From assembly GCA_035559535.1 (NCBI GenBank), contig DATMBG010000012.1:186001-250000 (forward strand): DNA of 64,000 bases, read 5' to 3'. This DNA comes from Candidatus Limnocylindrales bacterium (GTDB lineage: Bacteria > Moduliflexota > Moduliflexia > Moduliflexales > JAUQPW01). This document shows positions 1 to 64,000 of the stretch, piece after piece. Position numbers and translations under genes: made by a program. The notes under the pieces were generated by a model. It had not been told where the DNA came from, did no database searches, and saw only the letters and a program-made list of their open reading frames with translations. Every line of letters starts with the position of its first letter. Within the stretch, counting starts at the first letter, position 1.

Positions 1-161
1 GTCTATTCTCTCTCACCTGCTTCCAGATAAGCAGTGTTCATGATTTTTCCTTATTTAGCTCTTTAAACTAATCGAGCGATAATGTCAACTTGAAATTTTC
101 GAATAAATTAACAAAAAACCTCTTGAGGGAACTTTGAAAAAGGAATTTAGTCTAATTAGAC

Positions 162-1031
162 ATGAAAGGCTTAAAACCCCGTAAACTTTCTTCAGAAGCA
201 CCTACAGATAAAATGTTAAAACGTTATCTTCAAGAAATTGGGAATATCCCTTTAACAACCCGAGAGGAGGAAAAAAAACTCGCCGAGGAAATCAAAAAAG
301 GTAATCAGCAAGCCCTCAACCGTTTGGTTGAAGGTAATCTCCGATTCGTTGTCAAAGTAGCCCAGGACTATATGGGATATGGACTGTCTTTCGCAGACTT
401 AATTACCGAGGGAAATTTAGGTTTAATTGAAGCAGCTAAACGTTTTGATCCTTCCCGAGGAGTTAAGTTTGTTTCCTATGGAGTTTGGTGGATTCGGCAG
501 TCCATTTTGCGGGGCTTGTCTGAGCAAAGCCGGACGATCCGGTTACCTATCAAGCAGGGAGATCTCCTTGCTAAATTGAATCGGATTTATCATGAATATA
601 TCCAGGAGAAAGGAGGTCAGGAACCTTCCCTAGAAGATCTGGCGGATCGGTTGGGAATGAAAGAAGAACAACTCCGACAAATCTTGGAAGTTGCCAGAGA
701 ACCTTTATCCCTTGATGCTCCCATGATGGAGGATGATAATGCCACGCTCTTGAATATCATCAGCAGCAAGAATAACCTGGGACCTGAAGAAACTTTAGTC
801 AATCTTACCTTAATTGAGGAGCTTGACAAACTCCTGAATGAGATGAATCCCCGGGAAGCCCTGATTCTAAGATTAAGATACGGAATCGGGGAAGAGGGTC
901 CTATGACATTGGAACAGATAGGGAAAAGGTTAAATCTGAGTCGGGAACGAATCCGCCAGATAGAGCAGCAAGCCAAAGCAAAGCTAAAAAAACGTGCCTG
1001 CGCTAAGAGCCTGGGAGATTACTTAAACTAA
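162..1031 (+). CDS. RNA polymerase sigma-70 family factor (RpoD/RpoS-like)
   Basis: A 289-residue primary-type sigma factor without region 1.1. Region 1.2 is at the N-terminus (YLQEIGNIPLTTREEE), region 2 carries FDPSRGVKFVSYGVWWIRQS (about 106-125), region 3 follows, and region 4.2 ends in LNLSRERIRQIEQQAKAKL. It recruits core polymerase to -10/-35 promoters. The length and missing 1.1 domain fit a group 2 (RpoS-like) or small RpoD-like factor rather than the housekeeping sigma. The ATG has only an AAGGAA about 16 bases upstream, so the start is not strongly supported by an RBS. A paralogue with the same layout lies at 12290-13174. Which stress or phase it serves cannot be read from sequence. 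Confidence 0.9.
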   Translation: MKGLKPRKLSSEAPTDKMLKRYLQEIGNIPLTTREEEKKLAEEIKKGNQQALNRLVEGNLRFVVKVAQDYMGYGLSFADLITEGNLGLIEAAKRFDPSRGVKFVSYGVWWIRQSILRGLSEQSRTIRLPIKQGDLLAKLNRIYHEYIQEKGGQEPSLEDLADRLGMKEEQLRQILEVAREPLSLDAPMMEDDNATLLNIISSKNNLGPEETLVNLTLIEELDKLLNEMNPREALILRLRYGIGEEGPMTLEQIGKRLNLSRERIRQIEQQAKAKLKKRACAKSLGDYLN

Positions 1032-1073
1032 GATAAATAATAAATTTTCAGAAAAATTTATAAACTTCAAGAG

Positions 1074-1103
1074 TTGACAGTTGAGAAGTCTTGATAGTAT
1101 ATT
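1074..1103 (+). promoter_or_regulatory. strong sigma-70 promoter
   Basis: TTGACA (1074-1079), an 18-base spacer and TATATT (1098-1103): a 6/6 -35 and 5/6 -10 match. Transcription would start near 1110, about 220 bases before the queG ATG, so the first product is a long leader or a separate small RNA. Confidence 0.6.
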
Positions 1104-1109
1104 CTTCTT

Positions 1110-1290
1110 GAGAAGAGAAAGCTAAAAGTATGCCCTCCTGAAAAGGGGCTTACAGGGCTGACTGTCCTGTTCGCCAACGGGTTCCCCTAAGCTGACCAAG
1201 AGGGAAAGTCCAGCGGCAGGTACGGTTAGCCCTTTGATTTTTGCCGGTATCCCCCTGCCAAGGTTGATGAAACCATTCTTACCTGTTTCT
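1110..1290 (+). ncRNA. possible structured RNA or long 5' leader of queG
   Basis: The stretch between the strong promoter and queG has no convincing ORF but shows nested pairing: GCCCT with AGGGC near 1132-1158, then GGGCTGAC (about 1155) with GTTAGCCC (about 1227), enclosing CCTG/CAGG, CGC/GCG and a TTCCCCT/AGAGGGAA inner stem. It does not match tmRNA, RNase P, SRP RNA, preQ1 or cobalamin riboswitch consensus as I know them. It could be a small RNA gene, an attenuator for queG or coincidental folding. Confidence 0.3.
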
Positions 1291-1330
1291 GATTGCTTTG
1301 TCAAGTTTATTTTTTCGTCTCCATTCAAAT

Positions 1331-2458
1331 ATGTCCTTTACGGAGAAAATTAAGAGCTATGCAGAGTCTTTAGGTTTCGATCTTGTGGGAGTTTCTCCTG
1401 TAGAAGTTCCTTCCCCGGATCGCAAGAAATTTTTTTTACAATGGTTGGAGGAAGGATCTGCAGGAGAAATGGGCTATTTAAAAAAAAATGCAGAGAAACG
1501 TATAGATCCGAGATTAGTTTTACCTCGCGCTCAGTCGATTATCTCCGTAGGCATGAACTATTTTACCGATATTCCCCTCCGGGCCACCTTTTTGGAGAAA
1601 GGAAAGGGATGGATCTCTCGTTATGCCTGGGGAGAGGATTATCATGACCATCTCAAGGAGAAATTGCTGAAGTTATTGGCTTTTATTAAAGCTGAGTCCC
1701 GAAAGCCGGTAGAGGGAAAAGTCTATGTAGATACAGGCCCTGTTTTAGAACGTGAGGTAGGAAGTCAGGCAGGCCTGGGGTGGCAGGGTAAGAATACCAA
1801 CCTGATCTCTCGAAAAATAGGTTCCTGGTTTTTTCTGGGTGAAATTCTCCTGGATGTGGAGCTTACTTACGATGAACCCATCCCAGATTTTTGTGGAACC
1901 TGTAACCGGTGCATCGAAGCCTGTCCCACAGGCGCCATTACCAAACCCTACGTTTTGGATCCTCGTCGTTGCATTTCTTATCTGACCATTGAAGTTAAAG
2001 ATAACATCCCGGTGGAGTCTCGACCTCTTCTGGGAAACCATATTTTCGGCTGTGATATCTGTCAGGATGTCTGTCCCTGGAATCGAAAAGCCCCTGTTAC
2101 TTCGGAAACTTCTTTCCTTCCCCGGGAAGGCTTGGTGGCCCCTTCCCTGCTTTCTCTACTTCGCCTGGGGGAGGAAGAGTTTCGGGCCTTTTTTAAAGGA
2201 AGCCCGATTAAACGCGTAAAAAGAAAGGGGTTTTTGAGAAATGTGGTGGTAGCCCTTGGAAACTCCCGAGACCCGGATCTGGCCAAACCTTTGGAGTTAG
2301 CCTTAAAAGATCCTGAACCTTTGATTAGAAGCCATGCAGCCTGGGCTCTCGGGCAGCTAGGTGGAAGCAAAGCGCAACAGGTCTTAGAAAGAACTCTGAG
2401 TTCTGAGGTAAATCCTCAAGTTATAGAAGAAATTAAACGCGCTCTGGAAACTCTGTGA
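1331..2458 (+). CDS. queG: epoxyqueuosine reductase QueG
   Basis: Catalyses the last step of queuosine synthesis, reducing epoxyqueuosine to queuosine in tRNA with a corrinoid and two [4Fe-4S] clusters. Visible are the N-terminal DUF1730 region, the VDTGPVLERE segment holding the conserved catalytic Asp, the ferredoxin cysteines CGTCNRCIEACP and CDICQDVCPWN, and a C-terminal HEAT-like repeat (LIRSHAAWALGQLGG). The ATG at 1331 begins MSFTEKIKSYAES, the usual QueG start. An upstream TTG at 1298 would add 11 unconvincing residues. Neither start has a clear RBS. The following glycosyltransferase overlaps its stop codon, so the two are likely co-transcribed. Confidence 0.93.
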   Translation: MSFTEKIKSYAESLGFDLVGVSPVEVPSPDRKKFFLQWLEEGSAGEMGYLKKNAEKRIDPRLVLPRAQSIISVGMNYFTDIPLRATFLEKGKGWISRYAWGEDYHDHLKEKLLKLLAFIKAESRKPVEGKVYVDTGPVLEREVGSQAGLGWQGKNTNLISRKIGSWFFLGEILLDVELTYDEPIPDFCGTCNRCIEACPTGAITKPYVLDPRRCISYLTIEVKDNIPVESRPLLGNHIFGCDICQDVCPWNRKAPVTSETSFLPREGLVAPSLLSLLRLGEEEFRAFFKGSPIKRVKRKGFLRNVVVALGNSRDPDLAKPLELALKDPEPLIRSHAAWALGQLGGSKAQQVLERTLSSEVNPQVIEEIKRALETL

Positions 2459-3147
2459 TCTCCATGGAAAAAACCTTCTCTATCATCATCCCGACTTTGA
2501 ATGAGGAGACGACCTTAGAGTTTACTTTGAACTCGATCCCGACCTCTTCCCGCCTGGAAATCATTGTGGTTGACGGAAATAGCCAGGATCGTACCCGAGA
2601 GATAGCATATACCAGGACTTCCCAGGTCTATATCTCTCCACCGGGACGTGCCCGACAGATGAATTTGGGTGCTCAGAAAGCGCAAGGAAAAATCCTTCTC
2701 TTTCTTCATGCCGACTCCATGATTCCTGCGGGAGGACTCGAAGCCATAAGCAAGGCCCTGGAAGATCCCCAGGTGATCGGAGGTGCTTTTCGACTCAGGA
2801 TCAATGCAACCGGTTGGGGTTACCGGCTTATTGCCTGGGGGGCCAATCTACGAACCAGACTCCTGGGACTTCCTTATGGGGATCAGGGTATCTTCATCAG
2901 AAGGAAAATCTTTCAAAAGATGGGAGGATTTCAGGAAATACCCCTTATGGAAGATATCGACCTGGTCCGACGAATGAAAAAGATAGGTTCCCTCCGTATT
3001 CTACCCCAACCCCTGTTAACCTCTGCCAGACGATGGGAAAAAGAAGGCTTGCTCTATACCACGTTACGTAACTGGAGTCTGGCATCCCTTTACCTGCTTG
3101 GGGTCTCCCCCCATAGGTTATATCACTGGTATCGACCTGTTCGCTAA
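2455..3147 (+). CDS. family 2 glycosyltransferase (TIGR04283-like)
   Basis: A GT-A fold transferase of about 230 residues: FSIIIPTLNEE at the N-terminus, the nucleotide-binding VVDGNSQDRT, FLHADSM as the DxD-equivalent metal site, then YGDQGIFIRR and LMEDIDLVRRMK near the acceptor site. These match the small cytosolic TIGR04283 glycosyltransferases. The acceptor is unknown. The GTG at 2455 overlaps the queG stop; ATG at 2464 is an equally possible start. The link to queG is probably only shared transcription. Confidence 0.85.
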   Translation: MISMEKTFSIIIPTLNEETTLEFTLNSIPTSSRLEIIVVDGNSQDRTREIAYTRTSQVYISPPGRARQMNLGAQKAQGKILLFLHADSMIPAGGLEAISKALEDPQVIGGAFRLRINATGWGYRLIAWGANLRTRLLGLPYGDQGIFIRRKIFQKMGGFQEIPLMEDIDLVRRMKKIGSLRILPQPLLTSARRWEKEGLLYTTLRNWSLASLYLLGVSPHRLYHWYRPVR

Positions 3148-3167
3148 TTCCTAAAAAATCTTTACAC

Positions 3168-3196
3168 TTGACCTTTTTTAAACCATATTATCTAAT
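3168..3196 (+). promoter_or_regulatory. sigma-70 promoter upstream of the kinase-FHA-cyclase gene
   Basis: TTGACC (3168-3173), a 17-base spacer and TCTAAT (3191-3196), each 5/6 to consensus, about 140 bases before the GTG at 3346. It follows the end of the queG-glycosyltransferase unit. Confidence 0.5.
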
Positions 3197-3345
3197 GACA
3201 CAGGAAAGAAGAGACTGAATAACAACCAGTATTAAGGTTTGCTGGGTAATTCTCAAGGATTGCATAAGTTTCCGCTCCCAGAATCAGCCCTCGGGGTTTA
3301 TAAGATTTCTAAGGGTGTCAGGAAGGTACTTAAATAGGAGAGGAA

Positions 3346-6078
3346 GTGAAGAATTTCATGTCGGTCAGGTGGGAAATTGGTGATAAGATCCAGGGTCGCT
3401 GGGAAGTTTATAAAATTTTACAGGGTCCTATAAGTATTGTCTATTTGGTTCATAACCGGGAATTGAATAAACCCTTTGCCGTCAAGACCCTTCGGGAAGA
3501 AATCTTCACCTATAGCCCCGATATTGCTGAATGTTTTGTGCAGGAAGCCCTGGCTTGGGTTTGTCTGAATGTTCATCAGAATGTTACCAAAGCCCATCTT
3601 GTGCAGAAGATAGGAGGAATTCCCTTTCTGTTCCTGGAATATATTGGGGGGGGAGATTTAAGTGGCTGGATCGGTACCCCACGCTTAATGGAAGATTTAC
3701 CGCAAATTCTGAGATTTGCCATGCAGTTCTGTAATGGAATGACCCATGCTTTATCCAACGGTGTGACGGTACATGGAAATATCAAGCCTCAAAATTGCCT
3801 GATCACAGAGGATAATACTTTAAAAATAACAGACTTCGGTCTGGTGAAGGTGCTGGACCGGATCCGTAAAACGAACGGAGAAGTCGAGAAGGTTGGTGAG
3901 GGGGAGAAAAAGCTCAGTAAATTGCTGGGACGGTTGTTTGGAAAGCTTCCAGCAGCCAGTGAAAAAGAAGTAGAAATCTCCCCTTTACAATATCCCCATA
4001 AGGATCTTAGCCGTCTAGGGTTAGAAGTAGAAACTTTGGCCTATCTGGCACCTGAACAGTTCGAGGATATCACCCATCGAGACGTACGTACAGATATCTA
4101 TTCGTTCGGTGTGATGCTCTTCCAGATGATTACTGGACGACCTCCGTTTGAGGGACAGAGCTGGCAGGAGTTTGAACATCTTCACAAAACCCAGTCTCTT
4201 CCGATACTCGGTCAACAACCCCCAGAGTTAAATAAGATTATTGAAACCTGCCTTGCCAAAGACCCTGTTCGTCGATTCTCGGATTTTCGTACGGTATGGG
4301 AATATCTGACAGAGATCTATGAAAGACTGGTAAAAAAACCTGTCACACCCCTACCCCTTGAAAGGGAGTTGGAACAGAGACCTACCCCTAGGGATAAGGA
4401 AGTAGAGCCGACAGTTGAAAAGGAGCAGGATAAAGAGCAACCACCGACGGCTGAGGAAGCAAGAAAAGAGGTGGCAGAACCGGCCACCGTAATAAAAATT
4501 ACCTACTCCTATCAGGGGAAGGAGGAAGAAAAAGTTTTCCATGATGATGTGCTTATTGGTCGTGCCATGGAAGGTTTAGTGCCTGACGTGGATCTTACTT
4601 CTGACCGATTTGTATCCCGTCTCCATGCCAGGATCTGGATGGAAGAAGGAGCCTGGTGGATCGAAGATCTCGATAGTAATAATGGAACCCGGGTTAATGG
4701 CGAGGAAATTAAAGGAAAAGGAAAATGGCCCCTACCCCGAGGTAACCATCTTATCCGGGTTGGTAAAACCAGATTGCAGATTCAGGTTACAGATCTGCCT
4801 GCATTAGGATCCGAAGAAGCCTCAACTTTCCAAGCCCTGGAACCCCCACCTGAAATCATAGAGGTGTTAGATGCAAATAAGCCGATCTTTCCTGTCGAAG
4901 CTGTTATTGAAAATGCTGCGAAGTGGTTAACATTTTTCTACGAATTACCCTTGAGATTTGCGGAAGAAGTACGCCTGAATGTGTTGTTACAGGAAATTGT
5001 GGAGCGGGCCATGGAGATCGTTCCTAGGTCAAAATGCGGGGCCTTGTTATTCCGAGATCCTTCAACGGGACAGCTTCTGAAAGCCTATCTCTCTGCCGGT
5101 GAACCGGTTGTGAATACGGCCATGGCCCAACAAGCTTTAGAGAATCGTAAAGCTTTTATCTGGTGCCGTAAGGTATACTCACAGAAATCCCCTAAAAATC
5201 CTGTGGACATACCCCTTTCCGATGTAATGGAATTACCTGTTGAATCCGGTATGTGTGCTCCCTTATTGTGGAAGGATAGACCCCTGGGGGTCTTATGCGT
5301 AGATAATCATAAAATCGGTCCAGCTTTTGACAGAAATGATCTGCAGTTGCTGGTGATTATTTCCCACTATGCCGCCATGGCCGTGGCAAATTATAAACGT
5401 CAAGATGAGTTGCAGCGTCATGTGGCTTTGGTGAAAAAATTGTTTCCCACCTTTCCACCTGAAGTCCGTGAAAAATTAGTGGAAAAAACCCATCGAGGTC
5501 GGCTACGGCCCGGTGGTAAAAAAACCAGGGCGACCCTTCTTTACTCGCGCATGTGTGAATTTGCGAGTTTAAGTGCTTCCATGAATGCAAAAGAGGTTCT
5601 GGACTTGCTCAACTATTACCTCACTACATTGGTTAAAATTATCTTCAAATACGATGGCACGATTAGCCGGTGCGTAGACGGTACGATTCTGGCCGTATTC
5701 GGTAGTCCTGAGCCAGATCCCCAACAACAGCAAAAAGCTCTACAGGCAGCGATAGAAATTCAAGCAATCCTGACCAAACTCAATGCCATACGGACCTTGA
5801 GAGGACAGATCAGTTGTAATGTCGGTATTGGAATTCATTTTGGGGAAATAGTGTGTGGTTTCGTGGGCTCGGAGAGCTGGATGGAATTTATCGTTGTTGG
5901 TCCCGCGATCAACCGGGTCTTGTATTACGGCGAAGGAGCCCAGGCCGGTGAGGTAGTGATTAGCCCGGAGATGTATGAACAAATCCAGGGAAAAACCCAG
6001 GCCGAAGCGATAACCCTTTCAACTCCCAAGGGAGAAAAACTTATCGCCTATCGTATTAAAGACCAAAGAATAGGTTGA
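3346..6078 (+). CDS. kinase-like / FHA / GAF / cyclase-like fusion protein with degenerate active sites
   Basis: A 910-residue signalling protein. Residues about 10-330 are a Ser/Thr kinase fold: K47 in FAVK and DFG at 163-165 are kept, but the catalytic loop is HGNIKPQN (143-150) with Asn for the catalytic Asp, and the glycine loop is poor. A charged linker leads to an FHA domain at about 385-480 (LIGR, VSRLHA, DLDSNNGTRVNG). A GAF domain spans about 535-685. Residues about 725-905 are a class III nucleotide cyclase fold in which Ser734 replaces the first metal Asp, RCVDG shifts or loses the second, and the transition-state Arg after N856 is absent. No membrane segment is seen. It probably acts as a phosphothreonine-reading scaffold or allosteric sensor; residual activity cannot be excluded. 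GTG start with AGGAG just upstream. Confidence 0.85.
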   Translation: MKNFMSVRWEIGDKIQGRWEVYKILQGPISIVYLVHNRELNKPFAVKTLREEIFTYSPDIAECFVQEALAWVCLNVHQNVTKAHLVQKIGGIPFLFLEYIGGGDLSGWIGTPRLMEDLPQILRFAMQFCNGMTHALSNGVTVHGNIKPQNCLITEDNTLKITDFGLVKVLDRIRKTNGEVEKVGEGEKKLSKLLGRLFGKLPAASEKEVEISPLQYPHKDLSRLGLEVETLAYLAPEQFEDITHRDVRTDIYSFGVMLFQMITGRPPFEGQSWQEFEHLHKTQSLPILGQQPPELNKIIETCLAKDPVRRFSDFRTVWEYLTEIYERLVKKPVTPLPLERELEQRPTPRDKEVEPTVEKEQDKEQPPTAEEARKEVAEPATVIKITYSYQGKEEEKVFHDDVLIGRAMEGLVPDVDLTSDRFVSRLHARIWMEEGAWWIEDLDSNNGTRVNGEEIKGKGKWPLPRGNHLIRVGKTRLQIQVTDLPALGSEEASTFQALEPPPEIIEVLDANKPIFPVEAVIENAAKWLTFFYELPLRFAEEVRLNVLLQEIVERAMEIVPRSKCGALLFRDPSTGQLLKAYLSAGEPVVNTAMAQQALENRKAFIWCRKVYSQKSPKNPVDIPLSDVMELPVESGMCAPLLWKDRPLGVLCVDNHKIGPAFDRNDLQLLVIISHYAAMAVANYKRQDELQRHVALVKKLFPTFPPEVREKLVEKTHRGRLRPGGKKTRATLLYSRMCEFASLSASMNAKEVLDLLNYYLTTLVKIIFKYDGTISRCVDGTILAVFGSPEPDPQQQQKALQAAIEIQAILTKLNAIRTLRGQISCNVGIGIHFGEIVCGFVGSESWMEFIVVGPAINRVLYYGEGAQAGEVVISPEMYEQIQGKTQAEAITLSTPKGEKLIAYRIKDQRIG

Positions 6079-6141
6079 GTCTTACTTTTTAATTTTCCCT
6101 CCCTTCCTCCCTCCCTCGTATTCTTAGTTCTTACTTTTTTC

Positions 6142-6170
6142 TTGACAATAAGTGTTGAATCCATTATGAG
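6142..6170 (+). promoter_or_regulatory. sigma-70 promoter upstream of the acidic zinc-ribbon gene
   Basis: TTGACA (6142-6147), a 17-base spacer and TATGAG (6165-6170), about 115 bases before the ATG at 6284. Confidence 0.5.
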
Positions 6171-6283
6171 TTATTAATCACTTATTTTAGTTTTTAATTG
6201 CCTTTTCTTACTTGAAGATCGCCATGAATTTTGGCTTTTGAGAGAGTCATTTCACTCCATGATGGGGTGTTGGGAGAAAGACC

Positions 6284-8224
6284 ATGAATGACAAGAAAAA
6301 TGAAAAACCAAAGGAAAATGAAGATTCAGAATCTATGGAATTTGAGATTTCAGACGAAGATTACCTTAAAGATCTAGATATTTTAAATACTCTGGAAAAA
6401 GATCAAGAAGAGAACCCGGATAAAGATTTAGATATTTTAAATGCCCTTGAAAAAGATCGGGAAGAGACGAAGGTTTTGGATGAGATGATGACGATGACAG
6501 ATGAAGAAATCATGAAGATGGCGGATATCGACCTGGATCTGGATCAGGAAGACAGTGAAGTCCAAAAGATTTTAGAAAATCTGGATAAGGAAAGTTTTAT
6601 GACCAGCCTGGAGGAGATAGAAAAAGCCGGGGAGACCTTAAGTTTTGTGCAAGATAAAGCTGAAAATATCGGTGAAGAATTTCCTTCAATCTCTGAGGAG
6701 TTAGATAGCGAACAGGTAGTTCCTTTGGTGAAGGAGGCAGGCTCTTTATCCAAGGATTTAACCGAACCTCCAGAGGGAGGGATGGAAGATAATTCTCAAC
6801 TGGATGAGGCAACCCGACTGGTAGAAAAGGAACTCGCCCGCGGCATGGAGGAAAGTTCTTTAGAGGCCGAAAGTGAGTTAGAGGGAGCCGTTACCATGAT
6901 GGCAAAGGATTTCGTCCTCCCGTTGGGTGAAGGTTCTTTAGAAGAAAAAGACGCATTACCATCGGATGAGGCAGATATATTGATGGAAAAGGAACTCCCC
7001 CATGACCTGGAAGAGGGTTCTGGGGGAAGGGTTATCCAACCGGAAGAGGATCTGTTGGTGGAAGAGGAACTTCCTCAGGAGATGGCCGAGAGCGCTCTGG
7101 GAGGTCATTCTTCCCTGGAGGAAGTGGATATACTGGCAGAAAAGGAATTAACCCAAGAGCTGGAGGAGAGTTCTCTCTTGAAAGAAGGACTGTCCGGAGA
7201 AGAATGGGCGGAAACTGGAGATATCTTATTGGAGTCTCCTCCCCAAGAAGAATCTCAACAAGCTGGGCGTGTCATCGATTTGGATAGGATAGCTGAAGAG
7301 GAAAAAGTCGAAGTGCCTGGAGTTGGATTCTTAGAAACCCAAATAATAACCCAGGATAAGCAACCGGAAACTGTAGAGGTATCTCCTGTCGGGTCTGAGA
7401 AGGAAAGGTTAGAGAAATCCAGGGGCCCGGAGACTTCTGAACCAGCCCCTATGGATATATCACCTCGAACATCGGATGTAGACTTGAGATTAAGTGATGT
7501 ACAGATGGCTAAGTTTAAAGACCTGATTCGGAATGCAGAAACCCTTCAAGGGTATATCCAAAAGCTGGAAGAGATCCGGGATCAAGTTAAAGAAAAAGTC
7601 TATCACAAACTCCTCACCGAGTACCAGACCCGCCGGGCTAACATTTTTAAAGACCCAGAATTTATCCAAATGCAGCAGTCTGCCAAGGAAGATCTGGACG
7701 ACTCCAAGGCGAAAAAAGAAGAGTTTGATTTGAAACTGGAAGAGCTCAAGGACGACCTGGAGGAGATTAAAGTCCGACATATGGTGGGAGAATACAGTGA
7801 TGAGGTTCTGCTGGAAAAGGAAGAAGCTAAGAAAAATGAGATTAAGTCCTGGAGTGATCGGATTGCTAAAATTGAATCAACCATTGCCTTCTATCTGGAT
7901 CTCTTAAAGGCTGAAGGACTTAAAGGAATCTCGCTTCTGGAAGAAATGTCCCGGTATACGGAGCAAAAAGAGCCTGAACAGACGGAGAAACAAGGTATCT
8001 CGGCGGGAGTTAGCTCAGATGGATCTTATGAAGGAGAAGGTGACGAGGTGTGGGTCGATATCAGTTCCCATATACCTTCCTTAGAGGATCTATCTTCTGA
8101 GGAGGAAATGCCCGAAGAAATCGATCTCTCTGCTGTGGCTATGGTGAACTGCGATCGCTGTGGAAAGGCTACTCCTGCTAAGGAGAAATTTTGCCTTAAG
8201 TGTGGGGCTAAGCTTAAACGCTAG
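6284..8224 (+). CDS. acidic repeat / coiled-coil protein with C-terminal zinc ribbon
   Basis: A 646-residue soluble protein, very rich in Glu and Asp. It opens with a duplicated unit (DLDILNTLEKDQEE, DLDILNALEKDREE). Residues about 180-310 hold repeated units around EKEL...LEESS (VEKELARGMEESS, MEKELPHDLEEGS, AEKELTQELEESS). A predicted coiled coil covers about 397-545. The C-terminus is a zinc ribbon with C623/C626 and C637/C640 (CDRCG, CLKCG). I recognise no family beyond the zinc ribbon. Its position between the pseudo-kinase fusion and the GTPase suggests an adaptor in one pathway. The start has a good RBS (GGGAGAAAG). Confidence 0.75.
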   Translation: MNDKKNEKPKENEDSESMEFEISDEDYLKDLDILNTLEKDQEENPDKDLDILNALEKDREETKVLDEMMTMTDEEIMKMADIDLDLDQEDSEVQKILENLDKESFMTSLEEIEKAGETLSFVQDKAENIGEEFPSISEELDSEQVVPLVKEAGSLSKDLTEPPEGGMEDNSQLDEATRLVEKELARGMEESSLEAESELEGAVTMMAKDFVLPLGEGSLEEKDALPSDEADILMEKELPHDLEEGSGGRVIQPEEDLLVEEELPQEMAESALGGHSSLEEVDILAEKELTQELEESSLLKEGLSGEEWAETGDILLESPPQEESQQAGRVIDLDRIAEEEKVEVPGVGFLETQIITQDKQPETVEVSPVGSEKERLEKSRGPETSEPAPMDISPRTSDVDLRLSDVQMAKFKDLIRNAETLQGYIQKLEEIRDQVKEKVYHKLLTEYQTRRANIFKDPEFIQMQQSAKEDLDDSKAKKEEFDLKLEELKDDLEEIKVRHMVGEYSDEVLLEKEEAKKNEIKSWSDRIAKIESTIAFYLDLLKAEGLKGISLLEEMSRYTEQKEPEQTEKQGISAGVSSDGSYEGEGDEVWVDISSHIPSLEDLSSEEEMPEEIDLSAVAMVNCDRCGKATPAKEKFCLKCGAKLKR

Positions 8225-8327
8225 CTAAAACAGTTTAAGAGAGAAAAGAATAGAAGTAAAATGAGAAGGTGGAATCCTGGAGATCAGAGGAAAGAAAATT
8301 TCCTGACTCCGGGCTCCTGGTTTAAAA

Positions 8328-10346
8328 ATGGCAATTTTTAATTATGCGAACAGGGAAATAACCGCCAAAATCGTTTATTATGGACCTGCGGTATGTGGGA
8401 AGACCACTTCCCTTCAGGTTATTCATCAAAAGATAGCTCCAAACCAACGAGGAAAGCTCCTGTCTTTGGCAACTGAAACCGATCGAACCATTTTTTTTGA
8501 TCTCCTTCCTCTTAAGTTGGGAGAAATAAAGGGATTCAAGCTTAAATTTCAATTATATACGGTTCCTGGACAAGTTAAATATAATAATACGAGGAAGTTA
8601 GTCCTCCAAGGGGCCGATGCCATTGTTTTTGTTGCAGATTCTCAAAGAGCCCGTCGTCAAGCTAATATAGAAAGTTTTAAAAATCTTCAGGAGAACCTTT
8701 TAGAGCAGGGACAACGTTTAGAAGATTTACCTTTAGTGTATGAATATAATAAACGGGACGTAGAATCTCCTTTGTCTGTTGAAGAATTAAATCGAGATCT
8801 AAATTCAAGGGGTCTTCCTTATTTTGAGACGGTGGCCAGTCAAGGACGTGGGGTCATGGAAGCCCTGGAGGCTATCTCCAAAATGACCCTGGAATATTTG
8901 GAGAAGCGTCTCCTGGGAGATCAGAAACCTAAAGTCGCAGAGATACCTAAACCTCAGATGGAGAAGAAAATCGAAGAGCCGGAGGAAACTGTTCCTGTTG
9001 CCTCCCAGGATATTATGGATCTTACCCTGGAGGAGCCTGCGTTAACTTTTTCTGAAGAAGAATTGACCGGACTCGAGCTGGAGTCGGATCTATTGCCTCC
9101 CATGGATCAACCTCAACCTTCCCCATCTTCCTCCTTTGAGGATCTTCTGGCTTCTTCAAAGCCCATTGGATATGGAGATAATGTACAGATCGAGGAAGCA
9201 GAGCTTACCACCCTCCCCCTTGTCAGCGATGAACCTCTGCAATCCCAATTTTTTGATCTGAAGGAAGTTGAAGCGCAGGCATTTCGAGATTTGGAAAACT
9301 TTTTAGGCCCTTTAAAGGATTCTCAAGAGGACGAAACTACCTTTAACCCTCCCCAAACTTCTGAAGCGTCCACAGATTCTTTACCCTTAGAGGATAGCTC
9401 GTTGGATTTTAAGTTAGAGCCGGAGTATGAAGAGTCTGGAGAAAAACTTCAAGAATCCTCCTTTTTTGGAGAAAATGAAGATCTGCTAGATTTTGGGATT
9501 GAAGAAAAAATGGAAGATGAAGATTTACCGGGAGTTGGTCCTGGATCAGAAGAGAAAGCGGGGGCCAAGGATTTGTTAGAATTTGTCCGGGAACAAGAAG
9601 AAAAATCCGAAATGGAGGATTTATTGGGGTTTGCCCTTGAAGATAAGGAAGAAATGCCGACCCCTCTTTCCTCTGAGGAAGATTTTTTTGCGACCCAGGC
9701 TACTTCCCAGGAAGGGCGTTCGACCCGTCTTGAAGAGTTGATCCCTGAGCAAGAAAAACCTCAAGATAAGGGTCTTACTTCTTCTATGCAACAGACTCTG
9801 GAATCTTCTAGACAAGGATTAACAGAAGACTCTTCTATATCCAGGATTCCAAATCTTGCGGAGTCTCCCCGGGTGTTAGAAGAAATTATACCGGCTTCTT
9901 TTTCAGAGACCCCTCCCATAGAAGAGAATCCTTATATCAACCTGCTGAAATTTTCCAAATCTCTCTATCAAAAGGGACAAGAATATCTTTCCCGAGAAAC
10001 CGATTTAAATCTCAGCTTGGCTTTGTTTTCTTACTATCTTGCTGTAGAAACTGCTTTGAAGGCCGTTGCACTCAAATTTGAAACTTGCAATCCCGAAATT
10101 GCCTCCATGCCGCTTCTTTTAGATAGCATCGAGGAAGAAACCGGTAAATCCCTGATGGGTCGTAAATTTATCGAGGAAAGGGTCATTAAAGCAAAAAATG
10201 ATTTGCAACTCAAGTTGCTTTTTCCCGATTTAGAGACCTGCCAACTTATTGCTCAAACCGCCGGGCGATTTTTGGAAGCCCTGGCCAGGGACTTTCTGGA
10301 CACCGACTTCTCTCAGCTTCCCCCGATATCCTATAAGCCCTCATAA
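8328..10346 (+). CDS. MglA-like small GTPase with long acidic tail and HEPN-like C-terminus
   Basis: Residues 1-195 are an MglA/Ras-like GTPase: P-loop GPAVCGKTT (19-27), the MglA-type VPGQ in place of DxxG (TVPGQVKYN), and NKRD for guanine binding. Residues about 200-530 are an acidic low-complexity linker with three DLL-F motifs (EDLLDFGIEE near 382, KDLLEFVRE near 414, EDLLGFALE near 430). Residues about 535-670 form a helical region (FSYYLAVETALKAVALK) resembling a HEPN-type bundle, though no RxxxxH is seen. MglA proteins act as polarity switches with an MglB/Roadblock GAP; none is in this window. A shorter paralogue lies at 33354-34094. No strong RBS. Confidence 0.85.
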   Translation: MAIFNYANREITAKIVYYGPAVCGKTTSLQVIHQKIAPNQRGKLLSLATETDRTIFFDLLPLKLGEIKGFKLKFQLYTVPGQVKYNNTRKLVLQGADAIVFVADSQRARRQANIESFKNLQENLLEQGQRLEDLPLVYEYNKRDVESPLSVEELNRDLNSRGLPYFETVASQGRGVMEALEAISKMTLEYLEKRLLGDQKPKVAEIPKPQMEKKIEEPEETVPVASQDIMDLTLEEPALTFSEEELTGLELESDLLPPMDQPQPSPSSSFEDLLASSKPIGYGDNVQIEEAELTTLPLVSDEPLQSQFFDLKEVEAQAFRDLENFLGPLKDSQEDETTFNPPQTSEASTDSLPLEDSSLDFKLEPEYEESGEKLQESSFFGENEDLLDFGIEEKMEDEDLPGVGPGSEEKAGAKDLLEFVREQEEKSEMEDLLGFALEDKEEMPTPLSSEEDFFATQATSQEGRSTRLEELIPEQEKPQDKGLTSSMQQTLESSRQGLTEDSSISRIPNLAESPRVLEEIIPASFSETPPIEENPYINLLKFSKSLYQKGQEYLSRETDLNLSLALFSYYLAVETALKAVALKFETCNPEIASMPLLLDSIEEETGKSLMGRKFIEERVIKAKNDLQLKLLFPDLETCQLIAQTAGRFLEALARDFLDTDFSQLPPISYKPS

Positions 10347-10385
10347 AGAGAGTGTATAAGATCTAATATTTCTGATTGTAAGTAA

Positions 10386-10406
10386 CTTGACAAGAATAGA
10401 CTCAAG
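10386..10406 (+). promoter_or_regulatory. HAIR operator (HspR site) upstream of dnaJ
   Basis: CTTGACA-N7-ACTCAAG (10386-10392, 10400-10406). The known HspR-associated inverted repeat is CTTGAGT-N7-ACTCAAG, so the right half matches 7/7 and the left 5/7 with exact N7 spacing. It covers the -35 and part of the spacer of the promoter below, as expected for a repressor site. hspR lies 1.4 kb downstream. Confidence 0.75.
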
Positions 10407-10416
10407 GTGGTATGTT
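10387..10416 (+). promoter_or_regulatory. dnaJ-hspR promoter
   Basis: TTGACA (10387-10392), an 18-base spacer and TATGTT (10411-10416), overlapped by the HAIR operator. Its position predicts heat-inducible transcription of dnaJ, hspR and perhaps the sigma factor. Confidence 0.6.
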
Positions 10417-10429
10417 GATAACGGGGAGG

Positions 10430-10443
10430 TAGGTTTAAACCTA
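10430..10443 (+). promoter_or_regulatory. 14-bp perfect palindrome in the dnaJ leader
   Basis: TAGGTTTAAACCTA, centred at 10436/10437, lies just after the expected transcription start. It could be a second operator or an RNA hairpin. No known regulator site is recognised. Confidence 0.35.
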
Positions 10444-10532
10444 TCGCCTCGGCTTACTGGTATTACCCTATCCGGGAAGGGGAGATACGAAAAGGTTGAA
10501 GGATCTCAGAGGATAAAAAAATGGGATAGGTT

Positions 10533-11675
10533 ATGAAGAAGCGGGATTATTATGAAGTATTAAACGTTTCCAAGAAGGCTTCGGAAAAAGAAATTAAAGC
10601 AGCCTATCGGAAGTTGGCCCGAAAATATCACCCAGATGTGAATCCTAATGATAAAAGTGCCGAAGCTAAGTTTAAGGAGATCAGTGAAGCGTATCAGGTT
10701 CTAAGTGATCCGGAGAAACGGGCCATGTACGATAAATTCGGGCACCAGTTGGATCGGAATGGAGCGGATAAGCCGGAGAGTTCTCGATGGTCCGACTTTA
10801 GTCAATTTGATTTTTCTAACTTTGATTTTAAAAAATCAGGTTTTAAGGTGGGAGATCTGGGGGATATTTTGGGAAACATGTTTGGCGGGAAGCGAGAAGA
10901 GAGTCCTGCATCGGAACCTGTTAAGGGGAGTGATATTCAGTACACCATGGATCTGAGTTTTGAGGATGCGGTTCAGGGATTAAACACAAGGATCCGGTTA
11001 CAACGGGAGGTTTCCTGTCCATCCTGTCATGGAATGGGCACTGAGCGGGGATTTTACTTGGAGACCTGCTCAGTGTGTAAGGGGACTGGGCAGGTTCGTA
11101 CCTCCACGGGATTCTTAAATACTTTTCAGACCTGTTCCCTTTGTAAAGGAAGTGGAAAAATCAATAAAAATCCATGTCGAACCTGTCAGGGAAGCGGTGT
11201 GATCCTTCAATCAGAAAAGATCTCGGTGAAGATTCCGGCGGGAGTTGATAATGGGTCCAAAATTCGAGTTCCGAATAAAGGGAATGTCGGAAAAAGAGGG
11301 GGCTCCCCGGGAGATTTATATATCACTACTCGTGTTCGACCTCATCCCTTCTTTGAACGAAAAGGAGATAATCTCTACTGTGAAGTTCCTATTACCTTTA
11401 TTGAGGCGACTTTAGGTGCTAAAATTAAGGTTCCAACGGTTGATGGCGAAGCTACGATGACGATTCCCATGGGAACCGAAAGTGGGCAGATATTTCGATT
11501 GCGAGGAAAAGGAATGCCTCATCTCAAAGGTACCGGCCGTGGAGATCAATTTGTTACGGTTAAAGTCGTTACACCGAAAAATGTGGACCCCCGCATGGAA
11601 CAACTTTTAAGGGAACTTGAACGCCTGCATCCTCAGAATCCAAGATCTCATTTACAATCTTACGTCCCCCATTGA
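10533..11675 (+). CDS. dnaJ: chaperone DnaJ (Hsp40)
   Basis: A full-length class A J-protein of 380 residues. The J domain includes [14 protein letters not shown] with the HPD that stimulates DnaK ATPase. The usual Gly/Phe region is replaced by a Phe/Asp/Lys-rich stretch. Four zinc-finger repeats follow ([32 protein letters not shown]), then the substrate-binding C-terminal domains ([17 protein letters not shown]). It works with DnaK and GrpE, neither of which is in this window. It is first in a unit with hspR and a sigma factor, behind a HAIR operator. Confidence 0.95.
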
Positions 11676-11824
11676 GAGGAAAAGTAGGAAACGGGATGGG
11701 GCTTTGCTTGGTGGGGAAAAAATGGAGTCTCCCTTCCCTGGGTTTTAAATCTTGAAAAGGTTACCGAATGCAGGGATTAATAAAGTGATCAACCCGAATA
11801 GGCTGCAGGTTCGGAGTGAGGGCT

Positions 11825-12208
11825 ATGGCAAATAAAGGTAAACCTTTATTCATGATCAGTGTAGTTTCTGAAATGCTTGGTATTCATCCTCAGACCCTCC
11901 GACTTTACGAACGCGAGGGGTTAATTGTTCCTTCTCGAACCGAAGGGAATACCCGGCTCTACTCAGAAGAGGACATCGAGAGGCTTCGAACTATCCTTAG
12001 TTTAACGCGGGATCTGGGTGTAAATTTGGCAGGAGTGGAAGTTATTCTGAGTATGCGGGAGAAAATGGAGAAGATGCAACAGGTCATGATCGAGATGATG
12101 AACTACATTCAGTATCATCTGGCTAAGGAAGCGGAAGAGGCGAAAAAAAATTCCAGTAGTTTCCTGGTTAAGGCCTCAAAGGGGGGTATTGTAAAAGCAG
12201 AAGATTAA
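11825..12208 (+). CDS. hspR: MerR-family heat-shock repressor HspR
   Basis: A short MerR-type regulator. The winged helix-turn-helix reads MLGIHPQTLRLYEREGLIVP with RTEGNTRLYSEEDIERL, followed by a helical dimerisation region. Sequence and position after dnaJ are typical of HspR, which binds HAIR elements with DnaK as co-repressor. The ATG at 11825 is preferred because GGAG lies at 11813-11816; the GTG at 11816 is less likely. A HAIR element lies upstream of dnaJ, so autoregulation of this operon is expected. Confidence 0.9.
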   Translation: MANKGKPLFMISVVSEMLGIHPQTLRLYEREGLIVPSRTEGNTRLYSEEDIERLRTILSLTRDLGVNLAGVEVILSMREKMEKMQQVMIEMMNYIQYHLAKEAEEAKKNSSSFLVKASKGGIVKAED

Positions 12209-12289
12209 AGAGGGGACAAAATCCTTTGGGTGAACGGGAAACCTGCCTTAAGCTTAAAGGGCTTACCCCTACCCAAGTAAATCTTCTAG

Positions 12290-13174
12290 ATGGTAAAGAA
12301 AGTAAGGGTGATTATGGATTTCGAGGGTTCTCATAAATATGTCTCTCATGATACCTTGAGTACCTATCTGAGGGAAATCAGTAAGTTTTCCATTACCACA
12401 CGAGAGGAAGAAGAACAATTAGCCATGCGGATTCAACAAGGAGATCAGGAAGCGCTCAAGCGGTTAGTGGAGGGAAACTTAAAGTTTGTCGTTAAAGTTG
12501 CCCAGGGATATCAGGGGTGTGGTTTATCTTTACCCGATCTCATCAATGAAGGAAATATCGGCCTGATTGAAGCTGCCAAAAGATTCGATCCTTCCAAAGG
12601 AGTTAAATTCATTTCCTACGCTGTTTGGTGGATTCGTCAAGCGATTATGCAAGCTTTAGCCGAACAGTCGGGTGCTGTGAGGCTACCCCTTAAGCAGGCG
12701 GGCCTTTTATACAAGATCAGTCAGCTCTATAACGAAATGATTCAAGAAAATAACGGTCGAGAACCTACGCCGGAGGAGCTTTCTGAAAAGTTAGATGTAC
12801 CGGTTAAGGATGTAGAGAATATTATGAGAATTTCCAGAAATTATCTATCTCTGGATGCACCCCTCTCCGATGGAGAGGACAGTACCACCTTCATCGATTT
12901 TATGGAAGCCAAACAGTATCCGGCAGCCGATGAAATTTTGTTAAATCAATCTTTCCAGGACCAATTTGAAGAACTTCTGAAGGGTCTGGATCCCCGGGAA
13001 GAGAAGATTTTGCGCCTGCGTTATGGGTTAGATGGTCAAAAACCAATGACCTTAGAGGAAGTTGGAAAGTTGATGAATTTAAGTCGGGAGAGGGTCCGGC
13101 AAATTGAAAGCCGCACGAAACATCGCCTCAGACATAGAGCTCTGGCCAAACGCCTTCGGGACTACCTGAATTAG
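12290..13174 (+). CDS. second RNA polymerase sigma-70 family factor
   Basis: A 294-residue paralogue of the factor at 162-1031, again without region 1.1. Region 1.2 (YLREISKFSITTREEEEQLA), region 2 (FDPSKGVKFISYAVWWIRQ) and region 4.2 (LMNLSRERVRQIESRTKHRL) are intact. It sits 81 bases after hspR, so it may belong to the heat-shock unit, but no H-type (RpoH) signature is obvious. The ATG at 12290 lacks an RBS. An ATG at 12314, preceded by AAGGGTG, is also possible. Confidence 0.88.
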   Translation: MVKKVRVIMDFEGSHKYVSHDTLSTYLREISKFSITTREEEEQLAMRIQQGDQEALKRLVEGNLKFVVKVAQGYQGCGLSLPDLINEGNIGLIEAAKRFDPSKGVKFISYAVWWIRQAIMQALAEQSGAVRLPLKQAGLLYKISQLYNEMIQENNGREPTPEELSEKLDVPVKDVENIMRISRNYLSLDAPLSDGEDSTTFIDFMEAKQYPAADEILLNQSFQDQFEELLKGLDPREEKILRLRYGLDGQKPMTLEEVGKLMNLSRERVRQIESRTKHRLRHRALAKRLRDYLN

Positions 13175-13187
13175 CTTGGGTTCCAAA

Positions 13188-14441
13188 TCATAACTTTTCA
13201 AATTCCCAATGATGGGGGGGACGATAAATTCCCACGTCCCGAATAGAACTCTGAACCTCAAAGGAGTACATTTGACTTTGATAATCATAAGGAGTTCCAT
13301 CCTTGGCGTGTACGGCCACATCCAATAAATAAATTCCTCCGGTTAAATCAAGCCGATCAAAGTAAATCTTGACTTTGCCTTTACCGGTTGAAGTATCCAC
13401 ATCAAGATCCTCAATATAAGTGTTAGTCCCGTAGCAATAAGCCCCATCATTGCGGAAGATTCCTATTCCAAATACAGGATCTTGAATCGTTCGATGGGCC
13501 ATGTAGGTAATTTCAATCTTCATCTTATCCCCTGTCCTGTAAAGAGAACAGGGTTCTCCATTTCCATTGAATAACTCTACACTGGTTATTTCAACCTCCC
13601 GCGAACCCCATCGTCGTAAATTTTCTCTGCCAGGTATGGATTCATAACCATTCCTCCCGGATTCTTGGGAGTTTATACTTTCCTGTCGTTCCTTTTGGGC
13701 TATATCTTCCAGATAAGCATTAACGATTTCCCTTGCTTTTCCCTTACCACGAAGGATGCCTTTATCCAGCCAGATGACCTCGTCGCAGTATTTCTCGATA
13801 GCACTCAGGTCATGGGTGATCAAAACAATGGTCTTCCCTTCACTTCGGAATCGATTAATTTTAGCATTACACTTGTGTTGAAACGCGGCATCCCCCACTG
13901 CAAAGAGCTCATCGATGAGAAAGATATCTGGCTCTACTGCAATGGCAATAGAAAACGCCAATCGCATATACATTCCTGAGGAATACGTTTTCACCGGATT
14001 ATCTATAAACTCCTCGAGCTCTGCAAATCGGACAATCTCATCAAATTTTTTGTAAATCTCCTTCCGACTTAAACCCAATATGATCCCATTAATAAAAATG
14101 TTTTCCCGTCCTGTAAATTCAGGATGGAAACCTGCACCCAACTCAATGAGGGCCGATAATCGACCGTTTACTTTGACCTTACCCTGAGAAGGCCGCTGAA
14201 GCCCGGCAATAATTTTCAACAATGTGCTCTTACCCGAACCATTATTTCCTATAATACCTACAGTTTTTCCTTTTGGAACCTCGAAGGAAATATTCTGCAA
14301 AGCCCAAAAAGTCTCAGCAGGTTGGAGAATCCGCTGACCTTTCATGAGGTTAATAATCCAGGATTTAAAGGTGGGGGCTTGGCGATATCGCTTTCTCAAT
14401 TTAAATGACTTAGAAACCCGATCGACTTTGATAGCGTACAA
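13188..14441 (-). CDS. polysaccharide-export ABC transporter ATPase (Wzt-like)
   Basis: A 417-residue ATPase of the O-antigen/teichoic-acid export type. Walker A is GNNGSGKST, the signature is TYSSGM, and Walker B is DIFLIDELFAVGD. Residues about 280-410 are a Wzt-type C-terminal glycan-binding domain (EITSVELFNGNGEP). Such ATPases pair with a Wzm-like permease, and none is in the window. The start is TTG with a perfect AGGAGG six bases upstream (14448-14453 on the plus strand). It ends convergently, 13 bases from the sigma-factor stop. Confidence 0.85.
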   Translation of the reverse strand: MYAIKVDRVSKSFKLRKRYRQAPTFKSWIINLMKGQRILQPAETFWALQNISFEVPKGKTVGIIGNNGSGKSTLLKIIAGLQRPSQGKVKVNGRLSALIELGAGFHPEFTGRENIFINGIILGLSRKEIYKKFDEIVRFAELEEFIDNPVKTYSSGMYMRLAFSIAIAVEPDIFLIDELFAVGDAAFQHKCNAKINRFRSEGKTIVLITHDLSAIEKYCDEVIWLDKGILRGKGKAREIVNAYLEDIAQKERQESINSQESGRNGYESIPGRENLRRWGSREVEITSVELFNGNGEPCSLYRTGDKMKIEITYMAHRTIQDPVFGIGIFRNDGAYCYGTNTYIEDLDVDTSTGKGKVKIYFDRLDLTGGIYLLDVAVHAKDGTPYDYQSQMYSFEVQSSIRDVGIYRPPHHWEFEKL

Positions 14442-14764
14442 ATTAATCCTCCTGTATACCTGACCTTTACTCTCTTAACCACAAGATTTTGAATAAGATA
14501 GTTGAATTGAAAAGGCTCTTCAAGTTGAAATTATGTCTCAAACAGAGAAAGTTATGTTAAGGGATTATCCTTGTCAAGGAATTTCTTTTTTTATTTTTAT
14601 CGGAAATTGGGATAAACCCATGAGATGAATCATCTGTCCTCTTTGACCTTTTTACGAAGTCAAATCTTTATGAAAAGGATGAAAGGCTCTGAGTACGGGC
14701 GGATCCTAGATCCGCCCCTACCCCAGCCAGGTTGTTGGTAAAAAAGCGGATAAAAGGAAACCCA
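14442..14764. other. intergenic region with GTAGGGGCG-type palindrome
   Basis: No gene is seen. It contains the ABC-ATPase leader and, at 14697-14717, the palindrome GGGCGGATC-CTA-GATCCGCCC flanked by GTAC and CCTAC. This is a member of the short palindrome family listed below and could end mreD transcription. Confidence 0.6.
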
Positions 14765-15265
14765 TTATTTTTGTGGGGATCCAAAGGTTGCTTCTACAAG
14801 TTTAAAAGGGACGATAACAAAAGGGCACAGCACAGAGTTGTAGATGGCTTCTGAGGGAGCTATACGAATCCACTGATTTAGAATATCCTGGGTTGAATAA
14901 GACTTTAGCATCAGAGCCAAACCGGCCAGGAGCATTTCGTCTACGAAAGTCAGAATAAAGACAAAAAATATCTGTAACAGCAGACTGTTCACATAAAGCC
15001 TTTTGCCGATACTTCCTAATACAAATCCCAAGATAGTTTTAGCCAGGGCATTTGAACCCAAGAACACACCAGAGAGGATATCTTGCAGTAATCCCAACAA
15101 GAATCCTAAGACAGAGCCGGTTTCTGCGCCTTTTGCCAAACTCAAATAACTCACAATGATAAGAATCAGATCCGGTTTGGCTCCATGTAGGGGGATTTTA
15201 CTAAATAAAGTTGTCTGGAGAACAAGTGCAAGCAGTGAAAATCCGATAATACAGGCAAAATACAT
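14765..15265 (-). CDS. mreD: rod-shape protein MreD
   Basis: A 166-residue inner-membrane protein with five or six hydrophobic segments and the MreD feature PDLILIIVSYLSLAKGAETGSVLGFL. It is part of the elongasome that positions peptidoglycan synthesis. Its ATG directly follows the mreC stop (TAGATG on the minus strand), showing coupled translation. mrdA/rodA do not follow; a Wzt-like ATPase does. Confidence 0.88.
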   Translation of the reverse strand: MYFACIIGFSLLALVLQTTLFSKIPLHGAKPDLILIIVSYLSLAKGAETGSVLGFLLGLLQDILSGVFLGSNALAKTILGFVLGSIGKRLYVNSLLLQIFFVFILTFVDEMLLAGLALMLKSYSTQDILNQWIRIAPSEAIYNSVLCPFVIVPFKLVEATFGSPQK

Positions 15266-16081
15266 CTACTTGTTTTTAACCACAAACACTTCTTCTAATT
15301 TTGAGAAATTAACACTTGGTTCTATATCGACATCCAAAAAAAGGCCATCACTTTTCTTATTGATTCTTGCGATTTTTCCAATTACAAGTCCTTTAGGGAA
15401 AACTCCTCCTAATCCGGAGGAAATAACCATATCCCCTTCGATTACATCGGCTCCTTGAACCAAGTACTTCATTTTGTAGTAATTGGTGAGCTGACCTTGA
15501 ACAACCCCTTGATCTCGTGTTCTCTGGATGATGGCGGCGATACTGCAATTGGGATCTGTGGCGAGGAGAACTTTAGAAGCTCGAGGGGATACACTCAGGG
15601 TATATCCCACAATTCCTTCATGGGTGATCACAGCAAGATTAGGTTCTATGTTATGATTCGACCCTTTGTCTATTAAAATACTACTGGCCCAATTGGTGGA
15701 GTCTCGTCCGATCACTCTGGCCAGTATGGTACTCAAACTTGTTACATCGACCCAGTTCAGGGTGTTCTTTAATCTTTCGTAAGCTAAGGCATTCTCCACG
15801 TATTCATTTTTTTCCATTTGAAGAATTCGAACCTGTTCTCGTAACCGGGCATTTTCCTCTTCCAGGTTTACAAGGTAAATATATTTTTTCCAGACAAGGT
15901 GGATCTTATCCATGGCCTGGGAGACTGCCAGTTGCAGAGGATAGATACCTACCAGAGCATACTTCTCCAGAAAAGCTGTAGGATTAGGGGCTTTGGTTTG
16001 TACTGAAAGGAGTATGAAGGAGGCGACCAGTAAGCCGAATAGAGTAGAAATAGGTTTATATCTAACCAGGAGCTTTACCAT
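15266..16081 (-). CDS. mreC: rod-shape protein MreC
   Basis: A 271-residue bitopic protein: an N-terminal membrane anchor (FGLLVASFILLSVQT), a coiled coil around EEENARLREQVRILQ, and two periplasmic beta domains (VIGRDSTNWASSILIDKGS, GDMVISSGLGGVFPKGL). MreC links MreB filaments to PBP2 in the periplasm. It follows mreB after a G-rich hairpin repeat and precedes mreD without a gap. Confidence 0.93.
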   Translation of the reverse strand: MVKLLVRYKPISTLFGLLVASFILLSVQTKAPNPTAFLEKYALVGIYPLQLAVSQAMDKIHLVWKKYIYLVNLEEENARLREQVRILQMEKNEYVENALAYERLKNTLNWVDVTSLSTILARVIGRDSTNWASSILIDKGSNHNIEPNLAVITHEGIVGYTLSVSPRASKVLLATDPNCSIAAIIQRTRDQGVVQGQLTNYYKMKYLVQGADVIEGDMVISSGLGGVFPKGLVIGKIARINKKSDGLFLDVDIEPSVNFSKLEEVFVVKNK

Positions 16082-16088
16082 CTATAAG

Positions 16089-16188
16089 AGTATGGGAGTA
16101 TGGGGGTATGGGAGTAGGGAGGTATGGGAGTATAGGATTTATTCTTCTATTTTATACTCCCATACCCCCATACTCCCATACTTCCCTA
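16089..16188 (+). repeat. octad-repeat hairpin with G-quadruplex potential (mreB-mreC)
   Basis: Arm 1 (16089-16136) is an 8-base quasi-repeat of GTATGGGA/GTATGGGG; arm 2 (16153-16188) is its near reverse complement. The plus-strand arm has four or more GGG tracts with short loops, fitting a G4 motif. It fills the mreB-mreC gap. The same unit recurs at 41756 and 48091. Confidence 0.85.
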
Positions 16189-16205
16189 TTATTTTCCCTC
16201 TTGGA

Positions 16206-17834
<1,629 letters not shown>

Positions 17835-18758
17835 ATGAGGATGAAAGAGAAGAAAATTATTATAAAAGTACCTGCTTCTACAAGTAATCTGGGTCCGGGA
17901 ATGGATACCTTAGGACTTGCTTTAACCCTTTATAATATTTATGAAATCACCTTAACCGAAGGAGAACCCCAGGTGCAGATAATAGGGAAGGGAAAAGGTG
18001 TATATCCTGAGAATGAGGAGAATCTGGTCTATCAATCTGCTCAATTACTGGTAAATAGAGTAGGGGGGGCCGATTACAGGTTTAAAATTCTCATCCGAAG
18101 TTCTATTCCCACTTCAGGGGGGCTCGGAGGAAGCGCAACCGCCCGGTTAGCCGGACTGGTAGGGGCCAATTTCTTACTTGGAAATCCTTTAACAGAGGAG
18201 GATATTGTCGATTTCGCCATTAAATTAGAAGGGCACCCGGATAATGTAATCCCGGCCTTCTATGGCGGATTTACTGTGTCTTGTTTGACCGAAACAGGAG
18301 TTAAGTTTATAAGGTGTGATTTCCCGGCCCGTCTTCGGGTAGTTCTGGCCATACCGGATTTTTATATTTCTACCGAAGAAGCTCGAAAATGCCTTCCGGA
18401 TAAAATACCCTTTCAGGATGTTCTTTTTAATACAAGCCGAACAGCCATATTGGTGGCGGCTCTTCTCACGGGTCATATTGATTTTTTGAGCTTTGCTATG
18501 GAGGACCGAGTCCATCAGATTTATCGAAAAAACCTCATTAAACCTTTACCGGAAGTTCTTGAAGCCGCCTTGAAAGCAGGAGCTAAAGGATGTGCTTTGA
18601 GTGGAGCAGGTTCGGCCATTTTAGCCCTGGCCACAGATAAAGAAGCCCAGATTGGGGAAGTTATGAAAGCCGTATTTCAATCCTATGGAATTGAATGCGA
18701 TGTTCTGGTTTTAGAGGTAGACAAGGAAGGTTTGCAGGTTCAGGTGGTAGAGAATTGA
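17835..18758 (+). CDS. thrB: homoserine kinase
   Basis: A GHMP-family kinase of 307 residues that phosphorylates L-homoserine on the way to threonine. VPASTSNLGPGMDTLGLAL is the N-terminal motif, SIPTSGGLGGSATARLAGL is the ATP loop, and GAKGCALSGAGSAILAL is motif 3. GGAG lies about ten bases before the ATG. It stands alone, convergent to the lpxA operon, with no thrA or thrC nearby. Confidence 0.93.
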   Translation: MRMKEKKIIIKVPASTSNLGPGMDTLGLALTLYNIYEITLTEGEPQVQIIGKGKGVYPENEENLVYQSAQLLVNRVGGADYRFKILIRSSIPTSGGLGGSATARLAGLVGANFLLGNPLTEEDIVDFAIKLEGHPDNVIPAFYGGFTVSCLTETGVKFIRCDFPARLRVVLAIPDFYISTEEARKCLPDKIPFQDVLFNTSRTAILVAALLTGHIDFLSFAMEDRVHQIYRKNLIKPLPEVLEAALKAGAKGCALSGAGSAILALATDKEAQIGEVMKAVFQSYGIECDVLVLEVDKEGLQVQVVEN

Positions 18759-18858
18759 AAATACAGGGAGGAAAAATGGAAAAAGAGGGCTTTTCGGGGT
18801 ATCCTCTCAGGAAGTCTGGCAAATAGGCCCCTGTCGTCGGTCCTTCTAAAGGTAAATT

Positions 18859-18910
18859 GAGAGAAAGGGAGTAGGGGCGTAAGGCCTTACGCCCCTACTC
18901 CCTTTCTCTC
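18859..18910. terminator. 52-bp perfect palindrome between convergent thrB and lpxA
   Basis: 26-base arms match 26/26 around the centre 18884/18885; the core is GTAGGGGCGTAAGG and its complement. Its position between convergent stops suits a bidirectional terminator, and the core belongs to the GTAGGGGCG palindrome family seen elsewhere in the window. Confidence 0.7.
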
Positions 18911-18932
18911 CTGGATACCTTTCTACTTTCCC

Positions 18933-19739
18933 TCATTCCTCGAATTCAGCATTATCCGGTTTATGTTTACAGATTCCCCGTTTGGAGTATTTGGTAAAAT
19001 TAATGATTTGATTGACTTCAGCCGAATCCCGGATTTCTTCCTCAATTTTGAGGATGGCTTGCGAGAGATTCAAATTGGACCGGAATAGGATTCGATAAGC
19101 TTTTTGAAGATTTCGTATCGCCTCCGGAGAGAAGTTATGTCGTTTCAATCCGACGATATTCAACCCATACAGTCTATTGGGACGGTTCCCGGCGGCTTTT
19201 GCAAAGGGAATAATGTCCTGGGTAACCGCCGAGCATCCTCCGATAATCGAGTAAGCACCGATTCGGACAAATTGATGAATTCCAGTTAAGCCCCCGATAA
19301 TGGCAAAATCCCCTACTTCAATATGCCCGGCCAGATTAGCGGCATTACCGAATATGACGTTATTTCCGATAATACAGTCGTGGGCGATATGAGTATAGGC
19401 CATTAGAAGACAATTATCTCCGATAATGGTTTGTCCTCCTCCGGCTCCTGTTCCTCGATTAACGGTTACGTACTCTCGAAAAATGGAGTGGTTTCCGATT
19501 TTTACAATGGTTTTTTCTCCTGCGAATTTAAGATCCTGAGGGATAGCCCCGATCACCGCACCTGTATAGAATTCACAATTTTCTCCAATCTCCGTCCAGC
19601 CCTCTATCACAACATGGGCGCCTATTTTGCTTCCAGCTCCTATCTTAACATTTTCCCCGATAATAGAAAAAGGTCCTACCGTAACATTTTTTCCTAACTT
19701 AGCTTTCTCATGTACAATAGCAAACTTGTGTATATCCAT
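18933..19739 (-). CDS. lpxA: UDP-N-acetylglucosamine O-acyltransferase LpxA
   Basis: Catalyses the first lipid A step, acylating UDP-GlcNAc from acyl-ACP. Left-handed beta-helix hexapeptides run through the N-terminal two thirds. The catalytic His lies in AYTHIAHDC, and IHQFVRIG and GNRPNRLYGLN are LpxA signatures. The C-terminal helical domain is present. The start MDIHKFAIVHE at 19739 fits the family. A GTG at 19793 would add 18 residues encoded in repeat-like sequence, although it has a GGAAAGG before it. It is the last gene of the outer-membrane operon. Confidence 0.93.
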   Translation of the reverse strand: MDIHKFAIVHEKAKLGKNVTVGPFSIIGENVKIGAGSKIGAHVVIEGWTEIGENCEFYTGAVIGAIPQDLKFAGEKTIVKIGNHSIFREYVTVNRGTGAGGGQTIIGDNCLLMAYTHIAHDCIIGNNVIFGNAANLAGHIEVGDFAIIGGLTGIHQFVRIGAYSIIGGCSAVTQDIIPFAKAAGNRPNRLYGLNIVGLKRHNFSPEAIRNLQKAYRILFRSNLNLSQAILKIEEEIRDSAEVNQIINFTKYSKRGICKHKPDNAEFEE

Positions 19740-19837
19740 CTCTCTCAGGTTAAAAAGTCTCAGGTCTAAGAAGGCAAGGACCCTGACTTTCACCTTTCCG
19801 CCTAGGCTACTTGTTCCTATACCTTACCTTTTAATCC

Positions 19838-20266
19838 TTACTTTTTATCAACCAGAGCTGAAAGCAACTCCGCTTCCACCACCAAAGTCTCATCCACGAA
19901 AGCTTTTCCTCTCATCTTACAGATCCGGCTACTGACTTTAAGAACTTCCAGTTCCATTCTCAGTTGATCTCCTGGTACCACAGGTTTTCTAAATTTCGCT
20001 TTATCTATTCCGGTAAAATAAGCCAATTTATTCTTATGTTCGTTCATCCTTAGGAAAAGGACTGCTCCTACTTGAGCCATAGCTTCAATAACTAAAACCC
20101 CTGGCATGATAGGTGTTCCTGGAAAATGTCCCTGGAAAAAGGGTTCATTAATGGTTACATTCTTAATACCGACAATCTTATTTTCTTCTAAAGTCACAAT
20201 TTTATCTACCAGAAGGAACGGATAGCGGTGTGGAAGAATTTGTTGAATTTCTTTGATATCGAGCAT
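19838..20266 (-). CDS. fabZ: 3-hydroxyacyl-ACP dehydratase FabZ
   Basis: A 142-residue hot-dog fold enzyme dehydrating 3-hydroxyacyl-ACP in fatty-acid elongation. The active-site His is in [12 protein letters not shown], the Glu in [12 protein letters not shown], and [14 protein letters not shown] is diagnostic. Its place between lpxD and lpxA is the classic arrangement, balancing acyl supply for lipid A and phospholipid. Confidence 0.96.
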
Positions 20267-20284
20267 CGATAAGCAGGAAGAAAA

Positions 20285-20362
20285 CGGTAGGGCCGCTTGG
20301 AGCCTATTCTGAATTCCAGAAAGACGGCAGCCGAAGAAGCAGGAACATAACTCCGCCCTACT
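20285..20362. repeat. possible divergent GTAGGGC palindrome (fabZ-lpxD)
   Basis: GTAGGGC near 20287 pairs with GCCCTAC near 20354 across about 60 bases of weakly paired sequence. It fills the fabZ-lpxD gap and may be a decayed member of the GTAGGGGCG family. Confidence 0.35.
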
Positions 20363-20402
20363 ACTCTTTTTTCTACCTTTAAAAGCAAATTAGGATAATT
20401 GG

Positions 20403-21425
20403 CTATGATTTGCCTCTTTCAAGTTCCTCGACCCTGCGCTCTAAATCACGAACCCTTTGAATCAACTCGGGGAGTTTAAGAAGGCTCACTTGAGATTTTT
20501 TCCATAAAAGATGGTCTACAGCCGGACTTCCGGAAACAACGGCATGGGATGGAATGGATTTCGTGACTCCAGATTGAGCGCCTATTTTGACATAGTCTCC
20601 TATTTTGATATGACCGACTAACCCAACCTGCCCTGCAAGGGTAACATTACGTCCTACCTGGGTACTCCCAGAGATCCCAACCTGGGCTACAATAATAGAA
20701 TTCTCCCCAATAACAACGTTGTGGGCGATTTGGACCAGGTTATCGATTTTAACTCCTCGTTGAATGTGGGTTTTTCCCAAAGTGGCGCGATCAATAGTCA
20801 CATTGGCTCCAATCTCCACATCATCTTCGATGAGAACGGTTCCTATCTGTGGGATTTTCTGGTAAGTCTCTGCTTGAGGTACAAAACCAAATCCATCGCT
20901 TCCAATAACGGCTCCACTATGGATAATAACCCTGTTACCGATCTGGACCCCATGCATAATGGTTACATGGGGGTAAATAACCACATCGTTTCCAATCGTA
21001 ACATCATTTCCTATATAGACCCCAGAGTAAAGGACGGTTCGGTCTCCTATCTTCACCCGATTCCCAACTACCACGTAGGGCAGGATCGAACAGTTCTGAC
21101 CTATCTGAACTTCCTCACCTGTTACGAAACTGGGATGAATCCCAGGGGGAGGAGGTTCTATTTCAGAAAATAGGGGAATAATTCTGGCAAATGCCAGATA
21201 AGGATTATCGACCCTTATCAGGGCCAGGCGATCTGTAAAAATTTCTCTATTGACGATAACGGCAGACGCCCGGGTAGTATGGAGCTTGGCTTTGTATTTA
21301 GGATTGGCAAGAAAAGTAATATCCCCCGGTTGACTTTCTTCCAGGGTATTGACCCCTTTAATTTCCAGGTCACCTTCCCCTTCTAACTCTCCCCCTAAAA
21401 ATTGGGCTATGTCGCTTAAACGCAT
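20403..21425 (-). CDS. lpxD: UDP-3-O-acylglucosamine N-acyltransferase LpxD
   Basis: Third lipid A step, N-acylating UDP-3-O-acyl-glucosamine. A 340-residue protein with an N-terminal uridine-binding domain ([14 protein letters not shown]), a long left-handed beta helix, the catalytic His in [15 protein letters not shown], and [13 protein letters not shown]. The C-terminal helix is short and charged. It follows skp after a hairpin repeat. Confidence 0.95.
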
Positions 21426-21428
21426 CGA

Positions 21429-21505
21429 GTACGTAATGCATAAAACATAATACCTAACATATCATATCTCATCAATCAGGTATTACGTTTTACGCTTTAC
21501 GTCTT
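21429..21505. repeat. heptad-repeat hairpin (lpxD-skp)
   Basis: Arm 1 (about 21429-21455) and arm 2 (about 21479-21505, TTTTACG CTTTACG units) are complementary at about 20 of 23 positions, with differences mostly G-U compatible. It occupies the whole gap. The same TTTACG unit appears at 61687-61760. Confidence 0.75.
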
Positions 21506-21517
21506 GGAGTTTTTCTT

Positions 21518-22051
21518 CTACCTCTTCGTGGTTTGTTGCTTGCTTTGATTATATTCCTGGAGAACGGCGTTGGTGAGGTCCGCATTTTGAGCGCCATAAA
21601 TAATGGAACTAAAATTTTTTTCTAAAATCAAGGTGTAACCTTGCTTCTCTCCGAGTTTTTTTACAATCTCCACAATCTCTTTGATGATCTGATCACTGAA
21701 AGATTGTTCTTTCTTTTTAATATCCTCTCGAAAATCTGAAACCGCTCTTTTAAGCTCTTTTTCCTTGCTTTCAATCAGATCCTCTTTTTCTTTTCTAGCC
21801 TCCGGCTTGAGGAGGTTATAACTCTTTTTGTAATCCTCTTTCAGGTTATTCAAGTCTGCTTGCATCTTTTCAAGTTCTTTCTTCTTCCCTTCAAATTCCT
21901 TGCTGATCTCATCTTTAACACGTTTCCCTTCTATGGATTCGTCCAAGACTTTTTGTAAATCCACATAGCCGAGCTTTACAGGTGTTTGAGCTATACCGGT
22001 CGAACTAATAAGTAAAGTTAGAACCAGACTAAAAAATAAGGGTCTTATCAT
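21518..22051 (-). CDS. skp: periplasmic chaperone Skp (OmpH family)
   Basis: A 177-residue protein with a cleavable signal (FFSLVLTLLISSTGIAQT), a short beta segment (KLGYVDLQKVLDES) and long charged helices (KEFEGKKKELEKMQ) forming the jellyfish arms that hold unfolded outer-membrane proteins. It directly follows bamA, as in many Gram-negatives. Confidence 0.92.
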   Translation of the reverse strand: MIRPLFFSLVLTLLISSTGIAQTPVKLGYVDLQKVLDESIEGKRVKDEISKEFEGKKKELEKMQADLNNLKEDYKKSYNLLKPEARKEKEDLIESKEKELKRAVSDFREDIKKKEQSFSDQIIKEIVEIVKKLGEKQGYTLILEKNFSSIIYGAQNADLTNAVLQEYNQSKQQTTKR

Positions 22052-22060
22052 TATCCATTT

Positions 22061-22154
22061 GTCTGTGGTCCGTTGTCTGTGGTCCGTTGTTTTTGTCTGT
22101 TCAGGCTAACTAAGCCGGACAATCCACGACGGACCACGGACAACGGACCACAGA
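22061..22154. repeat. heptad-repeat hairpin (skp-bamA)
   Basis: Arm 1 (22061-22090) is a run of GTCTGTG/GTCCGTT 7-base units. Arm 2 (22123-22154) is its reverse complement at about 28 of 30 positions, with a loop of about 30 bases. It fills the bamA-skp gap completely. A related GTTCGTT/GTCCGTT hairpin is at 60519-60580. Confidence 0.85.
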
Positions 22155-22156
22155 TA

Positions 22157-24463
22157 TCAAAATGTTCTTCCGACACCAAAATGGACTTCACTAGGAGATT
22201 CCCCGGACCTGCGGTTTACTTTGTAACCCCAGTCTAGACTGATCGGTCCCAAGGGACTAAAAAATCTTATCCCCAGTCCTGTTCCTGCCCGTAAATCAAA
22301 ATCCTCATCGGTCACGTTTTCTAAATCAGAACCAAACGTACTTCCTGCATCAAAGAACAGAACCCCCTTTAGACCTTTGATAATAGGGACAATCAATTCG
22401 GTGGTGAGAAGAACTTTTTCATTTCCACCTATTACATCACCATTTTGATCCTTGGGCCCGATAGATCTTTCTCTATATCCTCGCACATCGTTGGCACCAC
22501 CTCCAAAGAAACGCTCAAAAATGGGAACTTCCTTATCGTTCCCGTAGGGGCCTACGAAGCCAAATTCTCCTCTGAGATGTAGCGCCATATCCGAGGACAA
22601 TACGGGGAAATACCAACTATTATCGGTGATAAACTTATAGAAATCACTGTCCCCCTGTAAAATTCCTCCAGCTATTTCAAAGGTTCCACTTAATCTCCCC
22701 CCCTTGGTAGGATTCAGGATATTGTTAATGGAGTTACGAACCATATTAAAAGCCAGAGAGCTGGTCCTTGTCACGCCTTGTGAGTTTAAAAGGATGGAGG
22801 AGGCTGTGGGAGCTACATCGGAAATATCCACCCTCTCATACTTGTATCGAAATGTTCCACTGATATATTCGGTCAGGGGTCGTCCTATGCGAAGGCCCCC
22901 TCCGCGCTCATCTGAAGTGAAGTCATCGTACTCCCTTCTCAGGCTAAACGCATCCACTCCCGTGACAAACAGTGAGTTCAAAAACCTGGGGACGGTATAA
23001 TTTAAATTAAATCTTTGGGATTTTCCACCCACTGTTGCTGAAAAATTAACCTGATGGGCTAAACCAAAAAGATTACTTTGACTTAAACCAAAGGAAGCAA
23101 CCAACTTATCCAGAGAACTAAAGCCTCCGCCTACCGTAAAAGATCCTGTAGACCGCTCTTTAACATAGATATTGAGATTAACCGTATCTTCTTCTTCCCC
23201 TTCACTGACGTCAAATTTAGCTTCATCAAAAAATCCTAAATTAATGACACGCTGTCGGCTTCGCTTGAGTTTCACACTGTCAAAAGGTTCTCCCTCTCTA
23301 AGCCGAAGTTCTCTTCGGATAACATAATCTCGGGTTGTTCGGTTTCCAACAATGGTGATCCGTCCCAAAGTATGAGGAACCCCCTCTTTAATATCCAAAG
23401 TCAGATTAACAACCTTCTGAGTTCGATCTACAGAGGTTAAAGGGGTAATTTGAAGCTTTCCTTTGGTATCTCCGGAAATGGGGGTTACATATCCTTTTTG
23501 GGCATAGAGATCCGAAATGGCCGTGATATCCTTTCGGATAACCGAACGGCTAAAGATATCTCCTTCTTTGACTTTCATTTTCTCCCGAATTTCTTGCTCA
23601 GAAAAAACCGTGTTTCCTTTAATCTCTACCTTTCCTACTTTGAATTGTTCCCCTTCATCCACGAAGATCTTTATAAAAAGCTTTTCTTTGTTATTCCGAA
23701 AATCTAATTTGTAATCTACGACCCGGGCATCGATATATCCATGGTCGGCATAAAAGGCTACAATCCGATCCAGGTCGGCTTTGAGTACCTCTTCATCGAA
23801 CTTTCCGGATCCTGTAAGAAATGAGAAAAAACCATAGGGTTTTGTCCCTAACTGATCGACTAATTGTTTGTCGGAGAAAGCCTTGTTTCCTTCAAAGGAA
23901 ACCTTTTCGACCCTTAGTTTCTTGCCTTCTTGGATTTGAAAGGTGATATTTACCTTCTCTTCAGGATCCTTAGGATCTGGTTTAACAATGGGATTGATCT
24001 CCACGTTGTAATACCCTTTTTTGCGATAAACATCCCTGAGCTTTTGAACAGTATCCCTTAATTTAAGCGGATCAAAAATAGCGTGGGGACTCACCACCAG
24101 AGCATCCTTAAGATCCTCTTTTTTCACCTCTTCATTTCCTCTAATCTCTACGGTTCCAATGGTAGGTCTTTCGGTTACTTTGAAAGTAACCTGAACCCCT
24201 CCTTCAACGGGTTCTACATCCACGACCACATCGCTAAATAGCCCGATATCATAAATCTTCTGAATATCTCGGGTTATCTGGTCCGGATTGTAAGGACTAT
24301 CCACTTGAGTTGTCAGGTTATGGCGGATCGTATCCTCTTCCACGGTGGTATTTCCGGTGATCAAAATTTTTTTTACCACCGGTTGTTCGGCCCCACCACT
24401 GTAAGGTACGAAATAAAAATATAGAAAACTTATAAGGCTCAGTAAAACCAACTTTCTCGTCAT
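22157..24463 (-). CDS. bamA: outer-membrane assembly factor BamA
   Basis: A 768-residue Omp85 protein inserting beta barrels into the outer membrane. It has a signal peptide, five POTRA domains (for example VKKILITGNTTVEEDTI, TVEIRGNEEVKKEDL, VEIKGNTVFSEQEI) and a 16-strand barrel from about residue 430. The surface-antigen signatures VRGYRERSIGP and FFSPLGPISLDWGYK are present, and the C-terminus is the aromatic VHFGVGRTF. Unusually, mcsB/mcsA lie upstream. Confidence 0.96.
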   Translation of the reverse strand: MTRKLVLLSLISFLYFYFVPYSGGAEQPVVKKILITGNTTVEEDTIRHNLTTQVDSPYNPDQITRDIQKIYDIGLFSDVVVDVEPVEGGVQVTFKVTERPTIGTVEIRGNEEVKKEDLKDALVVSPHAIFDPLKLRDTVQKLRDVYRKKGYYNVEINPIVKPDPKDPEEKVNITFQIQEGKKLRVEKVSFEGNKAFSDKQLVDQLGTKPYGFFSFLTGSGKFDEEVLKADLDRIVAFYADHGYIDARVVDYKLDFRNNKEKLFIKIFVDEGEQFKVGKVEIKGNTVFSEQEIREKMKVKEGDIFSRSVIRKDITAISDLYAQKGYVTPISGDTKGKLQITPLTSVDRTQKVVNLTLDIKEGVPHTLGRITIVGNRTTRDYVIRRELRLREGEPFDSVKLKRSRQRVINLGFFDEAKFDVSEGEEEDTVNLNIYVKERSTGSFTVGGGFSSLDKLVASFGLSQSNLFGLAHQVNFSATVGGKSQRFNLNYTVPRFLNSLFVTGVDAFSLRREYDDFTSDERGGGLRIGRPLTEYISGTFRYKYERVDISDVAPTASSILLNSQGVTRTSSLAFNMVRNSINNILNPTKGGRLSGTFEIAGGILQGDSDFYKFITDNSWYFPVLSSDMALHLRGEFGFVGPYGNDKEVPIFERFFGGGANDVRGYRERSIGPKDQNGDVIGGNEKVLLTTELIVPIIKGLKGVLFFDAGSTFGSDLENVTDEDFDLRAGTGLGIRFFSPLGPISLDWGYKVNRRSGESPSEVHFGVGRTF

Positions 24464-24484
24464 GATTCGGTTGGATTCTCTCTG

Positions 24485-24550
24485 AGAGAGGGACCAAGAA
24501 GGCGGGAGAATGGAAAAACAACTTCTTCTCTCCCATGCTCCTCCTCTCTC
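24485..24550. repeat. imperfect hairpin between bamA and mcsB
   Basis: GAGAGAGG...GGGAGA (24485-24512) faces TCTCCC...CCTCTCTC (24522-24550). Pairing is weaker than in the other repeats, so membership in the same class is uncertain. Confidence 0.4.
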
Positions 24551-24558
24551 ATCATTCC

Positions 24559-25647
24559 TTAAGTACTACAGGCCATGAGATACTGACGGATCAAATCTGC
24601 ACGAGCAACCTCTGAACTTTGCTTTTTCTTAAAAAGCTTATACGTGATAATATGGGCGGGCTGTACAAGAATGAAAAGCTCGTCAATGGTCGATAAGGAA
24701 ATTCCCCCTACAATTTTTAAGCAAATCCCTAAACGGACCAGAGATAGAGCATGGAGGCTTTCGCTTAAACTCAGTTTTTTACGCTCTTTCAGGTCTCGAA
24801 CGGCCAGGATAATTTTAGCCTCTAACTCCCTTCCGGATTTTTCCAGAAGATATCGACGAGCGAATCTTTCTCGCATAGCTATGATTTGAGAGGTTTTTTC
24901 AAGGGTCTTTAGGATTTCACTTTCTGTTCGACCTAAAGTGATTTGGTTTGAAATCTGAAAAAGATACCCCCTGGCCTCACTACCTTCTCCATAAGTTCCC
25001 CGGACTGCAAAACCGAAATTTGTTAATTCCTTGAGAACTTTTTTGATCTTACGGGAAAGTACAAGCCCTGGCAGAAACATCATAACAGAAGCCCGCATTC
25101 CGGTTCCTGTATTGGTAGGACAGGCGGTTAGAAATCCCCATTTTTCATCATAAGCAAAGTCCAGAAGGCTTTGGAGTTCCAAATCAATGGCCTTAACCCT
25201 CTGCCAGCTTGCTCTCAATTGGAAGCCGTACTGGATATTTTGGAGGCGAAGATGATCTTCCTCATTGATCATCAAGGAGGTTAAATCATCCCTAGTAATG
25301 ACCGCCCATCTGGCTTCTTCTCCCAGGGATTGTTGAAAACTGATGAGATGTTTCTCCCTTAAAAGCTGGCGATCTACTTCTGAGAGGTGTTCCATTGGAA
25401 AAATTACGTAATTCTTTAGCGTTCGGCTCTGATGAATAGCTTCCAGGATAAGCTCGGCTACTTTTTTTAGATCTTTCCGATGGGCTATTTGAGGAAAAGG
25501 ATATAGAGATAGGTTCCGAGCTAATCGCACTCGAGAGCTGACTACATACTTAGATTTAGGAGCCGATTCCTTAATCCAGGTCTCGAATTCTTGGATAATG
25601 GAAGAATAACGATTTGTTTGCAAAAGGTGCCTCTTTGTGCTCCTCAT
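24559..25647 (-). CDS. mcsB: protein-arginine kinase McsB
   Basis: A 362-residue phosphagen-kinase-fold enzyme that phosphorylates protein arginines; in Firmicutes this marks proteins for ClpCP. Signatures: SSRVRLARNLSLYPFP, LTACPTNTGTGMRASV with the active-site Cys, and RGTYGEGSEARGYLFQISN. The N-terminus is longer than usual (MRSTKRHLLQTN), and an 11-bp hairpin ends one base before the ATG. Partners CtsR and ClpC are not in the window. Its place in an outer-membrane operon is unusual. Confidence 0.92.
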   Translation of the reverse strand: MRSTKRHLLQTNRYSSIIQEFETWIKESAPKSKYVVSSRVRLARNLSLYPFPQIAHRKDLKKVAELILEAIHQSRTLKNYVIFPMEHLSEVDRQLLREKHLISFQQSLGEEARWAVITRDDLTSLMINEEDHLRLQNIQYGFQLRASWQRVKAIDLELQSLLDFAYDEKWGFLTACPTNTGTGMRASVMMFLPGLVLSRKIKKVLKELTNFGFAVRGTYGEGSEARGYLFQISNQITLGRTESEILKTLEKTSQIIAMRERFARRYLLEKSGRELEAKIILAVRDLKERKKLSLSESLHALSLVRLGICLKIVGGISLSTIDELFILVQPAHIITYKLFKKKQSSEVARADLIRQYLMACST

Positions 25648-25672
25648 TTTAGTTGTTGTAGCAACAACTAAA
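25648..25672 (-). promoter_or_regulatory. hairpin covering the mcsB ribosome-binding region
   Basis: TTTAGTTGTTG (25648-25658), loop TAG, CAACAACTAAA (25662-25672). It occupies the mcsA-mcsB gap up to the mcsB start and leaves no visible RBS, so it could reduce mcsB translation relative to mcsA. Confidence 0.5.
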
Positions 25673-25680
25673 GTTCTTAC

Positions 25681-26184
25681 TTACGATGATCTGGCTGTGT
25701 TCTTTAAACTTAAAATCTTATCCCTTAGCTTCGCGGCTTCTTCATAATTTTCGCCTTTAACGGCTTCCTTAAGTTTTTTATATAATCGTACTAATTGGGA
25801 TGAAATCAAGGTATCTTCTGCTTTGAGAAGGCGTAAATCTTCCTCTACGTGCTGCGTAGTCCCCTGAAGCCTTAGAAACAAATCATCCAGATATTCTGCA
25901 AATATGATATAGCATTCACTACATCCAAATTTATGAGCCTCAACGAACTTCGCCAAAGATAATCCGCAGTTGAGACATCTTCTTGAAGCAACGTTCTCTT
26001 GAAGAGGAGTCTTGAGTCCTACCATCCATAGCGTGATAGAAGGAGAGTCCTTGGAGGAGGAACCTTCCAATAAACCGATCTCCTTAGCACATCCATAACA
26101 TAATTTAATTTCTTCAACCTCTTCCTCCAAAAAGGTTTTAATAAATAAACCGGCCAGATTTTTCTGGCAATTTTCACATAACAT
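25681..26184 (-). CDS. mcsA: McsA, zinc-binding activator of McsB
   Basis: A 167-residue protein with treble CxxC pairs (MLCENCQK, LCYGCAKEIG, RRCLNCGLS, GCSECYIIF) and a C-terminal UVR motif (LKEAVKGENYEEAAKLRD). McsA binds and activates McsB in known systems. It lies directly upstream of mcsB. Confidence 0.9.
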   Translation of the reverse strand: MLCENCQKNLAGLFIKTFLEEEVEEIKLCYGCAKEIGLLEGSSSKDSPSITLWMVGLKTPLQENVASRRCLNCGLSLAKFVEAHKFGCSECYIIFAEYLDDLFLRLQGTTQHVEEDLRLLKAEDTLISSQLVRLYKKLKEAVKGENYEEAAKLRDKILSLKNTARSS

Positions 26185-26195
26185 GTTCTTTTAAA

Positions 26196-26259
26196 GGGGT
26201 AGAGGCTCGAAGTTAGGGGTCTAAAATCAGACTATTTTATCCCTTAGCTTCTAGTTTCC
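26196..26259. repeat. heptad-like hairpin (mcsA-lolD)
   Basis: Arm 1 (26196-26227, GTAGAGGCTCGAAGTTAGGG) and arm 2 (26234-26259) are largely complementary. Arm 2 runs over the last two codons and stop of lolD. Confidence 0.6.
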
Positions 26260-26928
26260 TATGGTTCCATCAATAAGTTTAATAACCCTTTGAGCCAGTT
26301 TAGCTAACTTTTCATTGTGCGTTACAATAACAAATGAGATCCCTTTCTCTTCGTTTAAATATTTAAGGAGTTCCCCAACCAAAGACGCCGTTTTCATGTC
26401 TAAGTTTCCGGTGGGTTCATCGGCTAAAACGATCATCGGTTCGGTAACGATGGCTCTGGCTATCGCCACTCTTTGTTGTTCTCCTCCGGAAAGTTCCCCC
26501 GGTTTATGCTCCAGCCTATCTTCCAAACCCACTTCCGATAAAAGTTTAAAAGCTTTTTCGGCTGCAAGATCAGGGGTAGTTCCACGAATAAGGAGGGGCA
26601 TCATGACATTCTCCAGCGTATTAAATTCGGGTAACAGGTGATGAAACTGAAAGACAAATCCGATATTCTTATTCCGGAACTCGGCCAGTTGCTCCTCGGA
26701 GAGGCTAAAAATATCGAATCCTCTATAAAGAACCTCCCCGGAGGTGGGTCGGTCTAAAGCTCCTAAAATATGGAGCAGCGTACTTTTCCCAGCCCCTGAG
26801 TTACCTACAATAGCTACCATCTCTCCCTGGGTTATTTTTAAATCTACGCCTTTCAGGACATGCAGGATCTCAGAACCCGTTTCAAAGGATTTATGTAAGT
26901 TTCTAGTTTCAACAATAATCGTATTCAA
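26251..26928 (-). CDS. lolD: lipoprotein-releasing ABC ATPase LolD
   Basis: A 225-residue ATPase of the LolCDE/MacB class: Walker A GNSGAGKST, signature LSGGEQQRVAIARAI, Walker B MIVLADEPTGNLD. It powers extraction of lipoproteins from the inner membrane for delivery to LolA. The permease gene lies immediately upstream and shares the operon. Confidence 0.93.
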   Translation of the reverse strand: MNTIIVETRNLHKSFETGSEILHVLKGVDLKITQGEMVAIVGNSGAGKSTLLHILGALDRPTSGEVLYRGFDIFSLSEEQLAEFRNKNIGFVFQFHHLLPEFNTLENVMMPLLIRGTTPDLAAEKAFKLLSEVGLEDRLEHKPGELSGGEQQRVAIARAIVTEPMIVLADEPTGNLDMKTASLVGELLKYLNEEKGISFVIVTHNEKLAKLAQRVIKLIDGTIGN

Positions 26929-26937
26929 CTACTTTTT

Positions 26938-27022
26938 CCTCATAAAGGCACAAAGTCCGCCTTGAATCTCTTAAAGCCTATGCAAAGAATAAAAGATCTG
27001 ACGATCTTTGCGCCTTTAGGAG
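26938..27022. repeat. heptad-like hairpin (lolD-lolC)
   Basis: CTCATAAAGGCACAAAG (26938-26955) pairs with CTTTGCGCCTTTAGGAG (27006-27022) at about 17 of 20 positions; an inner AAAGATC/GATCTTT stem lies within. It occupies the whole gap. Confidence 0.6.
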
Positions 27023-27031
27023 AAACTCTTC

Positions 27032-28372
27032 TCATTCGTATCTCAGGGCTACTACCGGATCTAATTTTGAAGCCTGCCAGGCTGGATAAACCGTAGCTAA
27101 AAGACAGATCAAAATCGACATGGTAGCTACCAAAACAAAATCCAACGCCGTCATTTTAAAAGGAAGATGATCCAGGTAATAAACATCCCCTTGCAATTTA
27201 ATCAGTTTATAGGTATCTGCTATCCAACAGATCAAAAAACCAAAAATGCATCCCAGGAGCGTTCCAACGAACCCAATGGTAAGTCCTTCTGTTACAAAAA
27301 TTTTCATAATACTCTTCGAAGTAGCTCCCATAGATTTTAAGATAGCAATATCTTTATTTTTTTCCATAACCATCATAATGAGAGTACTGGCTATATTAAA
27401 CGCTGCCACCAGGACGATCAAAACCAGGATAATGAACATGGCGATTTTCTCTAACTTAAGGGCCGAGAAAAGATTCCGATTCATTTCGGCCCAATCCCGG
27501 ACCACATATCCGGCCCCCAGAACCTCCTGAATTTGATCTGCAATACGAGGAGCTTCGTAGATGTCACTGACTTTAATTTCCACACCGGTTACAGAATCCT
27601 TCATATTAAAGAACTTCTGGGCGGCTGTCAAGGAAATATAAACCAAACTTGAATCATACTCGAACATTCCCGAGTAAAAAATCCCAACCACACGAAATTT
27701 TTTTAATTTAGGAACAGGCCCTGAGGGGAGTTGGGTTCCGGTCGGAGAAACCACGGTAACATTATCTCCCACAATCACGCCTAATAACCTGGCCAGTTCA
27801 AGACCGATGATAATAGCGTCTCTTTTAGGTCCCGTTTCAGATTCTGGATTATCATACTGCTCCTTTAACAGACTCAGGGAGCCTTCGATCATATTTTTAG
27901 CCAGATCGGTTACACCAGATTCAGAATCTGGATCTATCCCCCGAATGACCACACCGGCTACATTGGTATCAGAATTGATCATAACCTGGCTGAAAATAAA
28001 AGGAGCGGCAGCCTTAACATCCGGTACTGTTTTTACTTTCTCGATAACCTCTGCATAGTTTTCCATGCCGGTATTGCTCCGCTTGAGAATCACCGCATGG
28101 GAGTTAGTCCCCAGGATCTTATTTCTCAAATCGTCCTCAAACCCGGTCATGACCGCCAAAACGATAATCAATGCCATAACCCCCAGCATAACGCCACCGA
28201 TGGAAATGATGCTGGTCAGGGAAATAAACATTTGCTTCCGCCTGGCTTTTAAATAACGGATCCCGATGAACAGTTCATAAGAACCTGCCAGGATTCTCCT
28301 TTTCCTGGATTTTTTATATTTTTCTAATTTTTCTCGAAGTCTGGTATCGATGATCTGTTGCTGATTGTCCAA
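27032..28372 (-). CDS. lolC: lipoprotein-releasing ABC permease LolC/LolE
   Basis: A 446-residue permease with four membrane segments: one near residue 55, and three after about 315 (IILVLIVLVAAFNIASTLIMMV and onward) in FtsX arrangement, with a large periplasmic domain between. ELFIGIRYLKARR near the N-terminus and TVYPAWQASKLDPVVALRYE at the end are LolC/E signatures. Only one permease is present, so the transporter may be homodimeric (LolF-like). The first codon would be TTG; the extra N-terminal 30 residues are charged and the true start is uncertain. Confidence 0.9.
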   Translation of the reverse strand: MDNQQQIIDTRLREKLEKYKKSRKRRILAGSYELFIGIRYLKARRKQMFISLTSIISIGGVMLGVMALIIVLAVMTGFEDDLRNKILGTNSHAVILKRSNTGMENYAEVIEKVKTVPDVKAAAPFIFSQVMINSDTNVAGVVIRGIDPDSESGVTDLAKNMIEGSLSLLKEQYDNPESETGPKRDAIIIGLELARLLGVIVGDNVTVVSPTGTQLPSGPVPKLKKFRVVGIFYSGMFEYDSSLVYISLTAAQKFFNMKDSVTGVEIKVSDIYEAPRIADQIQEVLGAGYVVRDWAEMNRNLFSALKLEKIAMFIILVLIVLVAAFNIASTLIMMVMEKNKDIAILKSMGATSKSIMKIFVTEGLTIGFVGTLLGCIFGFLICWIADTYKLIKLQGDVYYLDHLPFKMTALDFVLVATMSILICLLATVYPAWQASKLDPVVALRYE

Positions 28373-28429
28373 GATTTGTTGTTTGCCACCTCTTATCCCT
28401 TGCCCGCTGTAACCCGCTGATTGGTAGGA

Positions 28430-29908
28430 TCAGGTTTCCTGCTTTAGCAAGGGGAAGAGAATAACCTCCCGGATAGAACCCGAATTGGTCAGTAACATGA
28501 CCAGACGATCAACCCCTACGCCCTCTCCGGCGGTTGGGGGCATTCCGTATTCAAGGGCCCGGATATAATCTTCATCCATTCGATGGGCTTCCTCGTCTCC
28601 GGCCTCTCTCTCTCGAACCTGCCGTTCAAACCGTTCCCGCTGATCAATGGGGTCATTCAGCTCGGTAAATGCATTGGCCACTTCCTTCCCTGCGATAAAT
28701 AGCTCAAACCGCTCCGCGACTTCCGGGTTATCTTCTTTAGCCTTGGATAAGGGTGAAACTTCTATAGGAAAATCGATGATAAAGGTAGGTTGAATCAACC
28801 TGGGCTGTACGACCACATCAAATATTTTCAGTAAGAGTTTGGCCGGGGTCATCTTTGTCGTGGGAATACCCAGTTTTTGGGCAATCTCTTTTATTTTTTC
28901 TTCATTTTCTAAATCTTGGATTGAAATTCCATCATAATGTTGAGCGATGGCTTCTTTAAGGGATAACACGGTCCATGGGGGAGAGAGGTTAATGGGTTGA
29001 CCCTGGTAAACCAACTGGTTAGAACCTAAAACCTTTTCCGCTACATAGTTCAACATCTCCTCTGAAAATTTCATGAGATCTCGATAGTCTGCATAGGCCA
29101 TATAAAACTCCAGCATGGTAAACTCGGGGTTATGTTCGGTAGAAATGCCCTCGTTACGAAAGTTACGGTTGATTTCATAAACCCTCTCAAAACCTCCTAC
29201 AACCAACCGTTTTAAGTAGAGTTCTGGCGCAATACGGAGATAAAGATCCATGTTTAGGGCATTATGATGGGTTACAAAAGGCCGGGCTGCAGCCCCTCCG
29301 GCAATGGGATGCATCATGGGGGTTTCTACTTCCAAAAATCCCCTCTCATTCAGAAAGGTCCGTAGGGCTTGAATAATCGCAGTTCGTTTTTTAAAAATTT
29401 CCCGGACTTCCGGATTGGCAATTAAATCCACATACCGTTGCCGATATCTTAGCTCTACATCTCTCAATCCATGCCACTTCTCGGGAAGGGGGCGAAGGGA
29501 TTTAGAAAGAAGTTTCACTTCCGAAACCAGGATGGTCAGCTCTCCGGTTTTGGTACGAAAAAGGGTTCCTCGAACTCCAATAAAATCTCCGATATCGAAG
29601 GTAGTAAAGCGCTCGTAAGCTTCTGGACCTATCCTGTCGGTACGAACATAAATCTGGATCTGGGCCTCTCCACTTCGGATATGGGCAAAGGTGTTCTTTC
29701 CATGGATTCGTAAAGACATGATCCGCCCGGCGGTAATGATCTCCGGAATGGATTCCAGTTCACTTCCAGAGAGATTTCCATAACTTTGGACAATTTGAGA
29801 AACCCAATGGGAGATAGTAAATTTGTTTACATAGGGATTAATTCCCGATGCTCTTAACTCTTCTAGCTTTTTCCGCCGTTGTAAAATCTGATCGCTAACC
29901 TCAGACAT
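28430..29908 (-). CDS. lysS: lysyl-tRNA synthetase, class II
   Basis: Charges tRNA-Lys. An N-terminal OB-fold anticodon-binding domain (AGRIMSLRIHGKNTFAHI) is followed by the class II core with motif 1 (FLEVETPMMHPIAGGAAARPF), motif 2 (RNEGISTEHNPEFTMLEFY) and motif 3 (GEGVGVDRLVMLLT). The ATG at 29908 (MSEVSDQILQ) is preferred over a TTG four codons earlier. A heptad hairpin arm lies where an RBS would be. Confidence 0.96.
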   Translation of the reverse strand: MSEVSDQILQRRKKLEELRASGINPYVNKFTISHWVSQIVQSYGNLSGSELESIPEIITAGRIMSLRIHGKNTFAHIRSGEAQIQIYVRTDRIGPEAYERFTTFDIGDFIGVRGTLFRTKTGELTILVSEVKLLSKSLRPLPEKWHGLRDVELRYRQRYVDLIANPEVREIFKKRTAIIQALRTFLNERGFLEVETPMMHPIAGGAAARPFVTHHNALNMDLYLRIAPELYLKRLVVGGFERVYEINRNFRNEGISTEHNPEFTMLEFYMAYADYRDLMKFSEEMLNYVAEKVLGSNQLVYQGQPINLSPPWTVLSLKEAIAQHYDGISIQDLENEEKIKEIAQKLGIPTTKMTPAKLLLKIFDVVVQPRLIQPTFIIDFPIEVSPLSKAKEDNPEVAERFELFIAGKEVANAFTELNDPIDQRERFERQVREREAGDEEAHRMDEDYIRALEYGMPPTAGEGVGVDRLVMLLTNSGSIREVILFPLLKQET

Positions 29909-29918
29909 TTTCAAAAAC

Positions 29919-29990
29919 AATGACCAATGTCCAATGATCCATTAGCCGATTTCGTCATTGTTCATGATTCATTGCTAATTGTTCAATAGA
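29919..29990. repeat. heptad-repeat hairpin (lysS-prfB)
   Basis: CAATGAC CAATGTC CAATGAT units (29919-29940) face TCATTGT TCATGAT TCATTGC units (29954-29990). The second arm covers the prfB stop codon and last codons; the first sits at the lysS leader. Confidence 0.8.
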
Positions 29991-31070
29991 TAAGCCTTAA
30001 TAAACTCATCGATTTCCCCATCCAGGACCCCTTGCACATTGCTTGTTTCCAGATTGGTTCGATGGTCCTTTACCAGTTGATAAGGATGAAGCACATAGGA
30101 GCGAATCTGGCTCCCCCAGGCTATTTTTTTCTTTTCACCCTGAATCTTTTCCAGTTCTTCTTTTCGTTCTTGTTCATAGATTTCATATAGACGGGCCTTT
30201 AAAATTTTCATGGCCATCTCTCGATTTCTATGCTGGGATCTTTCATTCTGACATTGGACCACAATACCTGTCGGAAGATGCGTAATGCGAACCGCCGAAT
30301 CTGTCACATTCACATGCTGTCCCCCCGCTCCACTGGATCGATACGTGTCTATGCGAAGATCTTCCTCCCTAATATTTAAGTTAATGGTTTCATCTATCTC
30401 AGGAAATACAAATACAGAGGCAAAGGAAGTATGTCTACGATGATTGGCATCAAAAGGAGAGAGGCGAATGAGGCGATGAACTCCACTCTCGGACTTGAGA
30501 TATCCATAGGCGTAGTCTCCATTAACCGTGATGGTTGCATTCTTGATTCCGGCTTCTTCACCCGGTAAGATATCTACAATTTTTGCTTCGAACCCCTTTC
30601 GTTCGCACCAGCGCAGATACATTCGCATCAGTATCTGTGCCCAGTCTTGAGATTCCGTGCCCCCGGCCCCAGAGTTAATGGATAGAATGGCATTACTTTT
30701 GTCATGTTCTCCACTGAACATCTGCTGGAATTCTATGGCCGATAACTCTCGGGCCAACGTGTTTAGTCGCTCCTCAATTTCGGGCAGAATCGAAGTATCC
30801 TCTTCGGCCAACTCCAACAAGACCTCTAAATCGTCCCGCTGTTGGACCAACTCCTTCCAGGTCTCTAAGGTTTTCTGTAAAGATTTGTGCTCTTGAAGCA
30901 CTTTTTGGGCTTTTTCATTATCGTCCCAGAAACCCGATTCAATCATTTTCTTCTCTAGTTCGGCAATTTGCCGTTCTTTCCCTGAAATGTCAAAGACAGT
31001 CCCGAATAAAAGTCAATTTTTCAACCAATTTTGAAAACTTCTCTCTAAGTTCTTCTACCTTCAACTCCAT
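29975..31070 (-). CDS. prfB: peptide chain release factor 2 (programmed +1 frameshift)
   Basis: RF2 recognises UGA and UAA stops. The main frame carries the SPF recognition motif (RLSPFDANHRR) and the GGQ motif (SSGAGGQHVNVTDSA). The first 26 codons, from the ATG at 31070, lie in another frame and end at an in-frame TGA (30992-30990) after CTT. Shifting +1 (CTT-T-GAC) joins them to the main frame, giving about 364 residues. This is the classic RF2 autoregulatory frameshift. Confidence 0.94.
30990..30995 (-). promoter_or_regulatory. RF2 +1 frameshift site
   Basis: On the minus strand the slip site reads CTTTGAC, the same as in E. coli prfB, at codons 26-27. The SD-like stimulator just upstream is CGGGAC, three bases before CTT, weaker than the E. 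coli AGGGGG. Confidence 0.9.
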
Positions 31071-31162
31071 AGTTACTTTTAAGTAATATTTTTGCCATCC
31101 AGACAGCAAGAGATTAAGATGGAAAGCGGAAGATTAAAGCCTATTTAACTCTCTTCAACCCT

Positions 31163-32782
31163 CTACTTCGATCTTCTATCTTCAAATCTTTGTGTCCGGG
31201 TGGCAAAATAGTTGCTACCCAGAAACCCAAAAAATAGACCCAAGCAGATATAAGCAAAAATATCTCCGAATCGGGTATAGAAAGTCCTAGAGTTACCTGG
31301 GAAGATGTTATGCGTTAAGGCAGTTTCTACAAAAAGATCGGTACTGGCTATAATACGACCATAGGGATCTACAAAGCTGGATATGCCTGTATTTGCGGCC
31401 CGAATTATAGGAATCCGATTCTCAATGGAACGGAAGGTCACCATCGCCATATGTTGATAAGGACCTGCCGTTCGGCCAAACCAGGCATCGTTGGTTATAT
31501 TAACCATAAAATTAGCTCCTCTGTCAATAAATTTCCTTACCAGATTTGGAAAAATTACTTCAAAACAAATAACCACGCCAAACTTGTGATTTCCCAACGC
31601 CATAACCTTATACTCTCTTCCAGGTTCCAACTCTCCCACGGCCTTAGTGATTTTATCTACGAAGAAAAAAACCTTTTGATAAGGTACATATTCCCCAAAG
31701 GGGACCAGCTCGATCTTATCGTATTTATCTAAGAGTTTTCCCTCTGGAGATAAGAAAAAAGCGCTGTTTAAATAAACGTAGTCTTGACCCCTACGACCTG
31801 GCCTGGCATCTATGCCCCCAAAAACTAAATGGACTTTCATTTCCCGAACCAGTCGGATTAATTCTTCCCGCCTGGGGGGATCAAAATTAAAGAAAAAAGG
31901 AACCGCAGTTTCAGGCCAGACTATTAAATCCGGTTTTTGAGATAGTGACTGTAGAGAAAGCCTTTCATAGGTTTCAAAAACCTGCTCCTGATAGCGAGGA
32001 TTCCATTTAATACCCTGATCAATATTCCCCTGTACCACAGTAGCCGTAAGAGCCTCTTTAGAAACTCCAGGATGGGCTAACACATAAAAACCATAGCTCA
32101 GAGTTAGAATCAAACCCAGAGAGCTAAATACAAGGAGCTTTCCTTTAAAAACTTGAGACTCCTGGGAGAAAAAGAGGGTATAAAGCGTTACGTTTATAAG
32201 AACGATCAAAAACGAAACCCCGTATACCCCGGTAAACTCGGCAATCTGTACCACAGGACTCATGAGAAATTGAGAATACCCCAGGTTATTCCAGGGAAAT
32301 CCAATAAAGAAAAAGGATCGAATATACTCCAGAGCAGTCCAGACTATCGGAGCGGAGATAGCTATGGGAAGGGTCGATATCAAACCCTGCCTTGAACCTG
32401 CCCGGCCTAGCGGCCATCGAAGGAGAAAAGAATTCATTCCGGCTTTTTTTCCCTGTAGGTATTGGATGATCAAGGTAAAAAGGCCTACATAAAGGGCCAG
32501 ATATACGGCCAGCAATAGCAAGATCCCTATACTGGAAGGAAGATTAATCCCTCCATACCGGACCATGGTCACGGTAATCCAGTATAAAGATCCTAAATAA
32601 TAAGTTACTCCGGCTAGCCATCCCAACCAAAACGTGTTTTTCAAGCTCTCTTCCTGGATAGCGTACAAAAGAGGAATTAAAGCAATCCAGGCGAGTAACT
32701 CCAGGTTAAACTTAGGAAATATAAGCACCAGGAGGATACCGGAGAGGAAAGCCAATGAAATTTTTTTTAAGTATTTACGCAA
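31163..32782 (-). CDS. lnt: apolipoprotein N-acyltransferase
   Basis: A 539-residue inner-membrane enzyme that N-acylates the lipoprotein Cys as the last maturation step. Six or more N-terminal membrane helices precede a nitrilase domain from about residue 235. Its triad is visible as Glu in VWPETAVPFF, Lys in the DKYDKIELVPFGEY area and Cys in FGVVICFEVIFP. A last helix lies near the C-terminus. The final codons are a CTTCTAT-like 7-base quasi-repeat. It is the first gene of the operon. Confidence 0.93.
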   Translation of the reverse strand: MRKYLKKISLAFLSGILLVLIFPKFNLELLAWIALIPLLYAIQEESLKNTFWLGWLAGVTYYLGSLYWITVTMVRYGGINLPSSIGILLLLAVYLALYVGLFTLIIQYLQGKKAGMNSFLLRWPLGRAGSRQGLISTLPIAISAPIVWTALEYIRSFFFIGFPWNNLGYSQFLMSPVVQIAEFTGVYGVSFLIVLINVTLYTLFFSQESQVFKGKLLVFSSLGLILTLSYGFYVLAHPGVSKEALTATVVQGNIDQGIKWNPRYQEQVFETYERLSLQSLSQKPDLIVWPETAVPFFFNFDPPRREELIRLVREMKVHLVFGGIDARPGRRGQDYVYLNSAFFLSPEGKLLDKYDKIELVPFGEYVPYQKVFFFVDKITKAVGELEPGREYKVMALGNHKFGVVICFEVIFPNLVRKFIDRGANFMVNITNDAWFGRTAGPYQHMAMVTFRSIENRIPIIRAANTGISSFVDPYGRIIASTDLFVETALTHNIFPGNSRTFYTRFGDIFAYICLGLFFGFLGSNYFATRTQRFEDRRSK

Positions 32783-33353
32783 AAATCAAAACCTCGTTTT
32801 TTGATCTGTAAACGGTCCTAAATAACCGAAAGACTTCTTCTATCGTTTTCGCAAGAATATAGAAGCGGGTTTCAAACCCGCCCTTCTCGGACCGTCCAAA
32901 AATTGTCATAAAGGTTTATAATTTAGGCTATCTCCTTCTGCTATGACCTAATTTAATATAACCCCCTTGAAGGGTTGTTGCAATGGACGGACAGGTCATC
33001 TGAGAGATAGTTGGGAAGGAGCGCTCCCATGGCTTTACACCCCTCCCTTTCCAGATAGTTTGTTCCAGGTTCTTTTCTCGTCATTGCATCAGGATATTTA
33101 TCCTGAGACAGTACCAAATTCCGGATCTGATCGCCCAGAGCTGGAATGAGGCCCCTGATGGAAAAACCCTTGACAATACCCCGTCACTTTTATACAGTGC
33201 GAGAGCAATCCTTGAAGAAATCTTCCAGGTCTAAAAATTGCAAGTTTATTTGGTAAAGTCCAGAAGAAGTACAGAAATAGAGTAAAAATTTTATAAATAA
33301 ACGACCTGATAACTCACAAAACTTCACCAATCCTTAGCCTGCAGGATGCAACT
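32783..33353. other. 571-base divergent intergenic region
   Basis: No gene is seen. It holds the palindrome GCGGGTTT-C-AAACCCGC at 32865-32881, flanked by AGAA and CCTTCT and likely related to the GTAGGGGCG family, and a promoter near 33170. The lnt promoter should also lie here but none stands out. Confidence 0.5.
33170..33198 (+). promoter_or_regulatory. promoter upstream of the second MglA-like gene
   Basis: TTGACA (33170-33175) with TACAGT at 17-base spacing (33193-33198) or TATACA at 15. It lies about 155 bases before the ATG at 33354. Confidence 0.5.
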
Positions 33354-34094
33354 ATGGCACAGTTTAATTATAGCACAAAGGAAATTATAGCAAAACTTGT
33401 TTACTATGGACCTTCCCTGGGTGGTAAAACGACGAATTTGCAAGTCCTTCATAAAATCCTGGATCCCACCAGTCGCGGTAATTTATTCTCCCTGGAAACA
33501 GAGGCAGATCGAACCTTATTTTTTGATTTACTTCCCATTAATTTGGGAATAAGGAAGGGAATAGAACTTCGTTTGAAGGTTTATACGGTTCCAGGTCAGG
33601 TAAAATATAACTCTACACGACGTATGGTTTTAACGGGAGCCGATGGGATTGTATTTGTTGCAGACTCTGGGGTAAGCCGCTATAACGATAACATAGAAAG
33701 CTTTCAGAATTTGATCGAGAACCTGGCCGTAAATTCAATCAATATCCATGAAATTCCCCTGGTTTTACAATATAATAAACGAGATTTACCGGATATTTTA
33801 TCGGTTGAAACCTTAGAGAAGAAACTCAATTTTAGAAATGTACCTTCCTTTGAATCGGTAGCCATCGAAGGAAAAGGAGTTCTGGAGAGTTTCATCGGAA
33901 TCCTTAAGGGTATAATGATCCATTTTGCAGAAAAGTATCACCTTGCTAAAGGTGAAGCTGGGATTGCTAGACTCGTTGAACAGGTGGAAAAGAATCTAAT
34001 GGAACATGTGCAGAAAGGGCAAAAAATCCAAAACTCTGTTATCCAACCTCAAGGATCACAGGTTCATCCGGAACCTAAGGAGCCAAAATTGTAG
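33354..34094 (+). CDS. MglA-like small GTPase
   Basis: A 246-residue paralogue of the GTPase domain at 8328, lacking its long acidic tail. P-loop GPSLGGKTT, the MglA-type VPGQ (YTVPGQVKYNSTRR) and NKRD are all present. MglA proteins act as polarity or signalling switches. No MglB/Roadblock partner adjoins it. The C-terminal 50 residues are helical, with a polar tail. It is monocistronic, ending at a palindrome. Confidence 0.88.
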   Translation: MAQFNYSTKEIIAKLVYYGPSLGGKTTNLQVLHKILDPTSRGNLFSLETEADRTLFFDLLPINLGIRKGIELRLKVYTVPGQVKYNSTRRMVLTGADGIVFVADSGVSRYNDNIESFQNLIENLAVNSINIHEIPLVLQYNKRDLPDILSVETLEKKLNFRNVPSFESVAIEGKGVLESFIGILKGIMIHFAEKYHLAKGEAGIARLVEQVEKNLMEHVQKGQKIQNSVIQPQGSQVHPEPKEPKL

Positions 34095-34121
34095 TAGGGG
34101 CGGAAGGCCTTCCGCCCGTAC
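34094..34121. terminator. GTAGGGGCG-family palindrome at the GTPase stop
   Basis: GTAGGGGCGGAAGG faces CCTTCCGCCCGTAC with one G/G mismatch, starting on the last base of the stop codon. The same asymmetric mismatch occurs at 14694 and 49084. A terminator role is inferred from position. Confidence 0.55.
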
Positions 34122-34373
34122 AAATCCAGAAACTGATCTATCCCATAAACCTCCTCGGGAGTTTAGACAATAAACCAAAGTTGTTGATTCGCTGTTCTGG
34201 AAGCCAACGTAAAGGTCTAATAAACTTTCCCAATCTGATAAGGCTCTCCAGATTATGTGCAGGAAGGAAATAATCGATATCTCCCTAGAAGGGAGCCGAT
34301 ATTTCTTGTGGGTAGGACGGTAACTTGGAAGTTCTGGAAAGGTTCCTGTTTAGTCCAGGCAGGTAAATGGGGA

Positions 34374-34493
34374 TTATTCCTGGATTGTGATTTTCGTAAA
34401 GTCTTTCTTTTGAATTTCCCGTTGAAGGTCTTGAATCCTTTTTTCGATAAGTGCTTTGATACCCTCCAGAATTTCGATTTCTGCCTTTCTCAT
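34374..34493 (-). CDS. possible small helical protein downstream of arsA
   Basis: A 39-residue ORF starting MRKAEIEILEGIKALIEK, a clean charged amphipathic helix unlike random translation. GGAG lies about 12 bases before this ATG. A longer version from 34583 adds 30 less protein-like residues that begin inside a repeat. No family is recognised. The rest of 34095-34627 shows no other gene. Confidence 0.4.
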   Translation of the reverse strand: MRKAEIEILEGIKALIEKRIQDLQREIQKKDFTKITIQE

Positions 34494-34570
34494 ATGGATT
34501 GAAAACTCCGAATTTCGTCCCAATACTTGTAAGAGAAGACCGGATAATTGGCAAAGGATACACATCCAGG

Positions 34571-34633
34571 CATCGGAAGTCAAAAATCAGGAATCAGACC
34601 TTTCTGCTGGTCCCCGACTTTTGACTCCTATTC
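34571..34633. repeat. heptad-repeat hairpin at the arsA 3' end
   Basis: GGAAGTC AAAAATC AGGAATC AGACC (34575-34600) faces GGTCCCCGACTTTTGACTCC (34609-34628 and beyond). The second arm covers the arsA stop codon. Confidence 0.65.
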
Positions 34634-35818
34634 TTCCAGGGTTTCAAAAAAGACCGTTAAAGTATTTCCTTCAACTCTGGCTCCAGAGGGTTTCGCACCG
34701 GCAATCCGTCTGGGGAGAACCATATTTTTCTTAAAATTTCCAATACGAATAATAAGCTCATCGGCGCTTTTACTTAAATCGATATCGGCTTTAGAGACGA
34801 AAGGAAGTTTAATCTGAACTTGATAGTGCCGGTTCTCTTTTAGAAATTTATAAGGGCTCTCGGCATAGAAAACCTGAGTTGGATCTTTATCGGCATACAG
34901 AGCTTCTGCCAGATGGACCAGATCTTCCTTACCTACAATTTCATCTTTAAAAAGGTTAACCTTCCAGATGGGAACGGGCGTAAAATACTCCTCTAACTGA
35001 CTCAGGTGGCGGTCCTGGGTATTCATCCAATGGGTAAAGTATTCGTCGGAGACCTGAGGGGGTAGAATTCGATTGACCACAATGGCATCGATACAAAGCC
35101 CATAGAGACAAAAGTACATGAAAGCCCGTTGGGTCTCTTTGATGATGATTTTTTCAGGATTGGTTATCAAACGAACCGTTGTGATAGCCGGATCATTCAG
35201 TAATTTATCTACTCCCTCTAATTTGTCATACAGAGACTGAATAGATTCAAAATAGCTATCATCCGGCAATGGAACAGAATACAGGGTTGACATGACCGGT
35301 CGCATGACCTTCATGAGATTTTTTTCAACCTTAAAAACTTTCCGCATATACCATTCCAGGGTCGTGGGGAGACTGATAAATCTCAAAGATTCTCCAGTTG
35401 GGGCGCAGTCTAGCATGATGACATCAAATGCTTTTTCTCTGGTGTATTGATTGATGTAAAGCAGAGAGCTGACTTCTTCCATGCCGGGAAGAATCGCCAA
35501 TTCTTCGGCCAGGATTTCATCTAAGCCAGAAGTGTTTAATAACATGGCAAGGTATTTATAAACTTCTCCCCAATGCCTTTGAATTTCTTCCTGTACATCA
35601 ACTTCTTGCAACCACAGTTTCTCCTCAAGCTGGATCAAAGCTCCCTTTTTATGATCCAGGAGCCTTTGGTCTAAGTCAAAGGAATCTGAAAGGCTATGGG
35701 CCGCATCTAAAGACATCACCAGGGTTTTATGGCCCACCTGGGCCGATCTCAAAGCGGAAGCTGCCGAGATACTCGTTTTTCCTACGCCACCTTTGCCCGT
35801 AAATAATATAATTCGCAT
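34628..35818 (-). CDS. ArsA/Get3-family ATPase with Hsp20-like C-terminal domain
   Basis: A 396-residue SIMIBI ATPase. The deviant Walker A is FTGKGGVGKTSISAA; switch regions include VMSLDAAHSLSDSFD and MLDCAPTGESLRF. The last 85 residues (YQVQIKLPFVSKADIDL to the end) are an alpha-crystallin-like domain, as in ArsA_HSP20 proteins. No arsB, arsR or arsC is nearby and only one ATPase half is present, so a chaperone-like role is more likely than arsenite export. Conserved Get3 CxxC cysteines are not evident. Confidence 0.85.
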   Translation of the reverse strand: MRIILFTGKGGVGKTSISAASALRSAQVGHKTLVMSLDAAHSLSDSFDLDQRLLDHKKGALIQLEEKLWLQEVDVQEEIQRHWGEVYKYLAMLLNTSGLDEILAEELAILPGMEEVSSLLYINQYTREKAFDVIMLDCAPTGESLRFISLPTTLEWYMRKVFKVEKNLMKVMRPVMSTLYSVPLPDDSYFESIQSLYDKLEGVDKLLNDPAITTVRLITNPEKIIIKETQRAFMYFCLYGLCIDAIVVNRILPPQVSDEYFTHWMNTQDRHLSQLEEYFTPVPIWKVNLFKDEIVGKEDLVHLAEALYADKDPTQVFYAESPYKFLKENRHYQVQIKLPFVSKADIDLSKSADELIIRIGNFKKNMVLPRRIAGAKPSGARVEGNTLTVFFETLEE

Positions 35819-35819
35819 C

Positions 35820-35886
35820 GGTAAAACACAAAACGTAAACTCTAAAGGCAGAATAATCTACCTTTTAAGTTTTACATTTTGTGCTT
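35820..35886. repeat. heptad-repeat hairpin (arsA-hisC)
   Basis: GTAAAACACAAAACGTAAAC (arm 1 to about 35850) faces AAGTTTTACATTTTGTGC (arm 2, 35858-35886). It begins two bases before the arsA start, in its leader. Confidence 0.7.
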
Positions 35887-36036
35887 CTGACCAAAACTTA
35901 AAATTTTATCCCTTGACAGGTTCAAGGGCAGATGTTATTTGACTAGGGTAACTTCTTATTATAAGAGTAGATGGTAATAATGTCAACTACGCCTTTTAAT
36001 AAAGATCTTGAAAGTATCTTCTAACTGAGAAAACCC

Positions 36037-37131
36037 ATGGGAAGATTACATGATCTAATTCGGAGTGAAATCATCGCCCTGGAGGCATATCATGCAGAAG
36101 AGGAGATTTGTAAGATCAAATTGGATGCCAATGAAAATTCCTTTCCTTTTCCCCTTGAACTTCGGAAAGAAATGGCTTCTCTCATAGAGAACTTGCCTTT
36201 TAACAGATATCCAGATCCTTCTGCAAGGGAACTAAGGGCTGTTTTAGCCGAAAGGTTATCTGATTCGAAAAATTCCGTAAATTCTGATATGATTTTGGTG
36301 GGAAACGGCTCTGATGAATTGATTCAGATGATACTTCTGGTATGTGGTGGGGACTCGGGTCGTGTTCTTATTCCCACTCCTACCTTTGCCATGTATAAAA
36401 TCTTGGCTCAGATCTTGGGTCAGAAACCCATAGAAATTCCTCTGGAAGCGGATTTTGATTTGAATTTAGAGAAAATGCTGGCACGAATCGATTCCGATCA
36501 GCCCCGGATTACCTTCTTGAGTTATCCGAATAATCCTACCGGAAATAGCTTCTCCCGGGAGAAAATATTAAAAATTCTCGAGGCTTCCCAGGGAGTTGTC
36601 GTCATAGATGAAGCCTATTTTGATTTTTCCAAAAAAACCTTTCTCCCTCTTTTGTCTGACTATGAGAATCTTATTATTTTGAGGACTTTTTCTAAAATTG
36701 GTGCTGCGGGATTACGGGTTGGGTTCCTCATCGCCCATGAGAAGATGGTTCGGCAATTCAACAAGGTCCGGCTTCCCTTCAATTTAAATCTTTTTTCACA
36801 AGCCGCTGCCAAATTAATTTTGGAAAATCGTACCTATCTGGATCGGCAGGTTATGCAACTTATCCAGGAGAGGGAAAGGCTTTACCAGATCTTACGGGGT
36901 TTTTCTTATCTGAACCCTTTTCCATCCGACGCCAATTTTATTTTAGTTAGAACTAAAATGGACGCTGCATTTCTCCATCAAGAGTTGATAAAGCGAGACA
37001 TCTTAGTTCGTAACTTAAGTAAGCCTGGTCCTCTTTTTAATTGTCTTCGTATAGGAGTTGGCACTCCAGAAGAGAACAGGTTGTTATGTAAAGCATTGGA
37101 GGAAATTAAAGATCAAAGGCCAGAATCCTAA
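36037..37131 (+). CDS. hisC: histidinol-phosphate aminotransferase
   Basis: A 364-residue fold-type I PLP enzyme converting imidazole-acetol phosphate to histidinol phosphate. It has LDANENSFPFP and RYPDPSAREL near the start, FLSYPNNPTGN for substrate, VIDEAYFDF, and the PLP Lys in RTFSKIGAAGLRVGF. hisH follows directly. hisG is 17 kb away. Confidence 0.93.
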   Translation: MGRLHDLIRSEIIALEAYHAEEEICKIKLDANENSFPFPLELRKEMASLIENLPFNRYPDPSARELRAVLAERLSDSKNSVNSDMILVGNGSDELIQMILLVCGGDSGRVLIPTPTFAMYKILAQILGQKPIEIPLEADFDLNLEKMLARIDSDQPRITFLSYPNNPTGNSFSREKILKILEASQGVVVIDEAYFDFSKKTFLPLLSDYENLIILRTFSKIGAAGLRVGFLIAHEKMVRQFNKVRLPFNLNLFSQAAAKLILENRTYLDRQVMQLIQERERLYQILRGFSYLNPFPSDANFILVRTKMDAAFLHQELIKRDILVRNLSKPGPLFNCLRIGVGTPEENRLLCKALEEIKDQRPES

Positions 37132-37162
37132 CTCCCGATTTCCGGCTTTTGGTTTATGCTTT

Positions 37163-37786
37163 ATGACCATGATTGCCATCATAGATTATGGCATGGCCAA
37201 TCTGCATAGTGTTCAAAAGGGATTCGAAAAGGTTGGTCACCGGGCTGTGATCACCAGTGATCCTCAGGTTATAGCCATGGCCTCGGGATTGGTTTTACCG
37301 GGGGTTGGAGCCTTTAAAGTTTGCATGGATAACCTGGTCAAACGAGATTTGGTGCAGCCCCTCTACCAATGGATCGAAAAGGGAAAACCTTTTTTGGGAA
37401 TTTGTGTGGGATTACAACTTCTCTTTACCGAAAGTGAAGAATTTGGTAATTGTAAGGGCTTGGATATTTTCAAAGGGAAGGTAAAGCGATTTTCCGGGGC
37501 GTTAAAAGTTCCTCATATGGGCTGGAATAATATAACCATCCGACGACCGGCTCCCATCTTTCAGGGGATTAAGGATCAATCCTACTTCTATTTTGTCCAT
37601 TCCTATTATGTAGATGCTGAGGAACCTGAAATTATTGCAGCCACCACGGAGTATGGAATATCCTTTACTTCGGTGATTTGGAAGGATCATATCTTGGGGT
37701 GTCAATTCCATCCAGAGAAGAGTCAGGCTTTAGGATTAAGGCTTCTAAAGAATTTCGGTGATTGGGTACTTCTCCAGAGTCGGTAG
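37163..37786 (+). CDS. hisH: imidazole glycerol phosphate synthase glutaminase subunit HisH
   Basis: A glutaminase that feeds ammonia to HisF. The nucleophile Cys is in FLGICVGLQLLF, the His/Glu pair in GCQFHPEKSQ, and VPHMGWNNI is diagnostic. The frame is open from 37058, but the family start is MTMIAIIDYGMAN (ATG 37163, or 37169), so the upstream 35 residues overlapping hisC are not real. It ends inside the convergent histidine-kinase gene by about 42 bases. No hisF is in the window. Confidence 0.93.
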   Translation: MTMIAIIDYGMANLHSVQKGFEKVGHRAVITSDPQVIAMASGLVLPGVGAFKVCMDNLVKRDLVQPLYQWIEKGKPFLGICVGLQLLFTESEEFGNCKGLDIFKGKVKRFSGALKVPHMGWNNITIRRPAPIFQGIKDQSYFYFVHSYYVDAEEPEIIAATTEYGISFTSVIWKDHILGCQFHPEKSQALGLRLLKNFGDWVLLQSR

Positions 37787-39019
37787 GACCACATGAAATT
37801 CGCTTCCATGTCCTACCCCTTCGCTTTCCACCCATACCATTCCCCCGTGACCTTCTATGATATTTTTTACAATGGTTAAGCCGATTCCGATTCCCCTCCC
37901 CATGAACTTTGTTTTATCGGTACTATGATGTAAGGGGTCCCCGACTTCATAAAAGGGCTCGAAGATTTTCTTTTGTTCCCTTGGATCGATACCTATGCCC
38001 GTATCTTTAACCAGAATTTCTATGGCAGGTTGGGATATGCCCTCACTGTTTGAGATCTGGGAGTTTTTCCATCGTAACTCTATCCAACCCCCATCCGGAG
38101 TAAATTTGATGGCATTGCTGATAAGATGAAAAAATACTTGCTTTAATCTTTCCGGGTCTCCGTGTACGATAGGTACACGGTCAAAATCATGAACCCGGAT
38201 CAAAATATTTCTTTCTTGGGCGGCTCGTTGGAAGGTTGCAAGGGTATAATCGATAACATCTCGAATATTGATATTTTGTAGATTGATGGTAAGCTCTCCG
38301 ATATTTGCTTTAGAGAGATCTATCAGGTTATTCACAATTTCTTTAAGACGGTCCGTACCCTTTAAGGCCTGTTCTAACAGATGTTTTTGCTCTTCATTCA
38401 ACGAGCCTCCTATACCGTCTAGAGCCAGTTTTACATAACCCTCCATCACCATCAAAGGCGTTCTCAACTCATGGGACGCAATGGAGACAAAAATAGACTT
38501 GGTTTTATCCAATTCTTCTAATTCTCGATAAGCTTCCCTCAATTTGGACATAGCCTGTTCGAGTTCTATGGTCCTTTGCTTAACTTTTTCCTCCAGACTT
38601 CGGTTCAGTCTTTTCAACTCTTCCATCAATTTTTTATTTTCCAGGACCAAATAGCGGTTCTCCAGGGCTCTTTTAATGGTCAGATCAACATCCTGGATAT
38701 TAGAGGGTTTTAGAACGTAATCGAAAGCTCCTAATCGGGTTGCTTCAATGGCAGCTTCTTCAGCAGCATGGGCAGTAACCATAATAAAAGGGGTATCGGG
38801 ATGAATCTCTTTTGCCTTCTTAAGAACCTCTATTCCATCCATTCCAGGCATTTTCACATCGCAGAGAATCACATCCACTTCCTTTTCTTTTAAGAAAGAC
38901 AAAGCCGTGAGGCCATCTTCAGCCGTAAATACTCGATACCCACATCTTATCAATAAGGCTGAAAAGGCGTCTCGAACTCCCGGGTCGTCATCTATGAGTA
39001 AGATTTGAATTGTTTTCAA
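37745..39019 (-). CDS. response-regulator receiver fused to histidine kinase
   Basis: A 424-residue soluble protein. The receiver domain (about 1-120) has LLIDDDPGVRDAF and the phospho-acceptor Asp in DVILCDVKMPGMDG. A coiled coil is followed by HisKA (SIASHELRTPLMVMEGYV) and HATPase_c with N box HLISNAIKFTPDGG, DTGIGI and GIGLTIVK. It probably receives a phosphate from another kinase and relays or integrates it. No output regulator adjoins it. The 3' end overlaps hisH in antisense. Confidence 0.92.
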   Translation of the reverse strand: MKTIQILLIDDDPGVRDAFSALLIRCGYRVFTAEDGLTALSFLKEKEVDVILCDVKMPGMDGIEVLKKAKEIHPDTPFIMVTAHAAEEAAIEATRLGAFDYVLKPSNIQDVDLTIKRALENRYLVLENKKLMEELKRLNRSLEEKVKQRTIELEQAMSKLREAYRELEELDKTKSIFVSIASHELRTPLMVMEGYVKLALDGIGGSLNEEQKHLLEQALKGTDRLKEIVNNLIDLSKANIGELTINLQNINIRDVIDYTLATFQRAAQERNILIRVHDFDRVPIVHGDPERLKQVFFHLISNAIKFTPDGGWIELRWKNSQISNSEGISQPAIEILVKDTGIGIDPREQKKIFEPFYEVGDPLHHSTDKTKFMGRGIGIGLTIVKNIIEGHGGMVWVESEGVGHGSEFHVVLPTLEKYPITEIL

Positions 39020-39207
39020 CTTTGAAACCTCTTTTTAAGTGAAATAGATAGTAACAGAATAAGAATATTAACTCATCTAGTCCATGGTAACCAAAGTTAT
39101 TTTTTATGTCTAGGAAAATTTCATAATTTCTTTATAATTTTTTGAGAGAGATACTGAACGCTTGCTATCCGTCATGCAACGTAATCTTTTCCTCACACCT
39201 TTCCCTA

Positions 39208-39237
39208 TTGACAAACTCTAAAAACATGATGAAATAT
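39208..39237 (+). promoter_or_regulatory. ribBA promoter, possibly giving a leaderless mRNA
   Basis: TTGACA (39208-39213) with AAATAT at 18-base spacing (39232-39237). Transcription would begin around 39243-39245, on or next to the ATG, and no RBS is present. No FMN riboswitch consensus is seen. Confidence 0.4.
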
Positions 39238-39244
39238 TACTTAC

Positions 39245-40453
39245 ATGTTCGAGTATAAATTTGATATGATTCCAGAAGCAATAGAAGACATTCGGGCTGG
39301 AAAGCTGGTCATTGTTATAGACGATGGCGAGCCGGAGAATGAAGGAGATTTAGTGTGTGCGGCAGAGAAGGTAACTCCCGAATTGATTAATTTTATGGTG
39401 ACCTATGGAAGAGGACTGGTCTGTTTACCTATGACCCGGGATCGGCTTAATGAATTGGAGCTTCCTTTAATGGTTCCCGAGGGCACTTCGGTGGATAAGA
39501 CCGCCTTTACCGTTTCCATCGATGCAAAACAAGGGATTACAACCGGCATTTCTGCCGCAGACCGTGCAAAAACTATCCTGACAGCCGTTAATCCCAACAC
39601 CAAACCCAAGGATCTCCTTCGACCCGGTCATGTCTTTCCCATACTCGCTCGGAGAGGAGGTGTTTTACGCAGAGCAGGACGCCCAGAGGCGGCGGTGGAT
39701 TTGGCGCGAATGGCAGGCTTATACCCTGCCGGAGTCATCTGTGGTATCCTCAATGATGATGGTACTGTAGCACGACTTCCCGACCTCATGGAGTTCCGGG
39801 CTCGACATCATCTTAAAATCATTACCATAGCAGATTTAATAAAATTTCGTGTAAAACAGGAACGGTTTGTGAGTCGGGTTGCAACTCTTCAACTTCCTAC
39901 CCCATATGGTACGTTCAAAGCGATCTGTTATCAAAACGAACTGGATCATCAACCCCATCTTGCTTTGGTTTATGGAGATATTTTAGCGAAGGAAAGTACT
40001 CTGGTCAGGGTTCACTCTCAATGTTTGACGGGAGATGTGTTTGGATCGCAACGTTGTGATTGTGGTGAACAGCTACACACGGCTATGCAGATGATTCAGC
40101 AAGAAGGGGCTGGCGTCCTGATCTATATGCAACAAGAAGGACGTGGTATTGGTTTGGCTAATAAGTTAAAGGCTTACGAACTTCAAGATCAGGGGCGAGA
40201 CACTGTAGAGGCCAATGAAGAGCTGGGTTTTAAGGCGGACCTACGAGATTATGGGATTGGCGCTCAAATGTTGGTTGATCTCGGGGTAAAAAATATCCGT
40301 TTGATTACGAACAATCCGAGGAAAATTGTCGGTCTGGAAGGATACAATTTAAAAGTAGTCGAAAGAGTTCCCATTGAGATAAAACCCTCTGCCTCTAACA
40401 TAAAGTATTTAACAACTAAGCGAAAAAAGTTAGGGCACCTGCTGAATGTGTAA
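39245..40453 (+). CDS. ribBA: bifunctional DHBP synthase / GTP cyclohydrolase II
   Basis: A 402-residue riboflavin enzyme. The N-terminal half is 3,4-dihydroxy-2-butanone-4-phosphate synthase ([34 protein letters not shown]). The C-terminal half is GTP cyclohydrolase II with zinc ligands in [21 protein letters not shown] and [13 protein letters not shown]. Both halves look intact. An internal ATG at 39266 (MIPEAIEDI) is a possible alternative start. ribE, ribH and ribD are not nearby. Confidence 0.95.
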
Positions 40454-40457
40454 TACT

Positions 40458-40545
40458 AGTTACCGTTTACCATCTATCCGTTATCCTTTGTCAGATATCG
40501 GTCATTTAGAACCCCTAGCGAAGGATAAACGATAAGCGATAGCTG
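40458..40545. repeat. heptad-repeat hairpin (ribBA-htrA)
   Basis: GTTTACC ATCTATCC GTTATCC units (40458-40494) face GGATAAACG ATAAGCG ATAGC (40519-40545). It fills the gap between co-directional genes. Confidence 0.65.
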
Positions 40546-40556
40546 GCCGATGATCC

Positions 40557-41702
40557 ATGGCAAATGTTGGAAAAGTCGTTGTAAGTTTGGCATTGATTTT
40601 CTCTCTCTATTCTATCTATAATAATCTGATCAAACCCTCTTGGTTAAGGAATGTTTCTGGTTCAGACAAGGGAAGTATATTCGAGACAGGAAACTTAAAT
40701 CTCCATACGGCTCAACTGGAGACCATTTTTATAGAAATGGCTGAAAAAGCCAGTCCGGCAGTGGTAAATGTCAGAGGGGAGCGCCTTCAAGGAAAAAGCC
40801 TGGTGGATTATCTCCCCGACTGGGGGAAATTCTTCATGAACTGGTTGGATTCAAAACCATCCAACTGGGATAAGAAAAAATGGATTCTTCCCAGAAGTCA
40901 GGGGTCTGGGTTTATTATTAATCGGAAGGGCTACATCGTCACCAATTATCATGTAATCGAGGATGCCGATCGGATCGTTATCACGCTTTTTGATAATAAA
41001 AAATTGACAGCTACCCTCATCGGGGCGGATTCGGAGACCGATCTGGCCCTTCTCAAGGTCAATGCTTTAGAAGAATTGCCGGTTTTATTTTTAGGAAACT
41101 CAAAGTCTGTAAGGGTTGGGGAATGGGTCGTAGCCATCGGGAATCCTTTTGGGCTCAGTCATAGTCTCACTGTGGGAGTTATAAGTGGGACAGGGCGATC
41201 CATGGGGATCACAACCTATGAAGATTTTATTCAAACAGATGCCTCTATCAATTATGGTAACAGTGGAGGTCCCTTGCTCAACATTAAAGGGGAGGCTATC
41301 GGTATGAATACCGCCATTATTCCAGACAGTGAAGGGATTGGTTTTGCCATTCCGGCAAATATTATCCGAAAAGTCATTGATGATATCGCTCAAAAAGGCC
41401 AGGTCATTCGAGGCTGGCTGGGGATCGAAATTCAATCGCTAACCCCTGAGCTGGCCGAAGCCTTCGAAGTCCCGGCTGAGGACGGGGTTCTCATCAACCA
41501 GGTTTATCGAGGAAGCCCTGCTTACGAAGGGGGGCTGCAAAGAGGAGATATTATCGTTGAGTATGATCATCGAAAAGTCTCTTCCCCCAGGGAGTTAAAA
41601 AGTCTGGTGGCCAATACCCCCATCGGGGAAGTTGTTGAATTGGTGGTGAAAAGGGATAAAAACCTTCAAGTTGTCAAAGTAGTCGTCGGACAACGCTTGT
41701 AG
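40557..41702 (+). CDS. membrane-anchored HtrA/DegS-like serine protease
   Basis: A 381-residue S1C protease. The N-terminal segment VVVSLALIFSLYSIYNNLI is a membrane anchor with no clear cleavage site. Triad: His in VTNYHVIEDAD, Asp in DSETDLALLKV, Ser in NYGNSGGPLLN. One PDZ domain follows (LGIEIQSLTPELAEAF, GSPAYEGGLQRGDIIVEY). A single PDZ plus anchor is DegS-like, pointing to periplasmic stress sensing or quality control. Confidence 0.92.
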   Translation: MANVGKVVVSLALIFSLYSIYNNLIKPSWLRNVSGSDKGSIFETGNLNLHTAQLETIFIEMAEKASPAVVNVRGERLQGKSLVDYLPDWGKFFMNWLDSKPSNWDKKKWILPRSQGSGFIINRKGYIVTNYHVIEDADRIVITLFDNKKLTATLIGADSETDLALLKVNALEELPVLFLGNSKSVRVGEWVVAIGNPFGLSHSLTVGVISGTGRSMGITTYEDFIQTDASINYGNSGGPLLNIKGEAIGMNTAIIPDSEGIGFAIPANIIRKVIDDIAQKGQVIRGWLGIEIQSLTPELAEAFEVPAEDGVLINQVYRGSPAYEGGLQRGDIIVEYDHRKVSSPRELKSLVANTPIGEVVELVVKRDKNLQVVKVVVGQRL

Positions 41703-41755
41703 AAGGGAAGTGGAGACACGGACACGCGAGGTTTTCTTTCCATAGAGATGGAGAG

Positions 41756-41862
41756 GAGTATGGGAGTGTGGGGGTATGGGAGTATATTTGTGCTCTTACA
41801 CTACACTTCCTCCCCACCTTCCCACTTCTATACCTCCATACTCCCATACCTCCCACACTTCC
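41756..41862. repeat. octad-repeat hairpin (htrA-sirohaem gene)
   Basis: Arm 1 (41756-41786, GTATGGGA/GTGTGGGG units) faces arm 2 (41829-41862). The same unit is at 16089 and 48091, with GGG tracts on the plus strand. It is followed by a second octad run (GCGTCCCT, CAAGTCCC, ATGTCCC) up to the next gene. Confidence 0.8.
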
Positions 41863-41935
41863 TTACTTCTCCCTATCTCTGCGTCCCTCAAGTCCCAGCG
41901 TTTCCATGTCCCTACATCCCTGCGTTTTAGACAAT

Positions 41936-42583
41936 ATGTCGTACTACCCCATCCACGTGGATCTAAGAGGTCGAAGATGCCTGGTTATAGGAGGGGGAAA
42001 AGTGGCCGAACGTAAAGTTCGGTCTCTGATAACCTGTCAAGCAGAAATAACCATCGTCAGTCCTGAAGTAACCATCGGATTGAAAGACCTGATCGAGAAG
42101 AAAAAGTTATTATACCTTCAAAAAAAATACCAGGAATCGGATTTAGACCAGGCCTTTTTGGTGATAGCCGCGACGGATCAGTCCGAAGTTAACAGACAGA
42201 TCTATCGAGATGCCCTCCGTAGGAATCTTTTGGTTAATGTGGTGGACTCCCCCGAGTGCTGTAACTTTATTATGCCGGCTTTTGTTAAAAGGGGGGACCT
42301 CTTACTGAGTGTCTCTACAGGCGGGAAAAGTCCGGCTCTGGCCGGGAAAATTCGTAAAAAATGGGAGGATGAGTTTGGAGAAGAATATCAACTGTTTTTG
42401 GAAGTTCTGGGAGAATTGAGGGAAAAAATCCAGGGACACATTCAGGATCCTCTTCTCAGAAAAAAACTCATCCATCAAATTCTCGATTCGGATCTCCTGG
42501 ATCTACTCAGACAGGGTGATTTCGAATCTGCCCACGAAAGAAAGTTAGCCTTGCTGAAAGAAATAGGACGCTATGAGGGATAA
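41936..42583 (+). CDS. precorrin-2 dehydrogenase / sirohydrochlorin ferrochelatase (CysG N-terminal type)
   Basis: About 215 residues of the Met8/SirC class: MSYYPIHVDLRGRRCLVIGG then GKVAERKVRSLI for NAD binding, CNFIMPAFVKRGDLLLSVST and GKSPALAGKIRKKWE. It oxidises precorrin-2 and may insert iron to make sirohaem. The frame stays open to 41768, but those 56 residues are translated octad repeat, so ATG 41936 is the start. It overlaps hemD by 11 bases. Confidence 0.9.
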   Translation: MSYYPIHVDLRGRRCLVIGGGKVAERKVRSLITCQAEITIVSPEVTIGLKDLIEKKKLLYLQKKYQESDLDQAFLVIAATDQSEVNRQIYRDALRRNLLVNVVDSPECCNFIMPAFVKRGDLLLSVSTGGKSPALAGKIRKKWEDEFGEEYQLFLEVLGELREKIQGHIQDPLLRKKLIHQILDSDLLDLLRQGDFESAHERKLALLKEIGRYEG

Positions 42584-43361
42584 ATCTAGCCCGTTATTGG
42601 GAAAACGGATCTTAGTGACCAGGGCACAAGAACAGGCCGGTATGCTGGTTAAATTACTCGAGGAGCAGGGTGCAAAACCCCTGGAGTTTCCAGTTATCGA
42701 AATTGTGCCCCCGGCCAGTTGGGAAAAACTAGATCAGGCCATATCCCGGCTTGAAGATTACACCTGGCTTATCTTTACCAGTGTAAATGGGGTCAAATAC
42801 TTTCTCCAACGTTTAACCTTCAACGGAAAAGATCTCCGGAATTTAAAAGATATCCGGATATGTACCATCGGTCCCGGAACTGCGGCTGCCCTGGAAAAAC
42901 TGGGTATTCAGGTCCACTGGATTCCCGATGAATATCGGGCCGAGGCCATCGTGGCAGGCCTTGGAAAGGAGTTAATAGGCCGGCGTGTTTTGCTTCCTCG
43001 GGCCGAAATAGCCCGGGATCTGTTGCCAGAACAGCTTAAAAAGCTGGGGGTTGAAATCGAGGTCGTTACGGCTTATCGAACGATTCAAGCCCCCTACTCT
43101 GCCGATCAAATCCGAGCGCTTTTGCAAGCTCAAGAGGTGGATATGATTACTTTCACAAGCTCATCGACAGTTAGGAACTTTCTAAATCTCTTCGAGGAAG
43201 GTGAAAGGATCGGGCTCCTTGGAAGGACCCTCCTGGCCTGTATCGGACCGATTACCGCCGAAACGGTGAGAAAATTCGGTCTTTCCCCCCATATTGTGGC
43301 TTCTGAATATACAATACCCGGATTAGTTCGGGCTATTGTAGAGTTTTACCGATCGGTTTAA
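42573..43361 (+). CDS. hemD: uroporphyrinogen-III synthase
   Basis: A 262-residue two-lobed enzyme that cyclises hydroxymethylbilane to uroporphyrinogen III. The poorly conserved family is recognised by ILVTRAQEQAGMLVKLLEE, IFTSVNGVKYFLQRL, CTIGPGTAAALEKLG, ITFTSSSTVRNFLNL and ACIGPITAETVRKFG. It supplies the substrate pathway of the overlapping upstream gene. hemA, hemC and hemB are not in the window. Confidence 0.9.
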   Translation: MRDKSSPLLGKRILVTRAQEQAGMLVKLLEEQGAKPLEFPVIEIVPPASWEKLDQAISRLEDYTWLIFTSVNGVKYFLQRLTFNGKDLRNLKDIRICTIGPGTAAALEKLGIQVHWIPDEYRAEAIVAGLGKELIGRRVLLPRAEIARDLLPEQLKKLGVEIEVVTAYRTIQAPYSADQIRALLQAQEVDMITFTSSSTVRNFLNLFEEGERIGLLGRTLLACIGPITAETVRKFGLSPHIVASEYTIPGLVRAIVEFYRSV

Positions 43362-43363
43362 AT

Positions 43364-43924
43364 ATGTCCGAGATACTTAAGATAACCCCTCCTTTATCCG
43401 AGGAACTCCTTGCCCGGTTGAAAGCAGGAGATAAAGTATTGATCCAGGGGATTCTTTATGCAGCCCGTGATGCTGCGCACAAGCGGATGATGGAATTGAT
43501 GGATAAGGGTGAAGAGCTTCCCATCGATCTACGCGGTCAAATTATTTACTATGTAGGTCCCACGCCTGAAAAACCCGGACAGGTCATAGGCTCGGCCGGA
43601 CCTACGACCAGTTCTCGAATGGATCCTTATACCCCTCGACTCATCGCAGAGAAAGGTCTGAAGGGAACTATTGGAAAGGGATGGCGTTCCCAGGAGGTTA
43701 AAGATGCCATGAAAACCTATAAGGCTGTTTACTTTGGAGCCATTGGAGGGGCCGGGGCCCTGATTGCCCGCACCATCAAGAAATCTGAACTTGTAGCCTA
43801 TGAAGACCTGGGTCCAGAAGCCGTCCGTCGACTGGAAGTAGAGGATTTTCCGGCTATTGTAATCAATGATATTTATGGAGGGGACTTATACGAGGAGGGA
43901 ATAAAAAGATATACCAGGATTTGA
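43364..43924 (+). CDS. class I fumarate hydratase / tartrate dehydratase beta subunit
   Basis: A 186-residue beta (C-terminal) subunit of the two-subunit Fe-S fumarase: GDKVLIQGILYAARDAAHKR, YYVGPTPEKPGQVIGSAGPT, TSSRMDPYTPRL and AYEDLGPEAVRRLEV. It interconverts fumarate and malate only with the alpha subunit, which carries the cluster cysteines and is not in this window. The ATG lies two bases after the hemD stop, so it is co-transcribed with haem genes. Confidence 0.9.
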   Translation: MSEILKITPPLSEELLARLKAGDKVLIQGILYAARDAAHKRMMELMDKGEELPIDLRGQIIYYVGPTPEKPGQVIGSAGPTTSSRMDPYTPRLIAEKGLKGTIGKGWRSQEVKDAMKTYKAVYFGAIGGAGALIARTIKKSELVAYEDLGPEAVRRLEVEDFPAIVINDIYGGDLYEEGIKRYTRI

Positions 43925-43996
43925 TTTAAGAAAGTATTCTACCACGTAGCCCTGCGCAGTTGTTAATACCTGATTAACGATTGTCCGGGATTAAGT

Positions 43997-44800
43997 ATGA
44001 ATCTTCAAAACAAAGTCATTATAGTAACCGGAGGAGCCAACGGCATTGGGCGTGCGTTGTGTCGTCGCTTTGCAGCGGAAGGTGCGCGCGGCATTGTCGT
44101 GGCTGATTTAGACGGAGAAGGTGCGACCCAGGTAGCCGGGGAAATCAACGGTTTAGCTGTTATCACCGATGTAAGTATTGAGGCAGATATAATTCGTTTG
44201 GTTAAGCGGGCTGTAGAGACCTACGGACCCATTGATCTCTTCTGCTCCAATGCAGGAATTGCGGGAGCTTCGGGCGGTATAGAGGTTCCCAACGATGCCT
44301 GGCAGCGCATTTGGGAGGTAAACGTAATGGCCCATGTCTATGCAGCCCGAGCCGTTCTACCCGGCATGTTGGCGCTTGGAGGGGGTTATTTATTACAAAC
44401 CATCTCCGCAGCCGGTTTACTAACCCATATCGAGGCAGCTCCTTACTCCGTTACCAAACATGCTGCCCTTGCCTTTGCCGAGTGGTTGGCAATTGTTTAT
44501 GGCGATGCCGGTATCAAGGTTTCTTGCCTGTGTCCCCAAGGGGTTCGTACCAGGATGTTGCTCGGCGAAGATGGAAAAAGGGAAAGCTTTTTATTGGAAG
44601 GGGCCCTGGAGCCGGAAGAGGTGGCCGAAGTCGTTGTCAGAGGTTTAGCCGAAGAACGCTTCCTCATTCTTCCACATCCTGAAGTTGCCGAATACTTCCG
44701 TCGTAAAGCCAATGACTATGATCGTTGGATCCGAGGGATGCGCCAACTTAAAACGAAGATCCGCAAGGAAACCTCAGAGGGGGGAGAGGAGGCGAGTTAG
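43997..44800 (+). CDS. short-chain dehydrogenase/reductase
   Basis: A 267-residue classical [11 protein letters not shown] for the cofactor, NAG in [11 protein letters not shown], catalytic Ser in QTISAAG and Tyr/Lys in [18 protein letters not shown] after the second strand suggests NAD(H). The substrate is not evident. It precedes an acyl-CoA ligase, so fatty-acid or aromatic-acid metabolism is plausible. Confidence 0.88.
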
Positions 44801-44919
44801 CCAAAACTGATCCGGTTATGCCCGGTTGCCGATGGACGATTTGTTTACAGGATCCGGGCAGACTTATCCAGGGTTACCTGCTACCTTTGAACCGGAAGAC
44901 CCTATAAGGAGAAAACCTC

Positions 44920-46461
44920 ATGCCTTTTATAAGCTTGACAAGAATGATGGAGTGCCTGGCCCGGGATTATCCTGACAAGTTGGCTCTGGTTTGTGAAGAT
45001 CGAAGGTTGACCTATGGAGAGCTTAATGATCGGATTAACCGACTGGCCCATGCCCTTTTAGATAAGGGAATTCAAAAAGGGGATAAGGTAGCCGTGCTGA
45101 ATTCCAATGGTGTGGAAATGATTGAAAGTATCTATGCGGTGCTGAAAACGGGTGGTGTGCTGGTTCTTTTAAATTCCATGGTGAAAGGAGAATCCCTCAG
45201 GCTCATGTTAGACGACTCAGATAGCGTTGCACTGATTTGTGGCGAAGCTTTCACCCGGGAAGTGGATTCTTTGAAGGCAGGACTTCCCAAGATTCAGCCG
45301 GATCACTACATTTGTACCGGATCTGCTGAGGTTCCAGGGTATATTTCCTATTCGCATATTATGGAAACCTGTTCGGGAAAAAATCCTGAAATTCCCATCT
45401 TTCCAGAAGATTTGTTTAATGTTATTTACTCCTCCGGCACAACGGGACTTCCCAAGGGGATCGTTCATAGTCACGATCATCGCTGCCTTTTCGTTTGGAC
45501 GTATATGAGGGAGTTTATCATCCACTTTGAAAGTGTGATCTGTAACTCGACCCCTCTTTATCACAACGGTTCCTGGGTTTTTGTTCTTCCGGCCCTGTTT
45601 GTGGGTGCAACGGTTGTCATCATGAAGAAGTTTCATCCTAAAGGATTTCTGGAGCTAGTGGAGAAAGAAAAGGTGACCCATGCGTATCTGGTTCCTACCC
45701 AGTATATTGCCTTGATGGAATATCCTGAATTTCATTCCTATGATAAGAGTTCTCTGGAGGTTCTTCTTTCCCTGGCTGCTCCCTTGTCCAGAAAAACCAA
45801 GGAAGATATTTTAAGTAACTTTTCCTGTCGCTTCTTCGAAATGTACGGGGTAACCGAAGGTTTTTCAACGATCTTAAAGCCTGGGGATCAGCGGAGGAAA
45901 CCGGGTTCTGTGGGGAAGGCCACATTAGGAAGTGAGCTGCGGGTGGTAGATGACCATATGAAAGATGTGCCTGTAGGGGAGGTTGGGGAGATTGTAGGGC
46001 GGGGAACTTTAACCCCCTTGGGGTATTACAAAAAACCCGAGCTTACAGCCCAGACTATTGTAGAAGGCTGGCTTCGAACCGGTGATCTGGGAAGGTTAGA
46101 TGAGGAAGGTTATCTGTACCTGGTAGGTCGAAAGAAAGATATGATCCTATCGGGTGGAGTGAATATCTATCCTGAGGATATCGAAGAAGTTATGATGCGC
46201 CATCCTAAGATCTTGGAAGTCAGTGTGTTTGGAGTTCCCCATGAGAAGTGGGGAGAGACTCCCTGGGCTGCGGTTGTTTTAAAAGAAGGTCAAGAAGCAA
46301 CCCAGGAGGAGATTTTAGAGTGGACGAATTCCCGACTTGCCCGATATCAGAGGATCAGTGGGGTAGACTTTATGAAAGAGCTACCCCGTAACCCTGCCGG
46401 TAAAGTACTTAAAAGAGAACTTCGGGCTCCTTATTGGAAAGGCCTGGAAAGGGAAATTTAG
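44920..46461 (+). CDS. AMP-dependent acyl-CoA synthetase
   Basis: A 513-residue ANL-family ligase that activates a carboxylic acid as acyl-AMP and then acyl-CoA. The P-loop is IYSSGTTGLPKGIVHSH, A5 is MYGVTEG, A7/A8 are WLRTGDLGRLDEEGYLYLVG and RKKDMILSGGVNIYPEDIEE, and the catalytic Lys is in PRNPAGKVLKRELR. AAGGAG precedes the ATG. The chain-length class cannot be told from these motifs. Confidence 0.9.
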   Translation: MPFISLTRMMECLARDYPDKLALVCEDRRLTYGELNDRINRLAHALLDKGIQKGDKVAVLNSNGVEMIESIYAVLKTGGVLVLLNSMVKGESLRLMLDDSDSVALICGEAFTREVDSLKAGLPKIQPDHYICTGSAEVPGYISYSHIMETCSGKNPEIPIFPEDLFNVIYSSGTTGLPKGIVHSHDHRCLFVWTYMREFIIHFESVICNSTPLYHNGSWVFVLPALFVGATVVIMKKFHPKGFLELVEKEKVTHAYLVPTQYIALMEYPEFHSYDKSSLEVLLSLAAPLSRKTKEDILSNFSCRFFEMYGVTEGFSTILKPGDQRRKPGSVGKATLGSELRVVDDHMKDVPVGEVGEIVGRGTLTPLGYYKKPELTAQTIVEGWLRTGDLGRLDEEGYLYLVGRKKDMILSGGVNIYPEDIEEVMMRHPKILEVSVFGVPHEKWGETPWAAVVLKEGQEATQEEILEWTNSRLARYQRISGVDFMKELPRNPAGKVLKRELRAPYWKGLEREI

Positions 46462-46475
46462 ATTTTCCAGGAACC

Positions 46476-48257
<1,782 letters not shown>

Positions 48258-48263
<6 letters not shown>

Positions 48264-48986
48264 ACCCCGAAGTCTTTTTATAACTTCCTTCAAGTCCTCG
48301 GGTGTATCGACTCCAATGGATTCATACTCAGTTTCAATGACTTTAATTTTAAAACCGTTTTCCAAAGCTCGCAATTGTTCAAGTTCTTCAGCCTGCTCCA
48401 GAAAGGTCGGTTGAAGTGAGGCGAACTTTAAGATGAATTCCCTGCGATATGCATATAAGCCGATATGTCGATAATGAACCCTATATTCTTCTCTTCGAAA
48501 ATAAGGAATGGGAGAGCGAGAAAAATAAAGAGCCATATCGTTAAGGTCCGTTACCACTTTTACCACATGAGGGTTTTTAAGCTCCTCGAAGCTCTTAATC
48601 TTATGCTTGAGGGTCCCCATCGGGATTTCGGGATCTTCCAGTAGAGGTCGTACAACCTGATCAATCATATTCGGTTCGATTAAAGGTTCATCTCCTTGAA
48701 CATTGATGAAGATATCCGAAGGATCTTCACGGGCAACTTCAGCGAGACGATCGGTCCCAGACCGATGGGTTTTAGATGTCATAATGGCTTCCCCCTTAAA
48801 GTTTAAAACAACTTTCAAGATGCGTTCATCGTCCGTTGCAACAACAACCCGCTGGGGTAAGGAAGCCTTCTGGACCCTTTCATACACGTGTTGAATCATC
48901 GGCTTACCGCAAATATCGGCCAGAACCTTTCCAGGAAACCGGGATGAATGATATCTCGCTGGAATAACGGCAGTAATTTTTTTCAT
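48258..48986 (-). CDS. kdsB: 3-deoxy-manno-octulosonate cytidylyltransferase
   Basis: A 242-residue CMP-KDO synthetase activating KDO for LPS inner core. [19 protein letters not shown] is the nucleotide motif, VATDDERI and [10 protein letters not shown] are the metal site, and [21 protein letters not shown] is the KDO-binding stretch. pyrG follows and supplies its CTP substrate. Confidence 0.95.
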
Positions 48987-49083
48987 TAATCGTAACTCTT
49001 TTTTTAATATGCAGCCGTCGATCTAAACAAAGATCGTCCATGCTGAATAAGTAAGATAAGATAGATACCTGAAACCCCGGAAG

Positions 49084-49110
49084 GTAGGGACGACCGGCCG
49101 GTCGCCCGTA
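49084..49110. repeat. GTAGGGGCG-family palindrome
   Basis: GTAGGGACGACCGG faces CCGGTCGCCCGTA with two mismatches, including the recurrent outer G/G. It lies alone in noncoding sequence upstream of kdsB. Confidence 0.6.
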
Positions 49111-49184
49111 TTTAATTATTTTAAAAATTATAGGGTTTATAATCCTCTAAGTCAAGAATAAAAGCTCGGAGAGTAACTATAACA

Positions 49185-49464
49185 ATTTAGTAGGTGTCAC
49201 TTTTTCTGTCTGAACCCCCCATCCCCCCTCCCTTACAAGGGCAGGTTTTTTGGGCCTAACCCCTCCGACTCCCCTTCCCTCGTAGAGAAGGGGAGAGTTG
49301 GGACTCAGGTTATCCCCAAGTTCCCCCTTCCCGGCGCAGGAAGGGGGTTAGGTTAGAAAAAACCTACCCCTAAAAGCCCCCCTCCAGGGGGGACTGACAC
49401 AGAGTTGCTGCTGCTGAATCCCCCTTGGAGGGGCAGAGGGTGTTTCTTTTTCCACCTACTAAAT
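49185..49464. mobile_element. MITE-like element with 12-bp terminal inverted repeats
   Basis: A 280-base noncoding segment bounded by ATTTAGTAGGTG (49185-49196) and CACCTACTAAAT (49453-49464), a perfect 12-bp inverted repeat. Inside are several C-rich hairpins (CCCTTACAAGGG, CCCCTTCCCTCGTAGAGAAGGGG, CCCCCTTCC...GGAAGGGGG, CCCCCCTCCAGGGGGG). There is no ORF and no obvious target-site duplication. It could be a non-autonomous transposon or an assembly of palindromic repeats. Confidence 0.5.
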
Positions 49465-49499
49465 GGATACGGATACGATCGGAGAGAGGGGTGTTAATT

Positions 49500-49541
49500 T
49501 ACCATTGTACGGGTTAGCGGCCGCTAACCCGTACAATGGTA
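49500..49541. repeat. 42-bp perfect palindrome
   Basis: 21-base arms match 21/21 around 49520/49521; the core is GTTAGCGG|CCGCTAAC. It lies between the MITE-like element and the 3' end of the SRPBCC gene and could act as a terminator for that gene. Both strands give short open frames across it, which I take as artefacts. Confidence 0.75.
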
Positions 49542-49663
49542 GATCATTCCCCTTGTATGGCCCCGGCGAGGCAATCTGTTTAGAGCAGGGAAAACAAAAG
49601 GATCTTCGGTATCCATTTAACGGACACCCCTGCGGCCTGGAGAAATAAGAAGCAAGAAGGCGC

Positions 49664-50128
49664 TCAGATCTCTCTGGAGTCTTCAAAAGCTTTTCGCGTA
49701 ACCTCGTGGCGATACGCGAACATTTTCTGGAGTCGGGGCCTGATCAGGAACGACGCAACCACGTTGCTTATGACCCCACCGGGAAGTGTATATTCGATTT
49801 CATCTCGGAGGAGGGTTCCCCCCTCCGTGGGTTGGAAAAGATGCCGATGGTACCAGGATTTGAAGGGCCCCTGGAGCTGCTTGTCGGCAAATAGTTTATT
49901 CTTCTCATATTCGACATGTTCAATAACCCATCGAAACGAAACAAAACCCAGCGTAACCAATAAAACAACTTGCTGGCCCACTTCAAGGGTAGAGGCTCGT
50001 TTTAAGATTTCCACTTTTTCCCAGGGAGGGATCAAACGTTGCAAAAAATCCGGCTTTTCATAAAGAGCAAAGACTTTCTCTACCGGAGCCGGAATAAAAC
50101 TTTCTTGGATGAATTTGGGCATAACCAA
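49664..50128 (-). CDS. SRPBCC-fold ligand-binding protein
   Basis: A 154-residue protein of the START/polyketide-cyclase-like superfamily, close to COG4276: FIQESFIPAPVEKVFALYEK at the start, FLQRLIPPWEKVEIL, FVSFRWVIEHVEYEKN and DEIEYTLPGGVISNVVASF. The fold binds hydrophobic ligands; the ligand and partners are unknown. It is soluble, without a signal peptide, and stands alone next to a repeat-rich area. Confidence 0.8.
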   Translation of the reverse strand: MVMPKFIQESFIPAPVEKVFALYEKPDFLQRLIPPWEKVEILKRASTLEVGQQVVLLVTLGFVSFRWVIEHVEYEKNKLFADKQLQGPFKSWYHRHLFQPTEGGTLLRDEIEYTLPGGVISNVVASFLIRPRLQKMFAYRHEVTRKAFEDSREI

Positions 50129-50471
50129 ACTCGTATAGACCCTTCTTTTAGCAGAGGTCCGATGAGTTGAAAATCAAGGTATAAAACTCATCAAGATATA
50201 AAAATTAAGTCGAATGAGGATCATTGTCAAATAAAATAAAAGCCGTAGTCTTTCCCTGTATAGGATTTTCACCCTTACTTCGTTCCTGAACTTTAACCCG
50301 AGAACGAGAAAACAGGATTGTGAGCCTAAATATTATATGGAGGTGTAATTTACGGTTGACTTATCTATATTTGCCTCCTAAATTAATCAAAGGAGAATCA
50401 GACAATAAGAGGATTTTAACCAACCTAGTTTCTAGTTTTTAGAGATCATCTGTTTTACGAGGAGGATAACC
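50129..50471. other. 343-base divergent intergenic region
   Basis: No gene is seen. It carries the ferredoxin promoter and leader, with a strong RBS (GAGGAGG, just before 50472). Confidence 0.5.
50356..50384 (+). promoter_or_regulatory. ferredoxin promoter
   Basis: TTGACT (50356-50361), a 17-base spacer and TAAATT (50379-50384), about 90 bases before the ferredoxin ATG. Confidence 0.45.
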
Positions 50472-50804
50472 ATGGCAACCAAGATCACAGATGAATGCAT
50501 CAATTGTGGGGCTTGTGAACCGGAATGCCCGAATACGGCTATTTATGAAGGTGGGGTAGAATGGGAGTTAGATGGAGTCAAGTATCCACCCCTTTCCAAT
50601 GATTATTACTATATCGTTCCTGATAAGTGTACCGAGTGTGTAGGTTTCTATGATGAAGAACAGTGCGCCGCCGTTTGTCCCGTAGATTGCTGTATTCCCG
50701 ATCCAGACAGACCCGAAACGGAAGAAGTTCTTATTGAAAGGGCTAGAAGGCTTCATCCCGATACCGACTTTGGAGATAATTTCCCTTCCCGGTTCAGAAA
50801 GTAA
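50472..50804 (+). CDS. YfhL-type 2[4Fe-4S] ferredoxin
   Basis: A 110-residue ferredoxin. The first cluster motif is [13 protein letters not shown]; the second is [22 protein letters not shown], with the eight-residue insertion between cysteines 2 and 3 typical of the Alvin/YfhL group. A low-potential electron carrier; its partner enzyme is not evident from neighbours. Confidence 0.93.
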
Positions 50805-50818
50805 GCAGGAGTTTCATA

Positions 50819-50885
50819 AACCGCGAAGAACACCACAAGCAGGAAGAGTTTTCTATTCTTCATCCTGATGGTGTTCTCCGTGGTT
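50819..50885. repeat. hairpin downstream of the ferredoxin gene
   Basis: AACCGCGAAGAACACCA (50819-50835) faces TGGTGTTCTCCGTGGTT (50869-50885) at 15 of 17 positions, differences being G-U compatible. It resembles the intergenic heptad hairpins and may also work as a terminator. Confidence 0.6.
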
Positions 50886-50901
50886 AACTAACCATAAAGG
50901 T

Positions 50902-51972
50902 TTGCCGTCCAATCGGTTAAAACAAAAAATCAAAGGTCCTCGGCTCACTATATTCGGAAGAGCTTATCCGAGCAGGATTATTGGACTTCATAATCGATTT
51001 AGAGCCAGGACTGATAAGCGGATGATCTATCAGGATATCCGGAAACATCCCGGCAAACCTCATCCGGGAGTTTTGGGAATTTATGTCCCAACCCGGGATC
51101 GTCATATTATCTATCTGCGCCGGGGAGCTAAGGATATCACGGTAGCCCATGAACTGATGCATGCCATCCTCTATGAAGAGGGGTATGTAACTATTTATGG
51201 TCGGGAAGAGGATCACAGGAAAGAACCTAGAATTACAATTTTAGCCCATAAAATACAGGATGTGGTTATTCATCCGGTTCTATTTCAGCAACTTCGACGC
51301 TCCGGATTTGATGTGGACCAAGAAGAGCACCTCCGGAGTACCTCTTTAATTCAAACCCTTCAAAAAATTCCCGCCGAACCCCCCTGTCCTTATACTTCGG
51401 AGTATATCTTAAACCTCTTCTCGGAGGCTATTTCTTACGTAGAATCGTATTTCAGATATCCCCTGGTTCGTGAGCAGCTTCAGAAGGTCTATCGGGAGCG
51501 ATTTCCGGCTACTCTGGAACTCGGAGAGAAAATCATCCAACTGATAAGCTGGGTTCCTGACCGGACCCCTTTAAAGTATCGAGTTCTTATAACCCGCCTG
51601 ATTCACTATCTGGATCAAGTTGCAGAAACCCATCACATTAAGTTATCTCTACCGACCCGCTTGCTTCTGCCTCCCTTCCTCGTTAAAAGCCGACTTGGGG
51701 ATCCTGCCCGGGAATTTTTTTCTCTGAGGATGGTTCAAGAATTCCCCCAGGATTTACTGCCGGTCCTGGCTCTTCAGTTCATTCCCGATAAAAGTTACAG
51801 CCGGGTATGGACTTTTAGACAGGTAGAAGAATTAGATCGGGCCTTTGACCAACTTCAGAAGCAACTTCAGGAAATGACCGTGGAGCGTTTTCTAGAGTTT
51901 AATCACCTCAAATATCTCCTTATCGAGAAAAAAGGTCGAAAGCGCTGTTTGGTTAAGAGAATTGCCTTCTAA
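50902..51972 (+). CDS. putative zinc metallopeptidase-like protein, family not recognised
   Basis: A 356-residue soluble protein. Near residue 83 it has VAHELMHAILYEEG, a HExxH zinc-peptidase motif; a possible third ligand lies further on (LAHKIQDVVIHP or later). The rest is mostly helical, with a basic C-terminus (KKGRKRCLVKRIAF). No signal peptide. The first codon appears to be TTG at 50902, with AAGG too close to serve as a good RBS, so the start is uncertain. I do not recognise the family and infer peptidase activity only from the motif. Confidence 0.7.
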   Translation: MPSNRLKQKIKGPRLTIFGRAYPSRIIGLHNRFRARTDKRMIYQDIRKHPGKPHPGVLGIYVPTRDRHIIYLRRGAKDITVAHELMHAILYEEGYVTIYGREEDHRKEPRITILAHKIQDVVIHPVLFQQLRRSGFDVDQEEHLRSTSLIQTLQKIPAEPPCPYTSEYILNLFSEAISYVESYFRYPLVREQLQKVYRERFPATLELGEKIIQLISWVPDRTPLKYRVLITRLIHYLDQVAETHHIKLSLPTRLLLPPFLVKSRLGDPAREFFSLRMVQEFPQDLLPVLALQFIPDKSYSRVWTFRQVEELDRAFDQLQKQLQEMTVERFLEFNHLKYLLIEKKGRKRCLVKRIAF

Positions 51973-52033
51973 ACGGTCCTGACCCTTGGGTTGCCACAAA
52001 TCAGGAAAATCGTAGGGTGATTTTCGTAAGGAA

Positions 52034-52825
52034 TTAAATTCCTTTGAAAACAGGTTTTCGCTTCTCTAAGAAAGCCTGAACTCCCTCCTTGAAGTCTTCT
52101 GTCAGGAAACAGGCCAGGTGAAGGTGTTCTACCTCGGAATCAACCTGGGTTAAAGCCGGATCTTTCAGGCAGTGATTAATCATTCTCTTGGCTCCCTGGA
52201 TGGAAAGAGGAGCGTTTTGGGCAATGGTATCGGCCATTTCTAGGGTGAAGGACCGAAGCTGGTCATGAGGGATAACCCGATTAACCAATCCCATCTCTTT
52301 GGCTTCCTGAGCGGTGAATAACTGGGCAGTAAATAAAATCTCCTTGGCGTAGGCCGGTCCTACCAGGTTAATCAATCTTTGGATATCGGTAAAGCTAATG
52401 ACAATGCTCAATTTAGCTGCCGGGATACCAAATTTGGCGCGATCACTACAGATCCTCAAATCACAAGCAATAGCCAGTTCTAGACCTCCCCCTACGGCAT
52501 AACCATTGATCATAGCAATAACTGGCTTTCTGGCCTGTTCGATGGCTTTAAGGGCTTTGTCTACTGCTTCATTATAGGCCCGAACCCCTTCAGGATCATT
52601 CCTTCGGATTTTAAATTGCGTAATATCTGCACCGGCTGCAAAGGATTTGTCACCATTGCCGGTAAGAAGGATAACTCGAACCGTGGGATCCTCATCTAGC
52701 TCTTTCACCAGAACAGGAATATCCTGCCACATTTCATAGGTAATAGAGTTCCGTTGCTCCGGACGATTAAACACGATAAGAGCTTTTTGCCCTTCTCTCT
52801 GGATGAGGAGATCTTGCGTTGACAT
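52034..52825 (-). CDS. enoyl-CoA hydratase/isomerase family protein
   Basis: A 263-residue crotonase-fold protein. Oxyanion-hole motifs are SFAAGADITQF and INGYAVGGGLELAIACD. The region that normally holds the first catalytic Glu reads FGIPAAKLSIVISFTDIQRL, with Ala where hydratases have Glu and Asp near the second site. It may therefore be an isomerase, decarboxylase or other crotonase rather than a true hydratase. Substrate unknown. Confidence 0.85.
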   Translation of the reverse strand: MSTQDLLIQREGQKALIVFNRPEQRNSITYEMWQDIPVLVKELDEDPTVRVILLTGNGDKSFAAGADITQFKIRRNDPEGVRAYNEAVDKALKAIEQARKPVIAMINGYAVGGGLELAIACDLRICSDRAKFGIPAAKLSIVISFTDIQRLINLVGPAYAKEILFTAQLFTAQEAKEMGLVNRVIPHDQLRSFTLEMADTIAQNAPLSIQGAKRMINHCLKDPALTQVDSEVEHLHLACFLTEDFKEGVQAFLEKRKPVFKGI

Positions 52826-52938
52826 AGTTGACTGCGAAAACCCAATCTCACAAGGTGAAGACTAAAAGATCCATAGGTATCTTCATGTTTTTTACTTCTA
52901 GAGTGCTTTCATATTCTTTTTATCTTTGAGATAAAGGG

Positions 52939-54321
52939 TTATACTTTTTTCAATTTCCACTTACCCGCTCTAAACCAGATAATTAAAAGGACGGCATTAA
53001 GCATATGGGAGACGACAATGGCCAGCCAGACTCCCTTGAGCTGAAGGGTGGTATGATGTGCAAGAAAGTATGCCAGAGGGATTTGAACTCCCCATAGGGC
53101 GATGCTCGCCGTAATCAGAGGGGGAACTGCATCTCCCGCTCCATTAAAGGAACGACCCAGAATCAGGGCTATTCCCAGGAATACATAGGATAAGGTTGTA
53201 AATCGGAGATAGGTAGATCCTATGGTAATCACCTCGGGGTTTTTATCAAAAACACGAATCAATCCAGGGGCGAAGGCAAAAAAGGTTACAGCCAGTATAA
53301 GCATTAGAATGATACCCCAACGAACCGCGACCCAGGCACTTTTTTCGGCACGATCCGGTTTTTGAGCTCCCAGGTTCTGGCCAACCAGTGTAGCCGCGGC
53401 TAAAGAAAGACCCAATGTGGGAAGGGTTACCACCATATCTAACCGACTGGCTCCGATTCCAAAGGCTGCAATGGCGGCTGTCCCATAAGGAGTTACGATT
53501 TTCATGAGCGCTACTCGGGCCAGACTTCGAAGAAAGGTTTCTGCGGAACCTGGAACTGCAATCTTAATAAGCTGCCAGATCACCTGGAAGTCTAACCGGA
53601 TCCTTTGTAAGGAGATTTGGATGGGAGTCGAGCCTTTAAGGAGAAGATACAGGGTGATCAGAGAGCCCACTCCCAAAGAAATAACCGTAGCATAAGCGGC
53701 CCCATCTACCCCCAGTCTGGGAAAAGGCCCCCAACCGAAGATCAATAGAGGATCCAGGATGATATTTAAGAGAATGGAGAATCCCAGAATCTTAGCCGAC
53801 AAAGCGGCTTCTCCAGCTCCTCGAAGGGCCGCGCTGCTGATAAAAAGAAAAAGAAAAGCCAGAGTTCCTGCAAAGGATATTTTGAGGTAACCCAGGCCAA
53901 CTTGAATAACCTCAGGGGTCGCACCCATCAATTTGTAAATCGATTCTGAATAAATATATCCGGGAATACCAACTACGATAGAGAGAAGCATTACGATTGC
54001 CAGAGATTGAACAGTAGCATGGCTGCTTTGAGTCAGGTCCTTGGCTCCGACAGCTCGGGAAACCAAAGCTACTGTTGCACTGGATAAACCGGTTCCCAGG
54101 GTGATGAGGAGGATCATGATCAGGGCAGACATGGATACCGCTGCAATGGCGGAAGAACCCAGCTTCCCTACGAAATACATGTCCACCAGGTAAAAAACCA
54201 TCTGCAAGAACATCCCCAGGGTCATGGGAATGGAGAGTGCCAGAAGATTTTTCCCTATACTCCCTTCGGTCAAGTCTCGCCTGGATTCGGTCAGGTTTAA
54301 TTTAGATTTAGGTTCAATCAT
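52939..54321 (-). CDS. MATE-family efflux transporter
   Basis: A 460-residue protein with twelve membrane helices in two homologous halves (LALSIPMTLGMFLQMVFYLVDMYF opens the first, IKIAVPGSAETFLRSLARVAL the second). GQNLGAQKPDRAEKSAWV is the MATE-typical loop. It exports drugs or metabolites by Na+ or H+ antiport. It starts ten bases after hisG, but a metabolic link is unlikely. Confidence 0.92.
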   Translation of the reverse strand: MIEPKSKLNLTESRRDLTEGSIGKNLLALSIPMTLGMFLQMVFYLVDMYFVGKLGSSAIAAVSMSALIMILLITLGTGLSSATVALVSRAVGAKDLTQSSHATVQSLAIVMLLSIVVGIPGYIYSESIYKLMGATPEVIQVGLGYLKISFAGTLAFLFLFISSAALRGAGEAALSAKILGFSILLNIILDPLLIFGWGPFPRLGVDGAAYATVISLGVGSLITLYLLLKGSTPIQISLQRIRLDFQVIWQLIKIAVPGSAETFLRSLARVALMKIVTPYGTAAIAAFGIGASRLDMVVTLPTLGLSLAAATLVGQNLGAQKPDRAEKSAWVAVRWGIILMLILAVTFFAFAPGLIRVFDKNPEVITIGSTYLRFTTLSYVFLGIALILGRSFNGAGDAVPPLITASIALWGVQIPLAYFLAHHTTLQLKGVWLAIVVSHMLNAVLLIIWFRAGKWKLKKV

Positions 54322-54331
54322 GGTGATGTGG

Positions 54332-55201
54332 CTAGGGAATAACTTTATTCAAAGGATATTCCACAATCCCTTGAGCTCCTGCCCTTCGGAGATCTGGAAT
54401 AATTTCCCGGGCGACTTTTTCATTAATAACGACCTCTACGGCGACCCAATCCGGATCTTGAAGATTCGATATGGTAGGGGTATGTAAGGCAGGAAGAATT
54501 TTTGAGATCCGGGGCAGGTTGGCCCGGTTGATATTCATTTTGAGTCCCACCATTTCTTCTGCCATCAAGGCGCCTTTTAAAAGGCAGGCAATATTTTCTA
54601 TTTTTTGCCGTTTCCAGGGATCCTCCCAGGCCGATCGGTTGGCAATTAATTTAGTGGTAGACTCCAAAACCAGGTCGATAATTCGGAGGTTATTGGCTCT
54701 CAGGGAACTCCCGGTTTCCGTAACTTCTACAATAGCATCGGCCAATTTCGGGGGTTTAACCTCCGTTGCGCCCCATGAAAATTCTACTTGCACTTCAATA
54801 TTTCGGGATTTGAAAAATTTTCGAGTTACATTGACCAGCTCCGTGGCAATTCGTTTTCCTCTTAAATCCTCCACCTTCTCAAAAGGTGAATTCTCCGGAA
54901 CGGCTACAACCCATTTTACCGGTCGTAATCCCTGCTTGGCATAAACCAGATCGGCTACCTCAATCACATCGGCTTCTTGTTCAAGGATCCAATCGCGTCC
55001 TGTAAGTCCTATGTCCAGTACACCATTTTCAACGTAATGGGCCATTTCTTGAGCACGAATTAACAAGCCTTCCAGCTCCGGATCATCAAAATTGGGAGTG
55101 TAAGCCCTTTGACCGATGGTAATAATATAACCGGCCTTTCTAAATAAATCGAGGGTTGAGTCTTGCAAACTTCCTTTAGGAAGTCCCACTTTAAGTTTCA
55201 T
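54332..55201 (-). CDS. hisG: ATP phosphoribosyltransferase, long form
   Basis: A 289-residue enzyme for the first histidine step. [33 protein letters not shown] and [19 protein letters not shown] are in the catalytic lobes. The C-terminal regulatory domain (residues about 210-285, [21 protein letters not shown]) marks the HisZ-independent long form, usually inhibited by histidine. A good RBS (AGGAG) precedes the ATG. Confidence 0.95.
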
Positions 55202-55213
55202 CTTATTTTTCTC

Positions 55214-55438
55214 CTACCTTCTACTTAACAGATTTAAAATAATCGTCAGAATAATACTGATGAGAATCGAGGTCATGAGAGGAAAATAGAACGTAAAATT
55301 CTTTTTTTCAATATAAATATCTCCAGGTAGTCTTCCAATAAAAGGAATTTTATCGACGAACAATAATATTAGCCCGATCACGATAGCAATTCCTCCAAAG
55401 AGGATAAGCATTTTTCCTAAATTGCTCCACTCAAGCAT
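55214..55438 (-). CDS. DUF2905 small membrane protein
   Basis: A 74-residue protein with two membrane helices around a conserved loop (PFIGRLPGDIYIEKKN), the hallmark of DUF2905. Function unknown. Its start overlaps the end of the Gfo/Idh gene by eight bases and it lies 12 bases before hisG, so it belongs to that operon. Confidence 0.9.
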   Translation of the reverse strand: MLEWSNLGKMLILFGGIAIVIGLILLFVDKIPFIGRLPGDIYIEKKNFTFYFPLMTSILISIILTIILNLLSRR

Positions 55439-56402
55439 TTTTGATACTCTCCAAAATTTCTACTGCTACCTCTAAGGCCCTGCGTCCCGCTTCTCCGGAG
55501 ACCAGAGGCTTTTTCTTATGGGTAATACATTCTACAAAGGACTCCAATTCCATTCTAAGGGGTTCTCCTTTGGTTATTTCAACTTTTCGAACAGCAATTT
55601 CAGGGCGGTCTAAGGCAGATTTTTCATAGGTCGAAAGCGCTTCCGGATACTTTAGTTCTGCAAGGATCAACTCTTGAGCCTGATAATCCAGAGAAAGATA
55701 ACGCTCCTTTTGAAAAATCCTCAGTTTTCGCTCCTGCTTAAGACTCACCCGGCTTGCTGTCATGTTGGCCACACACCCAGATTCAAATTGAACTCGAACA
55801 TTGGCAATATCGATGTTTGAAGTCAAGACGGGAATTCCAACCGCCTGGATATATTTCACAGGAGAAGGCACCAAACTTAATATAATGTCTATATCATGGA
55901 TCATCAAATCCATAATCACATCAATGTCGGTACTTCGGTCTGGAAAATGGCTGATGCGATAGGATTCGATGAATTTTGGATCCTTAGCTAACCGATGTAA
56001 AGCTTGAACGGCTGGGTTAAACCGCTCTAAATGTCCAACCTGAAGGATGAGTTTTTTGGCTGCAGCCAGGTCGATGAGCTCGTTAGCTTCTTGAAGGGTC
56101 TTGGTCATCGGCTTTTCTATCAAAACATGGATACCTGCCTCCAGGCAATCCTTGGCAATATGATAGTGTTCCAGGGTGGGAACGACAATACTGACTGCAT
56201 CAACCTGACCAAAGAGATCCTGATAATTCTGATAAGCCTTAACTTTATATATCTGGGCAATTTCTCTGGCCCGAACCCCATCGATGTCTACGACTCCTAT
56301 CAATTGACAGGTTTCCAGCTCAGAATAAATTCGAGCATGATGACGTCCCAAGTGTCCAACGCCGATAACCCCAATCCGTAGTGGTTGCTTAGCGCCTGAC
56401 AA
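55431..56402 (-). CDS. Gfo/Idh/MocA-family oxidoreductase
   Basis: A 323-residue NAD(P)-dependent enzyme: Rossmann motif IGVIGVGHLGRHHARIY, EKPMTKTLQEANELID with the conserved Lys, and a C-terminal alpha/beta domain (MDLMIHDIDIILSL). The closest subfamily I recognise contains UDP-GlcNAc 3-dehydrogenases such as GnnA, which could link it to lipid A, but no GnnB aminotransferase adjoins it. The start is TTG without a clear RBS. Confidence 0.82.
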   Translation of the reverse strand: MSGAKQPLRIGVIGVGHLGRHHARIYSELETCQLIGVVDIDGVRAREIAQIYKVKAYQNYQDLFGQVDAVSIVVPTLEHYHIAKDCLEAGIHVLIEKPMTKTLQEANELIDLAAAKKLILQVGHLERFNPAVQALHRLAKDPKFIESYRISHFPDRSTDIDVIMDLMIHDIDIILSLVPSPVKYIQAVGIPVLTSNIDIANVRVQFESGCVANMTASRVSLKQERKLRIFQKERYLSLDYQAQELILAELKYPEALSTYEKSALDRPEIAVRKVEITKGEPLRMELESFVECITHKKKPLVSGEAGRRALEVAVEILESIKNA

Positions 56403-56415
56403 ACCCGGAAAAGTC

Positions 56416-56484
56416 TGTCATAACGACTTGAATCGTTCAGGAATTTCTATCCCTTATAGGGTAACGACTTAAGTCGTTATGACA
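56416..56484. repeat. inverted repeat of AACGACTTAAGTCGTT arms
   Basis: GTCATAACGACTT... (56417-56437) and AACGACTTAAGTCGTTATGAC (56463-56483) are reverse complements at 19 of 21 positions, and the second arm contains a perfect 16-base palindrome. It lies between the LysM and Gfo/Idh genes. Confidence 0.7.
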
Positions 56485-56498
56485 AAACCGTACATGGC

Positions 56499-57089
56499 TT
56501 ACAGTTGGGAACCTTCTTTTTTCTCTTCCGATGGTTGCGTTCCTGCCGGAGGTACAGGCTGTGGTGTTTCTGTTCCCGATTTCTCTTTCTCGAGGGGTGG
56601 TAACTCAGGGGTCGGTATTTCCCGCTTAAGGGAAGGTTCCTCTTTGCTGCCGGATTCTAAAGGAGAGGGGGCTACCTTTAAACTTCTCTTAGATCGGGGT
56701 ACCCATTCCCCACCTCGTTGGGCCAATTGGATCCACTCCTGGTAGTTGTACCTGGGGGACCAGTTCTTCGCAACGGGAATTCTCAGAAGCTGCCCGGGCT
56801 CTAATCGGTTGGGATTTCTTATCTGATGTCGATTTGCTCGATAGATTTTTTTCCATTGTCGTGGATCTCCATAATAATAGCCGGCCAGTAAATGTAAATT
56901 TTCCTTGCCGGAGACCTGATGAAGAACCTCATGGGGAAGGTTTCGCGCTTCAGGAGGTAAATCCTTATCCGGAGGTTCTGGAGGAAGGGGTTTAATAAAA
57001 CCATCTTGGGCCATGCTTGAACTGACCAGAATAACCAACCCAACCACCAGACTGATTCCAAGACCAAAAATAGCGGTTAACTTTTTCAT
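56499..57089 (-). CDS. LysM-domain protein
   Basis: A 196-residue exported protein. The signal peptide is AIFGLGISLVVGLVILVSSSMA. LysM follows: ENLHLLAGYYYGDPRQWKKIYRAN and PNRLEPGQLLRIP, binding peptidoglycan or related glycans. The C-terminus is low complexity, rich in Pro, Glu and Lys. A strong RBS (AAGGAGGAG) supports the start. It is probably a periplasmic cell-wall-binding protein. Confidence 0.85.
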   Translation of the reverse strand: MKKLTAIFGLGISLVVGLVILVSSSMAQDGFIKPLPPEPPDKDLPPEARNLPHEVLHQVSGKENLHLLAGYYYGDPRQWKKIYRANRHQIRNPNRLEPGQLLRIPVAKNWSPRYNYQEWIQLAQRGGEWVPRSKRSLKVAPSPLESGSKEEPSLKREIPTPELPPLEKEKSGTETPQPVPPAGTQPSEEKKEGSQL

Positions 57090-57157
57090 ATCTACTCCTC
57101 CTTTTCAAGGAACAATAAGTCGTGAATACCTTAAACACTGAAAAAACCCTCGGTTGT

Positions 57158-57955
57158 TCAGGACTCATTACCCATTGTTTGCGATTCTTCCCACATCTGT
57201 AAAAGCCTGTCATATTTGGGGGGAAACTTCCCCTGGTAATTCAAGAAGGGGGTTGCCGGGTAGCGAATGCCTGCTTTGTGGGTGGCCCTTAAACCTTCCA
57301 GAACTGTTTCCAATTTATTATAGGGAATTGTAAAGGCCATCTCGTGATCCTGGGTCTGTGCAAAAAACCGGTCTCCCGTACAGGGTAAAATAACCTGACA
57401 TTCCCCGGTCTTCATGGTCGTAACGGTCATATCGGCACAATCTGCACGTCCTGAAAAAGAGGAATGAATTCGTCCCCCCTTTTTGTAAAGGGCGGCCTGT
57501 ACCAGCCGCATCACTTGAGCCGAATTCCCGAAAATTAAAATAACATCCGGTTTGAAGGTTGCTTTGTCCAGGGGAGCAACCAGAAAATATTTATATCGTC
57601 CTACCTCAAATTTATCCAACTCTGCCTCCGTTACCCTTCCTGCTTCGGCCGTTTCCGTGTACATGCCTTCACAAAGATTCCCTTCGGTATAAAAGGCATT
57701 CGGCTCACCAAATCCAAGGGCTATCATCCCCAAGGAACAACAGTGGTCTTCCTTCCCGATAGCCAATGTCCACCCATAACGCCGGGCCATGGAAATAGTC
57801 TGACAGGTTGCTACTTTGATTCCTAAATCTTTAACCGGCCTTCGGGCTTTCTCAGGAATCTCATCGGCTGATTTCAACATTTTGATCGCCAGAGGATAGG
57901 TACTGGGTCGAAGATAAAAGTCTATTTCTTCTGCAGCTTTTTTTAAGTCTACCAT
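57158..57955 (-). CDS. DUF169 protein
   Basis: A 265-residue soluble protein of DUF169: STYPLAIKMLKSADEIPEKARRP near the start, conserved cysteines in ATCQTISMAR, EDHCCSLGM and GRADCADM, and PPKYDRLLQMWEE at the end. The function is not established; the conserved cysteines suggest metal or redox chemistry. The RBS (GGAGG) is clear. Confidence 0.85.
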   Translation of the reverse strand: MVDLKKAAEEIDFYLRPSTYPLAIKMLKSADEIPEKARRPVKDLGIKVATCQTISMARRYGWTLAIGKEDHCCSLGMIALGFGEPNAFYTEGNLCEGMYTETAEAGRVTEAELDKFEVGRYKYFLVAPLDKATFKPDVILIFGNSAQVMRLVQAALYKKGGRIHSSFSGRADCADMTVTTMKTGECQVILPCTGDRFFAQTQDHEMAFTIPYNKLETVLEGLRATHKAGIRYPATPFLNYQGKFPPKYDRLLQMWEESQTMGNES

Positions 57956-58102
57956 GCCCGTTTCGCCTCCTTGTTGGAATAAAATTTGATTTTCTTCAGG
58001 CTAATACGTCTTTCCCTTACTGTCAAGAAATAAGGATTTTAGAATTACGAATTTAAAGTCTAACGGGTGGTAGAAGCCACCAAGAGAATTTTAAATAAAG
58101 CC

Positions 58103-58666
58103 TTATCTAAAAAAGAAACTTAAACCTCCCGTAAGGGCAAAGTAATCTGGATTGGAAACATGAAGCCTACCCTGCATATCGAAGGCCAGCGAATCACTGA
58201 GGAAGTACATAAAACCACCCCCCACATGGAGGCCCACATCGGCTTCAGTGCTGTTTTCACCAGAGGAAAAACCCAGAGGGCTTAAGTTTACATTGGAAGA
58301 AGTGATATAAATACCTAAACCTCCACTTACATAGGGGATCATCCTTCCGTAGGGGGCCAGCAGGTATCGAATGCCACCGGTTAATTCTAAAACCGAGAGG
58401 TCAGCATTTATACCTAATACCTCCAGATCCTCATCCTCTGAGAGGGGAGCATAACTGACATTCACTTCCGCTATAAGGTTACTGCGAAAACCGTATAAAA
58501 GTTTTTCACCCAAAACAAAACTGGTATCTGCTACGTCACTGAGATCTCCAACTGGAAATAAAACACCTACATTTCCGTTGATTCCCCATCTTCCGGTAAG
58601 ATCAACGGCAGCTACAGGAGATGCATAACAAACTACCATCACAAGGGAAAATATTACCTTTTTCAT
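58103..58666 (-). CDS. small outer-membrane beta-barrel protein
   Basis: A 187-residue protein with a signal peptide (VIFSLVMVVCYASPVAA) and alternating hydrophobic strands ending in ALTGGLSFFFR, the C-terminal aromatic signature of outer-membrane barrels. The eight-strand size is like OmpA/Opa/OmpW-type porins (GGIRYLLAPYGRMIPYVSGGLG). Ligand unknown. GGAGG lies before the ATG. Confidence 0.82.
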   Translation of the reverse strand: MKKVIFSLVMVVCYASPVAAVDLTGRWGINGNVGVLFPVGDLSDVADTSFVLGEKLLYGFRSNLIAEVNVSYAPLSEDEDLEVLGINADLSVLELTGGIRYLLAPYGRMIPYVSGGLGIYITSSNVNLSPLGFSSGENSTEADVGLHVGGGFMYFLSDSLAFDMQGRLHVSNPDYFALTGGLSFFFR

Positions 58667-58762
58667 GAAGTCCTCCTTTAGTTAAAAATAGAGTTGGTAG
58701 TGCCTGTCACAGATATCATGGGGTAGTGTCTAAGAATATCTTAGAAACGGAGCTTTTTGTGC

Positions 58763-59023
58763 TTATTGAGGTTTTTTTCTTATCCTTTCATAGGGATAGT
58801 GACCGATAATGTGGGTACGCATATATTGTCCTTTAGATTCAGCCGTTATCAAGCCTTCGTACAGTTCCCTGGATATATGGAAGTAACGATAAATACCCCC
58901 TGTACGGAAGACTACTTCTAGAATCTGGGCCGCATCATCATATCCAACGGCATAGAGCATGGTCGAATCAACCTTGGTTAATTGCCGAATGCCCTTCCCG
59001 TTAGAGTCTGTCTTTTCTATCAT
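58763..59023 (-). CDS. KTSC-domain protein
   Basis: An 86-residue protein whose core (VDSTMLYAVGYDDAAQILEV, YRYFHISRELYEGL, SKGQYMRTHI) is a KTSC domain, found alone or with nucleic-acid enzymes such as lysyl-tRNA synthetase-like proteins. The role is uncertain. Its ATG overlaps the stop of the upstream peptidase gene (ATGA). Confidence 0.82.
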   Translation of the reverse strand: MIEKTDSNGKGIRQLTKVDSTMLYAVGYDDAAQILEVVFRTGGIYRYFHISRELYEGLITAESKGQYMRTHIIGHYPYERIRKKPQ

Positions 59024-60510
59024 CCTAAGTACCTGCTGAGTCGTTCCTTAATCCCATCCAAAGAAATTTCTCCTATCCCAATCCTCTGAGCCAGCTCCTC
59101 CAGAGTATATCGCTGCCCGTACTTCCAGATATTGAGAAGAAATTCTCCGGCATGGGGATTTCGAAACCAGTCTTCATCAAAATTCTCGGTGAGAAACCAG
59201 CTTAACTGGGCCTCAAAGATCCAGGCCCTGAGATATCGAGCGGCGTAAAAGTACGAATCTACATCATAAAGATAATGATCGGAATCATATACCACTTTAC
59301 AGGCGTCGGTTAAGAGCTCTCGATAAACCTCTTTCTTGCCACTTAAGGAGCCTCCATCATGGAGGAAAAGTTCATAGGCCAGTTTAGCCCCATATCGGCG
59401 AAGGAAATAAAGATATTTGAGGTGTAGAAGCTGGAGGAAATTCTGGGTTTCTTTCCCCATATCCAGATAGCGCTTCAGCCAAAGCGGATTCAATATCATG
59501 TGCTCTAGTGTAAAAGCGTGGGCTTCCGTAACAGAACTATCTCCTAACCAGCGAAACTCAAAAGGCTCCTCGTGGGAGGTATATCCGAAATGTAAGGAAT
59601 GACCCAATTCATGAAGGAAAGCCCGATAATCTTCCACACCGCCTCGGGGTAAGATAACCAAAATAACCTGATCCGGTACATCGAGAGTGGCACAAAAGGC
59701 CCGAGGAGATTTACTTGGACGTGGTTCTGTATCAAAGGTAATCCGACCTTCTGCCGTAATATCCAGTTTTAAAGCCTCACTCCATCGTCGCATCAAAGGG
59801 ATCATCCAGCCTTTAGGGAAAAAGTTGTCATATTCGTGGAAACGAAAGAAATAGGCCAAATCGGATTTTTGTGCTTCCCGGAGCTTTAATCCCATTTTTT
59901 TATTAAGGGCCCAACTTAAAACATCCACATACAACTCTTCCGTTTCAGAGAGAAATTTTTGCATCTGATTATTTAAACTTTTTAAATCAATTCCGCTTAA
60001 CTTTTGAAACTGATCTGTATAATTAGAAAATCCCAGTTTGCCGACCTGATCGTAGGTTCGTTCCCAGGATTCTTCCAGCAGTGGATTCAATTCTCGGATA
60101 ACCTTCCTCTGCCCCTGGTAAATCAAGGCTCGTCGCTCCCGGTTTTGTTCATTGGCTAAGGCTACTTCGGCCCTTCGAAAAGGGATTTCTTCTTCCCGAG
60201 GAAGCTTAACGGTCGCTTTAGCTTCCAAAGTAAGAATTTTGTCGGTGAGATGGTTAATCTCCCTTCTCTGATGGGCCACGGTTAAATACTCGTACAAGAA
60301 GTTTAGTCGCTTTCGTTCCTCTCCCTCTGATTTGACAAGATCGGTTTTGAGGGTCTCTAAGGTTTCTTCTGTAAAAAGATTTGTATATTTGAGGTAAACA
60401 TCAGAAAGCCGACTCTCTTCTTTTAAGCCGGCCCGGTTCTGGTATAATTCCTGGTTGGATTCTTTGATAAAACTTTCGGTTTTATTACGAATGTCCAGGG
60501 TAGTTTTCAT
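59020..60510 (-). CDS. M3-family oligoendopeptidase-like metallopeptidase
   Basis: About 496 residues, helical, with the zinc motif FLHELGHSLHFGYT (HExxH) and a downstream Glu helix (VTEAHAFTLEHMILNP) as in M3 peptidases and oligoendopeptidase F. It cleaves short peptides in the cytosol. No signal peptide. The frame extends to 60555, but those 15 residues fall in a repeat, so ATG 60510 (MKTTLDIRNK) is chosen. Confidence 0.87.
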   Translation of the reverse strand: MKTTLDIRNKTESFIKESNQELYQNRAGLKEESRLSDVYLKYTNLFTEETLETLKTDLVKSEGEERKRLNFLYEYLTVAHQRREINHLTDKILTLEAKATVKLPREEEIPFRRAEVALANEQNRERRALIYQGQRKVIRELNPLLEESWERTYDQVGKLGFSNYTDQFQKLSGIDLKSLNNQMQKFLSETEELYVDVLSWALNKKMGLKLREAQKSDLAYFFRFHEYDNFFPKGWMIPLMRRWSEALKLDITAEGRITFDTEPRPSKSPRAFCATLDVPDQVILVILPRGGVEDYRAFLHELGHSLHFGYTSHEEPFEFRWLGDSSVTEAHAFTLEHMILNPLWLKRYLDMGKETQNFLQLLHLKYLYFLRRYGAKLAYELFLHDGGSLSGKKEVYRELLTDACKVVYDSDHYLYDVDSYFYAARYLRAWIFEAQLSWFLTENFDEDWFRNPHAGEFLLNIWKYGQRYTLEELAQRIGIGEISLDGIKERLSRYLG

Positions 60511-60518
60511 GGATTGGC

Positions 60519-60580
60519 CCGTTATCCATAGTTCGTTGTCCGTTGTATAAAACAAAGAACAACAGACGACGGACTGAATA
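60519..60580. repeat. heptad-like hairpin upstream of the M3 peptidase gene
   Basis: GTTCGTT GTCCGTT GTATAA (60519-60549) faces AACAACAGACGACGGACT (60557-60580). The unit resembles the hairpin at 22061-22154. It lies in the leader of the M3 gene. Confidence 0.6.
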
Positions 60581-60838
60581 CGCTTCTATCACTTTTATCT
60601 TTATTATGTATAATGGTAAGAATTCCAGGCCCTGTCAACCTTAAATCCTTGACAAAAGATCCCTAGGGCCAGAATGAACCGGAAGATGACTAACAACCCA
60701 ACCACCCCACTTGCCTTATTTGAGGAGTTACCTTCAGGTATCCCAGACGCAAAATCGGAGATTATCTCCCAAACCGGAACCTGAAATAGGTTGAAAAATT
60801 TATATGGGCCTCTGAAAAGATCATTAAAAAAATAAAAC

Positions 60839-60867
60839 TTGACATCAACCCCTCTTTTACGTAAAGT
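60839..60867 (+). promoter_or_regulatory. possible nuoJKL promoter
   Basis: TTGACA (60839-60844), a 17-base spacer and TAAAGT (60862-60867), identical in boxes and spacing to 17507-17535. About 320 bases before nuoJ. Confidence 0.45.
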
Positions 60868-61116
60868 TTGTTATACATTTCACGATGACCCGGAGGTTTC
60901 TTCTGAATTTCCTTAGAGTTTTATAGAGAGCTTCTAAAAAAGTTATCAACAACCACCTTTTTCCAACTTCTAAAAAAGGCTTCTTCTTCATCTTGACAAT
61001 GACGAGATAACTGAGTATTTTTTCGACTTAGTGAGTCAAAGAAATGAAAGAATTTTAAGTTATCTTTAAAGTGGTTCAGGTCCATTAAATACCCTGGAAA
61101 ACAACCAATCACTTTG

Positions 61117-61172
61117 TGTTTGAATAGGAGGGATACTTCTGTAAAGAAGTATCCCCCCGTATATTCAAACAT
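61117..61172 (+). promoter_or_regulatory. long leader hairpin directly before nuoJ
   Basis: TTTGAATA and GGGATACTTC (61119-61139) pair with GAAGTATCCC and TATTCAAA (61145-61169). The stem ends about 15 bases before the nuoJ TTG and could control its translation, or be a mobile-repeat remnant. Confidence 0.55.
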
Positions 61173-61184
61173 CTGAAAAAAGAT

Positions 61185-61682
61185 TTGACGGCTTTTCTTA
61201 TATTTTCAACCCTGGCAATTCTGGGAGCTCTTTTAACTGTAACGGCCCGTAATCCGATTTACAGTGTTTTATTCCTGGCTATGACTTTTCTTCAAATTAG
61301 TGGTCTCTATGCTCTCCTCCAGGCTGAATTTATTGCCATTGTCCAGATAGCTGTATATGCCGGGGCAATTATGGTGCTTTTTCTCTTTGTGGTTATGTTT
61401 TTAGATGTAAAGGAAATCGCGACGGAGAAAAATTTCCATCCTATTGCCCCTGTTTGTTTAATTCTAGCGTTAGCCCTTCTAGGGGAGTTCCTGGTTTTCA
61501 TTTTCCATAAGCCTTCCCGTGAAGGAGGACTTTCCGAGACGGTAGCCGCAGTTGGTCAAATTTATGGTACTGCCGAGAATATCGGAAGCGCCTTATTTAG
61601 TCAGTATCTACTTCCTTTTGAGATTGCCTCTCTTCTTCTGCTTATGGCCATTGTTGGAGCCGTTGTCCTGGCAAAACGTTAA
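61185..61682 (+). CDS. nuoJ: NADH-quinone oxidoreductase subunit J
   Basis: A 165-residue complex I membrane subunit with five helices. LTVTARNPIYSVLFLAMTFL and AEFIAIVQIAVYAGAIMVLF contain the conserved loop and pi-bulge helix. The start is TTG with a weak A-rich RBS. It is the first nuo gene of this cluster; nuoA-I are not upstream, so complex I genes are split in this genome. Confidence 0.92.
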   Translation: MTAFLIFSTLAILGALLTVTARNPIYSVLFLAMTFLQISGLYALLQAEFIAIVQIAVYAGAIMVLFLFVVMFLDVKEIATEKNFHPIAPVCLILALALLGEFLVFIFHKPSREGGLSETVAAVGQIYGTAENIGSALFSQYLLPFEIASLLLLMAIVGAVVLAKR

Positions 61683-61686
61683 TTTT

Positions 61687-61760
61687 AAAGTAAAACCTAA
61701 AAGGTAAGGTGTAAAACTGTCGAGGTGACTTTTTACGCTTTACGTTTTATGTTTTACGGT
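61687..61760. repeat. heptad-repeat hairpin (nuoJ-nuoK)
   Basis: GTAAAACCTAAAAGGTAAGG (61689-61717) faces TTTTTACG CTTTACG TTTTATG TTTTACG (61730-61760). Same TTTACG unit as 21429-21505. It fills the gap inside the nuo operon. Confidence 0.75.
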
Positions 61761-61770
61761 AAACCGATTC

Positions 61771-62079
61771 ATGTCACCTGTACCTTTGTCCTACTATCTG
61801 GTGGTCAGTACCGTTATTTTTTTCATTGGAATGTTGGGTGTTTTAACCCGCAGAAATGTAATCATCATCCTGATGTCTATTGAGCTTATGCTCAACGCGG
61901 CGAATATTAACTTTATAACTTTTTCCTATTATTTAAACTCCCTTCGGGGTCAGATTTTTGTTTTTTTTGTTATGACCGTAGCCGCAGCCGAGGCAGCGGT
62001 CGGATTGGCGGTTATTGTTTATCTTTTTCGAAACAAAAATACGGTCAACGACGATGAGTTTAGCTTAATGCGCTGGTAA
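61771..62079 (+). CDS. nuoK: NADH-quinone oxidoreductase subunit K
   Basis: A 102-residue, three-helix complex I subunit. The two conserved membrane glutamates needed for proton pumping are in [14 protein letters not shown] and [13 protein letters not shown]-like [14 protein letters not shown]. The C-terminal tail is [11 protein letters not shown]. It lies between nuoJ and nuoL, each separated by a hairpin repeat. Confidence 0.95.
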
Positions 62080-62086
62080 AACCTGT

Positions 62087-62160
62087 TAGATGATGGGTAT
62101 TGGATGACAAGTTTACCCTATTTCTTCTTTATCACCCAGTACCCATCACCCGGTGTTCAT
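62087..62160. repeat. heptad-repeat hairpin (nuoK-nuoL)
   Basis: GATGATGGGTATTGGATGA (62089-62107) faces ATCACCC AGTACCC ATCACCC (62131-62151) at about 15 of 18 positions. It occupies the gap before nuoL. Confidence 0.65.
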
Positions 62161-62170
62161 TACTTTCTTT

Positions 62171-64000
62171 ATGGAAACCATGTTATGGGTGATCCCGGCG
62201 TTACCTCTTCTAGCGAGTATTGTAACCATCTTATGGGGTAAGCGCTGGATTCGAGAAAAAAGCCACTGGCTTCCGTGTATAGGAGTGGGGATTTCATTTC
62301 TTCTTTCTCTGATTACGTTTTTCCAGGTATGGAATCGAGGGACCCTTCAGCAGGTTCTCTACTCCTGGATCTCCTCTGGAGATTTTCAGGTGAATCTGAC
62401 TTTACAGGTAGATCCTTTAACAGCGATGATGGTGGTAGTGGTTTCTGGAGTTAGCTTTCTGATCCATATTTACTCCATCGGATATATGCATGGGGATGAG
62501 GGCTATCATCGCTTTTTCAGCTTTATTTCCCTGTTTACGTTTTCCATGCTGATGCTCGTCATGTCTGCCAATTTTCTCCTGCTTTATGTATTTTGGGAAG
62601 CCGTAGGGCTATGCTCCTATTTATTGATCGGCCACTGGTATTATAAAAAATCGGCGGCCGATGCCGGAAAGAAAGCTTTTATTGTTAACCGGGTCGGAGA
62701 CTTTGGATTTGGGTTGGGGGTTATGTTATTGTTTACGACTTTTGGAACCCTGGATTATCGGACCATATTTTCTCGATCCGGGGAATTCGTCGGTAAGACT
62801 TTCACCCTTTTTGGGATAGAATTTGATTTACTAACCCTCACCTGTCTGTTGCTTTTTATGGGGGCTATAGGAAAATCGGCCCAGTTTCCCCTTCACGTAT
62901 GGTTACCGGATGCCATGGAAGGTCCTACCCCGGTCAGTGCTCTTATCCATGCTGCAACCATGGTTACAGCCGGGGTGTATCTGGTTGCCCGCTGTTACCC
63001 CCTTTATAATCTGGCCCCCAAGGCTTTATTCACCGTCGCCCTCATAGGTGGCTTCACGGCCTTCTTTGCAGCCACCATCGGTTTAGTACAAAACGATATT
63101 AAGCGGGTTTTAGCCTATTCTACCATCAGTCAGTTGGGTTATATGTTCATGGCCTTAGGGGCTGGTGCCTATGTAGCTGCCATCTTCCATCTGGTTACCC
63201 ATGCTTTTTTTAAAGCCCTTTTATTCCTGGCTTCAGGAAGCGTGATTCACGCCCTGGGGGGCGAGCAAGATATGCGGAATATGGGAGGACTTAAAGATAA
63301 AATACCGGGAACCTATTGGACCTTTTTAATAGGTGCCCTGGCCCTTGCCGGTATACCTCCTCTGGCAGGCTTCTGGAGTAAAGATGAAATTTTGATGGGA
63401 ACCTTTCAGGCAGAATACTATGTTTTCTGGATCTTAGGGTCCGCAACGGCTTTTATGACGGCATTTTACATTTTCAGGTTAATTTTTATGACCTTTTTTG
63501 GAGACTTTCGAGGTAGGCACGGGGTTGAGCATCCTGTTCATGAGTCCCCTCCGGTCATGCTTTATCCGTTAATCATTCTGGCTATTTTATCGATCTTTGC
63601 CGGATGGATGCTGGGATTTCCTCCAGAACATGGATTTATCCATACTTTCCTGGCTCCAACTCTGGCCGAAACGCAAAGTACTGCTTTCCCGCACGAGGTA
63701 ACTCAAGGAGGTACCGGACTCATGTTTTTCTCGATTCTTGTGGCAGCCCTGGGGATCTTGACCGCCTGGATATTTTACGTAAAAAGACCGGAAATGCCCC
63801 TAAAGCTCGCAGAGACTTACCCCTCCACCTATGACTGGCTGCTTCATAAATATTGGTTCGATGAAATGTACGATGCCTTATTTGTGAATCCGACGAAGCA
63901 GTTTGCTAACTTCCTCTGGCAAGGTTTTGATAATTCCCTTATAGATGGTGTTATAAACGGTATTGCCCGTGGTATAGACCTTATGAGTGCTAAGCTACGA
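62171..64000 (+). CDS. nuoL: NADH-quinone oxidoreductase subunit L (partial, runs off the window)
   Basis: The frame from ATG 62171 (METMLWVIPALPLLASI) stays open to base 64000, 610 codons, with no stop. It encodes the antiporter-like subunit at the distal end of complex I: SIGYMHGDEGYHRFFSF, LLYVFWEAVGLCSYLLIG with the key Glu, KKAFIVNRVGDFGF, QFPLHVWLPDAMEGPTPVSA and the Lys-bearing HAATMVTAGVYLVAR. Only the C-terminal helix region is missing. Confidence 0.95.
   Translation, partial: METMLWVIPALPLLASIVTILWGKRWIREKSHWLPCIGVGISFLLSLITFFQVWNRGTLQQVLYSWISSGDFQVNLTLQVDPLTAMMVVVVSGVSFLIHIYSIGYMHGDEGYHRFFSFISLFTFSMLMLVMSANFLLLYVFWEAVGLCSYLLIGHWYYKKSAADAGKKAFIVNRVGDFGFGLGVMLLFTTFGTLDYRTIFSRSGEFVGKTFTLFGIEFDLLTLTCLLLFMGAIGKSAQFPLHVWLPDAMEGPTPVSALIHAATMVTAGVYLVARCYPLYNLAPKALFTVALIGGFTAFFAATIGLVQNDIKRVLAYSTISQLGYMFMALGAGAYVAAIFHLVTHAFFKALLFLASGSVIHALGGEQDMRNMGGLKDKIPGTYWTFLIGALALAGIPPLAGFWSKDEILMGTFQAEYYVFWILGSATAFMTAFYIFRLIFMTFFGDFRGRHGVEHPVHESPPVMLYPLIILAILSIFAGWMLGFPPEHGFIHTFLAPTLAETQSTAFPHEVTQGGTGLMFFSILVAALGILTAWIFYVKRPEMPLKLAETYPSTYDWLLHKYWFDEMYDALFVNPTKQFANFLWQGFDNSLIDGVINGIARGIDLMSAKLR

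Follow-up and report, generated by a model that had tools for sequence, protein, structure and literature searches.

Is the coding-free, hairpin-rich segment at 49185-49464 a mobile element or a hub of several palindromic repeats? It lies in the window, by which we mean the whole stretch of 64,000 nucleotides that was analysed. An earlier note, made from the letters alone, had proposed a single 280-bp MITE-like element with perfect 12-bp terminal inverted repeats. Our analysis points to two nested elements. The outer one, designated family A, is very probably a non-autonomous DNA transposon (MITE) that carries a later-inserted element of a second family, designated B; A would be moved in trans, and its core would evolve by template switching. 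We assign A to the MITEs because of its 24-bp inverted ends, 9-bp target duplications, coding-free interior, intergenic copies, and pairs of filled and empty sites.

Composition and limits of the element

The 280-bp segment was compared with the genome of the window (G000; 5.6 Mb, 58 contigs, assembly 95.8% complete). The comparison gave 65 matches, with 40 of 170 candidates scored, and these formed two sets of copies. One set matched segment positions 1-47 and 193-280, and the other matched approximately 46-201. As the two sets cover different parts of the segment, the segment is a composite. A single 280-bp element was rejected because A copies without the inner element exist; the segment belongs instead to a 150-bp MITE of family A that holds a 145-bp MITE of the unrelated family B.

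The family A element with its insert occupies 49173-49476 on the forward strand (304 bp, or 150 bp without B and one 9-bp repeat). Insert-free copies occur elsewhere, and the orthologous site in a sister species is empty. The terminal inverted repeats are 24 bp long and imperfect. The left repeat, GTAACTATAACAATTTAGTAGGTG (49173-49196, forward strand), matches the genome-wide end pattern exactly, and the right repeat, GTATCCGTATCCATTTAGTAGGTG (49453-49476, reverse strand), belongs to the same pattern. The end has two parts, GTAWCYRTAWC followed by ATTTAGTAGGTG; copies begin like GTAACTATAACAATTTAGTAGGTG and finish like CACCTACTAAATGGATACGGATAC, and the A-type end can also be written GTAWCYRTAWCMATTT. 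The perfect 12-bp repeats of the earlier note are present, as ATTTAGTAGGTG at 49185-49196 and its reverse complement at 49453-49464. They are not the limits of the element, being the inner half of ends that reach outward by another 12 bp, to 49173 on the left and 49476 on the right. Directly outside these ends is a 9-bp target duplication with one mismatch (8/9), GCTCGGAGA at 49164-49172 and GATCGGAGA at 49477-49485.

The interior is coding-free, as proposed: it contains no open reading frame (ORF) of 60 aa or longer, and one ORF begins at 49459, within the right end. The C-rich/G-rich hairpins were likewise confirmed. The predicted RNA fold of 49173-49476 has an energy of -124.1 kcal/mol, compared with a shuffle mean of -104.8 (z -3.9; none of 100 shuffles as low). 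The core hairpin loop is located at 49394-49418 (forward strand) in the orientation designated F relative to the ends. An Rfam search returned nine matches with E values of 1 or lower, and none of them attained the gathering score of its family.

Copies of family A and their target duplications

When only the window was considered, the 11-bp end gave three matches with at most one mismatch against 1.0 expected, which is not striking (7 of 100 shuffles reached three). In G000, TTTAGTAGGTG occurred 24 + 28 times, compared with 6 + 4 for a reversed control pattern, and the 24-bp A end was matched 59 + 53 times with at most three mismatches, compared with 0 + 0 for the control. Further copies with the same ends, for which the earlier note had recommended a search, were found genome-wide. 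The outcome that the note had named as refuting its reading, a lack of other copies with these termini, was therefore not observed.

We examined 66 distinct two-ended A copies, 42 from G000 and 24 from the sister species (G001). The 9-bp target duplication was perfect in 30 copies, agreed at eight or more of the nine bases in 41, and agreed at seven or fewer in 25. Overall, the flanking 9-mers matched at 462 of 594 bases, while shuffles gave a mean of 171 and a maximum of 209 (2000 shuffles). Duplication lengths of 5, 7, 8, and 10 bp had lower overall scores than 9 bp, and a perfect 8-bp duplication fit instead in seven copies, six of them from the sister species.

The copies are intergenic and have A+T-rich flanks. 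None of the 60 testable A insertions interrupted an ORF of at least 120 aa, compared with 1322 of 3000 positions drawn at random from the stretches concerned; for this test the flanks were joined with one target copy kept, six of the 66 copies were short of flank, and the ORFs were mechanical, not annotated genes. Being palindromic, intergenic, and of high copy number, A also resembles the REP-like elements moved by a RAYT (Y1) transposase. HUH/Y1 enzymes are not known to make target duplications. REP elements are recognised by having none, and the clear 9-bp duplications of A therefore make such an origin extremely improbable.

A search of 97 genomes for A-type ends with at most two mismatches found them in 2, that of the window and the one other genome of its genus; the control pattern had one match in one further genome. 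Exact matches in a GTDB-based collection, which may omit the window's genome, comprised 33 stretches, all from one record set, JAUQPW01. In each of two genomes from the same order, the gene region was matched once, and A and B had no match.

Some A copies are larger. A subfamily with an extra end segment of 60-70 bp (GTAACTGTAACAATTTCTTACGAAAATCG...) occurs in both species (L165:4303-4561, L218:1248-1492, L065:1427-1643, and L159:5200-5417). Large A copies also share a further hairpin repeat with ends like AGGCGCCAGGATAAG / CTTATCCTGGCGCCT (L204:1093-1524, L264:4057-4464, L021:1176-1524, and L146:7512-7817). Given this shared repeat, nesting of short elements seems to be common in the genus.

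Empty and shared sites in the sister species

The search for empty sites in relatives, also recommended by the earlier note, gave a clean result at the window locus. In the orthologous stretch of G001, AAAAGCTTGGAGA directly joins TAGTGGTATTAATTTA, and the target is present as the single copy GCTTGGAGA; the window reads GCTCGGAGA, the element, and GATCGGAGA. A second clean empty site was obtained by comparing the G000 insertion L083 with L148 of G001. These empty sites in the sister species are strong evidence of past movement.

The alternative offered by the earlier note was a hub of palindromic repeats, which would have been built without transposition, through recombination or slippage during replication. 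The interior is indeed a hairpin mosaic, additional palindromic modules occur in the larger A copies, and the core is not always the same in orthologous copies. However, 9-bp duplications lie at the exact ends in 30 of the 66 copies, and because of the two empty sites with a single target copy we regard this origin as very unlikely. The idea of a hub is right insofar as A holds family B; A itself is a mobile element. A has several of the features by which bacterial MITEs are recognised: it is short and lacks coding capacity, and it has shared inverted ends, a duplication of constant length, and empty sites. The suggestion of a non-autonomous mobile element is thus borne out by many copies with the same ends, by their 9-bp target duplications, and by the empty sites.

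Other A insertions are common to both species (L158/L204, L165/L064, L154/L267, L176/L201, and L150/L073) or partly so (L172/L251). The insertion at L176/L201 is reduced in G000, and that at L150/L073 is truncated in G001 by the end of a contig. The comparison L200/L172 was uninformative. In view of the shared insertions and the empty sites, transposition of A seems to predate the split of the two species in some cases and to follow it in others. The window copy probably arrived after the split, since the site is empty in the sister species; exact loss there is less likely.

Insertion site upstream of a kdsB-like gene

The window copy lies just upstream of a cell-envelope gene on the reverse strand (48258-48986) that encodes a CTP_transf_3 protein (PF02348, E 1.1e-61). 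The name kdsB is suggested by the protein family and the neighbouring pyrG. A sigma-70-like promoter sequence, TTGACT-17-TATAAT (49127-49155, reverse strand, 11/12 match), faces this gene, and the target duplication of A is 8 bp from its -35 box. Shuffles of the region yield 0.8 such sites on average, and a promoter function is therefore suggested by conservation and position: the promoter-like site is kept in the sister species in the alignment. We consider it the putative kdsB promoter. Inserted 8 bp from such a promoter-like sequence, the element illustrates how upstream regions can be reshaped by mobile DNA of this type.

Several other repeats are present near this site. A near-perfect, loopless 48-bp palindrome, ACCATTGTACGGGTTAGCGG / CCGCTAACCCGTACAATGGT, follows soon after A (49497-49544). 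Its sequence differs in the sister species, and its arm matches only two other places in the genome, with three mismatches. A GC-rich palindrome, GACGACCGGCCGGTCGCCC, lies upstream of kdsB (49085-49110) and is missing from the orthologous stretch of the sister species. Between the kdsB-like gene and pyrG (48047-48265) there is a GGGAGTATGGGAGTGTGGG-type repeat, with a similar repeat in the sister species; its translation lengthens CTP synthase at the N-terminus by what is apparently a spurious stretch.

The nested family B element

Family B occupies 49232-49376 (145 bp, forward strand) in the left hairpin arm of A. Its inverted ends, CTTACAAGGGCAGGTTTTTT / CTTTTAGGGGTAGGTTTTTT, are 80% alike over 20 bp. 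The element is bracketed by two identical copies of CCCCCCTCC, at 49223-49231 and 49377-49385. A copies without B run through this site and carry the 9-bp stretch once, so that one repeat has become two in the window. Inverted ends, copies, and a target duplication, the features of a MITE, are all present in B.

With 40 of 98 candidates scored, B had 46 matching pieces in G000, the window copy included. The next best match among these scored candidates (G000:C36) was 99% identical over all 145 bp, and B therefore probably moved recently. The family is also present in the sister species.

The length of the B target repeat is less clearly defined. Among 26 two-ended B rows (23 places), the strongest repeat signal was at 11 bp (0.521 versus 0.286; maximum of 500 shuffles, 0.374), lengths of 7, 8, 12, 13, and 14 bp were slightly above their shuffles, and in the window copy the repeat is 9 bp long. 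Because B is flanked by simple, C-rich sequence, the count of repeat lengths is blurred: on each side, 11 of 26 flanks are at least 75% purine or pyrimidine, compared with 11% of random 20-mers and with 6 and 8 of 66 for A. Judged by these flanks, B seems to insert preferentially into simple C-rich DNA, for example into the arms of other repeats.

The hairpin core of family A

We analysed the core in 44 of the 66 A copies (28 from G000 and 16 from G001); the copies were picked by their core-flanking spacers, and the other 22 were dropped as unparsable or because their cores were short. The arms of the same copy paired at 388 of 484 cells, compared with a mean of 329 and a maximum of 361 when arms were dealt among the 44 copies in 5000 shuffles, which leave the relatedness between copies in place. 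In a smaller test of ten copies with strict anchors, the own-arm total was above the shuffled mean, and 45 of 5000 shuffles were as high. The seven outermost core pairs contained 10 two-sided Watson-Crick changes (nine in G000 and one in G001), against 1.8 expected if the two sides changed independently, and 33 one-sided changes. Of the ten two-sided changes, three are each seen in only one copy at the pair concerned, and seven recur in two or three copies; the copies sharing the recurrent changes are not grouped by a tree of the ends, which is itself weakly supported.

The loop occurs in both orientations: among the 32 copies with a recognisable loop, it was F in 13 and R in 19. Such a loop is lacking in the other 12 of the 44. 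In the orthologous pair L064/L165, the direction of the loop is constant relative to the flanks and the asymmetric spacers have switched sides, a pattern that may have arisen by replacement with another copy. In the pair L073/L150, the ends are common and the cores differ. Mapped on the tree of ends, orientation changed eight times, compared with a shuffled mean of approximately 10.5. Only 2 of the 29 branches are well supported, and because the tree is poorly resolved we claim no number of flips.

Polymerase template switching between inverted repeats is described as causing both homogenisation of the arms and inversion of the spacer (PMC8604942; PMC8794818). We regard it as the most likely origin of the paired changes in the arms of A and of its loop flips. 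The main rival is selection on the hairpin, which would also give paired changes. If A is mobile and its core is maintained as an RNA or DNA structure, for instance as a processed stem-loop or a foldback bound by the transposase, the arms would stay paired through two-sided changes, the fold would be stronger than in shuffles, and the 33 one-sided changes would be mismatches that persist for a time. Effects on mRNA stability have been proposed for the stem-loops of ERIC and NEMIS (PMC2229807). However, three of the ten two-sided changes are confined to single copies and the other seven to copies that the weakly supported tree leaves ungrouped, flips of the loop are what template switching predicts (PMC8604942), and no Rfam family was matched at its gathering score. 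Selection in place of template switching is therefore doubtful in our judgement.

The two orientations would also be expected if the core were a third mobile hairpin that had inserted either way inside A and had not flipped in place. The loop is missing in 10 of the 16 parsed copies of the sister species, and several of these, including one of the pair L073/L150, carry another palindrome. Against this, the same spacers enclose the core in all 44 parsed copies, which were selected by those spacers, and no copy lacking the core but carrying a doubled target came up in passing. We consider a third element unlikely.

Template switching leads to a broader reading, which we put forward tentatively: A may be a multi-copy natural recorder of template switching, and its perfect hairpin may be a mutational by-product and not a function. 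The core would be rewritten in place, with arm copied onto arm, the loop flipped, and cores exchanged even between orthologs of the two species, while the outer ends remain fixed and mobile. A core present in many copies could serve as a system for telling template switching from selection on hairpins.

Search for the transposase

For movement in trans, a DDE transposase would bind the two-part end (GTAWCYRTAWC, then ATTTAGTAGGTG), excise A, and insert it at cuts staggered by 9 bp. The window copy would have been inserted just upstream of the promoter of the kdsB-like gene after the species split, and the 145-bp B element would later have entered its left arm. The core hairpin would then evolve in place, template switching copying arm onto arm and turning the loop over.

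The earlier note had also suggested looking for a transposase with matching ends, and none was established. No autonomous A-ended element was found among 83 places compared and 53 further places. No facing pair of A ends more than 432 bp apart had a duplication (searched to 6.5 kb within loci of mostly 3-8 kb), and in each of eight facing end combinations 0.45-12 kb apart, one end had a nearer partner (100 of 112 places listed). The 11 larger A copies examined contained only short open stretches, the longest being 96 codons.

G000 had no match to PF01609 (DDE_Tnp_1), PF03050 (IS66), or PF00872 (Mutator/IS256), despite its more than one hundred A ends. The matches in G001 were seven, two, and two, respectively, with one PF00872 match below the family cut-off. 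The DDE_Tnp_1 and IS66 loci of G001 were rejected as partners, as A or B ends do not stand out there. Among the 11 transposase loci of G001, an exact A end was present only at L294, beside a decayed gene. A 119-aa piece of this gene matched PF00872 (E 8.7e-8, over the cut-off) and NF033543 (E 8.4e-10, below the cut-off), and the preceding 194-aa piece matched no transposase profile. No left A end and no duplication were found at L294, and neither piece had a match in plasmids or the other loci examined. The right flank of the A end at L294 is orthologous to an ordinary A insertion of G000 (89% over 1133 bp), and therefore a rearrangement may have juxtaposed the gene and the A end. The decayed IS256/Mutator-like transposase as the partner of A is only a lead.

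The 9-bp stagger would fit the IS256/Mutator superfamily best, and this fit is not specific to it. Duplications of approximately 9 bp also occur in the IS4-, IS5-like, and ISLre2 families. Those of the Mutator superfamily are given as 8-9 bp (PMC3169594).

Comparison with known systems

A literature search found no published report of family A; subscription papers and ISfinder were outside its scope. Text matches to TTTAGTAGGTG included none in mobile-element papers, judged by title.

MITEAba12 of Acinetobacter is similar to A in that it is small and coding-free, has imperfect inverted ends and 9-bp duplications, and is thought to be mobilised in trans (PMC6382973). It differs in being 113 bp long and AT-rich, with 16-bp ends (GGCTTTGTTG...) like those of the resident ISAba12 and its relatives (PMC6382973), whereas A has different ends, a C/G-rich hairpin core, and no parent IS found. 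The Tm1 Mutator/foldback family of root-knot nematodes also has MITE-like members and a reported nested insertion; its duplications measure 8-10 bp, most commonly 9 bp, and its two outer ends carry asymmetric motifs (PMC3169594). In contrast to A, it is eukaryotic and larger, with tandemly repetitive ends and an identified Mutator-like transposase (PMC3169594). The resemblance between Tm1 and A is one of working only, and we claim no membership.

Like A, the ERIC, RUP, and Correia (NEMIS) repeats of bacteria are short, have inverted ends, and form strong stem-loops (PMC2229807). RUP has TA targets and is tied to IS630, and most of the repeats tabulated in that source end in TA (PMC2229807), whereas A has a 9-bp duplication and begins with GTA. 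A and B are new families of a known kind, the MITEs. These two mini-transposon families are linked and come from a lineage that has not been cultured, in a genome without matches to three common transposase families.
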